Source: Pseudomonadota bacterium
GTDB lineage: Bacteria; Desulfobacterota; Desulfobulbia; Desulfobulbales; Desulfocapsaceae
Assembly (NCBI GenBank): GCA_018817385.1
Contig: JAHIUA010000005.1
Span: forward strand, 62,001 to 126,000
Direction of reading: 5' to 3'
Length of the DNA: 64,000 nt
The notes beneath the pieces were generated by a model. That model searched no databases and was not told the DNA's origin. It worked only from the letters and a program-made list of their open reading frames with translations. Below, in pieces: positions 1 through 64,000 of the stretch; the stretch's first letter is position 1, and every line of letters starts with the position of its first letter. The position numbers and the translations under genes were made by a program.

Positions 1-18
1 GGGCATGGTTTGTTATTA

Positions 19-846
19 TTAACTCTCTTTTGATGTCTTACGACGTCTTCTCCAATTGGTGGCACCGGTTATTTTGTCAATGAACTGTTTGATGGTCTGG
101 AAATAGAGGGTGCCGCCGGTTGCAATCATGGTATTGTGGTTTGCTCCTGGGATGACCACAAATTCTTTTGATTTTGCTCCGCTGTGAGACTGTAGCTTTT
201 CCGCATCGGCTGCAGGGATGAGTTCATCTCGTCCTCCATGGAGGATAAAGGTGGCCTTGGTTATCGATTCGATCTTTTTTAGATTGTTGAACCCGTCCTC
301 CTCGGAAAGACCTGTTTTATCGATGTCTATACCAAGAATCCGGGCCAAGGGCAGGGTCTCGGCAATAGCGCTTTCAAGGATCATTCCCTTGATTGCATTA
401 TCATGCCGGGTTGCAAGATCTATGGCAGGGACCGATCCCAGAGAACGACCCATAAGAAAGAGAGATCCTGTGTGATTGTGAGCGTTGAGCCATTTTAGGG
501 TTTCCTGGAACAGGATCTCGGCATCAGCGACCATGGAACTGATTGTGGGGCTGCCGTTACTCCAGCCATAGCCGCGATAATCGGTGACGAGGAGGTTCAT
601 TCCTGCCTTGGTGTAGTGTGGACCGATCTCATCGTAGTCAGCTGCAATCTCGCCATTGCCATGAAAGAAAAGGATGTTGGGAGCTGCTGGTTCACTGATA
701 TAAAATCTGCAGCCGATGCTGATCCCAGGTTCCGTTTCAATTTTTATATCTGTGGCGCCGATGGGAAGAGGCGTGTGGCCGCAGACGCGGGGGTGAAAGA
801 TGGAGGAGAGAATGGAAGGGTGGTCGAGTTTGGAATATTTCTGCAT
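19..846 (-). CDS. alpha/beta hydrolase (Bem46/YfhR-like)
   Basis: A 275-residue single-domain alpha/beta hydrolase of unknown substrate. Visible motifs are the oxyanion-region HGNG near residue 62, the nucleophile elbow GRSLGS near residue 133, an acid in HGGRDE near residue 204 and a histidine in PGANHN near residue 236, which together complete a Ser-Asp-His triad. There is no convincing signal peptide, so it is probably cytoplasmic. The start is supported by a GGAG 9-10 nt upstream on the minus strand. The C-terminus is a short basic tail (RRRRK). It reads away from the next gene and appears monocistronic within the window. The fold is clear; the substrate (ester, peptide or lipid) cannot be told. 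Confidence 0.85.
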   Translation of the reverse strand: MQKYSKLDHPSILSSIFHPRVCGHTPLPIGATDIKIETEPGISIGCRFYISEPAAPNILFFHGNGEIAADYDEIGPHYTKAGMNLLVTDYRGYGWSNGSPTISSMVADAEILFQETLKWLNAHNHTGSLFLMGRSLGSVPAIDLATRHDNAIKGMILESAIAETLPLARILGIDIDKTGLSEEDGFNNLKKIESITKATFILHGGRDELIPAADAEKLQSHSGAKSKEFVVIPGANHNTMIATGGTLYFQTIKQFIDKITGATNWRRRRKTSKES

Positions 847-1266
847 GAAAAAGATCTCCGATGGGAAGATGGTAAAAAATTTATCAGCACCCCAAGGGGC
901 TGTGAGCAGTTATTGAAGAGGGGTGTTTTTTATGTATACTGCTGAATAGTTACAAAAAAAGTTGCTTCTGGAGGTGTTTGATGTATTCTTTGAATGCTTG
1001 CCCTTTTTTGGAGCCGGCACTGAATTGCTGTTCGACTATACGGAATTTCATCCAAAAAATCCAGCAAGTATTCGGCAGCACTTCTCCTTGATACGTTTTG
1101 GTGAGTAAAGTGGAAACGCTTTCAGGTTATTTTCTTGAAGAAGGGGGCTTCTCTTTCTCACCCCTGTTACAGGATTTGCAGGTCCTGCTGAACACTTCTG
1201 TTTTGAGATTCTGGCAAACTTTATGCCAGAGTCAGAAAAAGTACAACATCGAGTCCGGAGGTATCT
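847..1266. other. intergenic region between divergent genes
   Basis: This 420-nt gap separates the divergent hydrolase genes, so both promoters should lie here. The only gene-like object is a 36-codon reading frame at 981-1091 (+) preceded by GGAGG, but its composition is not distinctive and I do not call it a gene. Nothing else is recognised. Confidence 0.4.
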
Positions 1267-2016
1267 ATGACAACGTTCACTCTCCATCCCATGGTAATGG
1301 GCAGTAAGGTATTTGACAAAGGGATGATGACCTATCAGCATGACTATGGCAAGCCGTATACCATTCCCATCTACTGCTGGTATGTTGAGGGTGGAGACAA
1401 GAAGATACTGATTGATACCGGGGAAATGCATCCTATACAATCAGAGGACCGGGAACGGGCCATTGGTGCCAAGATAGTGACCTTTGAGGAAGGATTAGGC
1501 AGATGGGGGCTCAAACCCGAGGATATCGATATTGTGATTCATACCCATCTCCATAATGATCACTGTGAAAACGATTATAAGTGCACCAATGCCGTTTTTT
1601 ATATCCATGAAAAAGAGTTGGAGCATATCCGTAATCCCCATCCTCTGGACTTCCGTTATCTGGAAGATTTTATCTATGAGATCAGCGAAAATAATCAAAT
1701 TCGGACGTTGAACGGTGATACCGAGATTGTCCCCGGCATCCGGGTACTTCATACCCCAGCCCATACGGCTGGAGGTCTTTCCGTTGTGGTGGAGACCCGT
1801 AAGGGCAAGGCCATAGTGACTGGTTTCTGCTGTCTGCTGGAAAATTTTTATCCCCCCAAGCAGATCACGGCCATGGAGATGGAGGTCATTCCCCCGGGAA
1901 CGCATGTCAACGTCAATGAGGCCTATGACATCATGCTGCGCATCAAGGAGGAAGCTGATATCCTCCTCCCCCTGCACGAACCAAAGTTTGCGGTCATGCC
2001 TTCCATTCCGGAATAG
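1267..2016 (+). CDS. metallo-beta-lactamase-fold hydrolase (AHL-lactonase-like)
   Basis: A 249-residue metallo-beta-lactamase superfamily enzyme. The dinuclear zinc signature THLHNDH lies near residue 93, followed by the second histidine motif HTPAHTAGG near residue 160 and a late LPLHEP near residue 237. The domain order and length resemble N-acyl-homoserine-lactonase-family proteins (AttM/AiiA-like), which open lactone rings. That annotation is very broad, so the substrate is unproven. The ATG is preceded by GGAGG at about 7 nt. A hairpin followed by a T-run lies just after the stop, so the gene is probably transcribed alone. No LuxI or LuxR partner is nearby, which argues against a clear quorum-quenching role. 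Confidence 0.85.
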   Translation: MTTFTLHPMVMGSKVFDKGMMTYQHDYGKPYTIPIYCWYVEGGDKKILIDTGEMHPIQSEDRERAIGAKIVTFEEGLGRWGLKPEDIDIVIHTHLHNDHCENDYKCTNAVFYIHEKELEHIRNPHPLDFRYLEDFIYEISENNQIRTLNGDTEIVPGIRVLHTPAHTAGGLSVVVETRKGKAIVTGFCCLLENFYPPKQITAMEMEVIPPGTHVNVNEAYDIMLRIKEEADILLPLHEPKFAVMPSIPE

Positions 2017-2023
2017 AAGAGAG

Positions 2024-2094
2024 AGGCTGAAGGGGGAGGGGTGAAGGACGAAGCGGAATTATGTGTCTCTTGGCTGTTACTCTTCAGCCTTTTT
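2024..2094 (+). terminator. possible terminator after the MBL-fold gene
   Basis: AGGCTGAAG (2024-2032) is perfectly complementary to CTTCAGCCT (2082-2090), which is followed by a run of T. The loop is long (about 49 nt) and the 3' arm overlaps the end of the convergent ychJ, so function is only plausible. Confidence 0.4.
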
Positions 2095-2569
2095 GGCTGG
2101 CAAAACAGCATTTTTTATATTTTTTCTCTGAGCCGCAGGGACAGGGGGAATTTCTGCCGACTTTCGCAGTCGTGGAGTGAGTTTCCCCATCCAAGTAGTA
2201 CCAGAGATTCTGGCGACGGACAAATCTGCTTTTTTCATGGAGCTGGCAGAGATGACCGGAACTGAGAAAACGGGCAGTAAAGGTCACAGTTCCTTTTTCG
2301 TCCCCTGTTTCCCCCCCTTCGCATTCTTCTATCTCAAGCTCAAGCCATTTGATGCTAGTGTCGTCCAGATCCAGATCCAGACTGTCGGGACGGGTTTCCG
2401 TTGCCCAGGTCGTTATGAGATATTCGTTTTTGGCCAGGGTGTAGGCACTATAGCGGGAACGCATGAGCTGTTCAGCAGTAATGGCCTTCCTGTGATCTTT
2501 CAGGATCGGGGCACAACAGGACGCAAACGGTTTCTTGCTGCCGCAGGGGCAGAGTGTTCCACTGGTCAT
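2084..2569 (-). CDS. ychJ: YchJ family SEC-C motif protein (UPF0225)
   Basis: A 161-residue protein with a SEC-C zinc motif at each end: CPCGSKKPFASCC at residues 7-19 and CPCGSEKKYKKCC near residue 142. The central NTF2-like YchJ domain contains the typical MRSRYSAY motif. SEC-C motifs bind zinc and, in SecA, mediate contact with SecB or ribosomes. The role of YchJ itself is not established. The gene overlaps the upstream small membrane-protein gene by 4 nt (ATGA), so the two are probably translationally coupled. Length and motifs are normal for the family. Confidence 0.9.
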   Translation of the reverse strand: MTSGTLCPCGSKKPFASCCAPILKDHRKAITAEQLMRSRYSAYTLAKNEYLITTWATETRPDSLDLDLDDTSIKWLELEIEECEGGETGDEKGTVTFTARFLSSGHLCQLHEKSRFVRRQNLWYYLDGETHSTTAKVGRNSPCPCGSEKKYKKCCFASQKG

Positions 2570-2793
2570 TGGTTTGTTCCTCCTCTTTTCAGACGAATGA
2601 GTTTGAATACAAGCAGGACAAAGGGTGCAGCATGGTAGAAGAGATCAAAAATGTCAATGGGTTTGCGTAAGCTTCCCTGGCTGAGCATGCGCAGCTTCTC
2701 GACGATGTGGGGTTCGGGGACAAAGGGGGCAAGACCAAGAAGAAGGCACAAGACAATGAGTACCGAAAGGGGGATGTTGTCAAAGAATGGCAT
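2566..2793 (-). CDS. small two-segment membrane protein, unknown function
   Basis: A 75-residue protein with a hydrophobic N-terminal segment (about residues 8-26) and a second one near residues 52-66, joined by a polar stretch containing PEPHIVEKLRML. The C-terminus is basic (KLIRLKRGG). I expect an inner-membrane hairpin. The stop overlaps the ychJ start by 4 nt, and ppsR lies 21 nt upstream, so ppsR, this gene and ychJ form a likely operon. I recognise no functional family. Confidence 0.7.
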   Translation of the reverse strand: MPFFDNIPLSVLIVLCLLLGLAPFVPEPHIVEKLRMLSQGSLRKPIDIFDLFYHAAPFVLLVFKLIRLKRGGTNQ

Positions 2794-2814
2794 TGGATTG
2801 TCCTCTGGAGGAGG

Positions 2815-3633
2815 TTACAGAAGTGGAAAACGTTTCAGCGACATCTGCTGGGCCACTTGGGTTGCTGTTTCTTCGATCGAACTGCCATTTGAGACAATAA
2901 TCGGTATATTATAGTTGAGAAAGATCTGATTGGCTTGGCGCAGTTCTCCGGCACAGGTGTTCAGCTGGGCATATGTGCTTCCCTTGTAGCGATTTTCCCT
3001 CAGTAAATGGAGCGTTTCCGGAGTAGTGGAGAGGCCGATGGCCCTGGCCTTGTTGCGTATGATGTCCGATGGCAGCCGGTGGGCGTCAAGGTCTTCGGCA
3101 ACGAGGGGGTAGTTTGCCGCCTTTATCCCCATCTGGGTGGCCAGGTACACAGAGATAGGTGTCTTTCCAGAACGAGAGACTCCCAGGAGGATAACCTCGG
3201 CCTCGTCATAGTCTTTGAGGCGGGTCCCGTCATCATGGGAAATACAGTACTGAATTGCACTGACTCGTTTGGCCATGGTCGTATCGTCGAGATGTCGTGA
3301 AAATCCAGATACCCGCAAGGGAACCGCTTCGAGGATGTTTTCCATACGTTCCAGGTAACTGTCGCAGACATTGAAAAATTCCACCTCAGGAGCATCGAGG
3401 ATCTCAATGAGATGCTTGTTCATGATGGTTGAAAAGATAAGGGGGCAGCGAGCGGAAGATTTAGAGAGGATATATTTTAAGGCCTTGCGGGCATCTTCTT
3501 CGCTTCGGATAAAGGGTATCTTTTCTGCATTGAAACTGATTTCCGGAAACTGGCAAAGCAGTGCCTTGCCGAGATCTTCAGCCAGTATGCCTGTACTTCC
3601 TGAGAGGTAATAAACATCTTTTGAATGCCACAT
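2815..3633 (-). CDS. ppsR: PEP synthase regulatory protein (bifunctional kinase/pyrophosphorylase, DUF299)
   Basis: A 272-residue member of the DUF299 family. In characterised members it phosphorylates a threonine of PEP synthase or pyruvate phosphate dikinase using ADP, and reverses this by Pi-dependent pyrophosphorolysis. The P-loop GVSRSGKTP near residue 152 is the diagnostic motif, and the N-terminal YYLSGSTG is also typical. The length is normal. Its target (PpsA or PpdK) is not in the window. In an anaerobe living on C2/C3 substrates this control point between pyruvate and PEP fits with the malic enzyme and malate dehydrogenase genes found elsewhere in the window. First gene of a probable three-gene minus-strand unit. 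Confidence 0.92.
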   Translation of the reverse strand: MWHSKDVYYLSGSTGILAEDLGKALLCQFPEISFNAEKIPFIRSEEDARKALKYILSKSSARCPLIFSTIMNKHLIEILDAPEVEFFNVCDSYLERMENILEAVPLRVSGFSRHLDDTTMAKRVSAIQYCISHDDGTRLKDYDEAEVILLGVSRSGKTPISVYLATQMGIKAANYPLVAEDLDAHRLPSDIIRNKARAIGLSTTPETLHLLRENRYKGSTYAQLNTCAGELRQANQIFLNYNIPIIVSNGSSIEETATQVAQQMSLKRFPLL

Positions 3634-3835
3634 CTGCTTGTCTCCAGCGATGGTATCGTTTATTGTGAGAGTTTTTCAGTACCTCAGGTAACTTCGTGCG
3701 GCCCTGAATGTAACCAAAGTGTATAGCATCTGGTGAACTCTCTCTTTGTATCAGAAAATGGAATCTGCCGAAAGTCTTCTCTTACACATTTTTTTTCCTG
3801 GGCTATCAGACCATTCTGGGTAATACGGGTTGAGC

Positions 3836-4306
3836 ATGTTGCACCTCGTTAAACTTCTTTCTACGTATTCCTTTATGGGACTGATTCGATATCTGCGTTT
3901 ACAGATCATGGGGAAAGAACTGCTTGTTACCGGCGCTTGCCACTGTTGTGGAAACTGCTGCCGGAAAATTAACCTGGAAGGTACTCATGGCTGGTTACGT
4001 TCGCCAATGGATTTTCAAGAGGTGGTTCTTCTCTATCCGGAATATGAACGTTTCCGGATCACTGGGAAAGACCAGCAGGGCTATCTCCAGTTTGCCTGCA
4101 GTTGGCTGGGGGATAACGGGCTATGTTGGAATCATGAAAAGAGACTCTCTCTCTGTAAAAATTTTCCAGATAAGACCCTCCATTTCTGTGGGGGGAGTGT
4201 CCCCCCAGGGTGTGGCTACCGGATCAGCGAGGTCAGGCCGTTTAGCAGTTACCTTGCAGATGAAGTGAAGGGACAGCAAAAAAATGAAACGAATCCTCAT
4301 TCTTGA
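3836..4306 (+). CDS. cysteine-cluster protein (YkgJ-like)
   Basis: About 156 residues with cysteines spaced as in the YkgJ/UPF0153 group: ACHCCGNCCRKI near residue 35, a Cys in FACSWL, one in LCWNHEKR, then LCKNFP and PPGCGYR. Such proteins probably bind a zinc or iron-sulfur centre, but their function is unknown. The start is uncertain: a TTG at 3830, this ATG and ATGs at 3872 and 3908 are all in frame, with no strong Shine-Dalgarno. The 3' end overlaps the downstream glycosyltransferase by 23 nt, so the two genes are probably co-expressed. Confidence 0.7.
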   Translation: MLHLVKLLSTYSFMGLIRYLRLQIMGKELLVTGACHCCGNCCRKINLEGTHGWLRSPMDFQEVVLLYPEYERFRITGKDQQGYLQFACSWLGDNGLCWNHEKRLSLCKNFPDKTLHFCGGSVPPGCGYRISEVRPFSSYLADEVKGQQKNETNPHS

Positions 4307-5369
4307 ACCCTATTATGGAGGGTCCCATAAGATTTTTCTTCAGGGACTGCAGCGGACGGTAACGGCTGATTATATCCTGTTGACCCTTCCGGCCCGTAAA
4401 TGGAAGATGCGTATGCAGCTCTCGGCGCCCTGGTTTGTGAAGCAGCTTAACCTGTTGCCAGAGCGGGAACGTTTTTTTGATACAGTGCTCTGTTCCTCTT
4501 TTGTCGATGTTGCTCTCTTGCGTGCTCTGCTGGCCACTGTTTGCGGATGGAATCACAAGGCTCTGTTTTGCACCTATTTTCATGAAAATCAGTTTGCCTA
4601 TCCCAACCAGTTCGCTGATAAGAGTATGCAACAATTTGCATTTATTAATTTTACCACAGCGTTGGCCACGGACCGCTGTGCCTTTAATTCTCAATTCAAT
4701 CGGGAGACCTTTCTTGCGGGTATTCAGGCATACCTCAAAAAGGCTGCTGATATGGAACTTGATGACTGTATTGGCCGCATCAGGGAAAAGAGTGTTGTCC
4801 TCTATCCGGGAATGGACTACTCCTCTGTGGATCGAGTTGAAAAAAAGAAAAGAGAACCAGGCCCTCCGGTCATTGTCTGGAATCATCGCTGGGAGCATGA
4901 TAAAGGGCCTGATCTCTTTTTTAACGCCCTTTCTCTGCTCCAGGAAAAAGGAGTAGCTTTCCGTCTTGTTGTCCTGGGGCAGTCATTTACCAAGGTCCCG
5001 CATTCCTTTGTCCAGGCACGTGAACAATTGGCAAAGGAAATTATCCATTTTGGTTATACTGAAAGCAAAGATCGTTATGGGCAACTCCTCAGCATGGGGG
5101 ACATCGTTATTTCAACTGCCAGGCATGAATTCTACGGTATTGCCGTTCTCGAGGCTATTCGGGCAGGCTGTTATCCATTGTTGCCGGCGGCCCTCTCCTA
5201 TCCGGAACTTTATGATGATGCCTTTCTCTATGGTCCTGGGGAGTTGGCAGGCAGGCTTGAAGAATTACTTGTTCAGCCTGTTCGCCTGGGAGATGATGTG
5301 GTTTATACCCTGACCCGTCGTTTTGAGTGGGAGAGGTGTAGAGAGCAATATAAACAGTGGATTTTCTAA
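4284..5369 (+). CDS. tRNA-queuosine alpha-mannosyltransferase-like GT4 glycosyltransferase (DUF3524/GTDC1)
   Basis: A 361-residue GT-B fold glycosyltransferase. The N-terminal LILEPYYGGSHK, LLTLPARKWKMRM and the YFHENQFAYP motif near residue 98 are hallmarks of the DUF3524/GTDC1 group, whose animal member mannosylates queuosine in tRNA-Asp. The C-terminal half has the GT4 donor-binding region: WNHRWEHDKGPDLF near residue 206 and ARHEFYGIAVLEAIRAG near residue 281. The likely role is therefore sugar transfer to queuosine-tRNA rather than to LPS. That is inferred from the family; no queuosine biosynthesis gene is in the window. The gene starts inside the end of the upstream cysteine-cluster gene. 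Confidence 0.8.
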   Translation: MKRILILEPYYGGSHKIFLQGLQRTVTADYILLTLPARKWKMRMQLSAPWFVKQLNLLPERERFFDTVLCSSFVDVALLRALLATVCGWNHKALFCTYFHENQFAYPNQFADKSMQQFAFINFTTALATDRCAFNSQFNRETFLAGIQAYLKKAADMELDDCIGRIREKSVVLYPGMDYSSVDRVEKKKREPGPPVIVWNHRWEHDKGPDLFFNALSLLQEKGVAFRLVVLGQSFTKVPHSFVQAREQLAKEIIHFGYTESKDRYGQLLSMGDIVISTARHEFYGIAVLEAIRAGCYPLLPAALSYPELYDDAFLYGPGELAGRLEELLVQPVRLGDDVVYTLTRRFEWERCREQYKQWIF

Positions 5370-5396
5370 GAGGTTAGAGGAGGTCAGGGAGAAGAT

Positions 5397-5918
5397 ATGA
5401 CAGGTAATATAGTGCTTGTTGGATTTATGGGTGTGGGGAAGGGGAGAACTGCCAGGATGCTTGCTGAAAAAACTGGTCATTTTGCTGTGGATTGTGACGA
5501 TCTCATTGAGAGTTTCACCAATATGAAGGTCAAAAAGATTTTTAAGACCCAGGGGGAACCAAGGTTCAGAAAATTGGAACAGATTGTGGCGAAGTGGCTG
5601 GCAGAAGGGGTGCGCGATACCATCATTTCAACTGGCGGTGGTTTTTTCAAGGTCCCTCATATTGGTAGAATTGGGACCGTGGTCTATCTGCACTCGGAGT
5701 TCGACCAGATACTCCAGGCAATTCATGCCCATCCCAAAGCAGCCAGAAAAATCAGAAAACGCCCCTTGCTTCAGGATCTGAAAAAGGCTGAAGCACTCTT
5801 TGCTGAGCGATTACCCTTGTACAGGGGCGTTGCCGATGTCGAGATCCAGATGGGAGGCAGGGGGATAGATGGGGTGACGGATGAAATTCTCCAATATTGC
5901 TCCGAAAGTTCTTATTAA
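5397..5918 (+). CDS. aroK: shikimate kinase-like protein
   Basis: A 173-residue P-loop kinase of the AroK type, which would phosphorylate shikimate at O3 in chorismate synthesis. It shows GFMGVGKGR at residues 9-17 (Walker A), an acidic VDCDDLIE near residue 31, the substrate motif GEPRFRKLE near residue 52, a TGGG near residue 77 and a lid-like RKRPLL. The P-loop is unusual: the usual GK(S/T) is GKG followed by RT, and the DxD is DCDD. Catalysis should be checked. It follows the glycosyltransferase by 27 nt and probably shares its transcript. Confidence 0.75.
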   Translation: MTGNIVLVGFMGVGKGRTARMLAEKTGHFAVDCDDLIESFTNMKVKKIFKTQGEPRFRKLEQIVAKWLAEGVRDTIISTGGGFFKVPHIGRIGTVVYLHSEFDQILQAIHAHPKAARKIRKRPLLQDLKKAEALFAERLPLYRGVADVEIQMGGRGIDGVTDEILQYCSESSY

Positions 5919-6536
5919 AAGCAGAGTTGTTTTCTGGTACTGGGCAAATTCATTTTGCATTACTCTGTAATGCGTCCAGGAGTCTGTCGGAGTTATGTCT
6001 CAGTCCGACTGGATCCCGGGTATTGCGATGTATTGAGGACAGCTTTCTTGGTTACCACAGCTGGTAGATGTACGATGATCTTATCTTTGCAGGCTCAAGC
6101 AAGAGATTTGAGCGTTTGAGGTAGATTGTGTCGCCTTAATCAGGTAACCTGGAGTATACTCTTGAGTGCGGAAAGATGAGGTCTCGGTCCTGATTTTTTC
6201 TTTTTTCGGATTTTGCAGATTCTTCTTTGAGTTCATTGAGTTCATTGAGTTGTGAGTGTAGTATGAGGATGAATGGTTCTTGGAATTATGTTTTTATGAT
6301 TTAATTACAGAGAGTTGAAGAATAATTGGGTGGCGTCTGGTGATATGATGTTTTTATAACGAAACATGGTATTACAGTAAGGGGTGGTCGGGTGATAAGG
6401 TCAATAGGTTGTGTTGCGCTCTCTGGGTGGCTTCTTTATTGTTATGATAAGAAGTTCCATTTAATTGTTTCTGCGATCTTGATTATTCCCTGTTGCCCCT
6501 TCTCTATTAAACATAGCATTTTAGATCTAGAAAATA
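5919..6536. other. 618-nt intergenic region
   Basis: No gene is recognised here. A small hairpin, GCATTAC-TCT-GTAATGC (5957-5973), lies about 40 nt after aroK but lacks a T-run. A 9-bp tandem duplication TTCATTGAG occurs at 6232-6249. The region should carry the promoter of the pilus-type ATPase gene, but I cannot assign -35 and -10 boxes with confidence. Confidence 0.4.
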
Positions 6537-8405
6537 ATGGAAAACAGTAAGATGGATAACTACGGGGGAATTGTAAAACTTCTCCTCAGCTTAAATTTGC
6601 TGGATAGTAAGCAGATACTTCATGCTGAGCGCATTCGCAGTAAACTTTCCACACCAGTTCCTCTCTTAAATGTCCTCAAGGATCTAAACGTAATATCGGA
6701 TGAGACAATTCGTAAGGCAATGCTGGACAGGGGCTCATGCATCCGTATTGGGGATTTGCTGGTCGAGCTTGGCTATCTTTCAGAAAGTGATTTAACAGCG
6801 GCCTTTAATATTCAAAAAGAGAAAGAAAAGGATCTTAAAATCGGGGAGATACTGATAAAATACAATTTTATCGAAGAAAAACTCTTTAACCGGATTCTCT
6901 CTATTCAGCTTGGCTTTCCTTTGATAGATGTCAATGTGTCGGTGGTGGACAAAAAACAGTTTAAGCGAATTCCACTGCGAGTGGCAATGGAGTATAATTT
7001 TGTTCCCATTTTGACAGATGATGATTCTCAATTGGTGGCCTTTAGTGATCCCCTTGATAAAAACAGTATCAATGTCGCCAGGAAATGCCTCGGGCCTGAT
7101 TTCAGATTTGCCATAGGGGAGAAAAAGGCGCTGCATGATACCATTAAGCTGTTAGCCAATTTACAGTCTGGCCAGAAAATTAATGTCGATACCAAGACGG
7201 TTGTTGGGATTGCCAACAGCATTCTTCTTTCTGCTTTGAAAAGCGATGCCAGTGATGTGCATATCGAACCTTTTGTTGATCGCCTCCAAATCCGTTTTCG
7301 TGAGGATGGTGTCTTACGTCATTATAAGGATTACTCTCCTGAAATTATTCCGGCACTGACAAGTCGAATTAAGATCATGTGTGAGGCAGACATTGCTGAA
7401 AAACGAAGGCATCAGGGGGGGAGAATTCTTTTCGAATATGATGAGGGAAAGATTGATGTCAGGGTCTCCTTCTATGTGACTGTGCATGGCGAAAAAATCG
7501 TGATGCGACTGTTGAAGCAGAAAAAGGAACTGGTGGATATCCATTCAATTGGTATGGCCCCCAATATACTGTCCAAGTTCCTTGAAGATGCAGTGTATCA
7601 GCCCAGTGGTGTCTTACTGGTCACTGGTCCTACCGGATCCGGGAAGACATCCACTGTCTACAGTTGCATAAACCACATTAAAAATCCCCAAATCAGTATT
7701 ATCACCGCGGAGGAACCGGTGGAGTATGTGATGGATGGTATTTCCCAATGCTCCATTGATCCGAAAATAAATCTTACTTTTGAAGAAACACTGCGTCATA
7801 TTGTCCGTCAGGACCCAGACGTTATATTTATTGGCGAGATACGTGATTTTGCCTCGGCTGAAATGGCTATGCAGTCAGCTCTGACTGGTCATAAGGTGCT
7901 TACTACATTTCATACAGAAGATAGTATCGGCGCGCTTATCCGTTTGTTGAATATGAATATCGCTCCCTTTCTCATCTCTTCCACAATTGTAAGTGTGCTC
8001 GCCCAGCGTTTATTGCGCCGGGTCTGTCCCTCCTGTGCAACCGAGATGAAGTTGACACCGCAGCAGTTAAAGCGTCTTGGTTGTAATCCTTCTGATCTGT
8101 ATGGGGCAACATTTACCAAGGGACGGGGGTGCGATGAATGTAAACAAACGGGATACAGAGGGCGTGTCGGCGTTTTTGAGTTGCTGATCTTGAATGAGCT
8201 TGTCAGAGACGCTGTTTTGCAACAAAAAACAAGTCATGAGATTCGTCAGCTCAGTATTGAGCATTCCGGGTTGGTCACCCTTTTAGAAGATGGTCTTTTA
8301 AAGGCGGCTAATGGTATTACAAGTGTCGATGAATTACTGCGCTGTTTGCCAAAACTCAGCATACCACGCCCGCTTATTGAAATACGACGTCTTTCTGGAG
8401 AATGA
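6537..8405 (+). CDS. PilB/GspE/MshE-type assembly ATPase
   Basis: A 622-residue traffic ATPase of type IV pilus or type II secretion systems. The N-terminus (about residues 60-135) has two MshEN-like repeats, for example RIGDLLVELGYLSESDL, the module that binds c-di-GMP in MshE. The C-terminal engine carries Walker A GPTGSGKTS near residue 364, the Asp-box and Walker B region RQDPDVIFIGEIRD near residue 424, a conserved His box TFHTED near residue 458, and the zinc motif CPSC...CDEC near residues 498-540. No pilin, PilC or PilT gene is near, so the machine it powers cannot be named. An HDOD gene follows after 1 nt. The start lacks a strong Shine-Dalgarno; an ATG at 6552 is an alternative. Confidence 0.88.
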   Translation: MENSKMDNYGGIVKLLLSLNLLDSKQILHAERIRSKLSTPVPLLNVLKDLNVISDETIRKAMLDRGSCIRIGDLLVELGYLSESDLTAAFNIQKEKEKDLKIGEILIKYNFIEEKLFNRILSIQLGFPLIDVNVSVVDKKQFKRIPLRVAMEYNFVPILTDDDSQLVAFSDPLDKNSINVARKCLGPDFRFAIGEKKALHDTIKLLANLQSGQKINVDTKTVVGIANSILLSALKSDASDVHIEPFVDRLQIRFREDGVLRHYKDYSPEIIPALTSRIKIMCEADIAEKRRHQGGRILFEYDEGKIDVRVSFYVTVHGEKIVMRLLKQKKELVDIHSIGMAPNILSKFLEDAVYQPSGVLLVTGPTGSGKTSTVYSCINHIKNPQISIITAEEPVEYVMDGISQCSIDPKINLTFEETLRHIVRQDPDVIFIGEIRDFASAEMAMQSALTGHKVLTTFHTEDSIGALIRLLNMNIAPFLISSTIVSVLAQRLLRRVCPSCATEMKLTPQQLKRLGCNPSDLYGATFTKGRGCDECKQTGYRGRVGVFELLILNELVRDAVLQQKTSHEIRQLSIEHSGLVTLLEDGLLKAANGITSVDELLRCLPKLSIPRPLIEIRRLSGE

Positions 8406-8406
8406 G

Positions 8407-9246
8407 ATGGAGCAGCAGAATTCATTTATTGAAGTGATCAAAAAACATATTGAACAAGGGAATGTTGTTCTGCCAGTCTTTAATTCTGCAGCCATGAAGG
8501 TGCAGCAGGAATTGGTAAAAAAAGAGCCAGATACACGGGTGTTGGAAAATGTTATTGTCACAGATCAGTCTCTTTCAAGTCTGGTCTTGCAGATGGCTAA
8601 TTCCTCTTTTTATAAAGGACTTGTTGAAGTAAAAACTGTTAGGGCAGCAATTGTAAGATTGGGAATGCGTGAGGTCGGTCGTATCAGTCTCCTTGTTGCC
8701 TCAAAGAATCAGTTCCGCAGTGGCAACAATAGGCTTAATCTGGTGATGCGCAAGCTCTGGCAGCATTCAGTCGGTTGTGCTCTGGGAGCAAGATGGTTAA
8801 CAAAACGTTGCAAACTCGATAACCTGGAAAGTCATTCCTTTTTTGCCGGGTTGTTTCATGATGTTGGAAAACTGTTAGTCCTGATGGTCGTTGAGCAATT
8901 GAGGAAGAAAGATCCTAAATTTCCTATAACCGATGCGCTTCTTATGGAAGCGATGACGTCGTTACATGAAACGCAGGGCTACTATCTTATGAAGCTGTGG
9001 AATATGCCTGAATCCTATTGTGTTGTAGCCCGGGATCATCATAAAGATCACTATGATGAGGCAAATGAGTTGCTTATGTTGGTGCGTATTGCCAATATGA
9101 TGTGCAATAAGGTAGGTATCGGTTTGCGTAAGGATCCAACCTTGATGGTTTCTGTATTGGAAGAAACGCATCATTTTAATCTCACCGAAATAGATCTTGC
9201 TGAGATGGAAATTGTTTTTGAAGATACCGCAGTTTTAACACGTTAA
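8407..9246 (+). CDS. HDOD domain protein
   Basis: A 279-residue HDOD-domain protein. HDOD is an HD-like output domain usually found in signalling proteins and commonly thought to act through protein contacts rather than phosphodiesterase catalysis. SSLVLQMANSSFY and VKTVRAAIVRLGM near residues 57-85 match HDOD cores, and an HD pair is seen in FAGLFHDVGKLL near residue 150. The ATG is chosen for GGAG about 8 nt upstream; the frame is open further upstream inside the ATPase gene. The 1-nt spacing implies an operon with the MshE-like ATPase, so a regulatory role in pilus or secretion control is plausible. Confidence 0.85.
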   Translation: MEQQNSFIEVIKKHIEQGNVVLPVFNSAAMKVQQELVKKEPDTRVLENVIVTDQSLSSLVLQMANSSFYKGLVEVKTVRAAIVRLGMREVGRISLLVASKNQFRSGNNRLNLVMRKLWQHSVGCALGARWLTKRCKLDNLESHSFFAGLFHDVGKLLVLMVVEQLRKKDPKFPITDALLMEAMTSLHETQGYYLMKLWNMPESYCVVARDHHKDHYDEANELLMLVRIANMMCNKVGIGLRKDPTLMVSVLEETHHFNLTEIDLAEMEIVFEDTAVLTR

Positions 9247-9805
9247 CGGATTGGCTATGTCTGGTTTGTCGCTTCGCGCACTCCCCGTCCAAAAAGAGCT
9301 CTTGGGATTTAAAGAACTGACTGCCGTCAGAATTGGGATAGATGTCGAATGGTGAGAGTCTAAGCATTCGCGGCACGATATCTTCTCCGTTGTTTCATTT
9401 CTTTCATTTCATGTCTCGCTGGATAATACCCCCTCAAGCACTGCTTGTTATGCTGCCTTGACCAGTAACTGCTAAGCACAGTAGCCAGCAATGATATATC
9501 AAGATTCTTTTGCGCTTCTTTTCTGTTGATTAACACAGCAGGATATTTATTTTTTAAACAATCAGCTGAGTTGCAATAAGTATTTAGAGCTGTTCACTAC
9601 TTGCTGGGAATTTTTTCCCTTAGTTCTTGGTTCGGAGAAAAATAAATTAAGTCACCCTCTCCTTTAAGTGTTGAGTACACCCGAGTACTGGACAATGACA
9701 ATGTGAAAGAGGAGATATACAGTGCAAAGGGGAAGAAAAATACATACATTCTCTTTGTTGTAACTAGAATCTGTCTTCCAACGTAATCATTAATGAGGAA
9801 TATTT
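9247..9805 (+). other. intergenic region with a degenerate copy of the gpmI 5' end
   Basis: A 559-nt gap. At 9257-9287 the sequence matches the first 31 nt of gpmI (9806-9836) at 27 positions, in the same reading phase. It encodes MSGLSLRALP against MSDLSLRSLP, then diverges and stops at 9353-9355. I read this as a vestigial duplication of the gpmI start rather than a functional 32-codon gene. The remainder (9356-9805) is AT-rich and must hold the gpmI promoter; no clear boxes are assigned. Confidence 0.5.
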
Positions 9806-11440
9806 ATGTCTGATTTGTCACTTCGTTCACTCCCCGGCTACAACGTTTTCCCCGGTCCTGTTGTCGTGATAGTTATGGATGGCGTGGGGATAGGCCCTCA
9901 CAATGAAAGCAATGGGGTACACATGGCTTATACCCCCGTCCTTGATGAGTTGTTACAGGGAGATCTGGTCACCCAGTTAAAGGCACATGGCTTTGCAGTA
10001 GGACTGCCTTCTGATACGGACATGGGGAATTCCGAAGTCGGACATAATGCCCTTGGTGCGGGAAGGATTTTCTCCCAGGGGGCAAAACTGGTAAACGAGG
10101 CGCTGCGCTCCGGCACGATTTTTCAGGGAGAGGCCTGGCAGGCAGCCATGCAGAGAACAGAAAATGGAGGAACTCTCCATTTTATCGGTATGATCTCAGA
10201 TGGGAATGTCCATAGTCATGTGGAGCAGTTGAACAGGATGCTGGATGAGTGCCTGAAAAATGGGATAACAAGGGTCCGGGTTCACGGACTCCTGGATGGA
10301 AGGGATGTGGGACCAAAGACAGCTCTGGATTATTTTGAGCCCTTAGAAGAAAAACTGCGCACCATGTCCCGGGATGGCAGGGATTATTGTATGGCTTCCG
10401 GTGGCGGACGCATGAATGTCACCATGGATAGGTATGAGGCCGATTGGCGGATTGTTGAAAAGGGGTGGCGTACTCATGTTCTCGGCAAGGGGAGAAGATT
10501 TTTTTCTGCGTGTGAGGCGATTAGGACCTATTACGAAGAAGATCAGGATATTACTGATCAATACATGGACAGTTTTGTTGTTGAACGTGATGGCAAAGCG
10601 GTGGGAACCATTGAAGATGGCGATGCGGTAATCTTCTTTAATTTTCGTGGTGATAGAGCCATAGAGCTTTCCAGGGCCTTTGATGAATCGGATTTCAAGG
10701 AGTTTGACAGAGAGCGAACGCCCGATGTCTTTTATTGCGGCATCATGCAGTATGATGGTGATGCCATGATTCCCACGCATTATCTGGTGGAACCGCCCTT
10801 TATCAGTCGCACCCTTGGAGAATATCTTTGTGTTACAGGGGTCACCTCCTGTGCCATATCAGAGACTCAGAAGTTCGGTCATGTTACCTATTTCTGGAAT
10901 GGCAACAAATCTGGATATATTGATGAAGAGCTTGAAAAATATGTTGAAATAGAATCTGACAGGATCACTTTTGATCTTCGTCCCTGGATGAAGGCAGCAG
11001 AGATTACCGATTATGTGATAGGGGCCATTGAAAGCAGGCAGTATAAATTTATCCGTTTAAATTATGCCAACGGCGATATGGTTGGTCATACCGGTGTTCC
11101 AATATCTGTGCGCATTGCTGTGGAAACTGTTGATCTGATGCTGCGACGACTCCTTCCGGTAATAAAGAAGGCTGAAGGGATTGCTGTAATCACCGCTGAC
11201 CATGGCAATGCTGACTGTATGTGGACTGAGAAAAAAGGAGTACGAACAGCAATGGTTGCCCATACAACAAATCCTGTCCCATTTGTTGTCCAGAATTTCA
11301 GTAAGGTTAATGTATTTACTTTGACTGAAGTGGAGAAACCCGGGCTTGCCAACGTGGCGGCAACTGTTTTGACTCTTCTCGGCTTTCAGGCTCCGGAAGA
11401 CTATGAACCTGCTCTTTTACGACTGGCAGAAAAAAAATAA
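9806..11440 (+). CDS. gpmI: 2,3-bisphosphoglycerate-independent phosphoglycerate mutase
   Basis: A 544-residue, metal-dependent enzyme of the alkaline phosphatase superfamily that interconverts 3- and 2-phosphoglycerate in glycolysis and gluconeogenesis. Seen are the metal-binding VMDGVGIG near residue 28, the catalytic serine in DMGNSEVGH near residue 72, HGLLDGRDV near residue 158, an arginine-rich FNFRGDRA near residue 277 and the C-terminal metal motif TADHGNADCM near residue 466. GAGG sits about 9 nt before the ATG. Length is typical. It is monocistronic here: a weak hairpin follows and a partial duplicate of its start lies 549 nt upstream. Confidence 0.95.
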   Translation: MSDLSLRSLPGYNVFPGPVVVIVMDGVGIGPHNESNGVHMAYTPVLDELLQGDLVTQLKAHGFAVGLPSDTDMGNSEVGHNALGAGRIFSQGAKLVNEALRSGTIFQGEAWQAAMQRTENGGTLHFIGMISDGNVHSHVEQLNRMLDECLKNGITRVRVHGLLDGRDVGPKTALDYFEPLEEKLRTMSRDGRDYCMASGGGRMNVTMDRYEADWRIVEKGWRTHVLGKGRRFFSACEAIRTYYEEDQDITDQYMDSFVVERDGKAVGTIEDGDAVIFFNFRGDRAIELSRAFDESDFKEFDRERTPDVFYCGIMQYDGDAMIPTHYLVEPPFISRTLGEYLCVTGVTSCAISETQKFGHVTYFWNGNKSGYIDEELEKYVEIESDRITFDLRPWMKAAEITDYVIGAIESRQYKFIRLNYANGDMVGHTGVPISVRIAVETVDLMLRRLLPVIKKAEGIAVITADHGNADCMWTEKKGVRTAMVAHTTNPVPFVVQNFSKVNVFTLTEVEKPGLANVAATVLTLLGFQAPEDYEPALLRLAEKK

Positions 11441-11733
11441 TTAGTTGCTGCTGGCGTGGACATTTCTCTGGAGATACTGATATGAAAAGACTTGTATCCT
11501 TTTGTTTTTATATCAGAAAAAAATAACTCAGTTGGCGGGTGTTTTTTTCTGGTTTTTTTTAATTACCTCTAGTATTATATAAATACGTATAAATTGTATG
11601 GTACAAAGGGTTGCAATTTTCAACTAATTGATTAATTGTTCTTTCTTGTGGTTTCAGCAAGAATTTTGTTACTGTACAAAAGAAAAAAGCATGATCACGT
11701 AGTTGATCAGTACTGAGGAGTTCAAGGTTTATT
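11441..11733 (+). promoter_or_regulatory. leader/intergenic region upstream of the cold-shock gene
   Basis: This 293-nt AT-rich stretch holds a hairpin CTGATAT...ATATCAG (11477-11516) after gpmI followed by A-rich sequence. Closer to the cold-shock gene, TGATCA is repeated across 6 nt (11691-11708), giving a possible hairpin just before the GAGGAG ribosome site (11715-11720). Such leaders are common for cold-shock genes, but thermosensing here is only a guess. Confidence 0.35.
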
Positions 11734-11934
11734 ATGTTAGAAGGCACAGTTAAATGGTTTAATGAGGCAAAAGGATTCGGTTTTCTGGAGCAGGATGGTG
11801 GAAAAGATGTATTTGTTCACTACTCAGCTATTGTTTCAGATGGTTTTAAAACCTTGAATGAAGGCGACAGAGTACAGTTTGAAATCACTGAAGGTCCTAA
11901 GGGCCCTGCTGCAGCTAACGTGAGTAAAATATGA
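11734..11934 (+). CDS. cold-shock protein, CspA family
   Basis: A 66-residue OB-fold single-strand nucleic-acid-binding protein. It starts with the canonical [15 protein letters not shown] containing RNP1, followed by RNP2 as DVFVHYSAI. It likely acts as an RNA chaperone. The ribosome site GAGGAG is 13 nt from the ATG, a little far, and a strong intrinsic terminator follows 26 nt after the stop. It is therefore a single-gene transcript. Whether it is cold-induced or constitutive cannot be told from the protein. Confidence 0.95.
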
Positions 11935-11960
11935 TTTAAGACAGAGTTATTGTCTGTTGT

Positions 11961-12003
11961 AAAAAGGGGGGAAACCGTTGGCCGGTTTACCCCCTTTTTT
12001 TTA
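11961..12003 (+). terminator. rho-independent terminator of the cold-shock gene
   Basis: A long stem pairs AAAAAGGGGG and AAACCG with CGGTTT and CCCCCTTTTT around a TTGGC loop, with the 3' arm running into eight or more T. It would also work on the opposite strand because of the A-run before it. Confidence 0.9.
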
Positions 12004-12174
12004 TCTCCTCTTCCCCGTCCTTGGCTGTTTTCATTTCTTCTTCAGTGCCCCCTTTTCATTTCATCTCTTAGAAAAGATTCATGGAAGCCTCAGTTGTAAT
12101 ACGTTACCATATAGATACAATAGATTGATTAGCTATTGTGGAAAAAATCAATGGTTTTGTTACTGGAGCTTACT

Positions 12175-13887
12175 ATGGAAGAACTTTCAAAGTCACAGCG
12201 GGCACGATTGGCAATACGGACCTTTAAAACAATGGCCGATGCTCTTATTTTACGTGGATACTATAAACCTTCGGGGAAATCCGGCGAAAAGCTGGCAGAG
12301 TCATTGAAGCTCTTTAACCCTGAGATATACGGAACGATGAGTGATTCACGGATAGTGGAACTTAAAGGGTTAGAGTATGTCATGGATCGGATGCCCAGGG
12401 GGATAGAAAATTCTAATCGTATTATATTAACGGCTGATGAAGATTTTCACGATACCTCTTTTGAAAAAGTTACCCCGCTCAAGAGAAGGAGGCAATCTTA
12501 TATAGTCTCTGAGAAAGAAATTTGTTTTGTTATTAGTCGTGGATTGACTGAAGTGTATGATATTCTTACACATATTACATTTCTCAATATTGAGGCGCAA
12601 AAGATTCATGGCCAGATTTGTAATAAGGAAGGTGAAACCTGTTCTGAATGGCATGATCTTCAACATGCTGCCAACCAGCAACATCTGTTGGAAGGCGCTG
12701 AACTGGATCAGGCCATCTGGAATCTTTGTATCATTCTAGGGAGAACCTATCGTGAGACCAGGGACACTTATGAATATCTTGAGCTGCATCATAATAAAAA
12801 AGAAAATAGTAATAATGGATTGTTTTCAATTATCCATTCCATGGGGCAAAAGATAATCGAGGAAGCGAAATCCAGTGATAATCTGCTTACTGTTTATTTT
12901 ACGCCTTCCCTGCAGGAGATGATAGGGCATCATAAATATGCTTCGCTGTGGGCAAAGAATGTTAAACAGCACCTCTGTGATCGTGGATTACAGGACAGGC
13001 CGATTCATGTTGTCAGTGCGAATATGCATTCGATGAGAAATATTTTTTATGGGGCTGGCTATCTCAAGACCAACAGCAGGAATGTTCCCAGCGATCTCTA
13101 TGATATGATCTCGGATATTCGAGATATTGACAAGGAGATCAAACTCTATGCGGCAGATTTTGGCTTCAGTTCTCTTGTGGACCTCACAGAATCCACCATC
13201 GATATTATGGTTATCGATACCACCAAAAACATACCCTTCAATCTCCATGAAAGCATTCGCTGTGACTTCAGCTACCTGGAAAAGGAAAAGCCTGTTATCC
13301 TGGTCATTGATTATGCCTTTGGAACCCAGGCGTTTGATATCTTTGATGAACTGCTCTGTCCCTATCGAATTGAGGAAAAGACTGTGGTTTTCAACATTGT
13401 ATCTATCAGTGTGATGGGCAAGGCTGGAACACTGCCGGGGAAGAAAGGGGATATTATGCTTGCCACAGCGCATGTCATGGAGGGAACGACCAATAATTAT
13501 ATTGTCGACAATGATCTTGATGTCAAAGATTTTGATGAGGGGTATCCTATTCACGTAGGTCCTATGGTCACGGTTCTGGGGACATCTCTTCAGAATCGAG
13601 ATGTCCTTGCAAAATTCCATACCTCTAACTGGAAGGCCATTGGACTGGAAATGGAAGGGGGACATTTTCAACGGGCTATCAGTGCTGCAATTATACAGGG
13701 CCATATTTCAAGAAAGGTAAAGACCAGATATGCATATTATGCCTCGGACAATCCGCTCTATAGTGGACAGACTCTGGCCTCTGGCTCCATGGGGGTTGAG
13801 GGCATCGCCCCCACCTACATGATTACCAGGGTGCTTCTTGAAAAAATTGTTAATCCGCTTCCAGCACCGATTGTATGCGTATCATAA
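12175..13887 (+). CDS. conserved protein with nucleoside-phosphorylase-like C-terminus, unknown function
   Basis: A 570-residue protein that I do not recognise by name. The N-terminal half is helical with no clear motif. The C-terminal part (about residues 395-540) resembles the purine/uridine phosphorylase fold: GKKGDIMLATAHVMEG, HVGPMVTVLGTS and especially GLEMEGGHFQRAI, which parallels the ribose/base-binding 'EMEG' motif of those enzymes. An NTP- or nucleoside-related substrate is thus possible. The ATG is chosen because GGAG lies 6 nt upstream; the frame stays open to 12136. Its end overlaps the downstream sensor kinase by 13 nt, which suggests a functional link, perhaps supplying or sensing a ligand. 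Confidence 0.7.
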   Translation: MEELSKSQRARLAIRTFKTMADALILRGYYKPSGKSGEKLAESLKLFNPEIYGTMSDSRIVELKGLEYVMDRMPRGIENSNRIILTADEDFHDTSFEKVTPLKRRRQSYIVSEKEICFVISRGLTEVYDILTHITFLNIEAQKIHGQICNKEGETCSEWHDLQHAANQQHLLEGAELDQAIWNLCIILGRTYRETRDTYEYLELHHNKKENSNNGLFSIIHSMGQKIIEEAKSSDNLLTVYFTPSLQEMIGHHKYASLWAKNVKQHLCDRGLQDRPIHVVSANMHSMRNIFYGAGYLKTNSRNVPSDLYDMISDIRDIDKEIKLYAADFGFSSLVDLTESTIDIMVIDTTKNIPFNLHESIRCDFSYLEKEKPVILVIDYAFGTQAFDIFDELLCPYRIEEKTVVFNIVSISVMGKAGTLPGKKGDIMLATAHVMEGTTNNYIVDNDLDVKDFDEGYPIHVGPMVTVLGTSLQNRDVLAKFHTSNWKAIGLEMEGGHFQRAISAAIIQGHISRKVKTRYAYYASDNPLYSGQTLASGSMGVEGIAPTYMITRVLLEKIVNPLPAPIVCVS

Positions 13888-15701
13888 AGCAACAACGACT
13901 GGCCCATGTTTCTCCCTGGGTGCTGGCTGCCGCCTGTGGTCTGCTTGCCCTGATCATTGGAGTTTTTGCCGTTAATAACTACCGGCGTGATAAGGCCCTG
14001 ATGACCGATATTCTCCTGGAGAAAGGGACAACCCTCATACGCTTTGTCTCCTCCAGTGCCAGGAGTTCACTTATTAACGGACTGCGGGCAGGTCAGGATA
14101 TCCTTAATCTGTGGCCCGAACATGTACAGCGGGTCTTAGAACATGCTTCTGAACATCCCGGCGTTCGTTTTCTGGCTCTGGTGGATGCAAAAGGGATTAT
14201 CCAGGCCTGCTCTACACCTGTCGAGTGTGGTCGTTTGGTCTCAGAGCAGACTCGTAATTTTCTCTCCACTCTCTATGGCGACACTCCTGATAGCGGAACG
14301 TTTCATTATCGCATCGGTGAAGACGAAGGAAGAACGGTTTTTCAGATCGCTGCTTTGTTTTCTCCTTTGGGAAAAGAATTTTTAAAGAATTTTGGTCAAC
14401 GTATGCTCAGTCAGCACAGGGGGGGGCAGATGTTTGACAGGATGAAGCAGCACCAGGCCTTGAATCCGGTCTGGATTGTTCAACTTGAAAAACTCAATAA
14501 GAAAAAAATTTTTATCCTGGTAGAATTGGATCTTGATCAATTCAACAAATCTCTAGGGCGAAAAAAGCTTGAAATAGTCATTCTTTCTATCGTCCTTCTC
14601 CTGGTCGGAGTTGGCGGCTGGCTTTCAATATTGACATTGGAAGGCCTGAAAGGCTCCCAGTCCAGATTAAGGCGGGTAGAAGCCTTCCGGGATATTCTTA
14701 TATCCTCTTTACCAGTAGGGCTTATTGCTACTAACAATGCAGGACGGATAGTCCTCTATAATCAGTTTTCTCAGGAGCTGACAGGTATTCCCGAGAAAAA
14801 GGCCCTTGGTGGAGATCCCGGTGTTGTTCTGACTCCAGAATTAGGAGAGGCCTTTGAGGCAGAAGGCGTACATCCGGGGATCCCTTTTCAAAAAGAGATT
14901 CAGATTGTTCTGGAAAAAGGAGTGTCCCGTACCCTGCATCTTAATCGCGTAGCTATTATTGATAGAGATGATAAATTTGTGGGCACTCTCTTGGTGATAC
15001 AGGATCTCAGCCAGGTGAAAAAGCTTGAGGAGGAGTTGCGGAGAAGTGAGCGTCTAGCTGCCCTGGGAAAGATGGCAGCGGGAGTTGCCCATGAATTGCG
15101 GAATCCATTGAGTTCGATCAAAGGGCTTGCCCTCCTTTTGCGATCCAGGTTTATAGGAAAAAACAGTGATACTGAAACCGCCGATATCTTGGTTCAGGAG
15201 GTGGAGCGTCTCAATAGAAGTATCTGCGAATTGTTGGACTATGCACGGCCCCAGAAACTGTTGAAGGAGACGGTTGATCTGCAGCAGCTATTGCAGAAGG
15301 CCGTCTCCTTGATTCGCATTGACGCCGAGGCGGCAGGAGTAGAGGTCGTTTCATCCTGTCAAGAGTCCTTGCCGAAGGTCCTTGCCGACGAGGATAAATT
15401 GAATCAGGTCTTCCTCAATCTTTTTCTGAACGGTATCCAGGCAATGGAACAAGGGGGGGGGTTGACGGTAGAAGCGGAAGCGGCAGGGGCTATGGTAGAG
15501 ATTAAAATCAGTGATACCGGTTGTGGGATAGCATCTGAAAGTCTCGACAGGGTGTTTGATCCCTATTATACCTCGAAACCTGAGGGTACCGGTTTAGGGC
15601 TTGCCATGTCGGCCAAAATTGTTGAAGAGCATGGCGGGAGTATCAAAATCGTATCCCAAGAGGGGCAGGGAACTTCAGTGATTGTCCGAATTCCCTGCTG
15701 A
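13875..15701 (+). CDS. membrane sensor histidine kinase with PAS domain (ZraS/AtoS-like)
   Basis: A 608-residue sensor. One transmembrane segment lies at about residues 14-32 and a second near 236-256, bracketing a periplasmic region of about 200 residues with a single CSTPVEC cysteine pair. Then comes a PAS domain (about 275-380), the dimerisation box GVAHELRNPLSSIKG with the phospho-acceptor His near residue 405, and an HATPase_c domain with N-box NLFLNGIQAM, DTGCGI and GTGLGLAM. The architecture resembles NtrB/ZraS kinases that partner sigma-54 activators, but no response regulator lies adjacent. It overlaps the preceding unknown gene by 13 nt without its own Shine-Dalgarno, implying translational coupling. 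Confidence 0.9.
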   Translation: MRIIKQQRLAHVSPWVLAAACGLLALIIGVFAVNNYRRDKALMTDILLEKGTTLIRFVSSSARSSLINGLRAGQDILNLWPEHVQRVLEHASEHPGVRFLALVDAKGIIQACSTPVECGRLVSEQTRNFLSTLYGDTPDSGTFHYRIGEDEGRTVFQIAALFSPLGKEFLKNFGQRMLSQHRGGQMFDRMKQHQALNPVWIVQLEKLNKKKIFILVELDLDQFNKSLGRKKLEIVILSIVLLLVGVGGWLSILTLEGLKGSQSRLRRVEAFRDILISSLPVGLIATNNAGRIVLYNQFSQELTGIPEKKALGGDPGVVLTPELGEAFEAEGVHPGIPFQKEIQIVLEKGVSRTLHLNRVAIIDRDDKFVGTLLVIQDLSQVKKLEEELRRSERLAALGKMAAGVAHELRNPLSSIKGLALLLRSRFIGKNSDTETADILVQEVERLNRSICELLDYARPQKLLKETVDLQQLLQKAVSLIRIDAEAAGVEVVSSCQESLPKVLADEDKLNQVFLNLFLNGIQAMEQGGGLTVEAEAAGAMVEIKISDTGCGIASESLDRVFDPYYTSKPEGTGLGLAMSAKIVEEHGGSIKIVSQEGQGTSVIVRIPC

Positions 15702-15744
15702 TCCTGTTATGATTGCCATCATTGAGTTCCACAATTTATTCTTT

Positions 15745-16410
15745 TCAGGATAAGGGGAGTTCTTTTGCTTTTGTTTTGCCGCCATCAGGCCTTGGCGGCG
15801 GGGTCTGCCCTGAAAAAAGGGCAATCAGTCTTTGAAAAACAGTCTTTATTCCTGTCCATATTTTTGGCAGGATCCAGGCGGCAGCCAGTAAAAAAACGAT
15901 AAAGAAGAGGAGAAAGGCTAAAGGGTAATGTAAGGCTGCCCATAATCCGGTAACCACGGTAATATCTTCGAGAACAGAGGCCGTCCAGTTCGTAAAGGGT
16001 TCTGGGGAGGTGTTGATCAGAACTCTGCTGCCTGCCTTGATTGCATGAGTTGTGGCAGCTACTCCTCCTCCAAGGATGCCTGCAACAACAACCATGCTTG
16101 GATTAACCTCTCCCACTGCCCCGGCGGCGAGCAGAACTCCTGCGGGAATGCGGATAAAAGAATGAATAGTATCCCAGCCGGTGTCTACTCCTGGTGTTTT
16201 ATCGACAAAGAACTCAATCAGGTACATGAATGCTGCTGCACCTATCACCATTGGATCCTGAAGCACCAAGAGTTGCTCTGGCAAAACAACGTTACCGCTC
16301 AGACCGAGATATCCCAGGACGGCAATGGTTGCATAGAGATTAATTCCGGCTGCCCATGCCGTTCCCATGGTCAAGGCAATGGTCGTGATTAACTGCTGAT
16401 ATGCATCCAT
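15745..16410 (-). CDS. DUF4126 integral membrane protein
   Basis: A 221-residue protein with several hydrophobic segments (about residues 5-35, 52-68, 88-118, 138-185) and the family-typical VDKTPGVDTGWDTIHSFIR near residue 69. Glycine/alanine-rich helices such as GILGGGVAATTHAIKAGSR follow. The C-terminus is a cytoplasmic-looking polar tail. The biochemical role of DUF4126 is unknown. It is convergent with the upstream sensor kinase and not obviously in an operon. Confidence 0.8.
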   Translation of the reverse strand: MDAYQQLITTIALTMGTAWAAGINLYATIAVLGYLGLSGNVVLPEQLLVLQDPMVIGAAAFMYLIEFFVDKTPGVDTGWDTIHSFIRIPAGVLLAAGAVGEVNPSMVVVAGILGGGVAATTHAIKAGSRVLINTSPEPFTNWTASVLEDITVVTGLWAALHYPLAFLLFFIVFLLAAAWILPKIWTGIKTVFQRLIALFSGQTPPPRPDGGKTKAKELPLS

Positions 16411-16674
16411 AAATTCCCCTTTGTTGCGTATTCAAGAGTTCCCAAGAGTTGTCTCTTTTTCACATATGGCTGAAAAAGTAACCAGTGTTGTTGCTACTGG
16501 CAAGAGGGAAACTGGCGGGAGCCTGTCCGAGAATGCCCTTTTCTCCGAACTCTTCGTTGTTTCTAAAAAATACTGCTCGCAAAAGTGACCGTATGGCTGC
16601 TTGTGTTTGTCAGGCGTGCCTCAATTTTGGATAAAATGCCTATTCACGGATAAACTTCTGGGTGTTGCCTGACC

Positions 16675-16851
16675 CTAAAAATTATTATTGAGAAATTCGC
16701 ATTCTTTTGGGGTCAGGTCATATTTTACTTCTACGTGTTGGAGAAGGGCCTTTCTACTCTTCTCAGGATGTCTTTTGATAAGCTCTGCGAGTTCGGCCAG
16801 GGCCTGTTTTTTTTTATCTCCGGTGCATTGGGTAGGGTGTTGGTGTGACAT
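16675..16851 (-). CDS. small conserved-looking protein, unknown function
   Basis: A small protein of 58 residues from this ATG, or 65 from an upstream ATG ending at 16872. It begins MSHQHPTQCT and contains a charged helical segment (KKKQALAELAELIKRHPEK). I prefer the inner ATG because GGAA lies at a suitable distance before it. The gene starts 28 nt after the stop of glgB on the same strand and may be co-transcribed with it. No family is recognised. Confidence 0.5.
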   Translation of the reverse strand: MSHQHPTQCTGDKKKQALAELAELIKRHPEKSRKALLQHVEVKYDLTPKECEFLNNNF

Positions 16852-16878
16852 GACGACTTCCGTATTATTCATTATTGT

Positions 16879-19080
16879 TCAGCAGGGTTTTAAAATGATC
16901 CCGGCAAGAGGTGGCACCGTGACATGGGCATGATACGGTGCCTGGGCAAAAGGCTTGGCAATGGCTTTGTAGATAGTTGTGTTGGTCGCATTGCTGCCAC
17001 CAAATCGACTGTGATCAGAACAGAAAATCTGTTCATAATTCGAATCGGTGGGCAGCCCCATTTTGTAATCATAAAAGGTCTGCGGGGTAAAATTAAGCAG
17101 GCACACCAGGTGATCTTTTCGATCTTTTGCATAGCGCGCAAATGAGATGATCGAGTTTTCTCGATCATCGAGATTCAACCATTGAAATCCCTCGGGGCTG
17201 AAATCCTGTTCCCAGAGGCTGGCGTTTTCACTATAGATTCTGTTGAGATCCTGCACAAAATTTAAGAGTTCTGCATGCATTTCATTTTCTTCGAGGAGAT
17301 GAAAATCCAGACTCTGTTTGCAGTTCCATTCGCTCCATTGACCGAATTCTCCTCCCATAAAGAGTAATTTTTTCCCTGGATGCATCCACATGGTCAGGAG
17401 CAGGAGCCGAAGGTTGGCAAATTTTTGCCAGAGATCGCCCGGCATCTTGTCCAAGAGCGATTTTTTACCATGAACCACTTCATCGTGAGACATAGGGAGG
17501 ATGAAGTTTTCAGAAAAGGCGTACATGATCGAAAAGGTGAGACTGTTGTGGTGATATTTTCGATAGAGAGGGTCTTGCTGGAAATAGTTCAGGATATCAT
17601 TCATCCAGCCCATATTCCATTTAAAACCGAAACCGAGGCCACCGGCATCGGCCGGTTTGGAAACCCCATAAAAACTGGTGGATTCCTCTGCAATCATCAG
17701 GGTTCCAGGATATTTGTCATAGATGATGGAGTTGAGATGCCTGATGAATTCAATGGCCTCCAGGTTTTCTCTCCCTCCATAGGCATTGGGGAGCCATTCT
17801 CCCTCCTTGCGTGAATAGTCGAGATAAAGCATGGAGGCAACGGCATCAACCCGCAGGCCATCGATATGGTATATGTCCAGCCAGAAAAGGGCGTTGGCAA
17901 TGAGAAAGTTGCTTACCTCTCTCCGACCATAATTGTAGATAAAAGTTCCCCACTCAGGATGTGCACCCTGTCTGGGATCTTCATGTTCAAAGAGAGCGGT
18001 TCCGTCAAATCGCGCTAAGCTGTGTCCATCTTTTGGAAAATGGGCTGGAACCCAGTCAAGGATGACTGCGATATCTGCCTGGTGGCAGGCATCAACAAAA
18101 TACATGAAATCTTCAGGGGTTCCATACCTGCTTGTCATGCTGAAAGGACCGGTAATCTGGTATCCCCAGGATTCATCCAGAGGGTGTTCCATGACCGGGA
18201 GTAACTCGATATGGGTAAATCCTAATTTCTTGACATAGGGAATCAATTTTTCGGTAAGTTCTTTGAAGGTCAGAAAACGTTCAGGATGAGAAGGATCCCG
18301 TTGCCAGGAACCGGGATGGAGCTCGTAGATCGCCATTGGGGAGTCATAGGGGGCGATCTTTTGCTTGGATTCCTGCCATGCTTGATCATTCCACTGGTAA
18401 TGATTGAGATAGTGTACTGCAGAAGCTGTTTTGGGACGGATTTCTCCCCAAAATTGGAAGGGGTCCGATTTGACAAGTATTCTTCCCCGTTGTGTTCGGA
18501 TTTCAAATTTATAGAGTTCGTTTTCTTTGATACCGGGAAGGAACAGTTCCCATATCCCGGAGCTTCCCAGGTTACGCATGGGGTGGATTCTGCCGTCCCA
18601 GCCGTTGAAATTTCCGAGGATTGATACTCGGGTGGCGGATGGTGCCCAGACACGGAAGATGGTCCCTTCGATGTGAGAATAATTGCCTGGGTGGGCTCCC
18701 ATGTGTTTATAGAGTTCGTAGTTCGTGCCGAAATTAAAAAGAAACTGGTCTTGTTCGCCAAGGACCGGTAAAAAACGATAGGGGTCATTGATTGTTTGCA
18801 CCGCCCCATCATAGTAGGTCACTTTGTACTGATAATTGTAGGGATCAAGGTTTTTGTCTGTGACTTTTTTTCTGTCAAGAGAGCTTGCAAACAGTCCTTC
18901 GTTTCGGACCTTCTCCATGGGGATGACTTGATTGTCAATCAAAAGATCAACATTCTTGGCATGGGGCTGAAAGCAGCGAATGATAACAGTATTGTTGTCT
19001 TTCCCGGTAAAATGGACACCGAGGACCTGAAAAGGATCATAATGTTCTGCGCGAAGCAGACGATCTATTTGTTCGTTCAT
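16879..19080 (-). CDS. glgB: 1,4-alpha-glucan branching enzyme
   Basis: A 733-residue GH13 enzyme that introduces alpha-1,6 branches in glycogen. The N-terminal glycogen-branching and CBM48 modules (with GVWAPSATRVSILGNFN-like FRVWAPSATRVSILGNF near residue 147) precede the TIM barrel. Barrel motifs are ILDWVPAHF near residue 342, nucleophile aspartate in GLRVDAVASM near residue 408, the acid/base glutamate in MIAEEST near residue 463 and MSHDEVVHG near residue 529. Length is normal. It implies glycogen storage, though glgA, glgC and glgP are not in the window. AGGT precedes the ATG by 5 nt, and the gene is divergent from yqgE. Confidence 0.95.
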   Translation of the reverse strand: MNEQIDRLLRAEHYDPFQVLGVHFTGKDNNTVIIRCFQPHAKNVDLLIDNQVIPMEKVRNEGLFASSLDRKKVTDKNLDPYNYQYKVTYYDGAVQTINDPYRFLPVLGEQDQFLFNFGTNYELYKHMGAHPGNYSHIEGTIFRVWAPSATRVSILGNFNGWDGRIHPMRNLGSSGIWELFLPGIKENELYKFEIRTQRGRILVKSDPFQFWGEIRPKTASAVHYLNHYQWNDQAWQESKQKIAPYDSPMAIYELHPGSWQRDPSHPERFLTFKELTEKLIPYVKKLGFTHIELLPVMEHPLDESWGYQITGPFSMTSRYGTPEDFMYFVDACHQADIAVILDWVPAHFPKDGHSLARFDGTALFEHEDPRQGAHPEWGTFIYNYGRREVSNFLIANALFWLDIYHIDGLRVDAVASMLYLDYSRKEGEWLPNAYGGRENLEAIEFIRHLNSIIYDKYPGTLMIAEESTSFYGVSKPADAGGLGFGFKWNMGWMNDILNYFQQDPLYRKYHHNSLTFSIMYAFSENFILPMSHDEVVHGKKSLLDKMPGDLWQKFANLRLLLLTMWMHPGKKLLFMGGEFGQWSEWNCKQSLDFHLLEENEMHAELLNFVQDLNRIYSENASLWEQDFSPEGFQWLNLDDRENSIISFARYAKDRKDHLVCLLNFTPQTFYDYKMGLPTDSNYEQIFCSDHSRFGGSNATNTTIYKAIAKPFAQAPYHAHVTVPPLAGIILKPC

Positions 19081-19235
19081 ATCTACCTGTAAGGATAAGA
19101 CATTTAATTAAGAAGTAAGGGTGAGACTGCTTAGTATAAGGGTATCAAATTTGTGCAGGAAAATATAGGGTAAAGTAGGAATGAGACGGGATTTTTATTG
19201 TAATTAAAAGAAGATTGTATCATTGGTGAGTCTGC

Positions 19236-19265
19236 TTGACGCTTCTAGAACATATTTGCTATTGT
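19236..19265 (+). promoter_or_regulatory. sigma-70-type promoter candidate for yqgE operon
   Basis: TTGACG (19236-19241) and TATTGT (19260-19265) are separated by 18 nt, 45 nt before the yqgE ATG, in the divergent glgB-yqgE spacer. It is the best promoter match in this region. Confidence 0.5.
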
Positions 19266-19310
19266 ACTTTTTTAAAAAAAGATCATGGGTCGTTATTATC
19301 GGAATACTAG

Positions 19311-19886
19311 ATGAATTATAAAGAAAATTTACTAATAGAGTCATTAACCGGCTCTTTTCTCCTTTCCACACCACAGATGCCGGACCCTCGTTTTGCTGAA
19401 CAGGTGATCTATATCTGTGCTCATAATCATGAGGGGGCAATGGGGGTAGCCATTAACAAACCAAATCCCCGATTGACTTTTGAAGAAGTACTTCTGACCA
19501 ACGGGCTCCCTGTTCCACCTGACACTAAAGCCCCCGTATACATGGGAGGACCGGTGGAGACAAGCTCCGGTTTCATTCTCTACCAATCTGATTATAGCAC
19601 AGAACAGCAGCTCGAGATCAGTCCAACTGTCTACTTGTCCCGAGAAAACAAGGTGCTGGAAGATATTGCCTATCAGCGCGGACCTGAAAAATTTCTTTTT
19701 ATCGTCGGCTATGCCGGATGGGGACCGGGACAGTTGGAAAGGGAACTTGTGACTCAGGGCTGGCTCACCATTCCTGCTCAGGATTCCATCATCTTCGATG
19801 TGCCGGATGAGATGAAATGGAAGCAGGCTGCGGCTCTCTATGGTATAGATATTTCGACCTATCGTGACTTTGTCGGCAACGCCTGA
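19311..19886 (+). CDS. yqgE: YqgE/AlgH family protein (UPF0301)
   Basis: A 191-residue UPF0301 protein. Typical are GSFLLSTPQMPDPRFAEQVI near residue 10, HNHEGAMGVAINKP near residue 38, the VYMGGPVE near residue 75 and the GYAGWGPGQLERE near residue 135. The family was linked to alginate regulation in Pseudomonas (AlgH), but the molecular role is unknown. It is the first of a plus-strand set with the cysteine-cluster gene and rlmH, all closely spaced. Confidence 0.9.
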   Translation: MNYKENLLIESLTGSFLLSTPQMPDPRFAEQVIYICAHNHEGAMGVAINKPNPRLTFEEVLLTNGLPVPPDTKAPVYMGGPVETSSGFILYQSDYSTEQQLEISPTVYLSRENKVLEDIAYQRGPEKFLFIVGYAGWGPGQLERELVTQGWLTIPAQDSIIFDVPDEMKWKQAAALYGIDISTYRDFVGNA

Positions 19887-19921
19887 GTTGTTGAGTTTTT
19901 TTATTTATTGAACAAGGGATC

Positions 19922-20323
19922 ATGACTGATTTAAAAGAGATTTTCGAGTGTACCCGATGCGGCTATTGTTGCCAGGGGGAGACAACTGTCTCTCTGGATG
20001 AGAATGATCAAAAACGAATGGTGGAGGCGCTGGGACTACCGGAGGCCGAGGTCAGTAAAAAATATTGGCGGGTCACCGGCAATGTGGTGCAGATGAAAAT
20101 TGTGGATGGGCATTGTATCTTTTATGAAGATGGCTGTACGGTTCATTCGGGTCGCCCCTGGCGTTGCGCAGAGTGGCCGCTGCATCCCTCCATACTCTCT
20201 GATAGTGATAATTTCGAGACGATTCGTGAATCCTGTCCCGGGATCAATCGTCAGATATCCTATGCTGATTTCTGTCGTCTCCTGAAAAAGCTCATGGCAA
20301 TACAGGCCAAAATTCATTGCTGA
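19922..20323 (+). CDS. YkgJ family cysteine-cluster protein
   Basis: A 133-residue protein of the YkgJ/UPF0153 zinc/iron-chelating family. The cysteine pattern is ECTRCGYCCQG near residue 9, HCIFYEDGCTVHSGRPWRC near residue 63 and ESCPG near residue 103. These metal-binding proteins are frequent in sulfate reducers, but their function is not known. It has AAGGG before the ATG and is followed by rlmH after 4 nt, so it is almost certainly co-translated with it. It is a second representative of this fold besides the gene at 3836. Confidence 0.85.
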   Translation: MTDLKEIFECTRCGYCCQGETTVSLDENDQKRMVEALGLPEAEVSKKYWRVTGNVVQMKIVDGHCIFYEDGCTVHSGRPWRCAEWPLHPSILSDSDNFETIRESCPGINRQISYADFCRLLKKLMAIQAKIHC

Positions 20324-20327
20324 GGCT

Positions 20328-20795
20328 ATGAAGCTTGAACTCCTTTTGTTGGGCAAGACCAAAGATTCCTTTATAGAACAGGGGATCAAGGAGTATGCCG
20401 GACGACTTAAACATTACACCGGCATCCAGTTAACCGCTCTGAAGCTGAAAAAGAAGAAGGGGTGGACAGAAGAGCAGGAACGACAGGAAGAGGGGCGACT
20501 CCTGCTTGAGGCAGTATCTCCTGCAACGGTTAAAGTGGTGTTGGATAGTGAAGGAAGGCAGGTGAGTTCCGAGGAACTGGCTGATCTCCTCTCCCGCTGG
20601 GAGATGGAGGGGAAAAAACAGGTTTCTTTTCTTATCGGAGGCCCCACCGGACATGCCTCTGAAGTCCTTGGCCAGGCAGATTTTCGTCTCTCACTCTCGC
20701 GAATGACCTTCACCCATGACATGGTACGCCTGTTCCTTCTTGAACAGTTGTACCGCGCCTATACCATCAAGGCCGGCGAAAAGTATCATAAGTAG
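20328..20795 (+). CDS. rlmH: 23S rRNA (pseudouridine1915-N3)-methyltransferase
   Basis: A 155-residue SPOUT methyltransferase that methylates pseudouridine 1915 of helix 69 in 23S rRNA using SAM. The C-terminal knot motifs are clear: SFLIGGPTGHASEVL near residue 101 and LLEQLYRAYTI ending in GEKYHK. Length matches E. coli RlmH. It sits 4 nt after the cysteine-cluster gene; the convergent rsmJ-like gene follows, giving a local rRNA-modification pair on opposite strands. Confidence 0.95.
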   Translation: MKLELLLLGKTKDSFIEQGIKEYAGRLKHYTGIQLTALKLKKKKGWTEEQERQEEGRLLLEAVSPATVKVVLDSEGRQVSSEELADLLSRWEMEGKKQVSFLIGGPTGHASEVLGQADFRLSLSRMTFTHDMVRLFLLEQLYRAYTIKAGEKYHK

Positions 20796-20854
20796 AAAAT
20801 AAGAAGAAGGTGGAATCTTCGGGCTGTTACTATCTTCTTGCTCTCAACTGGACA

Positions 20855-21652
20855 CTACACCATGTAGACATCATAACGGCTGTTTTTCATGCTGATGATG
20901 TGGGTGGGGACCTGGGCGTTGATTCGGGGGGCACCCTTGGGGCGTTTTACCACTACCCGTTTCCTGGCCTGGAGAAGGGCCAGCTCCAGGAGTTCAGCGG
21001 CGTCTTCGTCAGCGCCTACTATCGAGCGTATCAGTCGCATCTCCTGTCTGTTGAGTGCGGATTTTCGTCGATGGGGATACATAGGATCCATATAGATGGT
21101 ATCCGGTTTTTCTTCCAGGGTTTCTAAAACCATTCTGGCATCACCCTGGAGCAAGATAAGTTTGGTGGCTATGATTTCGTGGAGCTCTTGGTCGGAGGCT
21201 GCTCTTTTCATTCCGTCTTGCAGCAGTGCAGCCAGCAGAGGGGAGCGCTCCACCATGCATACCCTGCATCCAAGTATTGCCAGAAGAAAGGAATCGTTGC
21301 CAAGTCCTGCGGTGGCGTCGAGGATGGAGGGCCTTTTCCCAGGTTTGATGCCTACGGCTCTGGCGAGAGGCTGTTTGATGCCTCCTCCATGCAGTCGTCT
21401 ATATGTCATTGCCCCTGAAAGAAAGTCTACGTGCAGTGTTCCCTGGATGTTGCTTCTGAGTTGGAGCTGTAGACCTCTTTCTGTATAGACGAGAAGTAGG
21501 TCACTTTCCTGCTCCTTGGCAGGTTCTATTATCCTTAGTTGCAATTCTTTTGCCAGGCTGATGGCATTTTCCCGAAGAGCTGGGTTTCTCTCGGTCCAGC
21601 TAACAGCAAGAGAAAGATTCGCTGGGGAGAGTGAACGGTGGGTGGAGTTCAT
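20855..21652 (-). CDS. rsmJ: 16S rRNA (guanine1516-N2)-methyltransferase
   Basis: A 265-residue Rossmann methyltransferase of the RsmJ type. Motif I is LDATAGLGNDSFLLA near residue 116, the acidic end of beta2 is VERSPL, and the catalytic-type motif is YMDPMYPHRRKSA near residue 189. The FLSGAMTYRRLHGGG before motif I is typical of RsmJ. The ATG at 21650-21652 is preferred; the frame extends upstream to a TTG at 21718. The gene is divergent from kdsB, with about 285 nt between them. Confidence 0.88.
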   Translation of the reverse strand: MNSTHRSLSPANLSLAVSWTERNPALRENAISLAKELQLRIIEPAKEQESDLLLVYTERGLQLQLRSNIQGTLHVDFLSGAMTYRRLHGGGIKQPLARAVGIKPGKRPSILDATAGLGNDSFLLAILGCRVCMVERSPLLAALLQDGMKRAASDQELHEIIATKLILLQGDARMVLETLEEKPDTIYMDPMYPHRRKSALNRQEMRLIRSIVGADEDAAELLELALLQARKRVVVKRPKGAPRINAQVPTHIISMKNSRYDVYMV

Positions 21653-21937
21653 CTGGAAACGTCGGTTGTAATAAATTGTTTCTGCTCTCAATGCTGGCAG
21701 GTTAGATTTCGAAAACAAAAGAATTGGAAAGGTGATCTCTGTATACCTATAAGAGGGGAATTATACAAGCATATGGGGAATTTGTGTCTTGACAACTAAA
21801 CAGACTTCTAGTCAATTGTCACAGGTTCAATATACCAAGAAGCTAATAGATTCCAGACTGGTAAAGGGGATCTCCCAGAGGATACTTTTTGCAGTCTGGT
21901 CGATCCTGAATTCTCAAAAACTCAATGACGATAACAG

Positions 21938-22711
21938 ATGGAAACAGGAAAACAAGAGAAGATCGAAGTGGTGGCTATTATTCCAGCCCGGTATCACTCC
22001 AATCGTTTTGAAGGGAAGCCGCTGGCCCCTATCGGTGGTAAGCCAATGATTCAGCATGTCGTGGAGCGGGCACATGCCGTTAAATTGCTGAGTCGGGTGG
22101 TGGTGGCAACCGATGATCAGCGTATCGCAGATTGCGTGGCATCTTTTGGAGGAGAATATGTTCTTACCCGCAACGACCATGTTTCAGGTTCTGATCGTCT
22201 TGCCGAGGCGGCCGAGCGGCTCAATATCTCCGAGCATGACGTGGTCGTGAATATTCAGGGTGATCAACCTCTTTTTGCGCCCCAAGTCATTGAACAGGTG
22301 GCGAGACCACTGCTTGATGATCCTACGCTGCCCATGGCCACGCTCATTTACAAGATCATAAGGCCTGAGGAAATCAATGATCCCAATCATGTGAAAACCG
22401 TTTTTGATCATGAAATGAATGCCCTCTATTTCTCCAGATCGCCGATTCCCTTTCAGCGCAATCCAGAAGAAAAAATAGTTCCTACTTATTACAAACACTT
22501 GGGCTTTTATGCCTATCGGAAAGGATTTCTGCTGACCTTTGTTGCCTTGCCAGAAGGAGAGTGGGAGCGTTTTGAAAAGCTGGAACAGTTGCGAGCCCTT
22601 GAATACGGGTACAGGATCAAGGTTGTCTTGACAGCTCATGATTCAATTGAGGTTGACACCCCTGAGGATTTAGAACGAGTGGAAGAATTTATTATAAACA
22701 GAAAGGCATAA
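21938..22711 (+). CDS. kdsB: 3-deoxy-manno-octulosonate cytidylyltransferase (CMP-Kdo synthetase)
   Basis: A 257-residue nucleotidyltransferase that activates Kdo with CTP for lipid A-core synthesis; a marker of a Gram-negative outer membrane. Motifs: IIPARYHSNRFEGKPL near residue 15, VATDDQRI near residue 54, NDHVSGSDRLAEA near residue 78, and NIQGDQPL near residue 103. The rest of the Kdo pathway (kdsA, kdsD, kdsC) is not present. The spacer before it has a TTGACA at 21789 without a convincing -10. Mdh follows after 100 nt. Confidence 0.94.
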   Translation: METGKQEKIEVVAIIPARYHSNRFEGKPLAPIGGKPMIQHVVERAHAVKLLSRVVVATDDQRIADCVASFGGEYVLTRNDHVSGSDRLAEAAERLNISEHDVVVNIQGDQPLFAPQVIEQVARPLLDDPTLPMATLIYKIIRPEEINDPNHVKTVFDHEMNALYFSRSPIPFQRNPEEKIVPTYYKHLGFYAYRKGFLLTFVALPEGEWERFEKLEQLRALEYGYRIKVVLTAHDSIEVDTPEDLERVEEFIINRKA

Positions 22712-22811
22712 CTCACGAATACCTGATTTGTTCTATGAATTTTGGATGAGGCGAATATATTGGTACTCTGTTTGGGGCCTGTGACATTTATATTGTGAAA
22801 AAGGAAAAGGC

Positions 22812-23738
22812 ATGAGAAAAAAAATCACTATTATCGGTGCTGGAAATGTTGGAGCCACAGCTGCCCATTGGGCTGCAGTCAAAAATCTGGGTGATATTGT
22901 TTTACTCGATGTGGCGGAAGGTATTCCTCAGGGAAAGGCCCTGGATCTTCTCCAGGCCGGCCCGGTGGAGGGGTTCTATTACTCGGTCAAGGGGAGTAAT
23001 GATTATGCTGATACCGCAAATTCCGATGTAGTGATTATTTCGGCAGGATTGGCACGCAAACCAGGTATGTCGCGTGATGATCTTCTCATAAAAAATGTGG
23101 CTATTGTGAAGGCCTGTGCTGAAGAGGCAGTCAAGCATTCACCAGACTGTGTTCTCATCGTGGTGACTAACCCCATTGACGCAATGGTTCATACTGCTTT
23201 CAAGGTAACTGGACATCCCAAGGAAAAGGTGATTGGTATGGCCGGAGTACTTGATTCTGCACGTTATCGAACCTTCCTGGCCGAAGCCTTGGGTGTGGCT
23301 CCCAAAGATGTCAATGCGTTGGTTATGGGAATTCATGGCGATAATATGATGCCTCTTGTACGCCTTGCCAACGTCGCCGGTGTGCCCATTACTGATCTCC
23401 TTTCCCGTGATCAAATTGATGCCATCGTTGAACGGACACAGAAAGGTGGAATTGAGATCGTTAACCACCTCAAGACCGGTTCTGCTTTTTATACTCCAGG
23501 GCTTGCAGCCGTGGAGATGGCAGAAGCCGTGGTTACTGATTCCAAAAGAGTTCTTCCCTGTGCCGCCTACTTGGAAGGAGAATTCGGTGTTTCCGGATAC
23601 TTCCTCGGGGTTCCTGTGGTGATTGGTGAAAAGGGTGTGGAGAGGATCCTTGAGTTTGCATTGACCGCAGAAGAAAAAGAGGCCTTGCAGCTGTCAGTAC
23701 AGGCGGTTGAGAAACAAATGATTGCCACAGGGCTCTAA
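22812..23738 (+). CDS. mdh: malate dehydrogenase (LDH-like, NAD-dependent)
   Basis: A 308-residue NAD-dependent malate dehydrogenase of the lactate-dehydrogenase-like group. It has the Rossmann motif IIGAGNVGATAA near residue 7, an acidic LLDVAEG near residue 31 (NAD preference), the substrate-binding LARKPGMSRDDLL near residue 79, VVTNPIDAM near residue 115 and the catalytic histidine in GIHGDNM near residue 174. It reversibly oxidises malate to oxaloacetate. With the malic enzyme at 44.4 kb it can link pyruvate, malate and oxaloacetate. AAGGAAAAGG precedes the ATG. Confidence 0.95.
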   Translation: MRKKITIIGAGNVGATAAHWAAVKNLGDIVLLDVAEGIPQGKALDLLQAGPVEGFYYSVKGSNDYADTANSDVVIISAGLARKPGMSRDDLLIKNVAIVKACAEEAVKHSPDCVLIVVTNPIDAMVHTAFKVTGHPKEKVIGMAGVLDSARYRTFLAEALGVAPKDVNALVMGIHGDNMMPLVRLANVAGVPITDLLSRDQIDAIVERTQKGGIEIVNHLKTGSAFYTPGLAAVEMAEAVVTDSKRVLPCAAYLEGEFGVSGYFLGVPVVIGEKGVERILEFALTAEEKEALQLSVQAVEKQMIATGL

Positions 23739-23849
23739 GAGAGAGTTGAACGTTGAAAGCGGTTCCTGAAGAGGTTAGATTCTGTATCTCGCCTTTGCAG
23801 GAACTCTTTTCCGCAAGCCGTAAACCGTAACCTGCAAAACGACATTCTA

Positions 23850-26156
23850 TTGCAACTCCATAGAAAGATACATGAAGCTGATCTTGCTCGCAGCCTGAAA
23901 CAGATTGGCGGAAAACTGCTGTCACCACTGGATCTCCTGCCTCACAATGATCTGCGTGAAAAACTGGTAGAATTGGTCCTCTCTGGGGTACCGCCCGGAC
24001 TTCCGACAGAAACTGCTCATGGGTTGCAGCAGTTAAGAGATACTCTGGCCAGGGAGCCGGTAGAGGATCTCAATGTTGTGGTTTTTGGGGGGGGAACCGG
24101 CCTCTCTACCATAGTCGGAGGAGATAGCCGCAGGAGTTCCTGGTCCAAAAGTCCTTTTTCAGGCCTGAAGAGTCTGTTTCCTCGCACTCGCTCCATAGTC
24201 TGTGTCACTGACGACGGTGGTTCTACCGGGGAATTGTTGAAAGATCTTCCTTTGATAGCCCTTGGCGATATTCGGCATGTGCTGCTTTCTTCTATTCAGC
24301 TTTCTTTGCTCCAGGAGTTGTATGGCCTGACCGAGACGGAGGCAACAAGGACTGTAGCACTCCTGGCAACTATTTTTAACTATCGCTTTTCTACCCGACC
24401 TGAGAATGCCCAGCAGATACTACGGGATTGCGGTCTTGTGGAGCGCAATATTCTTCCCAAGGTAATACAGGAAGGGCTTGAAAAGAGGATTTTTCACCTT
24501 TTTGACGATGGGCGGCTTCACAAGACCCTCTCCAGGCCACATTGCCTTGGCAACCTGATTCTTGCCGCATCTATTTATAAACGTATTCCTGATCGTTATG
24601 AAAATGTCAGATTGGCGTCAGAGCCAATGCTGGTCCGCAAACATCTCTATCGAGGAATTGCAGAACTCTCTGTATTGCTTGGCGCAGATGAACTTGCAGT
24701 TTTGCCATGTACCTCTGTTCCCGCCCAGTTGAGTCTGCGTTATACAAATGGTGCCCAGGTCAATGGAGAATACAAATCTGGCCATACCCATCGGGGTTAT
24801 CCTATAGACCGTGTCTTTGTCAATTTTTGCGGCGAGCCTGATGTTTCATCTTCTGTTTTTGATCTTATTGAAAACGCTGATATCATGATCATGGCACCCG
24901 GCAGCCTGTACAGCTCCCTTATCCCTGTGTTCCAGGTTCCAGGAATTGCTGAAGCGGTTAAGAAAAATGGGAAGGCTCTGAAAATTCTGGTCTCCAATCT
25001 CTGGGTCCAGACAGGTGAAACTGATCTCAGTATGGTAGATCCGGAACGGAAATTTCATCTTTCCGACCTGCTCAAGGCTTATGAACGGAATATCCCAGGT
25101 GGTACTCATGGACTCTTTGACCAGGTGCTGTGCCTCTCATTAAAAAACGTACCGGCAACCGTTTTGCAGAATTATGCGGTTGAAGGGAAAATTCCTATTT
25201 ATCTTGATCGGGGAAAGGTTCGTTTGCAGGGGATTGTTCCCCTGGAATGTGGCATGTATTCGCCTTCGGTCCTCCTGGAGCATGGTGTTATTCGACATGA
25301 CCCGGAACAGTTTTCTCTTGTTGTTCGCACCCTGTGGGCGACCTTTCGTCATGTCGCGTCAGGAAGTAAGTCTTCTCCGGCATTAGTATCCAAAAGAGAA
25401 TATTTTTTTCTGACAAACTGTGAACTCCCTTCGATACGTTACAGCCAGATCAGAGAATATCTGGCTGGGATCTCTATCGAGTTGGGAGGCCAGACAGGAA
25501 AAGATGTGGAGACTATACGGGAAATCCTGCAGAGGATTCTCTGGAATCATAAGGATATCCCTCTTGCTCATCTCCAGTTTGTAAAGGGAATACAATGTAT
25601 AGAAACAGAGGAGTGGAAACGTAATCAGAGCTGGGATCGGGTCTATTCTTTTTTTGACCCCAGTGATGGCCTGTTGAAAATACGTCAGGACCAGTTTCAA
25701 GTGGAAAGTGATTTTGAGGTCGCGTTCATCGTTGCCCTTGGTCAGTCGTTACTCGGCGAGTATGCTCACCAGAAAAAGATGCTTCCTGTGCTGGCCGACA
25801 GAACGACTCTTGGTAAGGTCTATCATCTTTACCTCAAACCTCCTGCTGACAGGAACTGCTATTTTACCATTGAGGATCTTTCTGACTACCTGGCCCTTGC
25901 CAGGATGGTCCAAGATCCGGGTGATAAAAATCATTATACACGTCTTATCAACGGAGAAGAGGGGTTTACTCCACCAGGCCTTCTCTTCGGCCTTACCTAT
26001 GCCTGGTATCTCGACAATCGCTTTGCCTCTCACATAGAATACAAGATGGCGGTTATAAAGGTTGACCACAGTGATCTTATTCCGGAACAGGTGAAAATGA
26101 GAAGCCGCAGGGAAAAGCTGATCGTTTTTTTCAGAGAAGTTGTCTTCGGCCATTGA
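23850..26156 (+). CDS. YvcK/CofD-like protein with long C-terminal extension
   Basis: A protein of about 768 residues. The core (about 75-460) is a YvcK/CofD domain: VVVFGGGTGLSTIVGG near residue 76, CVTDDGGSTGELL near residue 114, the IALGDIRHVLL near residue 132 and MAPGSLYSSLIPV near residue 349. YvcK proteins bind UDP-sugars and affect central metabolism and cell shape; CofD makes coenzyme F420. YvcK is about 320 residues, so here there are some 70 extra residues before and about 300 after, the latter unrecognised. No ATG occurs near the expected start; TTG at 23850 is the best guess and no clear Shine-Dalgarno is seen. Confidence 0.75.
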   Translation: MQLHRKIHEADLARSLKQIGGKLLSPLDLLPHNDLREKLVELVLSGVPPGLPTETAHGLQQLRDTLAREPVEDLNVVVFGGGTGLSTIVGGDSRRSSWSKSPFSGLKSLFPRTRSIVCVTDDGGSTGELLKDLPLIALGDIRHVLLSSIQLSLLQELYGLTETEATRTVALLATIFNYRFSTRPENAQQILRDCGLVERNILPKVIQEGLEKRIFHLFDDGRLHKTLSRPHCLGNLILAASIYKRIPDRYENVRLASEPMLVRKHLYRGIAELSVLLGADELAVLPCTSVPAQLSLRYTNGAQVNGEYKSGHTHRGYPIDRVFVNFCGEPDVSSSVFDLIENADIMIMAPGSLYSSLIPVFQVPGIAEAVKKNGKALKILVSNLWVQTGETDLSMVDPERKFHLSDLLKAYERNIPGGTHGLFDQVLCLSLKNVPATVLQNYAVEGKIPIYLDRGKVRLQGIVPLECGMYSPSVLLEHGVIRHDPEQFSLVVRTLWATFRHVASGSKSSPALVSKREYFFLTNCELPSIRYSQIREYLAGISIELGGQTGKDVETIREILQRILWNHKDIPLAHLQFVKGIQCIETEEWKRNQSWDRVYSFFDPSDGLLKIRQDQFQVESDFEVAFIVALGQSLLGEYAHQKKMLPVLADRTTLGKVYHLYLKPPADRNCYFTIEDLSDYLALARMVQDPGDKNHYTRLINGEEGFTPPGLLFGLTYAWYLDNRFASHIEYKMAVIKVDHSDLIPEQVKMRSRREKLIVFFREVVFGH

Positions 26157-26191
26157 TGGCGTCATAAAAATATTTTATCTTTCACCTTGTT

Positions 26192-26210
26192 GCCATGCCA
26201 GGGGCATGGC
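26192..26210. repeat. perfect hairpin in the yvcK-hrpA convergent spacer
   Basis: GCCATGCC-AGG-GGCATGGC is an 8-bp perfect stem with a 3-nt loop. It lies between convergent genes and could end transcription on either strand, although no long T-run follows. A 12-nt direct repeat CCGACGAATGGG (26301-26312, 26377-26388) is also present in this 269-nt spacer. Confidence 0.45.
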
Positions 26211-26425
26211 GGCATCCCCTGCCAATTCCTCTTCTTTTTCAAAGTTACCCGTCCTTGCACCTGGGGCTTGGTGAAATCTTTTAATCAGCTCCAACACTCT
26301 CCGACGAATGGGTCTTTAGGCGATCCGCTTTGAACCAGTTGTTTCGGAGAGGTTTCTCTCTCTCCACCGCAATCTGCCGACGAATGGGAGTTGGAAGCTG
26401 GCTTTTGTAAAGGGGCAGAGTTTGT

Positions 26426-29400
26426 TCAGAGACCGGGGCATGAGGCACTGACCCTTTGCCATTGCTGTTTCAGCTTTTTCTCAGAAACCTGCATTTCTCT
26501 CTTGATTTCAGGGGCGAAGATGGCAATGCGAAATTCATTGATCATTGCTTGAAAAAGTGACAAGGCTTCCCCGCATTCCTTGGGGAGGTCGGAAAAGTCA
26601 GTCGCTATTTTTTCCCTTTTTTCCAGGTAGGGTTCAAGTTGTCTGGCCTTTATTCGATCTTTGGCCGGGTTGGCATGGGCTCGCTCGATACGAATCATGA
26701 GGGCCTGAAAAAAACGGTCGCAGCCTTCGAGTTCAGAAAATGTTCTCTTCTCAAGAAAATCTGTGGGAAGAATCTCTTCCAAGAGATTCGCATACTCCTT
26801 ATATCGTTCTGGTTCGTGAGAATGACTCTGTCGTGAGAGCTCAGAAAAGCGTTTGATATGATCTGCTGCTTCTTTGCGCTTACGGAGGAGGAGAAGAACC
26901 GTGTCGCAGATCTCCTGGCCTTTCTGGTAGAGACCGCATTGCTGCACCTTGGTAATCCTCTCCTCAAAGATCTTTTTTTCCGGGATTTGCTCCAGATCTG
27001 TGGCAAAGAGTGTTTTCATGATGAAGTGGATCAAGGTGTCGACTGCCTCTTTTCTGTTGCCGATTATGCTGGTGAGCCAGAGAGAGGAAGGGCCTGAGAG
27101 ACTGGTGTGGCAATATTTCTTTAGGTTTTTGAAAGGCTCGGCGAAGTGGAGCTGATAGAGAAAGAGTGAGCCTCTGACGTTGAGTTCCCTGGCCTTTTTG
27201 GGGTCAGTCTCAAAGGAAAGGGTGACTCCGCCGCGATCTCTTTCCTCATGGAGGGCAGGGTAGAGCGATCCTGCCACCTCTTTATCGGCAGTGAAGAGCG
27301 GAATCCGCCTCTCAAGTCCTTCAAAGTCCCAGGTTTTGAAGAGCTTTCCCTGCCAGCGGGAGAGTCGTTGTGAGGTTGCATGATTTGGCATCATTTGCAG
27401 CGTAGGTGACTGATCTGCGTCCTGGAGCAGTTTGTGCAACTCTCTTCCTGCGGCAATGGTTCTGCCGTTTTGATCGTAGAGGAGAAATCGCATGCAGAGA
27501 TGAGGTGGCAGTTCCCTGGGCCAGTCTGCTCGTCCCACCTTGATACGGAATGCCTTAAAGATTCCCTTTTCCAGACCATGAAAGAGAGATCCCTGATAAT
27601 GGGTGCAGTCATCCAGGAGGAGATCCACAGTGCTGCTCAGAGGGATAAGGTGTTTGCGAATCCGTTTTGGCAGGCCCTTGAGTAAAAAGAGCACTTTTTC
27701 CCGGAGAAGACCGGGGACCAGCCATTCAAAACACGTTTCCGAGACTGAGTCGGCTATATCCAGGGGAATACGTACGGTGACCCCGTCATCATCATCACCT
27801 GGTGAGAGATGGTATTGGAGGCTGAATCTGCGCGAGCCCACAGTGAGGTGTCTGGGAAAATGCTGCAGTTCCTGCTCTTCAGGTTTGCGGCTCAGGATGT
27901 CTGTCTCTTTCATTTCCAGAAAAGAGTGGTTGGTTTTTTTTCCCAGAAATCGGTTCAGACTGAAACGATCATAGACCTCGAAGGGCAGTCGCTGTTCGTA
28001 AAACTGGTGGAGGGTGGTGTCGTCCACCAACAGGTCTCGTTTTCTGAGACGTTCTTCTGTGTCCTGCCATTTTTCGAGGAGATCACGATTTTTTTTCAAG
28101 AAGGGATAGTTGTCATGGATCTCGTGTTGTAGGAGTCCGTGTTGAATAAAGATCTCCCTTGCTGCTTCCCGGTTTTTCGGTGATGTTCTGCCAAAGTTGA
28201 CCTGTCTGTCAGCAGAGAGGATAAGGCCAAAGAGGCTGATTTTCTCATCGGCGACCACTTGGCCATTCTTTTTTTGCCAGCGGGGATTGGACCAGGATCG
28301 GCGACAGAGGTGGTCACCCGTTTCAATCAGCCATTCGGGGTCTATGTTGGCGACAGTGAGGGCGTAGAGACGGTTGGTCTCCAGAAAAGATGCCGCGATG
28401 ATCCAGTTGCCGGAACTGTGAAATTGGTTGGAACCGGGAAAAACCATCAGCTCTTTGTTACCGGCTCCCTGGTAAAGTTTTTTCTCTTTCTTGAGTCCGA
28501 TGTTGCGCAGGAAACCGGTGCACAGACTTTTGTGTATAGCCTGGTAAGAAGCAGGCACTGTATTCTCTGTGAAACCCTTCTCCCGGTCGAGAAGGGAGGC
28601 CAGTTGGTCGTGAAGATCAATCCATTCCCGCATCCGTTGAAAAGAAAGGTAGTGGCTTAAACAGAATTTTTTTAATCGATTCCAGGAACGAACCTTGTCC
28701 TGGACCTCGTGGAAAAGATTCCAGATATTGAGGAGGGTGAGGAAATCGGACTGGGGGTGGGCAAATTTTTTGTGGGCACTGTCGGCCTCGGATTCGTGCT
28801 CTGCAGGGCGAACTCTTGGATCCTGGATGGCCAGGGCAGGGGCTATGATTTTGATCTCTCTGAGACAGTTGTTTTCCCGGGCAGCGATGAGGATGCGGGA
28901 AATTGGTGGATCAATGGGGAGTCTGGCCATGAGTTCCCCGATTTCGCTCAGTCTGTTTTGACTGTCAAGTGCGGACAACTCCTTGAGCAGGGCGTAGCCA
29001 TCACGAATGGCACCGGAATGGGGCGGTTCAAGAAAGGGAAAGTCCAAGGGGGAGCCCAGGTCCATGGCGATCATCTGCAGGATGACTTCGGCCAGGTTGG
29101 AACGTTTGATCTCCGGCAGGGTATACTGCTCTCGTCCAAGATAATCTTCTTCTGAATAGAGTCTGATACAGATTCCTGGACCAATGCGTCCGCAGCGGCC
29201 TTTGCGTTGATCAGCGCTGGCCTGTGAAACCCTGGTAATCGGCAGGCTGGTGGTTCTGGCCCGGACGTTATATTGAGAAATTCTGGCGAGACCGGTATCA
29301 ATGACATAGCGAATACCAGGAACCGTGATGGAGGTCTCTGCCACGTTGGTTGCGATAACGATCTTGGTTAATTTAGAGGGTCGAAAGATCTTCTGCTGGT

Positions 29401-30184
29401 CAGCAGCAGGCAGTCTGCCGAACATAGGGAGAATGAGGCTTGATGGAATTCTCTGTTCGAGAAGGGTGCAGCATTCTCTGATGTCTTTTTCTGTGGGGAG
29501 AAAGACAAGCGTATCGCGGGACGGTTCTCTCAGATGCAACTGGACGATGGTTTCTACGCAATGTTCCACATAGGAAAAATCGTCTTTTTCCTCTGATTCG
29601 GTGGGGGGCTGGTACCGTATCTCCACCGGGAAACTGCGCCCTTCCACATTGAGGATTGGGGCGTTGTTAAAGTGACGAGAAAATATTTTCGTGTCAATGG
29701 TAGCAGAGGTGATGATTACTTTGAGGTCAGGCCGCCTGGGCAGAAGTTTCTTGAGGTAGCCGAGGAGGAAATCGATATTGAGGCTTCTTTCATGGGCCTC
29801 ATCTATGATAATCACCCCATAGCGGCGGAGGAGCGGATCCTGCCGGGTTTCGGCGAGGAGGACGCCGTCGGTCATGAATTTTATTCTGGTGGTCTTGCTT
29901 GTTTTGTCTTGAAATCGGATTTTGTAACCAACAAGATCGGCATGTTGTTTCAGCTCTTCGGAGACACGGGAGGCCACCGAAGTCGCTGCCACCCGTCTTG
30001 GCTGGGTGCAACCGATGAGCAACGTGGAATCAGGAGAGGATTCGAGACAGAATTTGGGAAGCTGAGTCGTCTTGCCTGAGCCGGTTTCCCCGGAAATAAT
30101 AATGATCTGATGTTCCTTAAAGAGTTCGAGAAATGATTCTCGATAGGAAACAATGGGGAGCTCTGTCGGGTAGTGAAGTTCCAT
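26426..30184 (-). CDS. hrpA: ATP-dependent RNA helicase HrpA
   Basis: A 1252-residue DEAH-box helicase, near the usual length of HrpA (about 1300 in E. coli). It shows Walker A GETGSGKTTQLP near residue 31, the DEAH motif IIDEAHERS near residue 124, motif III TSATID near residue 159, and helicase C motifs TNVAETSITVPG near residue 281 and QRKGRCGRIGPG near residue 326. HA2 and OB-fold regions follow, then a long HrpA-specific C-terminal domain. E. coli HrpA acts on fimbrial mRNA processing and on stalled ribosomes. The gene is alone on the minus strand. No strong Shine-Dalgarno is visible before the ATG. Confidence 0.95.
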   Translation of the reverse strand: MELHYPTELPIVSYRESFLELFKEHQIIIISGETGSGKTTQLPKFCLESSPDSTLLIGCTQPRRVAATSVASRVSEELKQHADLVGYKIRFQDKTSKTTRIKFMTDGVLLAETRQDPLLRRYGVIIIDEAHERSLNIDFLLGYLKKLLPRRPDLKVIITSATIDTKIFSRHFNNAPILNVEGRSFPVEIRYQPPTESEEKDDFSYVEHCVETIVQLHLREPSRDTLVFLPTEKDIRECCTLLEQRIPSSLILPMFGRLPAADQQKIFRPSKLTKIVIATNVAETSITVPGIRYVIDTGLARISQYNVRARTTSLPITRVSQASADQRKGRCGRIGPGICIRLYSEEDYLGREQYTLPEIKRSNLAEVILQMIAMDLGSPLDFPFLEPPHSGAIRDGYALLKELSALDSQNRLSEIGELMARLPIDPPISRILIAARENNCLREIKIIAPALAIQDPRVRPAEHESEADSAHKKFAHPQSDFLTLLNIWNLFHEVQDKVRSWNRLKKFCLSHYLSFQRMREWIDLHDQLASLLDREKGFTENTVPASYQAIHKSLCTGFLRNIGLKKEKKLYQGAGNKELMVFPGSNQFHSSGNWIIAASFLETNRLYALTVANIDPEWLIETGDHLCRRSWSNPRWQKKNGQVVADEKISLFGLILSADRQVNFGRTSPKNREAAREIFIQHGLLQHEIHDNYPFLKKNRDLLEKWQDTEERLRKRDLLVDDTTLHQFYEQRLPFEVYDRFSLNRFLGKKTNHSFLEMKETDILSRKPEEQELQHFPRHLTVGSRRFSLQYHLSPGDDDDGVTVRIPLDIADSVSETCFEWLVPGLLREKVLFLLKGLPKRIRKHLIPLSSTVDLLLDDCTHYQGSLFHGLEKGIFKAFRIKVGRADWPRELPPHLCMRFLLYDQNGRTIAAGRELHKLLQDADQSPTLQMMPNHATSQRLSRWQGKLFKTWDFEGLERRIPLFTADKEVAGSLYPALHEERDRGGVTLSFETDPKKARELNVRGSLFLYQLHFAEPFKNLKKYCHTSLSGPSSLWLTSIIGNRKEAVDTLIHFIMKTLFATDLEQIPEKKIFEERITKVQQCGLYQKGQEICDTVLLLLRKRKEAADHIKRFSELSRQSHSHEPERYKEYANLLEEILPTDFLEKRTFSELEGCDRFFQALMIRIERAHANPAKDRIKARQLEPYLEKREKIATDFSDLPKECGEALSLFQAMINEFRIAIFAPEIKREMQVSEKKLKQQWQRVSASCPGL

Positions 30185-30612
30185 GGAAGAGGGTGGTTTT
30201 AGATGCTAAGTATGGTATGTTTGCCAGGGGTTGTTTTCTAGAAAAACATAGCTGTTGTGCCTGTTCATCTATTCAGGAGTCAGTTACCGGAAGGTAGAAT
30301 AAGTCCCCCCTATGATCTTGTTCTGCTCTATTTCGATGAATTATCGTGCTATTGTGTTGGCCCTTGAATTTCATACCCTGAATACTTGAATAGTTACTAT
30401 CTGTCATTGAAAAAAGATAAAAGGCCTCCTGCAAGAAGTTGTGCGCTGAGGAAAACACAGAGGTCTAAGGGGTTCCCTCCTGTTTTCACATTGTTTATTG
30501 GGGCGGTTGATCTTCTCTGTGAAAAGTGTAATGGAGACGAGCAGCATGTTCCCTGTGTTTTCCTTCCTGGGGCGCTTGGGTTGATCCTGACCAAAAAAGA
30601 GGAGCATAATCT
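30185..30612. other. intergenic region between hrpA and priA with a possible small frame
   Basis: This spacer between divergent genes should contain both promoters. It also holds an open frame of 76 codons (TTG at 30386 to TGA at 30614-30616) whose stop overlaps, as ATGA, the start of the 49-codon frame that in turn overlaps priA. Its sequence has a CEKCNGDEQ segment but matches nothing I know. Start codon and reality are doubtful. Confidence 0.3.
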
Positions 30613-30762
30613 ATGAAGGTTCTCAAACCGGTCAATCCTGCAGCAGGGTTTGGTAGCAGGTCCCTGTCTAATATCAAGGTCATTCTTGCTCATGGTTGGC
30701 GATATGGAAACCTGAGATCGGCTTTTACGCCCCCTGTCAGGGAGCTGGCGGCAGACGTATGA
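30613..30762 (+). CDS. possible 49-residue leader peptide of priA
   Basis: An ATG with GGAG 8 nt upstream opens a 49-codon frame ending GTATGA, where the TGA overlaps the priA ATG by the classic 4-nt ATGA. The peptide (starting MKVLKPVNPAAGF) matches no family that I know. The good ribosome site and the exact overlap suggest that it is translated and couples priA translation; it may be only a leader. Base composition gives no further support. Confidence 0.4.
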   Translation: MKVLKPVNPAAGFGSRSLSNIKVILAHGWRYGNLRSAFTPPVRELAADV

Positions 30763-33257
30763 CCAGAATCGAAGTGGCTGTTGCCGCCCCGTTGTTTCAG
30801 ACCCTTGCCTACTCGTTTGAGCCGGAAAAAAGTGGTGATCCTGTGGGGAGAAGGGTTCTAGTTCCTTTAGGCAGACAAAGGGTAACTGGATATGTACTGG
30901 GGTTCCTTCCTGAAGAAGATGTCAATTACCGGATATTCCCGATTCTTCAATTTCTCGACAGGGAAGCCCTGTTTCCAGAAAATCTTGTCTCTTTTTTTCG
31001 CTGGATAGCCGACTATTATCATTATCCCATTGGTGAGGTTATCAGGACCGCATTGCCGGGTGGCCTGACTTCCCGGAATCGGAAAATTATTCAGTTAAGT
31101 CCTGAGGGGAGAGAAAAACTGCTTGCCTGGCCACTGTCTGATATTGCTGAGCCGGAATGGTTTGCGGGGTTTCTGGAAAAAGGAGAACTGAGCCCGGCCC
31201 TGAGTGGAAAATTGTCTGCAGATAAACAATGGCGCAAACTTCTTACCGATTTCAAAAAAGAGGGATTGATCTGTTATCAGGACAATCTTGATGAATCGAA
31301 AATAGGTGAGAAGCTCGAACCTTGTTATATCATGCAGACAGCATTGGAACTACCCGAGTCCATTGATGGCAAAGAGGGGAGAAAGGCCTTGATCGCCGCA
31401 GCGAAACAAGAGGGGTATGAGGAGCTGACCATTCCTCTGTTGCGTACCCTCTTTTATCTCTCCACTCTTGCCCGTGAGCAGGGGCAAGAGGTTGTGGCTG
31501 CTCGAGACCTGCGACGTCTCTATGGCGGGGCTTCCAAGTCGTTGCGTGAGCTTGAGCGAAGGGGCCTTGTCTGTTCTACGGAGCGTCGTGTTTATAGAAA
31601 TCCTTTTGGGGAACCCCTTCCTTTCTTTGAAAAGCCGGCAAGGCTCAGTGAAGAACAGGAACAGGTCCTTGGTCAGATTCTGCCTGCCTTAAGAGAGCAG
31701 TCCTTTTCTCCTTTTCTGCTCCATGGCGTGACTGGCTGCGGAAAGACAGAGGTCTATCTGCGGGCTGCTGAATTAACCTTGGAGATGGGACGTGATGTCC
31801 TGATCCTGGTTCCTGAAATTGCCCTTGCCACCCAACTTGAGGCCCACTTTGTTTCACGTTTTGGTGACCAGGTGGTCCTCCTTCATTCCGGGCTCACGCC
31901 TGGACAACGCTTTGATCAGTGGAGTCTGGCAGCCAAAGGGGAGGCTAAGGTGGTCATTGGTGCCAGGTCTGCAGTCTTTGCCCCCCTCTCTGATCCAGGA
32001 TTGATTGTGGTTGATGAAGAACATGACGCTGGCTATAAGCAGGAGGATGGCTTGCGATATCATGGTCGAGATCTGGCCATTCTTCGTGGCCGTTATAATG
32101 AAGCTGTGGTTCTTCTGGGGTCTGGCACTCCGGCCATTAGCAGCTATGCCAAGGCAAAGAGTGGAAAATTTACCTTGCTTACCATGAAAAAGAGGGTGGA
32201 GAATAGACCACTCCCCCAGGTCTCTATTGTTGATTTACGGATAAAATCAGAAAAGAAGAAAAACCAGGCCATAGGCCAAAAGTTAGAGCAGGAATTAGCT
32301 CTCAATCTCCAAGAGCGTCAACAATCTATTCTGCTCCTCAATCGTCGTGGCTTTTCTTCCATCTATCTCTGTCGGGACTGTGGGGAACCGGTTCGTTGTC
32401 TCCATTGTCATGTCTCTTTGACCTATCACAAAAAGGAAGCAAGGCTGGTTTGCCATTATTGTGGTTATGCCTTGAAACAGAATATTATCTGTGGATCCTG
32501 CAGTTCTAACCAACTCATTCCAGTGGGATTTGGTACTGAACGAATTGAACAGGAGATAACAGAGCTTTTTCCCGAGGCGCGTGTGGCTCGCATTGACTCG
32601 GACACGGTTACGGACAGGCGAAGCTTTATTTCCCTGCTCAAAAAAATGCATCAGCGAGAGATTGATATCCTCATCGGTACCCAGATGATAGCCAAAGGTC
32701 ACGATTTTCCGCACGTGACCCTTGTCGGTGTGGTTTGGGCAGATGGTGGACTGAGTATGCCGGACTATCGTGCTGCCGAACGCACCTATCAACTCTTGTC
32801 GCAGGTCACGGGCCGGGCCGGCAGAGGCGAGACACCAGGCAGGGTCATCATCCAGACCCTGCGACCGGAGCATTATGCTATTCAACTGGCCCAGGCTCAT
32901 GACTATGAGCAGCTCTATGAAAAGGAGATGGGGATCAGAAAAAACCCCCTCTTTCCTCCCTTCCTGCGTTTGGTAAATTTAAAGATTTCCGGTTCCAGGG
33001 AGGCTGAGGTGCAGAGGGTAGCCGGACTGATAGCAGAGCTTTGCCGCTCCTGGCAGGGGAAGGGGATAGAAGTGCTGGGTCCGGCACCAGCCCCCATCGA
33101 CCGGATTCGTGATCGTTATCGCTGGCAGGTCCTGCTCAAAGGGAGGTTATCCTCGCAACTCCATGCGGCGTGTAGACAGGTTTTGGAGAATCAGTCCAGT
33201 CTTGCCAGGGGAGATACCAGGATTGCTGTGGACGTGGATCCTGAAAGTATGATGTGA
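30759..33257 (+). CDS. priA: primosomal replication restart helicase PriA
   Basis: An 832-residue 3'-5' DNA helicase that reloads the replisome at collapsed forks. The N-terminal 3'-BD domain begins TRIEVAVAAPLFQTLAY. Walker A is GVTGCGKTEVY near residue 323, Walker B DEEH near residue 419, and the PriA zinc region contains CRDCGEPVRCLHCH, then CHYCGY and CGSCSSN (about residues 540-590). The helicase C motif GRAGRGETPGRV lies near residue 686. Length is slightly above E. coli PriA (732). The ATG is chosen because it matches the family start and overlaps a small upstream frame by 4 nt; an in-frame ATG at 30696 is less likely. Confidence 0.94.
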   Translation: MTRIEVAVAAPLFQTLAYSFEPEKSGDPVGRRVLVPLGRQRVTGYVLGFLPEEDVNYRIFPILQFLDREALFPENLVSFFRWIADYYHYPIGEVIRTALPGGLTSRNRKIIQLSPEGREKLLAWPLSDIAEPEWFAGFLEKGELSPALSGKLSADKQWRKLLTDFKKEGLICYQDNLDESKIGEKLEPCYIMQTALELPESIDGKEGRKALIAAAKQEGYEELTIPLLRTLFYLSTLAREQGQEVVAARDLRRLYGGASKSLRELERRGLVCSTERRVYRNPFGEPLPFFEKPARLSEEQEQVLGQILPALREQSFSPFLLHGVTGCGKTEVYLRAAELTLEMGRDVLILVPEIALATQLEAHFVSRFGDQVVLLHSGLTPGQRFDQWSLAAKGEAKVVIGARSAVFAPLSDPGLIVVDEEHDAGYKQEDGLRYHGRDLAILRGRYNEAVVLLGSGTPAISSYAKAKSGKFTLLTMKKRVENRPLPQVSIVDLRIKSEKKKNQAIGQKLEQELALNLQERQQSILLLNRRGFSSIYLCRDCGEPVRCLHCHVSLTYHKKEARLVCHYCGYALKQNIICGSCSSNQLIPVGFGTERIEQEITELFPEARVARIDSDTVTDRRSFISLLKKMHQREIDILIGTQMIAKGHDFPHVTLVGVVWADGGLSMPDYRAAERTYQLLSQVTGRAGRGETPGRVIIQTLRPEHYAIQLAQAHDYEQLYEKEMGIRKNPLFPPFLRLVNLKISGSREAEVQRVAGLIAELCRSWQGKGIEVLGPAPAPIDRIRDRYRWQVLLKGRLSSQLHAACRQVLENQSSLARGDTRIAVDVDPESMM

Positions 33258-33386
33258 TCTGGTATTGTCCCCTCAGTAAAAAGGTGGAGACATGGGGGCG
33301 ATATGAGCTGGCAGTTGCCTGTGGCGAGGCTTTATATCCGGGAAAGACCAGAGTGCTTTTTTTGATGAATAGAGACAGAAATGAGT

Positions 33387-35162
33387 CTATAAAAGATCAT
33401 TAAAGGAGGTATTCTCGAGTACCAGTTTCGTAAAGTCTTCTGCTGGAATCGCTGGACTGAAAAGATAGCCTTGACCCATGTCGCATCCCATATCACGCAA
33501 CATTCTGAACTGATCACTCGTTTCAATCCCTTCAGCGATCACTGTCATTTCCAGGCTCTGAGCCATGGCAATAATAGCTTGGACAATGGCTGCATCCTGG
33601 GGACTGGTCATGATGTCCTTGACAAAAAACCGGTCGATTTTGATCGAATTAATGGGGAAGGTCTTCAGGTACATCAAGGAGGAATAGCCGGTGCCGAAAT
33701 CATCTACGGAAATGGTCATTCCCAATCCTTTGAGGTGCTGTAAAATCTCTAGCGTTTCCCCGCTTTGTTCAGCCATGACACTTTCAGTAATCTCAACTTC
33801 AAACGAATAGGGCTTCAGGGTACTGTCATCAATGGCACGTCTGAATTTGTCTGGAAGATGCTGCTGTACAAAGTGTTTGCTGGAAATGTTGACTGCCAGC
33901 CGCAGCGGTCGGATCCCATTCTTTTGCCAGTAACACTGTTGTTTAGCCGCCTGGCGAATGACCCAGTCGGTAAAGGGGAGAATCAGACCAAGTTCCTCGA
34001 TAGATGGGATAAAGTCAGATGGCGAAACCTGTCCCAGGGTGGGGTGGTTCCAGCGTGTCAGGCTTTCTGCGCCATTGATTCGACCATCTTGCAAATTGAC
34101 TTGTGGCTGATACCAGAGTGAAAATTCATCATTGGCCACTGCCTTGCGGATAGCGTTTTCAAAGCTGAGGCGCTCTCTCGCTTTGATATTAAGGGACTTT
34201 TTGTAGAACTGAAAACCGTTTTTTCCTTTTTCCTTGGCATGATACATGGCAAGGTCAGCGTGCTTCATAAGAATTTCCGCATTGGTTCCGTCCAGAGGAA
34301 AAATTGAGATGCCTATACTGGCAGAAATAAAGATTTCGTGGGTCTCAATTGTGAAAGCTTGGGCCAGGGATGTGTTGATACGTTGGGCGACCTTACTGGC
34401 ATCTTCAGGATTCCTCAGTTTAGGAAGCATGATGGTAAACTCGTCTCCTCCCAGGCGTGAAACGTAACTCTTTGATTCATTCTTTTTGAGACGACTGAAG
34501 GTGTCGGATTCACGAATACAGGTGTTGATTCTTTCAGCGACATTTTTCAGTAGAATATCGCCGATATGGTGGCCAAGGGTATCGTTGATTGTTTTGAAAC
34601 GATCCAAATCCATAAAGAGGACTGCCAGTTGAGTTTCTTCGGCAGTGCTTTCGGTCAGAACATGTTCCAGGGAATCTTTAAACATCGTTCGATTGGCGAG
34701 GCCGGTTAGATGATCAAAAAAGGCCAATTCCTGGATTTGTTTTTGTTTGTCGACTACATCATTAAAAGCTTCACTGGCACGCAGCATGTATTTGACCCGG
34801 TAATTCAGTACCGGCCAGTTAATCGGTTTCGTAATGAAATCAGTTGCACCCGAATCAAATGCACGGTGGATGGAATCGAGGTCTTCCAGGCCTGTTACCA
34901 TAAGAATCGGGGTATTAATTCCGCGTGAGTGCTTACGGATCGCCCGACAGGTATCAAAACCATCGAGTTTGGGCATCATGACATCAAGGAGGATTGCATC
35001 TGGATGCAATTCTTCAAATTCAGCAACTGCGATCAGGCCATTTTCTGCCTCTGCAACTCTGAATCCTTCTTTCTCAAGACTGGCCCGCATTAAAAGGCGG
35101 GTGGCGAAGTCATCGTCAACTATTTGGATTAATGGATTAAGCTGTGATGCTGTTTTAATCAT
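33387..35162 (-). CDS. response regulator with GGDEF and EAL domains
   Basis: A 591-residue output protein. Order: receiver domain ([11 protein letters not shown], phospho-acceptor Asp in [14 protein letters not shown] near residue 61, Lys in ITKPINWP), GGDEF (about 160-330) with intact GGDEF, and EAL (about 345-585). The EAL signature reads ESL (GAESLTRW), but the other catalytic motifs [25 protein letters not shown] and AEGIE are present, so phosphodiesterase activity is likely. A 12-residue insert separates RESDTFSRL from GGDEF. The ATG overlaps the kinase stop as ATGA, which decides this start over an upstream one. It should be the phosphorylated output of the adjacent kinase, changing c-di-GMP. 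Confidence 0.92.
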
Positions 35163-37951
35163 GATTGCACCATTTCTGCACGGAGTGGTGCAATAGTTTT
35201 TTGATATTCGTTTTGAGCTTTGGCAAAGAGTTCTGTCGCTCCCTGCAGGGAATTGGTATGACCTTTGTTCTCCAGTTTTTTGAACAGAGTAGATAAGGTC
35301 AAGGCCCCTAGATTGGCGCAACTTGACTTCAAGCTGTGAGCAATTGAGCGAACTTCTGTGGCATCATTGCTCCGTAGGGCTTGATATAATTTATCCATTT
35401 GTTCTGGTGTGTCTTCGAGGTAGAGAGTGATGATGCGGGTGAGAATATCCGGTGCACCATCACTCTGCAGGGCGCGAATGCTTTCCAGTTGTTTTCGGCA
35501 GATTACCTCTTGTTCCGGTTCATTCTCTTGTGCTGTTGTCTCCACCTTGTTAGCTGGTGTTTCTTGAGCCTCCCGCATCTTTTCCGGTAGCCAGCGTTTG
35601 AGTATTGTCTCGACCTGCATTTGTCCGAACGGTTTACTGATATAATCATCCATTTCAGCGGCCAGGCATTTTTCACGATCACCGGTAAGGGCATTGGCAG
35701 TCAGGGCAATCACAGGAATTCGGGTAGCATTGGTTTCCAGATCCTCCATACGTCTAATTGCAGCAGTCGCTTCGTAGCCATCCATGAGCGGCATTTGACA
35801 ATCCATGAAAATAATATCGTAACGGCTATTTTTGAAAGATTCCACTGCCTCCTGACCATTCATGGTCAGATCTACTTTGCAGCCTAACTTGGTCAGCACG
35901 CCCTGGGCAACCTGCTGATTAACGATATTGTCTTCTGCGACTAAGACATGTGCATTAAATCGAGTTACTGCTTTTTTAAAGTTGTATTGGGTGATGAGTT
36001 GATCATCGGTCATCTGATCTCCTTTCATTAAGGCAACCAGACTGTTGTAGAGATCGCTTTGGCGAATCGGTTTGGTCAGGTAGATCTTGACCCCAGCCTC
36101 TTGGGCCAGACGTGCGTCACCACGAATACCAACCGAGGTGAGCATGATTATCTTGGTTTTGTTGATAGCAGGATCCTTTTTGATCAGTCGAGCAACTTCC
36201 AGGCCGTCGATATGCGGCATATTCATATCGAGAATAACCATATCAAAAGGTTTTTCGCTCTCGGCGGCCTGATGAAGCTTGGTCAGCCCTTCAAGGCCAC
36301 TTTTTACATTTTCTTGTTCGCCCCCCCAACTGTTCATCTGATGGGCCAGTAATTTCCGGTTGGTGGCATTGTCGTCTACGATAAGGGTTTTCAGGCCTTT
36401 CAGTTCATTGACTTGGGCCCTGCTGATAAGCTGGGTTCCCAATGCCTTCTTTAAGGTCACCTCGAAACAGAATTCAGAGCCTGTTTCCAGGTGACTGGTG
36501 CAACTGATCTTCCCTCCCATCATCTCTGCCAGTTGTCGTGAAATGGCCAGACCAAGACCGGTGCCGCCATATTTGCGGGTGGTTGACTCATCTGCTTGGG
36601 AAAATGGCTGAAACAACTTTTGACGTTCTTTCCTACTGATACCGATTCCTGTATCACGCACAGAAAAGCGAATAGTTGCATCATCTTCAGTTTCGGTCAC
36701 GACGCAGAGCTGTACTATAACTTCACCTTTATCGGTAAACTTGATAGCATTTCCTATCAGGTTGGTAAGAATCTGTCTGATACGACTGGGATCAGCATTG
36801 GTATAGGGAGGAATATTGGCAGGTATATCAACGATGACCTCCAAGCCCTTGGCATGGGCATTCTGGGCGAGCATTTGCGAGACATCTTCAACGAGTGAGG
36901 GCAGATGGAAATTGATTGTCTCCAGTTCCAGTTTACCTGCTTCGATTTTAGAAAAATCGAGAATGTCGTTGATAATGGTCAACAGTGATTCGCCGGAGGT
37001 CATTATTGTTTCGATGGAGCTTCGCAAATCCTGGTCAAGTTCCCGGTCAAGGGCAATTTCTGCCATCCCCAGAATCCCGTTCATAGGGGTGCGAATTTCA
37101 TGGCTCATGTTGGCAAGAAACTGTGATTTGGCCTGGCTTGCGGTTTGTGCTTTATTGGCAAGGACGATTGCATCATCCATGGCTTCCTGCAATTCAAGGG
37201 TGCGTTCTCGCACCTGTTCTTCAAGATGGTCGTCTCGTTTCTGGATCTGGCTGAGCATGTCGTTAAAGCCAACGGCTAACAGGCCAAGCTCATCTTCACT
37301 GCTTTTTTGGGCCCGCAATCCGTAGTTTTTTTTGTCTGAAACCTGTTTGATTGTGTTGGCCAATTCGATTACTGGAAGAGTAATAATAGATTGGAGGCGA
37401 TTTGCCAGGAGACTGGCAATCAGCAAACCACAAAACAGAATGACCAGGAGGTACAGACCGACTTGGATCATATTCTTATAGAGGTGGCTCATACTGGCTT
37501 GCAGATAGAGAGTCCCAATTTTCTCTCCGTCCAAAAGAATCGGTTGGTATATCTCGAGATGATTATCGTGAAAGATGTAGCCTTGTCTGATCAATTCAGG
37601 GTCATCTATGGAATGTTGATGGGCTTTGGATGTGTTCAGGTCTTGGGTATGGCTGGCAAGAATTAAACCGTCAGGCTGTATGATACGGGAACTAACAATT
37701 GTTTTTTTCTTGCTCAGGGCTATGAGATTATTTTTCAGCGTGTCCATGTCTTGAAAAACCAGGCCGGCGGTACTGTTTTCACTGACAACTTTGGCCAACG
37801 TCTGGAGTTCTTCAATTGCATTTTGCTTGTATAAATACCATTGACTTAGAAAAGTTATGATAAACGTAAGTACTAAGACAAAAGAACAGACACCTAGAAT
37901 GATAAGATTAAGCTTCTGTTTGATAGGTAATTTTCGGAAAAGCGGATTCAT
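35159..37951 (-). CDS. hybrid sensor histidine kinase with two receivers and HPt
   Basis: A 930-residue membrane kinase. Transmembrane helices at about residues 14-36 and 165-188 enclose a periplasmic sensor domain; a HAMP region follows. The HisKA box [14 protein letters not shown] has the phospho-acceptor His near residue 284, and HATPase_c shows [15 protein letters not shown] and GTGLGLAI. Then two receivers ([13 protein letters not shown] with [24 protein letters not shown] with [13 protein letters not shown]) and a C-terminal HPt with [14 protein letters not shown] near residue 863. This is a full phosphorelay in one chain (BarA-like order). It overlaps yfiR-like and REC-GGDEF-EAL genes by 4 nt on each side. 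Confidence 0.94.
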
Positions 37952-38490
37952 TTTTCAGTCTCCAATACTTCAAAGGCCAGAGACAGCAGTTGAGAATTGA
38001 TCTTGATCCTGTTAGATTTTGCTACATCGAGATTAACGATAAACCGTAAGCGTTCTCTTCGTGTCACAAACTGGATCATCCCGTTGTGGTGGGCAAAATT
38101 TTTATTGTCACCAACTGTTACTATTGGCTTGCCGTGAAGGGTTTTGAGAACGGCTTCCAGCTGTCTTATTGCCGGGTTGATGTAGAGAAGATGGCAGGCT
38201 TGAATGTCCTCTACCTTCTTGAACTGCATGATCTTAATCGGCCGGCCGCGAACTGTTCTCTCAGTCAGTGGAGCCAATTCTTTGCTAAAGGGATTGTTGC
38301 CGAGAACTCCGATAACCAACGGATCCTGTTCGTTGGCAAAGGTATCTTCCGGCCAGGAGATGAACTTGGCAAAATTATAGAGGTATGCTGCTTTGAGTTG
38401 AGACTCGGAGGGGATCTCTGCTGTATGGCCACAGGGAGGGGCCAGACTGAGCACAAATGCCAAAGCAATGGTTAGAAAAAAATGTCTCAC
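37948..38490 (-). CDS. YfiR-like periplasmic protein (DUF4154)
   Basis: A 180-residue secreted protein. The N-terminus is a signal peptide ([19 protein letters not shown], cleavage near HTAEI). The mature part has the DUF4154 pattern [18 protein letters not shown] near residue 32 and [10 protein letters not shown] near residue 59. In Pseudomonas YfiR sits in the periplasm and restrains the diguanylate cyclase YfiN. Here the downstream membrane kinase with a periplasmic domain is the natural partner, which I infer from the 4-nt ATGA overlap. The upstream TonB-dependent receptor ends 15 nt before its start. Confidence 0.88.
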
Positions 38491-38505
38491 TCCAATTCTT
38501 TTCCT

Positions 38506-40518
38506 TTAAAATGTCCAGGTCAGTTTGGCATACACACTTCGGTCAACCTCAGTCGCCTCAATGAAATATTCATGAACAAATTCGAGGTGATTGGAGTCCA
38601 GCAGATTTTGACCCACCAGCATCAATTCAAGGTTTTTGGTTGGCTGCCAGATTATATTGACATCCAGTGCGACATAGTCGTCAACGATAATTCCGGAGGA
38701 GTAGGCAGCCTGGCCCGAAGTTTGAATTTGGTCGACGTAGCGTCCCAAAATATTGAAATGGACCGTTTCACTGAGGTCGATGGACGAGCGCAAGGAGAGC
38801 TGATGCTTCGGACTTGATTCTTCGGATACAAGCTCGCTGATGGAAAAAACCTGGTTACTCATATCCAGTGATGTCATTTTTAACTCAATATAACTGTAAT
38901 TCAATTCGGCCGTCAGCCAGGACAACGGTCGCCATTGGTTGCTGATTTCCAGGCCGTAACTGTGTCCTTCAATTCCGTTTGTGAACATGATGCTTGTCAT
39001 GTCTATACGCCTGTAGTCAGCCAGGTCATTGTAATCGTTGTAGAAGAATGATAAGTCAGTGGAAAAAACACTGCTTGGTGAATACCGATAGCCGGCCTCA
39101 TAGGCTATGACTGTTTCTGCTTCCAGTTCTGGATTGCCATAGACACTGATTTTCGGAAAAGGAGGTATGGGAAGGGGCTCAAGGACAATTTTACCGGAAT
39201 CTTCTACTCGTGATGGCGTACGTACCGCTCTGGAAACCGAGGTCCAGATCGTATTGTTTGGGGTTGCTTTCCAAAGGAGACGGGCGCTGGGCTGGACTTC
39301 AAACCCGGTGTAGTCATTGTGTTCCAGTTTTGTACCCAGGGTTACCTTGAGCGTATTCTCGATCAAACTGATTTCATCCTGAATAAAGCCGCTGAAAAGT
39401 TCGCTCGTCTTTTCAGCGGGGTTGATTGATACCATGTAGCTATTGGCGAATTCCTCTGAAATATTCCGATACCCCAGACCCCAAACCAGATCGTGTAGAT
39501 TTGCCCATTGCAAACGATGTTGGAAGTCGAGGTCGAAGGTATGATGTGTCTGGCCGAGATATACTTCGTCTCGCTCGGTTGCGTCAAAATAGGCCTGCAG
39601 GGTCCAGGTGTTCGTTTCTGATATCTTATGCTGCCAGCGACTCAGCAGGTTATATCCGTCACTCTCTGTCTGATCGTCAACGGTTGAGGGCATTGGTGAG
39701 TTAGCAGTCCAGTAAGGAAAAATGAGTTGACTGGCATCTCCGTGATAGAGGTCACCCTGCACTGTCCAATTGTTCTGCAAACCGAAATCACCATCCAGGC
39801 GAAAACCGCCACTGGACAACTGTGAGTCATCATGGGCATCGGTTTCGTCTGCCTGGTGCTGGTAGGAATCTTGGTCATGGCGATGAACATACAGACGACC
39901 ATAGGTGTCTTCAGTTAACTGGGCGCCGTAACGGAATGAGGCGATTCCATCTTCATGGTTTCCAGCGGCTACGCTGATCAGCCCTCCCTGGGTATCTGAA
40001 GATTGTTTGGTGATGATATTGATGATCCCGTTGACGGCATTGGCTCCCCAGAGGGTTGCACCTGGTCCGCGGATTACTTCGATTCGATCAACATCTTCCA
40101 GAACGACATTTTGCACATCCCAGTAAACCCCTGAATACGAGGGGGTATATACACTGCGACCGTCGATCTGGACCAGCAATTTATTTGAGAAAACGCCGTT
40201 GAATCCTCGGGAGGTGATAGCCCATTTATTGGAACTCATTCGTAAAACCTGCAGGCCGGGGACCATCCGTAAGGCCTCGGGAATTGATGTGGCTCCAGAG
40301 TTATGAATGGCCTCCTGATTGATCACATAGACGGCAGCGGCCACATCGGCAAGGTTTTGCTCTTTACGGCCGGCTGAGGTGATTTGGATTTGCATTAACT
40401 GAGAGAGCTCAAGGTCTAGCATCTCTTCATCTGCAGCCCAGAGATAACTCGGGGGGGCAGTAATGGTAACAAGAGATACACATAATCCCGTTGAGATGTT
40501 TTTCATTACTTGAAGCAT
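38506..40518 (-). CDS. TonB-dependent outer membrane receptor
   Basis: A receptor of about 670 residues with a signal peptide (MKNISTGLCVSLVTITAPP) shortly after the chosen ATG. The plug domain follows: ASITSAGRKEQNLADVAAAV-type TonB-plug start, the typical DRIEVIRGPGATLWGANAVNG near residue 140 and INIITK. The C-terminal 22-strand barrel ends in the aromatic VYAKLTWTF, as expected for BamA insertion. The ligand is not evident; plug and barrel resemble colicin/vitamin B12/siderophore receptors. The frame extends upstream to 40557; 40518 fits the GGAG at 6 nt best. It heads an operon with YfiR, the hybrid kinase and the c-di-GMP output protein. Confidence 0.9.
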   Translation of the reverse strand: MLQVMKNISTGLCVSLVTITAPPSYLWAADEEMLDLELSQLMQIQITSAGRKEQNLADVAAAVYVINQEAIHNSGATSIPEALRMVPGLQVLRMSSNKWAITSRGFNGVFSNKLLVQIDGRSVYTPSYSGVYWDVQNVVLEDVDRIEVIRGPGATLWGANAVNGIINIITKQSSDTQGGLISVAAGNHEDGIASFRYGAQLTEDTYGRLYVHRHDQDSYQHQADETDAHDDSQLSSGGFRLDGDFGLQNNWTVQGDLYHGDASQLIFPYWTANSPMPSTVDDQTESDGYNLLSRWQHKISETNTWTLQAYFDATERDEVYLGQTHHTFDLDFQHRLQWANLHDLVWGLGYRNISEEFANSYMVSINPAEKTSELFSGFIQDEISLIENTLKVTLGTKLEHNDYTGFEVQPSARLLWKATPNNTIWTSVSRAVRTPSRVEDSGKIVLEPLPIPPFPKISVYGNPELEAETVIAYEAGYRYSPSSVFSTDLSFFYNDYNDLADYRRIDMTSIMFTNGIEGHSYGLEISNQWRPLSWLTAELNYSYIELKMTSLDMSNQVFSISELVSEESSPKHQLSLRSSIDLSETVHFNILGRYVDQIQTSGQAAYSSGIIVDDYVALDVNIIWQPTKNLELMLVGQNLLDSNHLEFVHEYFIEATEVDRSVYAKLTWTF

Positions 40519-40795
40519 CATGTTCTCCATGGGAATAATCGTTTGGAAATAAGTCAATGCTTTCTAACTTTCAGGAGGAGGGTAGGAACCGGATAGTGTT
40601 TGTATCTTTCCTCATCAATAATATCTTCACACTGTTGGAATGATATGGCTTTTTGATGATCTTTTGCAAGTAATATTATTTTTTTTATGGGAGGGAATGA
40701 TTGTCAGGTGCTGAAGCGGGATATATTTGCGAACCGATATTGAATTCGCCTTTGCGGGTGGTGAGGGGGCTTGCGGTAATGACGTGTTGAATGGG

Positions 40796-41476
40796 TTATG
40801 AAAAAAGGCGTTTGAATGAATCCAGATCTTCATCAACCTCCATGACCAGAATTTGGGCCAGGGAGTTGAGAGTGATGATGGCGTTTTTGTCGGCATCCAT
40901 TTCCGAGGTCATGTTGATTCGTTTCAGAATTCCTTCATTTACCTGTTGAACTTCGTCATAATGATCCTGGATACGGTGCATGAAAAAGTCACAATTTTCG
41001 CCACTTTTGTGGGAGAAGTATTGACGGAGGAGGTAAGCGGATACTGAGCGGAACATGGACTCTTCAACGGTGGCAAAAGGGAGGTGAAAACAGGCCATGG
41101 GTTTAAGGATAGACATACTGGGACAGCCTGAGGTGGCCATGATAATTCCCATGATCGAGGCCAGTCCTTCCTGGACAGTGGTGTCTTTACTGCAGGTCCT
41201 GGCAGCAGAGATACAGGAAACAAGGCAGGAACTATGGGATGCGGTGTCTTTGAAGGCAATAACCAGTTCAGCAATATTGGCTGCAATGGGGCAGTAGGTG
41301 TGCTGGGAAAGGTCAAGTTTGCAGCATTGACAGCGGGCGACGCCCAGCAATGCCCAGTCCGGGGGCATGTTTCCGGAGGACCGATACTCAAGGCTGACAG
41401 GATCTAACTGGATTAGAAAACGTTTTTTACTGTTGTCGGGAAAATCAAAACAGTAGTTGAAGGTAATCTCTGTCAT
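40796..41476 (-). CDS. cysteine-rich protein of unknown function
   Basis: A 226-residue protein, not recognised. It has about eleven cysteines, including RCQCCKLDL near residue 48, HTYCPIA, a SSCLVSCISAARTCSKD run near residue 82 and GCPSM near residue 117, which resemble a redox or metal site. No signal peptide or membrane helix. The C-terminus has an acidic MEVDEDLDSF. It lies between the TonB operon and the HDOD-GGDEF gene, with its own spacer on each side, so it is probably transcribed alone. Confidence 0.6.
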   Translation of the reverse strand: MTEITFNYCFDFPDNSKKRFLIQLDPVSLEYRSSGNMPPDWALLGVARCQCCKLDLSQHTYCPIAANIAELVIAFKDTASHSSCLVSCISAARTCSKDTTVQEGLASIMGIIMATSGCPSMSILKPMACFHLPFATVEESMFRSVSAYLLRQYFSHKSGENCDFFMHRIQDHYDEVQQVNEGILKRINMTSEMDADKNAIITLNSLAQILVMEVDEDLDSFKRLFS

Positions 41477-41642
41477 AGCGCCTTTGTTGGTTATGAAAAA
41501 ACGATCACATCCATAGAATAAGAGGAAAAATAGATCATAGCCGGATGTGATGATTGGCTATAGAGGCATCCTTTAGAGCTTCTATTATAACAGAATAAGG
41601 TCAATATCTCAGTAGAAAAACAGAATACACTGAACGATTGTA

Positions 41643-43193
41643 TCAGAATTTAAACCATTTCTTCTTGGCAGTATAGATGACCGCTTGATTTCTCCCCCCC
41701 TCTTTGGCTTCATAGAGGGCCTCGTCTGCCTGACTAATAAGATCGCTTTTGTGGAAATGGTCAATGGTCGCAGGGCGTACTGAGGCGACACCAAAACTGG
41801 CAGTGATGTGGTATTCTTCTCGGTTGTCTTTGAAAATTGTATTTTCTACAGTCTCCCTGAGTTTTTCTGCAACGGCTAATGCTTCTTCGGCATTGGTGTC
41901 TGGAAGGATAACCGTGAATTCCTCTCCTCCGTATCTGGCAAGGGTGTCATATTTACGAATATTTTCTTTGAGGAGTTTGCTGAATTCCTTAAGAACGAAA
42001 TCTCCAACCAGATGGCCGTAGGTGTCGTTGAATTTTTTAAAGTGATCAATATCTATGAGAAGGAGAGAGAGTTGTGCTGAGTTACGTATGGCACGATCTA
42101 TTTCGTTTTCGAGGGTGTTTTGAAAATAGCGATGATTGTAAATCTCGGTGAGACCGTCCATGTTGGCCAGGTTGGCCAGGATCTTGTTTTTTGCCTCCAG
42201 TTCTTTGGTGAGATTTTCCAGTTTGATCGTTGCCTTGATGAGTTCTTGATTCATCTGGTCAAAGTCGAGATTCATTAAGCTGAGACGGACGTTGGCCTCC
42301 TGGAGGATTTCTTGGATAGATTTGGTGTTTTTTATTCGCAGGCCAAAGTATTCACCTGCCTGGTCGACTTGAGTGTGTACCTCGTTGAGGATATGTTCCA
42401 CATCAGCATTCTTCAGACCCAGAAGAGATTTTGCCTCCTGGGAGAAGCGTTTGTGAAACTCTTCTGGTTTGTTGGAGTAGAGGATGCCGATGAGGAGATC
42501 TGAGAGATAAAGCGCTTTTGTGGTGGCTTCTATTTTCGGGTCCCCTCCCTTGTAAGAAGCAGGGTCGTGATGATAACGAATGGGCAAAAGAAGAACTTCG
42601 GGGAACCCCCAATTTTTGCCAACCTCGTAGCCAATGATAGAATGAATGGTGCCAAATACTTCTTCTTCGGCGTTGAGGGCATCATACTGTCCAGCATTGA
42701 TCTTTTTTAACACTTCTTCGTATTCTTCGGCAAAGGTTCGGGCAAGAATAAGTTCTCCAAGGTTCTGTAGCAGTCCGCAGACAAAAATTTCTTCGGTATT
42801 TGCCCCCTTGACTCGTTCGAGGATAAGTTTTGAGGCTACTGCTCTGGCAAGAGAATGTTTCCAGAAATTTTCAAAATTAAAGTGGCCCTTTTTTTTCCCC
42901 GCTTTCATGGTGAGAAAGGAGAAGGAGAGTACCAGGCTCCTGACTGCATTGATACCGAGGATGGAAACGGCCTGGTTTATCGAGCTGATCTGCTGGGGGA
43001 AGCTGTAAAATGCCGAATTGGAGACCTTGAGTATTTTTGCAGACAGGGCCGTATCTTTGGACACCAGATTACCTATATCGACGAGAGTGGTGTCTTCGCG
43101 AGCAGTGAGAGTGATGATCTCGGAGGCAACAGTGGGCAGGGTGGGGAGTTCATCAGAATTGAGTACTGCGGCGAGGGTTTGTTCCTGATTCAT
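41643..43193 (-). CDS. HDOD-GGDEF signalling protein
   Basis: A 516-residue protein. Residues about 10-215 form an HDOD domain (TLPTVASEIITL, DTALSAKILKVSNSAFY, INQAVSILGINAVRSLV); 290-345 are coiled coil (LENLTKELEAKNKILANLA); about 350-505 are a GGDEF-type cyclase with DGLTEIYNHRYF, DIDHFKKFNDTYGH and the active motif RYGGEEFTVIL. It probably makes c-di-GMP in response to a signal passed by HDOD or the coiled coil. The ribosome site is weak. No operon partner is obvious; the nearest upstream gene, on the same strand, is the KamA-like protein 105 nt away. Confidence 0.92.
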   Translation of the reverse strand: MNQEQTLAAVLNSDELPTLPTVASEIITLTAREDTTLVDIGNLVSKDTALSAKILKVSNSAFYSFPQQISSINQAVSILGINAVRSLVLSFSFLTMKAGKKKGHFNFENFWKHSLARAVASKLILERVKGANTEEIFVCGLLQNLGELILARTFAEEYEEVLKKINAGQYDALNAEEEVFGTIHSIIGYEVGKNWGFPEVLLLPIRYHHDPASYKGGDPKIEATTKALYLSDLLIGILYSNKPEEFHKRFSQEAKSLLGLKNADVEHILNEVHTQVDQAGEYFGLRIKNTKSIQEILQEANVRLSLMNLDFDQMNQELIKATIKLENLTKELEAKNKILANLANMDGLTEIYNHRYFQNTLENEIDRAIRNSAQLSLLLIDIDHFKKFNDTYGHLVGDFVLKEFSKLLKENIRKYDTLARYGGEEFTVILPDTNAEEALAVAEKLRETVENTIFKDNREEYHITASFGVASVRPATIDHFHKSDLISQADEALYEAKEGGRNQAVIYTAKKKWFKF

Positions 43194-43298
43194 AAGCTCA
43201 CGAATGGATGGGGGCTGAAATAGAAGGCATGTGTAAAGTATATCTTTTTTTCATAGTGAAGATCAAGAAAATGAGGGTTTCTCCTAAAGAAAAAAGGA

Positions 43299-44348
43299 TT
43301 ACAGAGGATCGCCGTTTTCCGGATAAGTACAGAGCTTTCCCAGATAATTACGAAAGCGCAGTTCCACTCCTTGGTCTACGATATAGTCTGGAGTAAGGGG
43401 GATTTTCCCTCTTCCTTCCGGGGCATCAAGGGCGTATGTAGGGATGGCCATACCGGAGATGTTACCGATGAGTTTTCGCATGAGGGCAATACCTGTTGTT
43501 GTGTGGGTGCGAAAATGATTGGTTCCTTTGGTCAAATCTGCCTGAAAGAGATAGTAGGGCTTCACGCGCAGGCGCAGGAGTCCGAGAAAAAGGGCTGACA
43601 GGATCTTGGGATCATCGTTTACCCCTTTCAGGAGAACGGTCTGGCAGCCCAGGGGGATTCCTGCATCAGCAAGACGGGTGCAGGCCATTGCTGCCTCAGG
43701 GGTGAGTTCGCTTGGATGATTGAAGTGGGTATTTATATAGAGAGGATGGTATTTTTTGAGTATGGCCGTGAGCTCTTTGGTAATCCGCATGGGCAGGGTG
43801 CAGGGAATGCGGGTGCCGATCCTGATTACCTCCAGGGTGGGAACGGCATGGAGGCGGCTGAGGAGAGAATCCAGTCTTTCGTCTGAAAGGAGGAGGGGGT
43901 CGCCTCCTGAAATCAGGACTTCCCGAACCTGGCTGTTGGTACGAATATAGTCAATGCCTGCCTGAATGGTGTCTTCGCTGATGTGCATCCTGGCTGTGCC
44001 AACCTTTCTCTTTCTTGTGCAAAAACGACAGTACATGGCACATTCATTGGTAACAAGAAAAAGAACCCTGTCTGGATATTTGTGTACCAGGTTTGGAACA
44101 GGACTCAGGTCTTCTTCTGCCAGTGGATCGGCCATGCACACGGAATCACGAATTTCTTTCGGGCTGGGAACAGCCTGTCGCCAGATAGGGTCCCCCACCG
44201 TTTTGATGAGGTCTAAGTAATAAGAATTAATTCGCATGGGAAAGGTTGCTATTACCTCTTCTAATGCGCTACAATCAACCTTAAACCGAAGGGCAAGCTC
44301 TTCGGGGGTGGTTACGGAATCCTGTACTATTTTTTTCCAATGTGTCAT
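43299..44348 (-). CDS. KamA-family radical SAM aminomutase
   Basis: A 349-residue radical SAM, PLP-dependent protein of the lysine 2,3-aminomutase group. The radical SAM cluster is CAMYCRFCTRKRKVG near residue 104, with GGDPLLL near residue 149, the PLP-region GVNDDPKIL near residue 252 and the ALDAPEGRGKIPL near residue 306 that typifies KamA. It could form beta-lysine (osmolyte) or act like EpmB on lysine for EF-P; no ablB or epmA is adjacent. The start is not certain: ATGs at 44357 and 44348 and a TTG at 44384 are in frame, none with a Shine-Dalgarno. Divergent from malic enzyme. Confidence 0.87.
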   Translation of the reverse strand: MTHWKKIVQDSVTTPEELALRFKVDCSALEEVIATFPMRINSYYLDLIKTVGDPIWRQAVPSPKEIRDSVCMADPLAEEDLSPVPNLVHKYPDRVLFLVTNECAMYCRFCTRKRKVGTARMHISEDTIQAGIDYIRTNSQVREVLISGGDPLLLSDERLDSLLSRLHAVPTLEVIRIGTRIPCTLPMRITKELTAILKKYHPLYINTHFNHPSELTPEAAMACTRLADAGIPLGCQTVLLKGVNDDPKILSALFLGLLRLRVKPYYLFQADLTKGTNHFRTHTTTGIALMRKLIGNISGMAIPTYALDAPEGRGKIPLTPDYIVDQGVELRFRNYLGKLCTYPENGDPL

Positions 44349-44422
44349 GGGGCGCATTATGGAGGATAGCAGGGCAAAAGTCAATTTCCCAATGCATAGG
44401 CGAAAAGGCCAGGGGAGAGGGA

Positions 44423-46159
44423 ATGTCAGAGAATCAATACGGATTTAAGTACGACGAATATGGAAATACCAGGGAAATTTTGGTCTATTCCAGTGGGGCA
44501 ACGGTAGGGAATATCAGTTTTGTGAATAAAGGCACGGCCTTTACTCTCTCAGAAAGGAAGCGAATGGGGTTGGAGGCTTCTTTGCCGCCAGCTGTTCGCA
44601 GCCTGGAACACCAGGTTGAAAATTCAAGAATTAAGGTGAATAGCAAAGAAAAACCCATAGAAAAATTTATTTATATTCGTTCCCTTTTTGATCGGAACGT
44701 AACACTTGCCCATGCCTTGATCAAGAGTGATGTTGAAAACCTGATGGGTATTATTTATACCCCTACTGTGGGACTTGCAGTTCAGCAGTATTCATCCATG
44801 TTTCGTCAGGCCAACGGACTTCATTTCTATCCAGGGAATATCGACCAGGCCGAGGATATTCTACGCCGTTATCTTCACAGGGATATCAGAGTGGCTGTGG
44901 TTACAGATAATCAAGGTATACTCGGTATCGGTGATCAGGGGGCAGGGGGGATTGCTATCTGTCTTGGCAAGCTCATGCTGTATACCCAGGGGGCGGGGAT
45001 CGCTCCCTGGCATTGTCTGCCAATCTCTCTGGATGTGGGAACCAATAATGAAGCCTTGCTGGCAGATAACGATTATCTGGGCTGGCGTCACCATCGTTTA
45101 ACAGGTGCTGAGTATCTTGAGTTCCTGCGACGGTTCGCCTGTGCTTTTAGAAATGTCTTCCCCAATGCCCTTTGCCAGTGGGAGGATTTCTCCAAGCAGA
45201 ACGCCTTTGCTATTCGTGATTCCTATCTTCACGATCTCATCTCCTTTAATGACGACATCCAGGGAACTGGCGCTATTACCCTGGCTGCAATTCTCACGGC
45301 CATGCGGATCAAATTGGAGAAGCTGAAAGATCAGGTTTTTCTTGTTCATGGTGCCGGTGCCGGTGGCATTGGTGTTGCCGAACAGATCGGTGTCGCTCTG
45401 ATGGAGGCGGGGCTTAGCGAGGAAGAGGCTCGAGATAGAATTTTTACCTTGGACTCCCGAGGGGTTGTGACCAGTGACCGGGATATCGAGCAATACAAAA
45501 AGAAATTTGCCAAGGATAAGGAAGTCTTTCCCTGGCTCCAGGATCCCGCAAATCTATCCTTGCTCGAAGCTGTAAAACGGGCTCGAGTGACGGTTTTAAT
45601 AGGAACATCCGGTCAAGGCGGTTGTTTTACCCAGGAAGTGGTTGAGGCCGTTGCCGCCAATACCGAGCGGCCGGTAATCATGCCCCTCTCTAACCCTACG
45701 GACATGACTGAGGCCCTGCCTGAAGACATTTATCGCTGGACACAGGGTAAGGCCCTGGTGGCAACCGGGAGTCCCTTTGCGCCAGTGACCTATGATGGGG
45801 TCACCCATCATGTCGGTCAGTGTAATAATGTTTTTGTCTTTCCAGGGGTCGGACTTGGCGTATTGGGTTCCGGTGCTCGTGAAGTATTGCCCCAATTCTT
45901 TACAGCGGCAGCACATGCTGTTTCTGAGTCTGTTTCCAAGGTAGAAATGGCAGAAGGCTGCCTCGTACCACCTGTTAAGAGCTTGAATGAAGTGAGTTCC
46001 AAGGTGGCACTGGCTGTGGCTCTGTCTGCTGTGGAAAACGGAGTCAGTCGTCCCTGTGTCTTTTCCACTTTTCAGCATGAAGGGGATGAGGCCAGGATGA
46101 GGGAGCTCCTGCGCAAGATGCGCTGGGAACCTGAATATCTGCCTCTTGTTGCCATGTGA
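44423..46159 (+). CDS. NAD-dependent malic enzyme
   Basis: A 578-residue large-type malic enzyme that decarboxylates malate to pyruvate and CO2. It has SLFDRNVTLAHAL near residue 87, the catalytic Tyr region MGIIYTPTVG, KLMLYTQGAG with a lysine motif, metal-binding FNDDIQGTG near residue 274 and the NAD-binding VHGAGAGGIGVAEQ near residue 305. AGGGGAG lies 6 nt before this ATG, which is preferred over the ATG at 44342. The upstream gene is divergent by 75 nt. It can feed pyruvate from malate or run carboxylation. Confidence 0.94.
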   Translation: MSENQYGFKYDEYGNTREILVYSSGATVGNISFVNKGTAFTLSERKRMGLEASLPPAVRSLEHQVENSRIKVNSKEKPIEKFIYIRSLFDRNVTLAHALIKSDVENLMGIIYTPTVGLAVQQYSSMFRQANGLHFYPGNIDQAEDILRRYLHRDIRVAVVTDNQGILGIGDQGAGGIAICLGKLMLYTQGAGIAPWHCLPISLDVGTNNEALLADNDYLGWRHHRLTGAEYLEFLRRFACAFRNVFPNALCQWEDFSKQNAFAIRDSYLHDLISFNDDIQGTGAITLAAILTAMRIKLEKLKDQVFLVHGAGAGGIGVAEQIGVALMEAGLSEEEARDRIFTLDSRGVVTSDRDIEQYKKKFAKDKEVFPWLQDPANLSLLEAVKRARVTVLIGTSGQGGCFTQEVVEAVAANTERPVIMPLSNPTDMTEALPEDIYRWTQGKALVATGSPFAPVTYDGVTHHVGQCNNVFVFPGVGLGVLGSGAREVLPQFFTAAAHAVSESVSKVEMAEGCLVPPVKSLNEVSSKVALAVALSAVENGVSRPCVFSTFQHEGDEARMRELLRKMRWEPEYLPLVAM

Positions 46160-46165
46160 GAATAC

Positions 46166-46205
46166 CATTCGGCTACTGTTTTCCTATGGAGGCAGTAGCC
46201 GAATG
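46166..46205 (+). terminator. perfect 13-bp hairpin after malic enzyme
   Basis: CATTCGGCTACTG (46166-46178) and CAGTAGCCGAATG (46193-46205) pair perfectly around a 14-nt loop, starting 7 nt after the stop. There is no T-run, so it may protect the mRNA 3' end or be rho-dependent. Confidence 0.5.
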
Positions 46206-46709
46206 ATGTGGCAAAGAGTGTTCTCTTCTCTGATGTCCTTTCCCAGTATCTTTTCAAAGCTGTCTTCTCCGTTTTTACTCTCTTCTTTTAGTTGAAATCA
46301 CCACTTCCCGTCCTTGCCGCCATAAGGTTTCTCGCAATATTTTTCTTTTTTTTATCGGTGTATTTTGCTCATTTTTTTGCAAAAAAATCGCTGTATCAGT
46401 CTGTTCTGTTAGCTGAAGGAGGTGTCTCAGGTTTGATGTTCCTCTTCTATATCTATTTTTTTTAACAATAAACTAAAAAATATTGATCTGTGACTTGAAA
46501 AAATTTGCAAAACCTATTAATTTGACAGGCGGTCAGGCCCTGATAGTCTTGCTAATTCGGGGTGTTTGAAGAAGATTCTGTCAGGGTTGTTCTGGTAACA
46601 TCTTAAATCAAGAGATTCTCGTGAACGGCTCGTCCCACAGCTAACCAAAAGATGTTCCGATTTCGTTGTATCACACTGTCGGCCATCATACTTACTTGAG
46701 GAAAAATAA
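46206..46709. other. 504-nt intergenic region upstream of folD
   Basis: No gene is recognised. It is AT-rich and holds an 18-bp perfect palindrome ATTTTTTTGCAAAAAAAT (46371-46388) and a TTGACA (46522-46527) without a good -10. This should be the control region of the folD-cooS-acs operon. Confidence 0.45.
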
Positions 46710-47597
46710 ATGACGGCAAAGCTTATAAGCGGTACTGAGGTAGCTAAAGCAATTCGTGAGGAGTTGACTGCTGAGGTTGCTGAATTAAAAGAAAAACATA
46801 ATATAGTACCGGGTCTTGTCACCATTCTTGTTGGAGAGGATCCAGCATCGCAGTCCTATGTTGCAGCCAAAAACAAGACTGCCCATGCTTTAGGTATCCA
46901 TTCCGAGCAGGTTACCCTTGATGTTGAGACCAGCGAAGAAGATCTGCTGGCCTTAGTTGCTAAATATAATAACGATCCCAAAATTAACGGAATCCTTGTC
47001 CAATTACCCCTTCCTAAGCATATCAATGAAGCCAAGGTCCTTTACGCCATTGATCCGGATAAGGATGTGGATGGTTTTCATCCGGTAAATGTGGGGAAGA
47101 TGGTACTTGGTGAAAGATGCTTTCTCCCCTGTACTCCTCACGGTATCCTCGAGCTCCTTACCAGGAGCGGAGTGGAGACCAGCGGTGCCGAGGTTGTGAT
47201 CATCGGCAGGTCCAATATCGTTGGTAAGCCCATTGCCAACCTGATGCTGCAGAAGCGTGATGGCGGCAATGCCACCGTCACCCTCTGCCACACCAGGACC
47301 AAGAATATGGCGGATCACTGCCGCCGGGCAGATATTATCATAGCCGCCGTAGGCGTTCCCAAGATGATTACTGCCGATATGGTCAAAGATGGTGCCGCTG
47401 TTATTGATGTTGGCGTGAACCGTATTGGTCAAGCTGCTAACGGTAAAGCTATTCTGGCTGGAGATGTCGATTTTGAAGGGGTAAAGGAGAAGGCTTCCTG
47501 TATTACCCCAGTGCCTGGTGGTGTAGGTCCCATGACCATTACCATGTTGATGAAAAATACAGTACAGGCCGCCAAGATGGCAGCTAATCTGAGCTAA
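46710..47597 (+). CDS. folD: bifunctional methylene-THF dehydrogenase/cyclohydrolase
   Basis: A 295-residue FolD, which interconverts 10-formyl-, methenyl- and methylene-THF with NAD(P). Substrate-site YVAAKNKTA near residue 50 carries the catalytic lysine, then DVDGFHPVNVGKM near residue 117, the nucleotide-binding GRSNIVGKP near residue 167 and PGGVGPMTITML near residue 271. Length is normal. It is first of the Wood-Ljungdahl gene run; GAGG precedes the ATG. The formyl-THF synthetase partner is not in the window. Confidence 0.95.
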   Translation: MTAKLISGTEVAKAIREELTAEVAELKEKHNIVPGLVTILVGEDPASQSYVAAKNKTAHALGIHSEQVTLDVETSEEDLLALVAKYNNDPKINGILVQLPLPKHINEAKVLYAIDPDKDVDGFHPVNVGKMVLGERCFLPCTPHGILELLTRSGVETSGAEVVIIGRSNIVGKPIANLMLQKRDGGNATVTLCHTRTKNMADHCRRADIIIAAVGVPKMITADMVKDGAAVIDVGVNRIGQAANGKAILAGDVDFEGVKEKASCITPVPGGVGPMTITMLMKNTVQAAKMAANLS

Positions 47598-47662
47598 TAT
47601 CTAGATACAAGAGTTTATAAGACGGGTTTTCGTACCGTTTATCATTGTTCCGGAGGATAATT

Positions 47663-49651
47663 ATGAGCAACAGCAGAGGTGGATGCGAATCCTGTAACGA
47701 AATCACCGGTGCTTCGGCCAAAGACCTGCTCAACCAGGATTTGGCCAAACAGGTAAGGACCGCCTACGATCGTATCGAGGATCGTGGTGTTTCAGCCTGT
47801 CTTTTCGGTTCAGGGGGAACCTGCTGCCGTAACTGTAACATGGGCCCTTGTCAGATCATCGATGGAGTTGAATCCATGGTCGGTATTTGTGGTGCCACGG
47901 CTGCCACTGTTGTCGCCAGAAATTTTGCCCGTACTGTTGCCGCTGGAACGGCAGCACATACTGATCATGCCCGTGAGATGGTCATGGGCTTTATTGAGAC
48001 TGCCAAGGGCAATACCCCGCATGGGATCAAGGATGTGGCCAAGCTGCACGCCATGGCAGAGATATTCGGGGTGGAGATCGAAGGCAGGGATAAAAACGAG
48101 ATAGCTCTGGAGCTCGGTGAAAAGGCCCTGGCGGAATTTGGTCAGCAGAAGGGGACACTGGCCATGCTCAAGCGTGCTCCTGCCAAACAGCAGAAGATCT
48201 GGAAGGAAAAAGGTGTCGAGCCCAGAGGAATTGATCGTGAGGTTGTGGAGACCATGCACCGTACCCATATGGGTGTGGATCAGGACTATAAAAATCTCAT
48301 GAAGCAGGCATCCCGCTGCTCCCTGGCCGACGGTTGGGGCGCTTCCATGCTCTCCACGGAACTCACCGACATCATGTTTGGTACTCCCGTTCCTCGGCGT
48401 GCCATTGTTGATCTGGGTGTGCTTTCAGCCGATAAGGTGAATGTGACCGTTCATGGGCATGAGCCACTGCTCGCCGAAGCCCTCTGTCTGGCTGCCGAAG
48501 ATGAAGAGATGCTCGCTCTGGCCAAGAAAGTTGGAGCCAAGGGCATCAATCTGGCAGGTGTCTGCTGTACTGGCAATGAGATCCTCATGCGCCGTGGCAT
48601 TCCGGTTGCCGGATCCTTTATTCAGCAGGAAATGGTTCTGGCCACAGGCGCTGTAGAGGCCATGGTGGTCGATGTTCAGTGTGTCATGCAGTCAGTAGCT
48701 CAGGTGGTGAAGGAGAAACATACCGATATTATCACCACCAACTATCGGGCCAAGATGCCGGATGCCATCCATATGCAGTTTGAGGAAGAAGATCCATTGG
48801 GCTCTGCCAAGCGAATTCTTACCCATGCCATCAACAATTTCAAAAAACGTGGCGAGTACTATATCCCTAAAAACAATAAAGTTGATGTCGTTGTCGGATT
48901 CAGTCATGAGAGCATCAATTATATGCTTGGCGGTCGTTTCCGTCAGAGTTATCGCCCGCTGAATGACAATATTATCAATGGTCGGATTAAAGGTCTTGGC
49001 GCTCTGGTTGGTTGCGAGCATTATAAGTACTCCGATGATGTTCACTTCAAAATCGCCGTCGAACTCTTGAAAAACAACGTTCTTGTCCTCGCCACTGGTT
49101 GTGCAGCCCAGGCCCTGGGGAGAAGAGGATTGATGCGGCCCGAGGCCGCCTCTGAGTATTGTGGTGCCGGGCTCGCAGAGGTCTGTGAGACCGTTGGTAT
49201 GCCTCCGGTTCTCCATGTGGGTTCCTGTGTTGATAACAGTCGCCTGCTCATTGCCCTCACTGAAATGGTCAAAGCGGGTGGGCTTGGTGATGATATTTCC
49301 CAACTTCCGGCCTGTGGTACCGCCCCTCTGTGGATGAGTGAAAAAGCGGTGGCCATCGGTCAATATTTTGTCACCTCCGGAGCGCATGTCATCTTCCAGA
49401 ATCTTCCGATAAGCGGTTCCAAGCAGATGAGCGATTTTCTTCTTGCTGGTATAAAAGAAGAATACGGAGCCTGCTGGGATTGTGAGGAAGATCCAATTAA
49501 ACTTGCCCGGAAGATGATTAAGGCCATTGATGGAAAGCGGGCAGCCCTTGGGATCAACAAGAAACAGGATCGCGTTCTCTTCGATATGGAGATGCGTCGT
49601 GATCTTAGTTCCGGGCAAGGGATTCCCGGGGTGGGATGCGGACAGAAGTAA
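47663..49651 (+). CDS. cooS: anaerobic Ni-Fe carbon monoxide dehydrogenase, catalytic subunit
   Basis: A 662-residue CooS/AcsA that interconverts CO and CO2. N-terminal cysteines form the B and D clusters (GGTCCRNCNMGPCQI near residue 50). C-cluster ligands are visible around HGHEPLLAEA (His near residue 260), GVCCTGNE near residue 303, DVQCVMQ near 342, ATGCAAQ near 483 and HVGSCVDNSR near 522. C-terminal WMSEKAVAIG matches CooS. The ATG is chosen from GGAGG 6 nt upstream. In this operon it makes CO for acetyl-CoA synthase (or consumes it in acetate oxidation). Confidence 0.95.
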   Translation: MSNSRGGCESCNEITGASAKDLLNQDLAKQVRTAYDRIEDRGVSACLFGSGGTCCRNCNMGPCQIIDGVESMVGICGATAATVVARNFARTVAAGTAAHTDHAREMVMGFIETAKGNTPHGIKDVAKLHAMAEIFGVEIEGRDKNEIALELGEKALAEFGQQKGTLAMLKRAPAKQQKIWKEKGVEPRGIDREVVETMHRTHMGVDQDYKNLMKQASRCSLADGWGASMLSTELTDIMFGTPVPRRAIVDLGVLSADKVNVTVHGHEPLLAEALCLAAEDEEMLALAKKVGAKGINLAGVCCTGNEILMRRGIPVAGSFIQQEMVLATGAVEAMVVDVQCVMQSVAQVVKEKHTDIITTNYRAKMPDAIHMQFEEEDPLGSAKRILTHAINNFKKRGEYYIPKNNKVDVVVGFSHESINYMLGGRFRQSYRPLNDNIINGRIKGLGALVGCEHYKYSDDVHFKIAVELLKNNVLVLATGCAAQALGRRGLMRPEAASEYCGAGLAEVCETVGMPPVLHVGSCVDNSRLLIALTEMVKAGGLGDDISQLPACGTAPLWMSEKAVAIGQYFVTSGAHVIFQNLPISGSKQMSDFLLAGIKEEYGACWDCEEDPIKLARKMIKAIDGKRAALGINKKQDRVLFDMEMRRDLSSGQGIPGVGCGQK

Positions 49652-49707
49652 TCAAACGAGAAGAGTATTCTTGAATAAGTTTGTTCTTGGCAGGAGGGGT
49701 CCAACCG

Positions 49708-52386
49708 ATGAAGTCGGGCAGTAATCTAGAAACACTATTGAAACAGGGGACATTCGCCGTAACAGGTGAACTCGGCCCCCCTAAAAACGGTAATCCGGAG
49801 ATAGTTCGCGAAAAGGCGAGGCTGTTGAAAGGAAATGTGGATGCAGTTAATATCACTGACTGTCAGACAGCCATTGTGCGCATGTCTTCCATTGCCGCTG
49901 GCTTGATTGCCAAAGAGGAAGGGGTTGAACCCGTTATTCAGATGACCTGCCGTGATCGGAATCGGATCGGTATGCAGTCGGATATTCTGGGCGCCTCAGC
50001 ACTTGGGTTGAAAAACCTGCTCTGTCTTACTGGGGATCACCAGAAGTTTGGTAATCATCCCGGATCAAAAGGGGTCTTTGATATGGACTCCATTCAGCTT
50101 CTCGGCATGATGAAGGGGATGCGTGATGACAAACGTTTCCAGTGCGGAGAAGAGATCAAGAGTAATGAGCCAAGGCTTTTCCTGGGAGCTGCGGCCAATC
50201 CCTTTGCTCATCCCTTTGAGTATCGAGCGGTACGCCTCGGGAAAAAAGTGACAGCTGGTGCTGATTTTGTCCAGACGCAGATTATCTACAATGTAGAGAA
50301 ATTTGCCAAGTTCATGGAAATGGTCAGGGATCTTGGTATTGATAAGAAGTGTTATATTCTAGCTGGTGTCACACCGCCTAAGTCATTGGGGATGGCACGC
50401 TACATGAAAAACTTTGTCCCTGGCATGGAGGTCCCCGATGATATTATTCGGCGAATGAAGGATGCCAAGGATAAACAGAAAGAAGGAATCCAGATCTGTG
50501 TTGATATTATCAAACAGGTAAAAGAGATCAAGGGCGTTTCCGGTATTCATTGCATGGCTATTGAGTGGGAAAGTGCAGTCCCTGAAATTCTCAAAAGAGC
50601 AGGGCTTCTTCCCAGGCCGGGGATCACTGAAGCTGATGAACCGGCTGTTGCTGAAGAGTCGCGACAGGCCATCATCGTGCAAGCGAGGGTTACAGATGAA
50701 CTGCTCGAAAAGGCCAAGAGTGAAGCCGAGCAGATTATTGCTGTGGCCCGTGCTGAGGCAGAACGACTCATGGAGATGGCCAAGAGCGATGCTCCACAAG
50801 CTTCGACTCCATCAGCTATTGATACGACCACCAGCAGAACAACTGACGTACCTCAGGGTGCGGATGATTCAGGAGAGCATGAAATGAATGAGAAAGAACG
50901 GATCATGGCCCTTGAAGCGGTACAGCAGGGTCTTGCCGCATTGAAGAAAGCGTATGGATTGAGTGACGATCAGTTCGAAGCCTTGTCAAGTTTTGCCGGG
51001 GCTCAGGTGATTTTAAAACGGGAAGCTGAGATGACAGCGCCTGCTCCTCCAACTCCAGCAGCTGCAGCAGTAACTCCTGCTGCCCCGCTTGCTCCTGCTC
51101 CTGTTGTTGATGATAGTGCTGAGAAGGCTGCAGCAGCAGCCAAGGTCAAAGCTGAAGCAGAGGCTAAGGCCGCAGCTGAGGCTAAGGCAAAGGCCGACGC
51201 TGATGCGGCGGCTGCCAAGGCAAAGAGTGATGCCGAGGCCAAGGCTGCCGCTGAGGCCAAAGCCAAGACTGAAGAAGAAGCCAGGGTGAAAGCCGACGCA
51301 GCTGCCAAGGCTGCTGAAGAAGCCAAGGTCAAAGCCGAGGCCGAGGCCAAAACCGCCACCGCTGCTCAGACCGTAGCACCTGCTCCTGGTTTTGCTGCTG
51401 TTGAACTTGCTAAAGAAAGTACCACTCTTGCTGAGCGTAGCAGCAAGGTAGATCCCAAAAATTATCAGGGCAGATACACGGGTAAAATTCGTGCGGTAAC
51501 ACTTGGGAATGGCGATACGGTCAGGACCGTAGGTGGATCTTCTTCCATGCCCTTCCAGCTCTTTGAGGGAGAGCACCCCCATAAGCCTCTTATTGCCATG
51601 GAGGTTACGGATGTAAAACCTGATGAATGGCCGCAGACATTGACCCAACATTTCAGTGATGTCCTGGATAATCCTGTTGCCTGGGCCCAGAAATGTGTAA
51701 AGATCTATGGGGCAGAGGCTGTTGCCATTTCCCTTGGTTCCACTGACCCTAACGGTATGAATCGTCCTGCAGCCATGGCCGCCAAAGTCGCCGCAGAGGT
51801 TATTGCAGCCGTTGATGTCCCAATTATTATCTGGGGGTGTGGTAACTCAGAAAAAGATACTGAGACCTTAAGAGAGATTACCTCCATGATTGGCGACAAA
51901 AAGATCTGTCTTGCTCCTCTGGAAGATTCCAACTATCGAACCATCGGTGCTACTGCCATGGCCTTCCAGCATCCCATCGTTGCCGCATCCCCCATCGATG
52001 TTAACTTGGCCAAACAGTTGAATATCCTTTTGGAAAATCTCGGTGTACCTTTAGACAGCGTGCTCATGGATCCTTCTATCGGCGCGCTTGGCTATGGCAT
52101 CGAGTATACCTACTCGGTCATGGAGCGTATCCGCATCGCAGCCCTGACCCAGCAAGATGACAAACTCCAGGTCCCCATTATTTGTAACCTTGGTTGCGAG
52201 GTATGGAAGGCTAAAGAGACCAAACTGCCCAGCGATGATATGATTGGAGACCAGGAAATCCGCGGCATCATGATGGAGGCCCTTACTGCCAGTTGTATGC
52301 TCATGGCGGGAGGCGAAATTATGATCATGCGTCATCCCAAGGCCATTGCCATGACTAAGTCATTGATTTCTGGTCTCATGGACTGA
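49708..52386 (+). CDS. fusion of methylene-THF reductase (MetF) and CODH/ACS delta subunit (AcsD)
   Basis: An 892-residue chain. Residues about 1-310 are a MetF TIM barrel (VTGELGPPKNGNPE; LCLTGDHQKFG near 106; AGVTPPKS near 218), reducing methylene- to methyl-THF. A short helix (330-360) and a linker follow. Residues about 470-555 are a near-pure Ala/Lys/Glu/Asp helix like TolA. Residues about 565-892 are AcsD/CdhD, the small corrinoid-protein subunit (ISLGSTDPNGMNRPA; WGCGNSEKDTETL). MetF and AcsD are normally separate. An in-frame ATG at 50884 with AGGAGA just upstream would yield a 500-residue AcsD alone. AGGAGG sits 10 nt before the ATG used here. Confidence 0.88.
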   Translation: MKSGSNLETLLKQGTFAVTGELGPPKNGNPEIVREKARLLKGNVDAVNITDCQTAIVRMSSIAAGLIAKEEGVEPVIQMTCRDRNRIGMQSDILGASALGLKNLLCLTGDHQKFGNHPGSKGVFDMDSIQLLGMMKGMRDDKRFQCGEEIKSNEPRLFLGAAANPFAHPFEYRAVRLGKKVTAGADFVQTQIIYNVEKFAKFMEMVRDLGIDKKCYILAGVTPPKSLGMARYMKNFVPGMEVPDDIIRRMKDAKDKQKEGIQICVDIIKQVKEIKGVSGIHCMAIEWESAVPEILKRAGLLPRPGITEADEPAVAEESRQAIIVQARVTDELLEKAKSEAEQIIAVARAEAERLMEMAKSDAPQASTPSAIDTTTSRTTDVPQGADDSGEHEMNEKERIMALEAVQQGLAALKKAYGLSDDQFEALSSFAGAQVILKREAEMTAPAPPTPAAAAVTPAAPLAPAPVVDDSAEKAAAAAKVKAEAEAKAAAEAKAKADADAAAAKAKSDAEAKAAAEAKAKTEEEARVKADAAAKAAEEAKVKAEAEAKTATAAQTVAPAPGFAAVELAKESTTLAERSSKVDPKNYQGRYTGKIRAVTLGNGDTVRTVGGSSSMPFQLFEGEHPHKPLIAMEVTDVKPDEWPQTLTQHFSDVLDNPVAWAQKCVKIYGAEAVAISLGSTDPNGMNRPAAMAAKVAAEVIAAVDVPIIIWGCGNSEKDTETLREITSMIGDKKICLAPLEDSNYRTIGATAMAFQHPIVAASPIDVNLAKQLNILLENLGVPLDSVLMDPSIGALGYGIEYTYSVMERIRIAALTQQDDKLQVPIICNLGCEVWKAKETKLPSDDMIGDQEIRGIMMEALTASCMLMAGGEIMIMRHPKAIAMTKSLISGLMD
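50871..50886 (+). promoter_or_regulatory. internal ribosome site and ATG inside the metF-acsD fusion
   Basis: AGGAGA lies 6-8 nt before an in-frame ATG (50884-50886) at residue 393, at the boundary after the MetF module. It could allow separate translation of an AcsD of 500 residues. It may also be a relic of once-separate genes. Confidence 0.5.
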
Positions 52387-52442
52387 TTACCTGAGCCGAA
52401 TGGAAACATACCAAACAAAGGTTTAATACAGGGAGTTGTGAT

Positions 52443-54647
52443 ATGTCGAAAATAATTTGTTCTGCTGCCATTCGAGGAGCGCAGAAAATTATAGATATGG
52501 CTGAAAGCAGTTACGAAGATGCCGTGAAAAAATATGGTCCAGAGAAGGAAGTATCTTTTCCTAATACCGCCTATTTTCTGCCCATTATCTACAGTATGCT
52601 GGGTGCCAAGGTTGAAAAACTGGGTGATATGGAAGATATTTTTCAGGAGTGCCGAAAGCTCATGCCCGCAGTGGTAACTGAAGATATCTGGTTGCCGTAC
52701 CTGGCACCAGCGCTTGATGCAGGTATGGCCACCTTCTTTGCCGAAGAGATGTATGAGTCCATCCGCTATCTCAACGAGCCTACTCTTTACACGGCTACAG
52801 AGGACCCAACTGCTGACAGCTACTGGCTTGGTGCTGCAGATGACGTTATCTTCCGTAAACGAGGTGTAGAGTTTGTAGACGGCACTGCGCCCGGGTTTGC
52901 CGCAATTTTAGGCACACCCGCTGATCCGGAAATGGCAGCCAAGATTGCCCTGGAATTGCAGGAGAAAAATCTCTACATCTTTATGCACGATAAGACCAAC
53001 GGACTGAGCATGCCCGAGCAGCTGGTAAAACAGAATGTCCAGGTGGGTTGGAATACCCGTCTGGTACCTTTTGGTCGTGAATACACCACCGCAGTCTTTG
53101 CCATCGGCTTTGCCTGTCGTGTCGCTCTCGCCTTTGGTGGAATCAAACCCGGTGACTACAAAGGCAATTTACTCTACAACAAAAATCGTACCTTTGCCTT
53201 TGTCATGGCCTTTGGTGAGGTTAGTGACGAGTGGTATGCCAATGCTGCAGGTGCTATCAACTGGGGTTTCCCCACCATCTCTGACTATGATATCCCGGAG
53301 ATCTTGCCCACCGGTATCTGTACCTATGAGCATGTCGTTGCCAATGTTCCCCATGAGGAGATTGTGCAGAAGGCCATTGAGGTCCGCGGTCTCAAGGTTA
53401 ATGTAACCAAGATCGATATCCCCATGTCCTTTGGTCCTGCCTTTGAGGGTGAACGTGTCCGTAAAGACGATCTCTTTATGGAGTGTGGCGGCGGCCGTAC
53501 CCCTGGTGTTGAGGTCCTTATCTCCAAGGAGATGGATGAGATTGAAGATGGCCTGGTCACCCTTGAAGGACCCGATATCTCTGATATCGAACAAGGCCAG
53601 AATCTGCCCCTGGGGATCCTGGTCGAGGTAGCCGGACGGGAAATGCAATCTGATTTCGAGCCTATCCTTGAGCGACAGTTCCATCATCTGATCAACTATA
53701 TTCAAGGCATCATGCATATGGGCCAGCGGAATATCATGTGGGTGAGGATTGGCAAGGCCGCTGTGGAAAAAGGATTCTCTTTCAAGCACATCGGTGTTGT
53801 TCTTCACGGAAAGCTTCATCAGGAGTTTGGGGCTATCGTCGATAAGATCCAGGTGAAGATTTTTACCTTGGAAGAGAAGGTCAAAGAGGTCCAAGATCTT
53901 GCGGCCTCTGTATACACTGAACGAGATCTCCGTCTCGGTGCCATGACCGATGAGACTGAAGATGTCTTTTATTCCTGCACCCTCTGTCAGTCATTTGCTC
54001 CAAGTCATGTCTGTGTTATCACCCCGGAGCGTATCGGCATGTGTGGTGCCTATAACTGGCTTGACGGGAAGGCCTCGTATCAGATCAATCCAACCGGTCC
54101 CAACCAGCCTATCCAGAAGGGTGAATGTACTGACCCTGATAATGGATACTTCGTCGGTATTAATGATTTTGTTAACCAGGCCTCTCGAGGTGCGGTTCCC
54201 GAGGTCAGTTGTTATTCGCTGATGAACAATCCCATGACGGCCTGTGGTTGTTTTGAGGCCATTGCCGCCATGCTGCCCCAATGTAACGGCATTATGGTGG
54301 TGAACCGGGATTATCTGGGGATGACACCTTCCGGTATGAAATTTACCTCACTGGCCGGTATGGCTGGTGGTGGTATGCAGACACCTGGATTTATGGGGGT
54401 CAGCAAGCACTTTATGACATCGAAAAAACTCTTTAAGGCAGAAGGTGGTATTAAACGTGTTGTCTGGTTGCCAAAGATGCTTAAGGACGAAATCGCTGAA
54501 AAACTGAAAATTGTTTGTGCAGATGCCGGGATGCCTGAATTGTTTGATATGATTGCCACAGAAGAGCAGGGAACTACTGAAGAAGAGATCCTCGCATTCC
54601 TCAAGGAAAAGGGGCATCCTGCGCTTGAAATGGAGATGGCTGTTTAG
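52443..54647 (+). CDS. acsB: CODH/ACS complex acetyl-CoA synthase (alpha/beta subunit, AcsB)
   Basis: A 734-residue acetyl-CoA synthase, close to Moorella AcsB (729). The A-cluster ligands are in the run CTLCQSFAPSHVC near residue 513 and GMCGAYNW 8 residues later; FPNTAYFLPIIYSM near residue 37 and the C-terminal MGVSKHFMTSKKLF are family-typical. It condenses a corrinoid methyl, CO and CoA at its Ni-Ni-[4Fe-4S] site, or runs in reverse to split acetyl-CoA. It follows metF-acsD after 56 nt with GGGAG before the ATG. Product direction is not fixed by sequence. Confidence 0.96.
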   Translation: MSKIICSAAIRGAQKIIDMAESSYEDAVKKYGPEKEVSFPNTAYFLPIIYSMLGAKVEKLGDMEDIFQECRKLMPAVVTEDIWLPYLAPALDAGMATFFAEEMYESIRYLNEPTLYTATEDPTADSYWLGAADDVIFRKRGVEFVDGTAPGFAAILGTPADPEMAAKIALELQEKNLYIFMHDKTNGLSMPEQLVKQNVQVGWNTRLVPFGREYTTAVFAIGFACRVALAFGGIKPGDYKGNLLYNKNRTFAFVMAFGEVSDEWYANAAGAINWGFPTISDYDIPEILPTGICTYEHVVANVPHEEIVQKAIEVRGLKVNVTKIDIPMSFGPAFEGERVRKDDLFMECGGGRTPGVEVLISKEMDEIEDGLVTLEGPDISDIEQGQNLPLGILVEVAGREMQSDFEPILERQFHHLINYIQGIMHMGQRNIMWVRIGKAAVEKGFSFKHIGVVLHGKLHQEFGAIVDKIQVKIFTLEEKVKEVQDLAASVYTERDLRLGAMTDETEDVFYSCTLCQSFAPSHVCVITPERIGMCGAYNWLDGKASYQINPTGPNQPIQKGECTDPDNGYFVGINDFVNQASRGAVPEVSCYSLMNNPMTACGCFEAIAAMLPQCNGIMVVNRDYLGMTPSGMKFTSLAGMAGGGMQTPGFMGVSKHFMTSKKLFKAEGGIKRVVWLPKMLKDEIAEKLKIVCADAGMPELFDMIATEEQGTTEEEILAFLKEKGHPALEMEMAV

Positions 54648-54700
54648 TAATTTTTTGAAATTTTCCTGTGGGTTTCAGACACATGATTTTTCTTAAAGCT

Positions 54701-54721
54701 GCTTACACCCCTCAAGGGGGT
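54701..54721 (+). repeat. CCCTCAAGGG hairpin upstream of acsC
   Basis: ACCCCTCAAGGGGGT (54706-54721) forms a 5-6 bp stem with a short loop. A near copy (GCTTnnAnCCCTCAAGGG) occurs upstream of mvhD at 63700-63718. It lies in the 174-nt acsB-acsC spacer, about 100 nt before the acsC ATG. Confidence 0.45.
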
Positions 54722-54821
54722 ACGGTACTAAGTCCCGACTTGTCTATATTTTATCGGGGTTAGAGCCTGTTACATGAATTAACATACTTATCCAATTGTA
54801 TAGAGAACTGGAGGAATAACC

Positions 54822-56174
54822 ATGGCTTTAACCGGTATTCAGATCCTTAAGATGCTGCCCAAGAAAAACTGCGGTGAGTGTAGCATCCCAACCTGCCTGG
54901 CCTTTGCTATGAAAGTAGCAACTGGTCAGGTGGAAATTGATGCATGTCCTTACGTTTCTGATGAGGCCAAGGCCACCATTGGTGAAGCCTCCGCGCCTCC
55001 CATCCGCACCATCAAGTTTGGTGGTGCCCAAGGTTTTGCCGCTGGCGGTGAAACCTGTATGTATCGTCATGAGAAGCGATTTGAGAACCAGACTGGCATT
55101 GCAGTGCTTGTCAGCACTGCAATGAGCGATGCTGATGTCGCTGGTCGGATAGAGCGCTTCAATAAGCTCGAGTATGAGCGCGTTGGTGTTCTTATGCGTG
55201 CCGATCTCATTGCCGTGAAAGATGCCAAAAATGATGAGGCCTCTTTTACTGCTCTGGTCCAGAAAGTACTGGATGGATCAGCTCGGGCCGCCCTTATTCT
55301 CATGAGTGATTCAGCGGCAAACCTTGCTGCTGCATGCAAGGTCTGTGGAGACAGAATACCTCTTCTCTATGGCGCCACGCTTGACAATGCCGATGAGATG
55401 GCAAAACTTGGTCTTGAGGCCAAGGCCCCTGTCGGGGTGAAGGGGTCTAATCTTGATAACTGTGTAGAAATTTCGGAAAAGCTGCTTGCCGCAGGTCTCA
55501 AAGATGTGGTTATCGACACCGGAGCCCGTACTCTCCGGGCAGCCTTTGAGGATAATGTCGTGGCCAGACGTTCTGCGGTCACAGCCAAATTCAAGCCCCT
55601 GGGCTTCCCCACCATTACCTTCCCCTGTGAGATCACGGATGATCCCATGATGGAGGCCATGGTGGCATCTGTGCTCATCGCTAAATATGCCGGGATTATA
55701 GTTCTTTCTGATATTCAGGGCGATCTTATCTTCCCGCTTTTCCTTGAACGAATGAATATCTTCACCGATCCTCAGAGACCGATGGTCGTTAGCGAGGATA
55801 TCTATCCTTTGACTGGGCCTGGCGAGAATTCACCGGTGGTCATTACCTGTAACTTCTCTCTTACCTACTTCATTGTATCCGGTGAAATTGAGAGTTCCAA
55901 GGTACCCACCTGGTTGCTCATCAAAGATACCGAAGGTCTTTCTGTACTCACAGCTTGGGCTGCCGGAAAATTTGGTGCTGATCTCATCGCCCAGTTTGTG
56001 AAGAAAAACGGAATTGAAGACAAGGTCAAACATCGTGATCTGATCATTCCTGGCTACCTGGCATCACTCAAGGGTGAGTTGGAAGAGGAACTTCCCGATT
56101 GGAAGATCATCATCGGGCCTCGTGAGGCCGGACATCTTCCCGTGTTCCTTAAAGAATGGAAACCGTCTAACTAG
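54822..56174 (+). CDS. acsC: corrinoid iron-sulfur protein large subunit (AcsC/CdhE gamma)
   Basis: A 450-residue large subunit of the corrinoid Fe-S protein that carries the methyl group to acetyl-CoA synthase. The N-terminal [4Fe-4S] domain has KNCGECSIPTC near residue 15 and a fourth Cys in DACPY near residue 41. The middle is a TIM barrel, and the C-terminus (with TWLLIKDTEGLSVLTAWAAG near residue 364) is the cobamide-binding domain. GGAGG lies before the ATG. Its partner AcsD is fused to MetF two genes upstream. The methyltransferase AcsE is not seen. Confidence 0.94.
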   Translation: MALTGIQILKMLPKKNCGECSIPTCLAFAMKVATGQVEIDACPYVSDEAKATIGEASAPPIRTIKFGGAQGFAAGGETCMYRHEKRFENQTGIAVLVSTAMSDADVAGRIERFNKLEYERVGVLMRADLIAVKDAKNDEASFTALVQKVLDGSARAALILMSDSAANLAAACKVCGDRIPLLYGATLDNADEMAKLGLEAKAPVGVKGSNLDNCVEISEKLLAAGLKDVVIDTGARTLRAAFEDNVVARRSAVTAKFKPLGFPTITFPCEITDDPMMEAMVASVLIAKYAGIIVLSDIQGDLIFPLFLERMNIFTDPQRPMVVSEDIYPLTGPGENSPVVITCNFSLTYFIVSGEIESSKVPTWLLIKDTEGLSVLTAWAAGKFGADLIAQFVKKNGIEDKVKHRDLIIPGYLASLKGELEEELPDWKIIIGPREAGHLPVFLKEWKPSN

Positions 56175-56189
56175 GGCATGTTCATAAGC

Positions 56190-56310
56190 GGCTGTTTTTT
56201 TAATTTTGGAGTCTTTACCCGCCTTGTTGCCTGTATAATTGAATCCCGAGACCAGGAACCTGATGTCCGCGGTTCAATTCGTCGAGGACGACGATTGAGA
56301 AAAAACAGCC
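56190..56310 (+). repeat. inverted repeat spanning the acsC-fdhA spacer
   Basis: GGCTGTTTTTT (56190-56200) is perfectly complementary to AAAAAACAGCC (56300-56310) about 99 nt apart. Inside are a small CGTCG-AGGA-CGACG hairpin and GAACC...GGTTC. The nested symmetry in this 182-nt spacer suggests an RNA structure or a control site between acsC and the selenoprotein operon. No T-run or known riboswitch match. Confidence 0.45.
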
Positions 56311-56356
56311 TTATTTCTGGACAGACACTAACGAGTAACAACAGCCTTGTGAGTCA

Positions 56357-59300
56357 ATGGATACTGTAACACTTAGCATAAACGGCTGTCAGGTCGTTGC
56401 CGAAAAGGATCTCACCATCTTAGAAGTGGCGAGGCGATCCGATATTACCATTCCCACCCTCTGTCATGTGGAAGGAAAACCCTCGGATACCCCTTGCCTG
56501 ATGTGTGTGGTTGAGGTCGAGGGTAGGAATGAGTTGATGCGTTCCTGTGTAACCTTGGCCAAAGAGGGGATGGTGGTGAACACTGTTTCCGACAGAATCA
56601 CTGCTCACCGTCAGGAACGATTAGGCATCCTCGCAGAGACCCATTTCGGCGACTGTAAGGCCCCGTGTAACCTCACCTGCCCTGGTCAGATCAACGTCCA
56701 GGGCTATATTGCCCATGTGGCCAAGGGGCAGTATGAAGAGGCCTTGCGCCTGGTCATGGAGCGTAACCCCATGCCATTTTCAGTCGGCCGGGTCTGTCCT
56801 CGTTTCTGTGAAACAAGATGCCGACGTCTCCTTGTCGATGAACCTGTTTCTATCAATCACCTCAAACGTTTTGTGGCAGATTGGTGCATGACGCATGAGA
56901 TTGATCTCAAAATTTCTAAAGACGAACCCACTGGAAAACGAGTGGCCGTCATTGGAGGTGGTCCTGCAGGGCTCACAGCTGCCTATTTTCTCACCAGACG
57001 AGGGCATGATGTGACCATTTACGAGGCTGCTCCGAAACTGGGAGGTGCCCTTCGCTACGGTTTTCTTGAGTTCCGTATACCGCGTGATGTCCTTGATTAC
57101 GAGATTAATGCCATCCTTCGACTTGGGATTTCTGTGAAATTGAGTCAGAAATGGGGCAAAGATTTTACCATTCAATCTCTCAAGGATCAAGGCTTCGATG
57201 CCGTTTTTATCGCCTCTGGAACAGGTGTCGATATCCCTCTTAATATTAAGGGTTGTGTCAATCCCCATGTCTATTCAGCGATGAATTACCTGAGGAAGGT
57301 GGCCGAAGGGAAGAAACTTGATATGGGAAAACGGGCTGCAGTTATCGGTGGCAACAATATAGCCATGGAAGTAGCCCGTACCCTGTTGCGGCAGGGGGTA
57401 GAAGAGGTAACCGTTGTCTACCCGCAGGCCCGCTTAGAGATGCCCGCCCATCAGCGAAATATCAGAGAGGCAGGAAAAGAGGGGACTCAGTTTTTGCTTA
57501 TGGCTTCCCCTGTTGAGATCTGTGATGCAGGAAACAACCCCAGCCGCTTGAAACTTGAGCTGATCAGGATGAAACTTGGCAAGCCGGATGACCAGGGAAA
57601 ACGAAGTCCGGAACCCATCCCCGGTTCCACAAGTATCCTCCAGGTCGATTCCATTGTCTCGTCCCTTGGCCAACTTGCTGTCAGTGAACAGTTCGAAGGG
57701 GGAGAGCTGGAACAATCCATTGAACTTTCTCCCCGCAATACCATTGTTGCCAATCCGAGAAGTTCGCAGACCAATATCGATGGAGTCTTTGCGGGGGGGG
57801 ACGTCGCCAGCGGACCAAAATCTGTTATTCAGGCGGTGGTTTCTGCCCGAAGGGCGGTTGCCAATATTCATGCTTATATTATGGGTGTTGAAAAAGAGCC
57901 AGCCGATAACCGTTTCAATTTTAATCGGGGCAAGGGTTTTGATGATGTGGCTCTCAAAAACTTTGACGGTATCAAGGTCACACTGCGTGAAAAAATGCCA
58001 ACCAGGCCACCGGAAATCTGTCGTCAGGATTTTGACGAGGTCAAATTGGGTTTTACTGAAAAAATGGCACTCAGGGAAGCAGAGCGCTGCCTCTCCTGTG
58101 GCTGTACCGCCTTTGACCGTTGTGATCTGAAGCGACTCTCCATTGACTATAATGTCAATATCAATAAGACCGGAACGGGTACAACTCCTATCTATGGCAA
58201 GGATTACTCACACCCGGCCTTTATTATCGACCGGGACAAGTGTATCTACTGCAAGCGCTGTGAACGTTCCTGTGAATATGATGCCTTGGCAGTTTCTGCC
58301 GATACCATGGATGAGAAAGGACGTCCCCTGGGGCTGGTAATCAAATTTAAGGAGAACTGTGTCTCCTGTGGTGCCTGTGTCGATAGCTGTTCAACCGGAG
58401 CCCTCAACAAGAAGGCTCAGATTGTCCCTGTACAGGGAGAGGACATTAAAGAGGTTCGGACTACCTGTCCGTATTGCGGAGCAGGATGTCAGATGGTTCT
58501 CCGGGTTAAGGGAGACACCATATTAGAAGTGACCTCTGAGAAGGATCTGGCCCCTAATTATGGTGCGCTCTGCGTCAAGGGTCGACTGGGACACGAATTC
58601 ATTCAGCATAAGGATAGGCTGAAAAAACCGTTGATCCGTAAAAACGGTATGCTGGTAGAGACTACCTGGGATGAGGCCATGGAATACACGGCCAAGAAGT
58701 TTTTTGACCTCAAGGCCGAATACGGACCTGATTCCATTGCCGGATTCAGTTGCGCCCGGGCGACCAACGAGGAAAATTACCTCATGCAGAAGTTCATGAG
58801 AACATCCATAGGGACGAATAATATCGATCATTGTGCCCGCCTCTGACACGCTCCCACGGTGGCCAGTTTGGCCCTTACCTTCGGAAGTGGCGCAATGACA
58901 AATTCAATCATGGATTCCAGGAAGACGGATCTCTTTCTGATGATCGGTTCCAACCCTGATACCGGACATCCGACTATCGGTATGCGGATTCACCAGGCCA
59001 TCAAAAGGGGGGCGAAACTGATTGTTGTCGATCCTCGTAAGACAAGACTTGCTGAGAATGCCGATCAATGGCTGCGCATAATACCCGGCACTGATGTTGC
59101 TCTTTTAAATGGTCTCATGCACATTATTCTGGAAGAGGAGCTCTGGGATAAGAAGTTTGTGGAAGAACGGACCGAGGATTTTGATGAACTGGTCCAGGTG
59201 ATGAAAAAATATACCCCGGATCACGTCTCGAAAATCACCGGTCTGCCCACTGAACAGCTTTTCACCGTAGCCAGGATGTATGCTGCCCAAGGTCGTCATG

Positions 59301-60478
59301 CTATCTACCATGGCATGGGTATCACCCATTATGTTACCGGTACCGATCGGGTAAAATCCATTGCCAACCTGGCCATGCTCTGCGGAAAGGTTGGGGTTGA
59401 AGGGGGAGGCTGTAATCCTCTTCGAGGACAGAACAATGTTCAGGGTGCCTGCGATATGGGGGCCTTGTTTAATACCCTGCCAGGGTACACCTCTTTGGAG
59501 GATAGCGATCTCTTTGATCGGTATGAAGAGAAGTGGAAGGTCAAATTACCGCGTCGACCCGGAAAGCCTGCCACCGAGGTGTGGGATAATGTCCTTTCTG
59601 GTGATATTCGAGGGCTTTATGTCTTTGGGGAAGATCCTGCTGTGGCTGACCCCAATATTGGTCATGTCCAGAAGGCCTTGGAAAAAGTTGATTTCCTCGT
59701 TGTCCAGGATATCTTTCTCACAGACACGGCAAAGGCTGCCGATGTCGTTTTCCCTGCCGCATGTTTTGCCGAGAAAGATGGTACATTCTCCAATACCGAA
59801 CGCAGGGTACAACGGGTACGTAAGGCCGTGAATCCTCCAGGTGAAGCACGTCCTGACTGGCAGATCTTCCGTGATCTCTCTCACAAGATGGGTTACGACA
59901 TGGATTACACGTCTGCCGAGGATGTCTTTGAAGAGATTCGCAGCCTTCTCCCGCAATACAAGGGAATCACTTACAAACGTCTGGAAAAAGTCGGGCTCCA
60001 ATGGCCTGTACCCGATGAGAATCATCCAGGGACGCCCGTGCTGCATACCAAAAGTTTCACCAGAGGGAAGGGGCTTTTTATTCCGGAAGATTATATAGCA
60101 CCGGTGGAACAGATAGATGAAGAGTACCCGATGTATTTCACCACCGGACGTGATCTGGCCCGCTATAATTTCAGTTCCATGACTGGGAAGACCGCTGAGC
60201 TGAATGCCATCAGTCCACAGGCCAAGGCGGAAGTCAATCCAGTAGACGCAAAACGCATGAAAATCGCTGAGGGTGATTTGATTCGAATGACTTCCCGTCG
60301 TGGATCTGTAGAGATGCCGGCGACTATCACTGATCGCTCGCAAGAAGGTACTATTTTTACCACCTATAATCATATTGAAGCGCTGGTAAACTTTCTGACT
60401 CTGGATGCCCTGGATCGGTTGTCCAGGAGTCCTGAGTATAAACTTTGTACTATCAAGGTCGAAAAGGTCAATGCCTGA
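56357..60478 (+). CDS. fdhA: selenocysteine formate dehydrogenase fused to NuoG-like and GltD-like modules
   Basis: One 1373-residue selenoprotein spanning an in-frame TGA at 58844-58846 (residue 830). Order: [2Fe-2S] domain with Cys 36, 47, 50, 64; GltD/NfnB-like module (DCKAPCNLTCPG near 98; FAD fold GGGPAGLTAAYFL near 200; second nucleotide fold GGNNIAMEVARTLL near 330); [4Fe-4S] ferredoxin region (CIYCKRCERSC near 629; CVSCGACVDSC near 668); molybdopterin domain with CPYCGAGCQ near 705, then DHCARL-U-HAPTVASL. The reading frames before and after the TGA are in register. It would interconvert formate and CO2, with electrons to NAD(P) or the HdrA-MvhD relay. No strong ribosome site; a 2Fe-2S start is canonical. 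Confidence 0.92.
58858..58879 (+). promoter_or_regulatory. candidate SECIS hairpin for fdhA UGA
   Basis: Eleven nt after the UGA, GGT-GGCC-AGTTT-GGCC-CTT-ACC can fold: GGCC pairs with GGCC around a 5-nt loop, extended by GGT/ACC across a CTT bulge. Position and bulge match bacterial SECIS elements read by SelB. Confidence 0.6.
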
Positions 60479-60526
60479 CGATCTGTCAAATAACATACCA
60501 CCCAGGTATTAGTTAGGAGTAACATT

Positions 60527-63500
60527 ATGGGTAAAGCAATGCTGCACAGGGAAGGGGCTGTGATGATACTCGGCGGAGGTATCGCCGGTATTCAGGCCGC
60601 CCTGGATATGACCGAGCTTGGTTATTATGTCTATCTGGTTGAAAAATCACCTGCTGTTGGTGGTGTTATGGCCCAGTTAGATAAGACCTTTCCGACCAAT
60701 GACTGCTCGCTCTGAATCCTGGCGCCTAAGCTGGTAGAGGCCGGTCGGTCTCCCAATATAGAGATGGTCACCAATGCAGATTTTCTTGCCTTGGAAGGAA
60801 CACCTGGAAATTTTACTGCTAAACTGAATATTCGTCCGCGCTATATCGATGCGGATGCCTGTACAGCCTGTGGGCTCTGTACCCAGTACTGCCCAAAGCA
60901 TCATGTGGATCCTTATAATGAAGGGTTGGCCATCACACGACCCATCCACATTGACTATGCCCAGGCCGTGCCGGCAACCTATTATATCGATCCATCGTCC
61001 TGTATGTATCTGCAGCACGATACCTGTCAGATCTGTGTCCCCGTCTGTCAGAGTCATGCCATCAATTTCAACCAGAAGCCTGAAGCCCGCGATCTGAAGG
61101 TCGGAGCAGTGATTCTTTCTCCGGGATTTGGCAAAATTGCGCCAGAGACCCTGGCCAAATATGGATATGGCACACATCCAGATATTGTTACCGCCTTTGA
61201 ATATGAGAGGATGACCACTGCCTCAGGACCGTTTTTAGGTGAGATCAAATGCTTCTCAGATGGTCGTCATCCGAAATCCATAGCATTTATTCAGTGCGTC
61301 GGCTCCAGAGATATCGGCTGCAACAACGGCTACTGCTCTTCGGTCTGCTGTATGTATGCCATTAAAGAGGCCCTGGTCACCAAGGAACATGATCCGGAAG
61401 TGGATATCACCATCTACTACATGGATATCCGTACCCAGGGCAAGGACTTTGATGCGGCTCGGCAGCGTGCAGAGGCCATAGGTATAAAATTTGTCAGGGC
61501 CAAGGTGGCAGATATCACCCCTTGGCATAATCATCTCAAACTGACTTATGCTACCCTTGATGGTCAGCATAAATTTGAATCCCACGACATGGTCGTTCTT
61601 TCTGTGGGTCTGGAATCTCCGAAAGACGCAGAAAAGATAGCGGATATAACCAAGATCGATCTCAATCATTACAACTTCTGTAAGACTGACACCTTTTCTC
61701 CCCTGCAGACCAGCCAGGAAGGAATTGTTGTTGCCGGTGCCTTCCAAGGCCCCAAAGATATTCCTGAGTCCGTAACCCAGTCTTCTGCCGCCGCCTCTCT
61801 GGCCTCCTCTGTGCTCCAAAAACAGCGAGGGAAGGGGACAGTCAATAAAGAATATCCCGAAGAACTGGTTCTTGCCGCTGACGATGAGGTACGGATAGGT
61901 GTCTTTGTCTGCCACTGCGGCATTAATATCAGTTCTGTTGTCAATTGCCCTGATGTTGCCGAGGCTGCCGGGGGCCTGGAAAATGTCGCCTATTATACCG
62001 AGAATCTCTACTCTTGTTCCCAGGATGCCCAGGAGCAGATCAAGAAAACTATTAAAGATAAAAAGCTGAATCGGGTTGTCATTGCCGCCTGTTCGCCAAG
62101 GACTCACGAACCCCTCTTTCAGGAGACCCTGAAGGATGCTGGTTTGAACCGGAATCTCTTTGAGATGGTCAATATCCGTGATCAATGTTCCTGGGTCCAT
62201 GCCAACGAACCGGAAGAGGCCACGCAAAAATCAAAGGATCTGGTACGGATGGCCGTTTCTAAGGCCGCTCACATTCAGCCTTTGCCTGAGCAGACTGTTC
62301 CTGTTACCCCCAAAGCCATTGTTCTTGGCGGTGGTGTGGCCGGAATGACAGCTGCTCTCTCCCTTGCTGATCAGGGTTTTGCTTCTGTTCTCATCGAGAA
62401 ATCTGCACAGATTGGTGGGAATCTCCAGAAACTGAAAAATACCCTGGCCGGTGATGAGGTCGGAGGATATCTGAAGACCCTCTCCGATAAGGTGAAGAAG
62501 TCCAAGAAAATTGATGTCATCACTGATGCACGGCTTGCCCAGACCGCTGGTTTTGTCGGCAACTTTTCCTCAGTGATCGAGAGCGGAACGGGGGCGAAGA
62601 AGACAGAACTGACCGTTGATCATGGGGTCATCATTGTAGCAACCGGTGGTCACGAGCATCGTCCGGATAAATATCTGCTTGGCAAATCGAAGAAGGTTGT
62701 TACCCAGCAGGAACTGGAAGCACAACTGGCCGGGCGAGCCAAGAATCGGGCCCCTGATTCCATTGTCATGATTCAATGTGCCGGTTCCCGTGGTGATGAT
62801 CTGAACTATTGCTCCAAGGTCTGCTGTAACCATGCCATTAAAAATATCCTGAAGGTTAAGGAGATCAATCCGGATTCTCAGATTATCGTCCTCTATCGGG
62901 ATATGCGTACCTACGGCTATGCTGAAGATGCCTATCGTGAGGCGCGTAAGAAGGGAGTTGTTTTTATCCCCTATGAGATGGATCGAAAACCGGAAGTGAT
63001 CGAGAAGTCTGGAAAAGTTCAGGTGGACTTTTTTGATTCCATTATGCAGGAAGAGGTGAGTCTTCAGCCTGATCTGGTGGCACTGTCGGTGGGCATTGTT
63101 CCCGACGGCACCGACGAATTGTCCAAGATGTTGAAGTTGCCTGTCACTGCTAATGGCTTCTTCCTTGAGGCCCACGTCAAGCTGCGTCCTGTGGAACTGG
63201 CAGTGGAGGGTATCTATGTCTGTGGCCTTGCCCACGGCCCGAAACCTGTAGATGAAACCATTGCCCAGGCCCAGGCTGCTGCAGCCAAGGCCGCGATTCC
63301 TCTGGTAAAGGGGTACGTAAAGGTTGATCCCATTGTTTCCCGTGTGGAACAGGATGCCTGCATTGGTTGTGGACTCTGTGTCAGTCTCTGTCCTTATGGG
63401 GCCATTCAGATGAAAAAGGTGGACAAGAAACGCAAGGCCGAGACCATTTCGGCTTCCTGCAAGGCCTGCGGAATTTGTGCTTCTCACTGTCCTACCTTTG

Positions 63501-63604
63501 CCATTTCCATGGGCGGTTTTACCAATGAACAGCTCATTTCTCAAATTGAGGCCTTTGGCAACAAAAAGGTCGAGAAAAAGGTCAAGGAAAGGGTCTTGGC
63601 CTGA
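60527..63604 (+). CDS. hdrA: HdrA, heterodisulfide reductase-type flavoprotein with selenocysteine
   Basis: A 1025-residue protein read through a TGA at 60713-60715 (residue 63), in the conserved FPTNDCS-x-C-ILAPK position where HdrA usually has Cys. Two FAD/NAD halves are seen: [13 protein letters not shown] near residue 11 and [15 protein letters not shown] near residue 600. Ferredoxin motifs are [12 protein letters not shown] near 112 and [16 protein letters not shown] and [16 protein letters not shown] near 945 and 978. HdrA is the electron-bifurcating flavin centre of Hdr-Mvh and Hdr-Fdh complexes. GGAG precedes the ATG. HdrB and HdrC are not in view. Confidence 0.93.
60724..60741 (+). 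promoter_or_regulatory. candidate SECIS hairpin for hdrA UGA
   Basis: GCCT (60724-60727) pairs with AGGC (60738-60741); inside, AAG is bulged and CT-GGT-AG closes a 3-nt GGU loop. The GGU apex starts about 17 nt after the UGA, near the usual bacterial spacing. Confidence 0.55.
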
Positions 63605-63699
63605 AACGGTATTGCCTGACAGGGAAAAATAATGAGGGGGCGCTCCTGGTTTTCTTCCTTGTTTGGCAACTGATTAGAGTGCGTAGCAACTGTTTAGAC

Positions 63700-63718
63700 G
63701 CTTGTATCCCTCAAGGGC
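63700..63718 (+). repeat. CCCTCAAGGG hairpin upstream of mvhD
   Basis: A copy of the element at 54701-54721: GCTTGTATCCCTCAAGGG agrees with GCTTACACCCCTCAAGGG at 15 of 18 positions. It sits 47 nt before the mvhD ATG. Confidence 0.45.
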
Positions 63719-63764
63719 TACCCAAAAGAGTCTTTTAGAGTTAGAGATATATGGAGAAGAACTA

Positions 63765-64000
63765 ATGTCAGAGAACACTTTCAGCCCAAAGATCCTTGGG
63801 TTCCTCTGTAACTGGTGCTGTTACGCGGCCGCAGATGCAGCGGGGATTTCCCGTTTTCAATACCCGCCAAACCTTCGCACGATCCGGGTGATGTGTACCG
63901 GCAGGATTGATCCCTCCTTTGTCCTCAAAGGGTTTCTGGAGGGGGCGGATGCCATCTTCAGCGGCGGCTGACAACTTGGCGAATGTCATTACCAGGTCGG
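63765..64000 (+). CDS. mvhD: MvhD-family selenoprotein (methyl-viologen-reducing hydrogenase delta subunit), partial
   Basis: The first 78 codons of a MvhD/FrhD protein, cut by the window edge. [18 protein letters not shown] near residue 10 corresponds to the usual FxCNWCSY start; [18 protein letters not shown] near residue 44 is also typical. An in-frame TGA (63969-63971) falls exactly where MvhD has the Cys of GCxxGDCHY, giving GG-U-QLGECHY. MvhD carries a [2Fe-2S] cluster and passes electrons to HdrA. GGAGAAG precedes the ATG. At the edge, ACC-AGGTC-GG is the apparent start of a SECIS stem; the rest is outside the window. Confidence 0.85.

Follow-up and report, generated by a model that had tools for sequence, protein, structure and literature searches.

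Among the routes of carbon fixation, the Wood-Ljungdahl pathway is often counted as one of the oldest. In this pathway, MetF makes methyl-THF, AcsE transfers the methyl group to the cobalt of AcsCD, and AcsB joins the methyl with CO. For the methyl group's passage between folate and the corrinoid protein, the usual assumption is diffusion from one separate enzyme to another. Classical acetogens have the same two enzymes considered here, MetF and AcsD, as separate proteins, unlike the fusion described below.

A MetF-AcsD fusion is already known in print. Melton et al. 2016 give 'mthfr/acsD ... fusion' in an abbreviation list for Desulfurivibrio alkaliphilus (PMC5016858), with a legend stating that the cluster is based on delta proteobacterium MLMS-1 and citing Pierce et al. 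2008. The domain pair is the same as that of our locus and is not new. An internal start, a wider distribution and an exchange of linkers, all three of which are described here, go unmentioned in the available text of PMC5016858, where the term 'start codon' is absent. The available portions of PMC12142623, PMC9751629, PMC4911364, PMC7117923, PMC10553843, PMC8780430, PMC11247825 and PMC6895022 do not mention the fusion, and none of five terms sought occurs in PMC5516251. This literature search was aimed at the fusion and its organisms, and within that scope the internal start may be unreported. The closest parallel for such a start comes from unrelated proteins in an unrelated pathway, where Cas11b arises by internal in-frame translation of cas8b (PMC11899642). 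There, a single frame gives a long protein and, from an internal Met, a C-terminal subunit of the same complex; this was shown experimentally for Cas11b, whereas here it is argued from conservation alone.

The metF-acsD frame and its surroundings

The locus lies in a 64,000-nucleotide stretch of contig JAHIUA010000005.1 from a member of the Desulfocapsaceae (the window). The single-frame MetF-AcsD fusion proposed at 49708-52386 was confirmed at exactly these coordinates, with 892 codons and both Pfam domains. The features discussed in this work are as follows.

46710-47597, + strand: folD, neighbour
47663-49651, + strand: cooS/acsA, CO dehydrogenase, neighbour (profile search)
49692-49697, + strand: AGGAGG, Shine-Dalgarno of the full-length product (sequence; duplex energy)
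49708-52386, + strand: metF-acsD fusion ORF, ATG at 49708, stop at 52384-52386, 892 aa, 95.3 kDa
49708-50607, + strand: MetF domain (methylenetetrahydrofolate reductase), residues 1-300 (PF02219; Foldseek match to T. thermophilus MTHFR)
50608-50883, + strand: linker 1, variable (57 ORFs, 71-101 codons); residues 329-360 are predicted to form a helix
50871-50875, + strand: internal Shine-Dalgarno AGGAG, in frame within Ser-Gly-Glu, 8 nt 5' of the internal ATG
50884-52386, + strand: free AcsD as candidate second product, starting at the internal ATG (500 aa, 52.5 kDa; inferred)
50884-51027, + strand: helical hairpin, conserved (residues 393-440; helices modelled at 395-415 and 420-437)
51028-51465, + strand: linker 2, comprising a Pro/Ala stretch, an A/K/E helix (51121-51351, residues 472-548) and a short spacer
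51466-52383, + strand: AcsD, residues 587-892 (PF03599; PDB 2h9a_B, 4djd_D)
52443-54647, + strand: acsB, acetyl-CoA synthase, neighbour (profile search)
54822-56174, + strand: neighbour feature 3' of acsB (profile search)

Both halves belong to the expected families. The MTHFR Pfam domain spans residues 8-299, and the PF02219 profile aligns over positions 3-287 of 287 with 142.5 bits (cut-off 24). The NCBIfam equivalogs for NAD(P)H-dependent MetF score below their cut-offs (TIGR00676, 79.3 bits against 293.7; NF006396, 227.8 against 453), and the electron donor of the MetF half is therefore left without a claim. The CdhD Pfam domain spans residues 597-875 (PF03599, 148.1 bits, cut-off 24.8), and the AcsD half scores 372.4 bits with NF003376 (cut-off 280), placing it in the CdhD family. 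The narrower AcsD/CdhD models remain below their cut-offs (NF003377, 486.2 of 527 bits; NF040759 or WLP_AcsD, 302 of 430; TIGR00381, 227.5 of 252.9). The AcsD half matches 2h9a_B at an E value of 6.1e-84, and Foldseek searches with the predicted model of the whole protein pair its AcsD end with CFeSP small subunits (4djd_D, 2h9a_B) and its MetF end with MTHFRs; the AcsD half thus has the CFeSP small-subunit fold. The gene is surrounded by folD, cooS, acsB, acsC, formate dehydrogenase and an HdrA-like protein; with cooS, acsB and acsC adjoining it, AcsD is encoded together with acsA, acsB and acsC.

In the predicted structure, a MetF barrel is followed by a helix at 329-360, the hairpin (395-415 and 420-437), helices between 476 and 545 and, last, an AcsD barrel. 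The model has a mean pLDDT of 74.8 and a pTM of 0.53, the relative placement of the domains is unreliable, and the alignment used for the structure had 50 sequences selected among those available. The roughly 85-residue A/K/E/D-rich stretch with a Pro/Ala linker noted at first pass is present, A, K, E or D filling 76 of 85 positions in its densest part (468-552). The description of this helix as TolA-like holds for composition only; TIGR02794 gives 28.2 bits against a cut-off of 59.45, and homology to TolA was rejected. A resemblance of the hairpin to TAL effectors was likewise set aside as helix-hairpin similarity, since no stretch passes alone and the Pfam scores are below cut-off. Elsewhere in the window, a fused oxidoreductase/formate dehydrogenase frame at 56357-60478 is broken by a TGA at 58844-58846 (context DHCARL*HAPT), where selenocysteine is likely inserted in an Fdh selenoprotein; the 52 nt starting at this TGA fold no better than shuffles (z -0.32).

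Recurrence of the fusion and exchange of its linkers

Within the order Desulfobulbales, a group of sulfur bacteria, the hairpin was found in 141 of 257 genomes and 47 of 69 genera. In 115 of these 141 it is part of a frame no shorter than 836 aa; the other 26 include contig-end cuts, G079 (frameshift; probably the genome of locus L102), and G017 and G052 (in-frame TAG). The fused frame is complete in 79 of 106 loci from two overlapping collections, and 63 of these 79 frames are distinct. Five loci hold both domains outside one frame, namely L016 and L039 from one genome (TAG in MetF), L058 and L062 (N gaps) and L102 (one-base shift), none of which was accepted as a truly unfused member, and the rest are contig-end cuts or other genes. 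None of the two-domain loci of the order has a stop between the two halves. Single TAG codons break the fusion frame in MetF in L016/L039 (G017) and in AcsD in L124 (G052), possibly through error, decay or recoding. Among close genomes, some match occurs in 54 of 56 (the window's own counted), with full-length fused places in eight families. Seventy-four loci come from named genome contigs, for example of Desulfocapsa, Desulfobulbaceae, Ca. Electronema aureum and Desulfurivibrio sp., and the carriers of the fusion include a cable bacterium (L100).

This recurrence disposes of the possibility, raised at first pass, that a sequencing or assembly error had removed a stop near 50880. Beyond the draft status of the window's genome nothing speaks for such an artefact, and the complete fused frames in 79 of 106 loci (63 distinct) and in 115 genomes come from many different assemblies, single-contig genomes included, and leave it a negligible probability.

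The remaining 116 of the 257 genomes of the order gave no match to the hairpin. In ten hairpin-less genomes of the window's own family (from G020-G033), AcsD is unfused and has its own C-terminal Pro/Ala and A/K/E tail. In these proteins (L107-L116, L169, L170; G020-G033) the tail ends in a short peptide. The clusters of G031 and G033, which belong to this group, have the order acsV-acsD-cooS-acsB-acsC-acsE without metF; they differ from our locus in that AcsD is unfused, yet it carries the A/K/E tail at its C-terminus. G014, from the window's own genus, has a short separate AcsD (39% identity) without a detected hairpin.

Outside the order, a phylum sample of 297 genomes contained frames with both halves (821-1174 aa) in other families as well, and seven chosen genomes gave further frames of 722-761 aa. 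Of 29 distant loci re-derived from the DNA, 26 are fused in one frame, two leave the contig before AcsD (L071, L072) and one is split (L167, genome G353). Read by eye, the linkers of the distant fused proteins (L130-L133, L151-L168) are wholly different and consist of coiled coil, TPR-like or VEK(P) repeats. In these lineages it is thus the connection of MetF to AcsD that is conserved, and neither its material nor the A/K/E helix. The first-pass reading of this helix as a tether survives in part, as the tether is real and selectively kept, but the helix itself is dispensable.

The putative internal start and the frame upstream of it

Directly 5' of the hairpin and in frame, AGGAG at 50871-50875 is followed after eight bases by the ATG at 50884. 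Judged in the window's genome alone, this site is unremarkable. Among 1,154 internal ATGs (148 ORFs, 264 kb), 10 have AGGAG or GGAGG at such a distance, the internal site included, and its modelled duplex of -7.4 is equalled or exceeded at 36 of the 1,154, so that its strength in a single genome is not significant alone. The starts of metF (-10.8), cooS (-9.5), acsC (-9.3), acsB (-7.7) and folD (-6.2) were modelled with the same assumed anti-Shine-Dalgarno, ACCUCCUUA, which may differ from the genome's own 16S end.

It is the conservation of the site that stands out. All 58 of the 58 distinct ORFs spell its glycine as GGA, a codon that accounts for 18% of Gly codons, and none of the other columns among the 194 conserved four- or six-fold ones uses a single codon. 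(Codon tests covered 58 of the 63 distinct complete ORFs, the distant L066, L074, L075, L082 and L083 being excluded; for the tree and linker-1 tests L104, incomplete in MetF, was also excluded, giving 57.) On the maximum-likelihood tree of 57 ORFs, the glycine column has 0 synonymous changes by Fitch parsimony, compared with at least 7 each (median 20) at the other 100 invariant four-fold columns. The seven-residue windows at the site have the lowest synonymous diversity of the whole ORF, and the third base of the codon preceding the glycine codon is A or G in 57 of 58 rows.

GGAGA and the ATG are present at the hairpin in all 140 assessable genomes. The pattern GGAGARSAYRMRATGAAYGAR matches at the hairpin itself, with overlapping coordinates, in 130 of the 141 hairpin genomes, and a reversed-pattern control gave 0 among the matches listed. 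Since this pattern requires GGA, the ten assessable genomes without an exact match were read singly as a complement, and GGAGA and ATG are kept in all of them; the eleventh, G119, is truncated by the end of its contig. Three genomes with a pattern match and no hairpin match (G099, G103, G207) were set aside. Between -25 and +25 of the internal ATG the RNA shows less structure than 91% of the windows of its ORF on average (n=58), and the first codons after the ATG are A-rich. The protein residues around the site (D-A-G-E-H-E-M-N) are likewise conserved, but protein conservation cannot fix a glycine codon. The internal Shine-Dalgarno is under nucleotide-level selection, and in having a conserved Shine-Dalgarno and start under such selection the gene matches those with programmed internal initiation.

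The frame upstream shows a constraint of its own. Linker 1 varies among 20 lengths (71-101 codons) in 57 ORFs and contains 0 stops in 4,990 codons, although 28% of these codons are one base from a stop; the other two frames contain a stop in 57 of 57 and 52 of 57 ORFs. This shows selection against stops in the linker-1 frame. If free AcsD were the only product, stops would be free to collect there, and if the fusion were the only product, nothing would hold the glycine codon; both products thus appear to be selected.

Distant relatives also bear on internal initiation. In G353, a single-contig genome, metF and acsD lie in the same frame parted by TAA, and the apparent acsD start is an ATG that follows GGGGGAAAGA (GGGGGA precedes the ATG) at the helix equivalent to the hairpin. 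The fused L162-L164 have a strong in-frame Shine-Dalgarno and ATG at the equivalent helix, and counting these, 7 of 26 distant fused ORFs (also L130, L131, L152, L156) have a strong Shine-Dalgarno with ATG or GTG near the hairpin. The frequency of such sites (56 in 24,300 codons) predicts about 1.9 among the 26; the interval was chosen afterwards and some of the 26 rows are related (L075 and L151 appear to come from a single genome), so that the support is modest. The other 19, including L165, L166 and L168 from G353's family, have no passing internal start at the hairpin, and conservation of the internal start across all distant fused relatives was not found. In L158, GGAGG lies four bases 5' of an ATG near the hairpin, a spacing too short for the test.

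A proposed two-product gene and what it would mean

We consider it probable that one gene makes two products, a 95-kDa tethered MetF-AcsD and, via internal initiation, a 52.5-kDa free AcsD. Translation from 49708 would give the 95-kDa protein, in which a long, flexible linker connects the maker of methyl-THF with the small subunit of the corrinoid protein that accepts the methyl group, and translation from 50884 would give a free AcsD with the helical hairpin as its N-terminus. No second AcsD was found in the window's genome (a draft of 105 contigs), and with this one AcsD locus, free AcsD could come from the metF-acsD gene alone. The conserved internal ribosome-binding site (50871-50886) was missed at first pass; it predicts free AcsD, and the single 95-kDa band proposed then is not expected. 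The earlier interpretation as a whole is partly supported.

That the gene yields the 95-kDa protein only, with AGGAG-ATG kept for a pause between domains or as a protein motif, is unlikely. It would fit the conservation of D-A-G-E-H-E-M-N as protein and the 19 distant fused ORFs that lack the internal site; a protein motif would still leave the glycine codon free, and a pause would require neither an ATG 8 nt downstream nor A-rich first codons nor open RNA. The apparent real start at the equivalent place in G353 also argues against it. Less probable still is that the locus is effectively two genes, with most AcsD coming from the internal start and the read-through fusion being a functionless by-product. 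G353 is a related genome in which the genes are indeed parted by a stop, and the conserved internal site would suit such an arrangement, but the stop-free linker 1 in its 20 lengths, the long frame retained in 115 of 141 genomes and the replacement linkers of distant lineages, which stay in frame, all weigh against it. The two-product gene accounts for the conserved glycine codon and the open linker frame together, although the separate AcsD without a hairpin in G014, of the same genus, counts against it.

If both products are made, the tether would concentrate MetF locally around the corrinoid protein, near the AcsE/AcsCD methyl-transfer step, and free AcsD would supplement AcsCD so that only a fraction of complexes carries MetF. 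Untethered AcsD might also keep oligomeric MetF from cross-linking every complex. The tether may thereby permit substrate channelling. Against channelling counts that AcsE, which is required between MetF and AcsCD, is encoded on a contig other than the fusion's, where a pterin-binding methyltransferase gene stands beside that of a RACo protein; we read the two as acsE and acsV. A metV-like gene on a further contig encodes a putative MetV partner. On contig C45 of G000 (L002/L185), a 537-aa frame combines another, distant MetF (29% identity) with a C-terminal domain of the MetV type, and relatives have frames of similar length with distant MetF.

The fusion can conceal AcsD from annotation. In the available text of the paper on Ca. 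Desulfobulbus rimicarensis, metF, acsE and acsABC are listed and corrinoid iron-sulfur protein genes are mentioned, with acsD unnamed; contig L054 of this organism carries the fused frame. We give an even chance to the proposal that the internal start sets the ratio of tethered to free corrinoid protein, and that methyl-THF production would thereby be docked covalently on a chosen fraction of CODH/ACS complexes across much of the order. With a covalent tether across much of the order, and its linkers exchanged in deeper relatives, channelling at the methyl step becomes directly testable.
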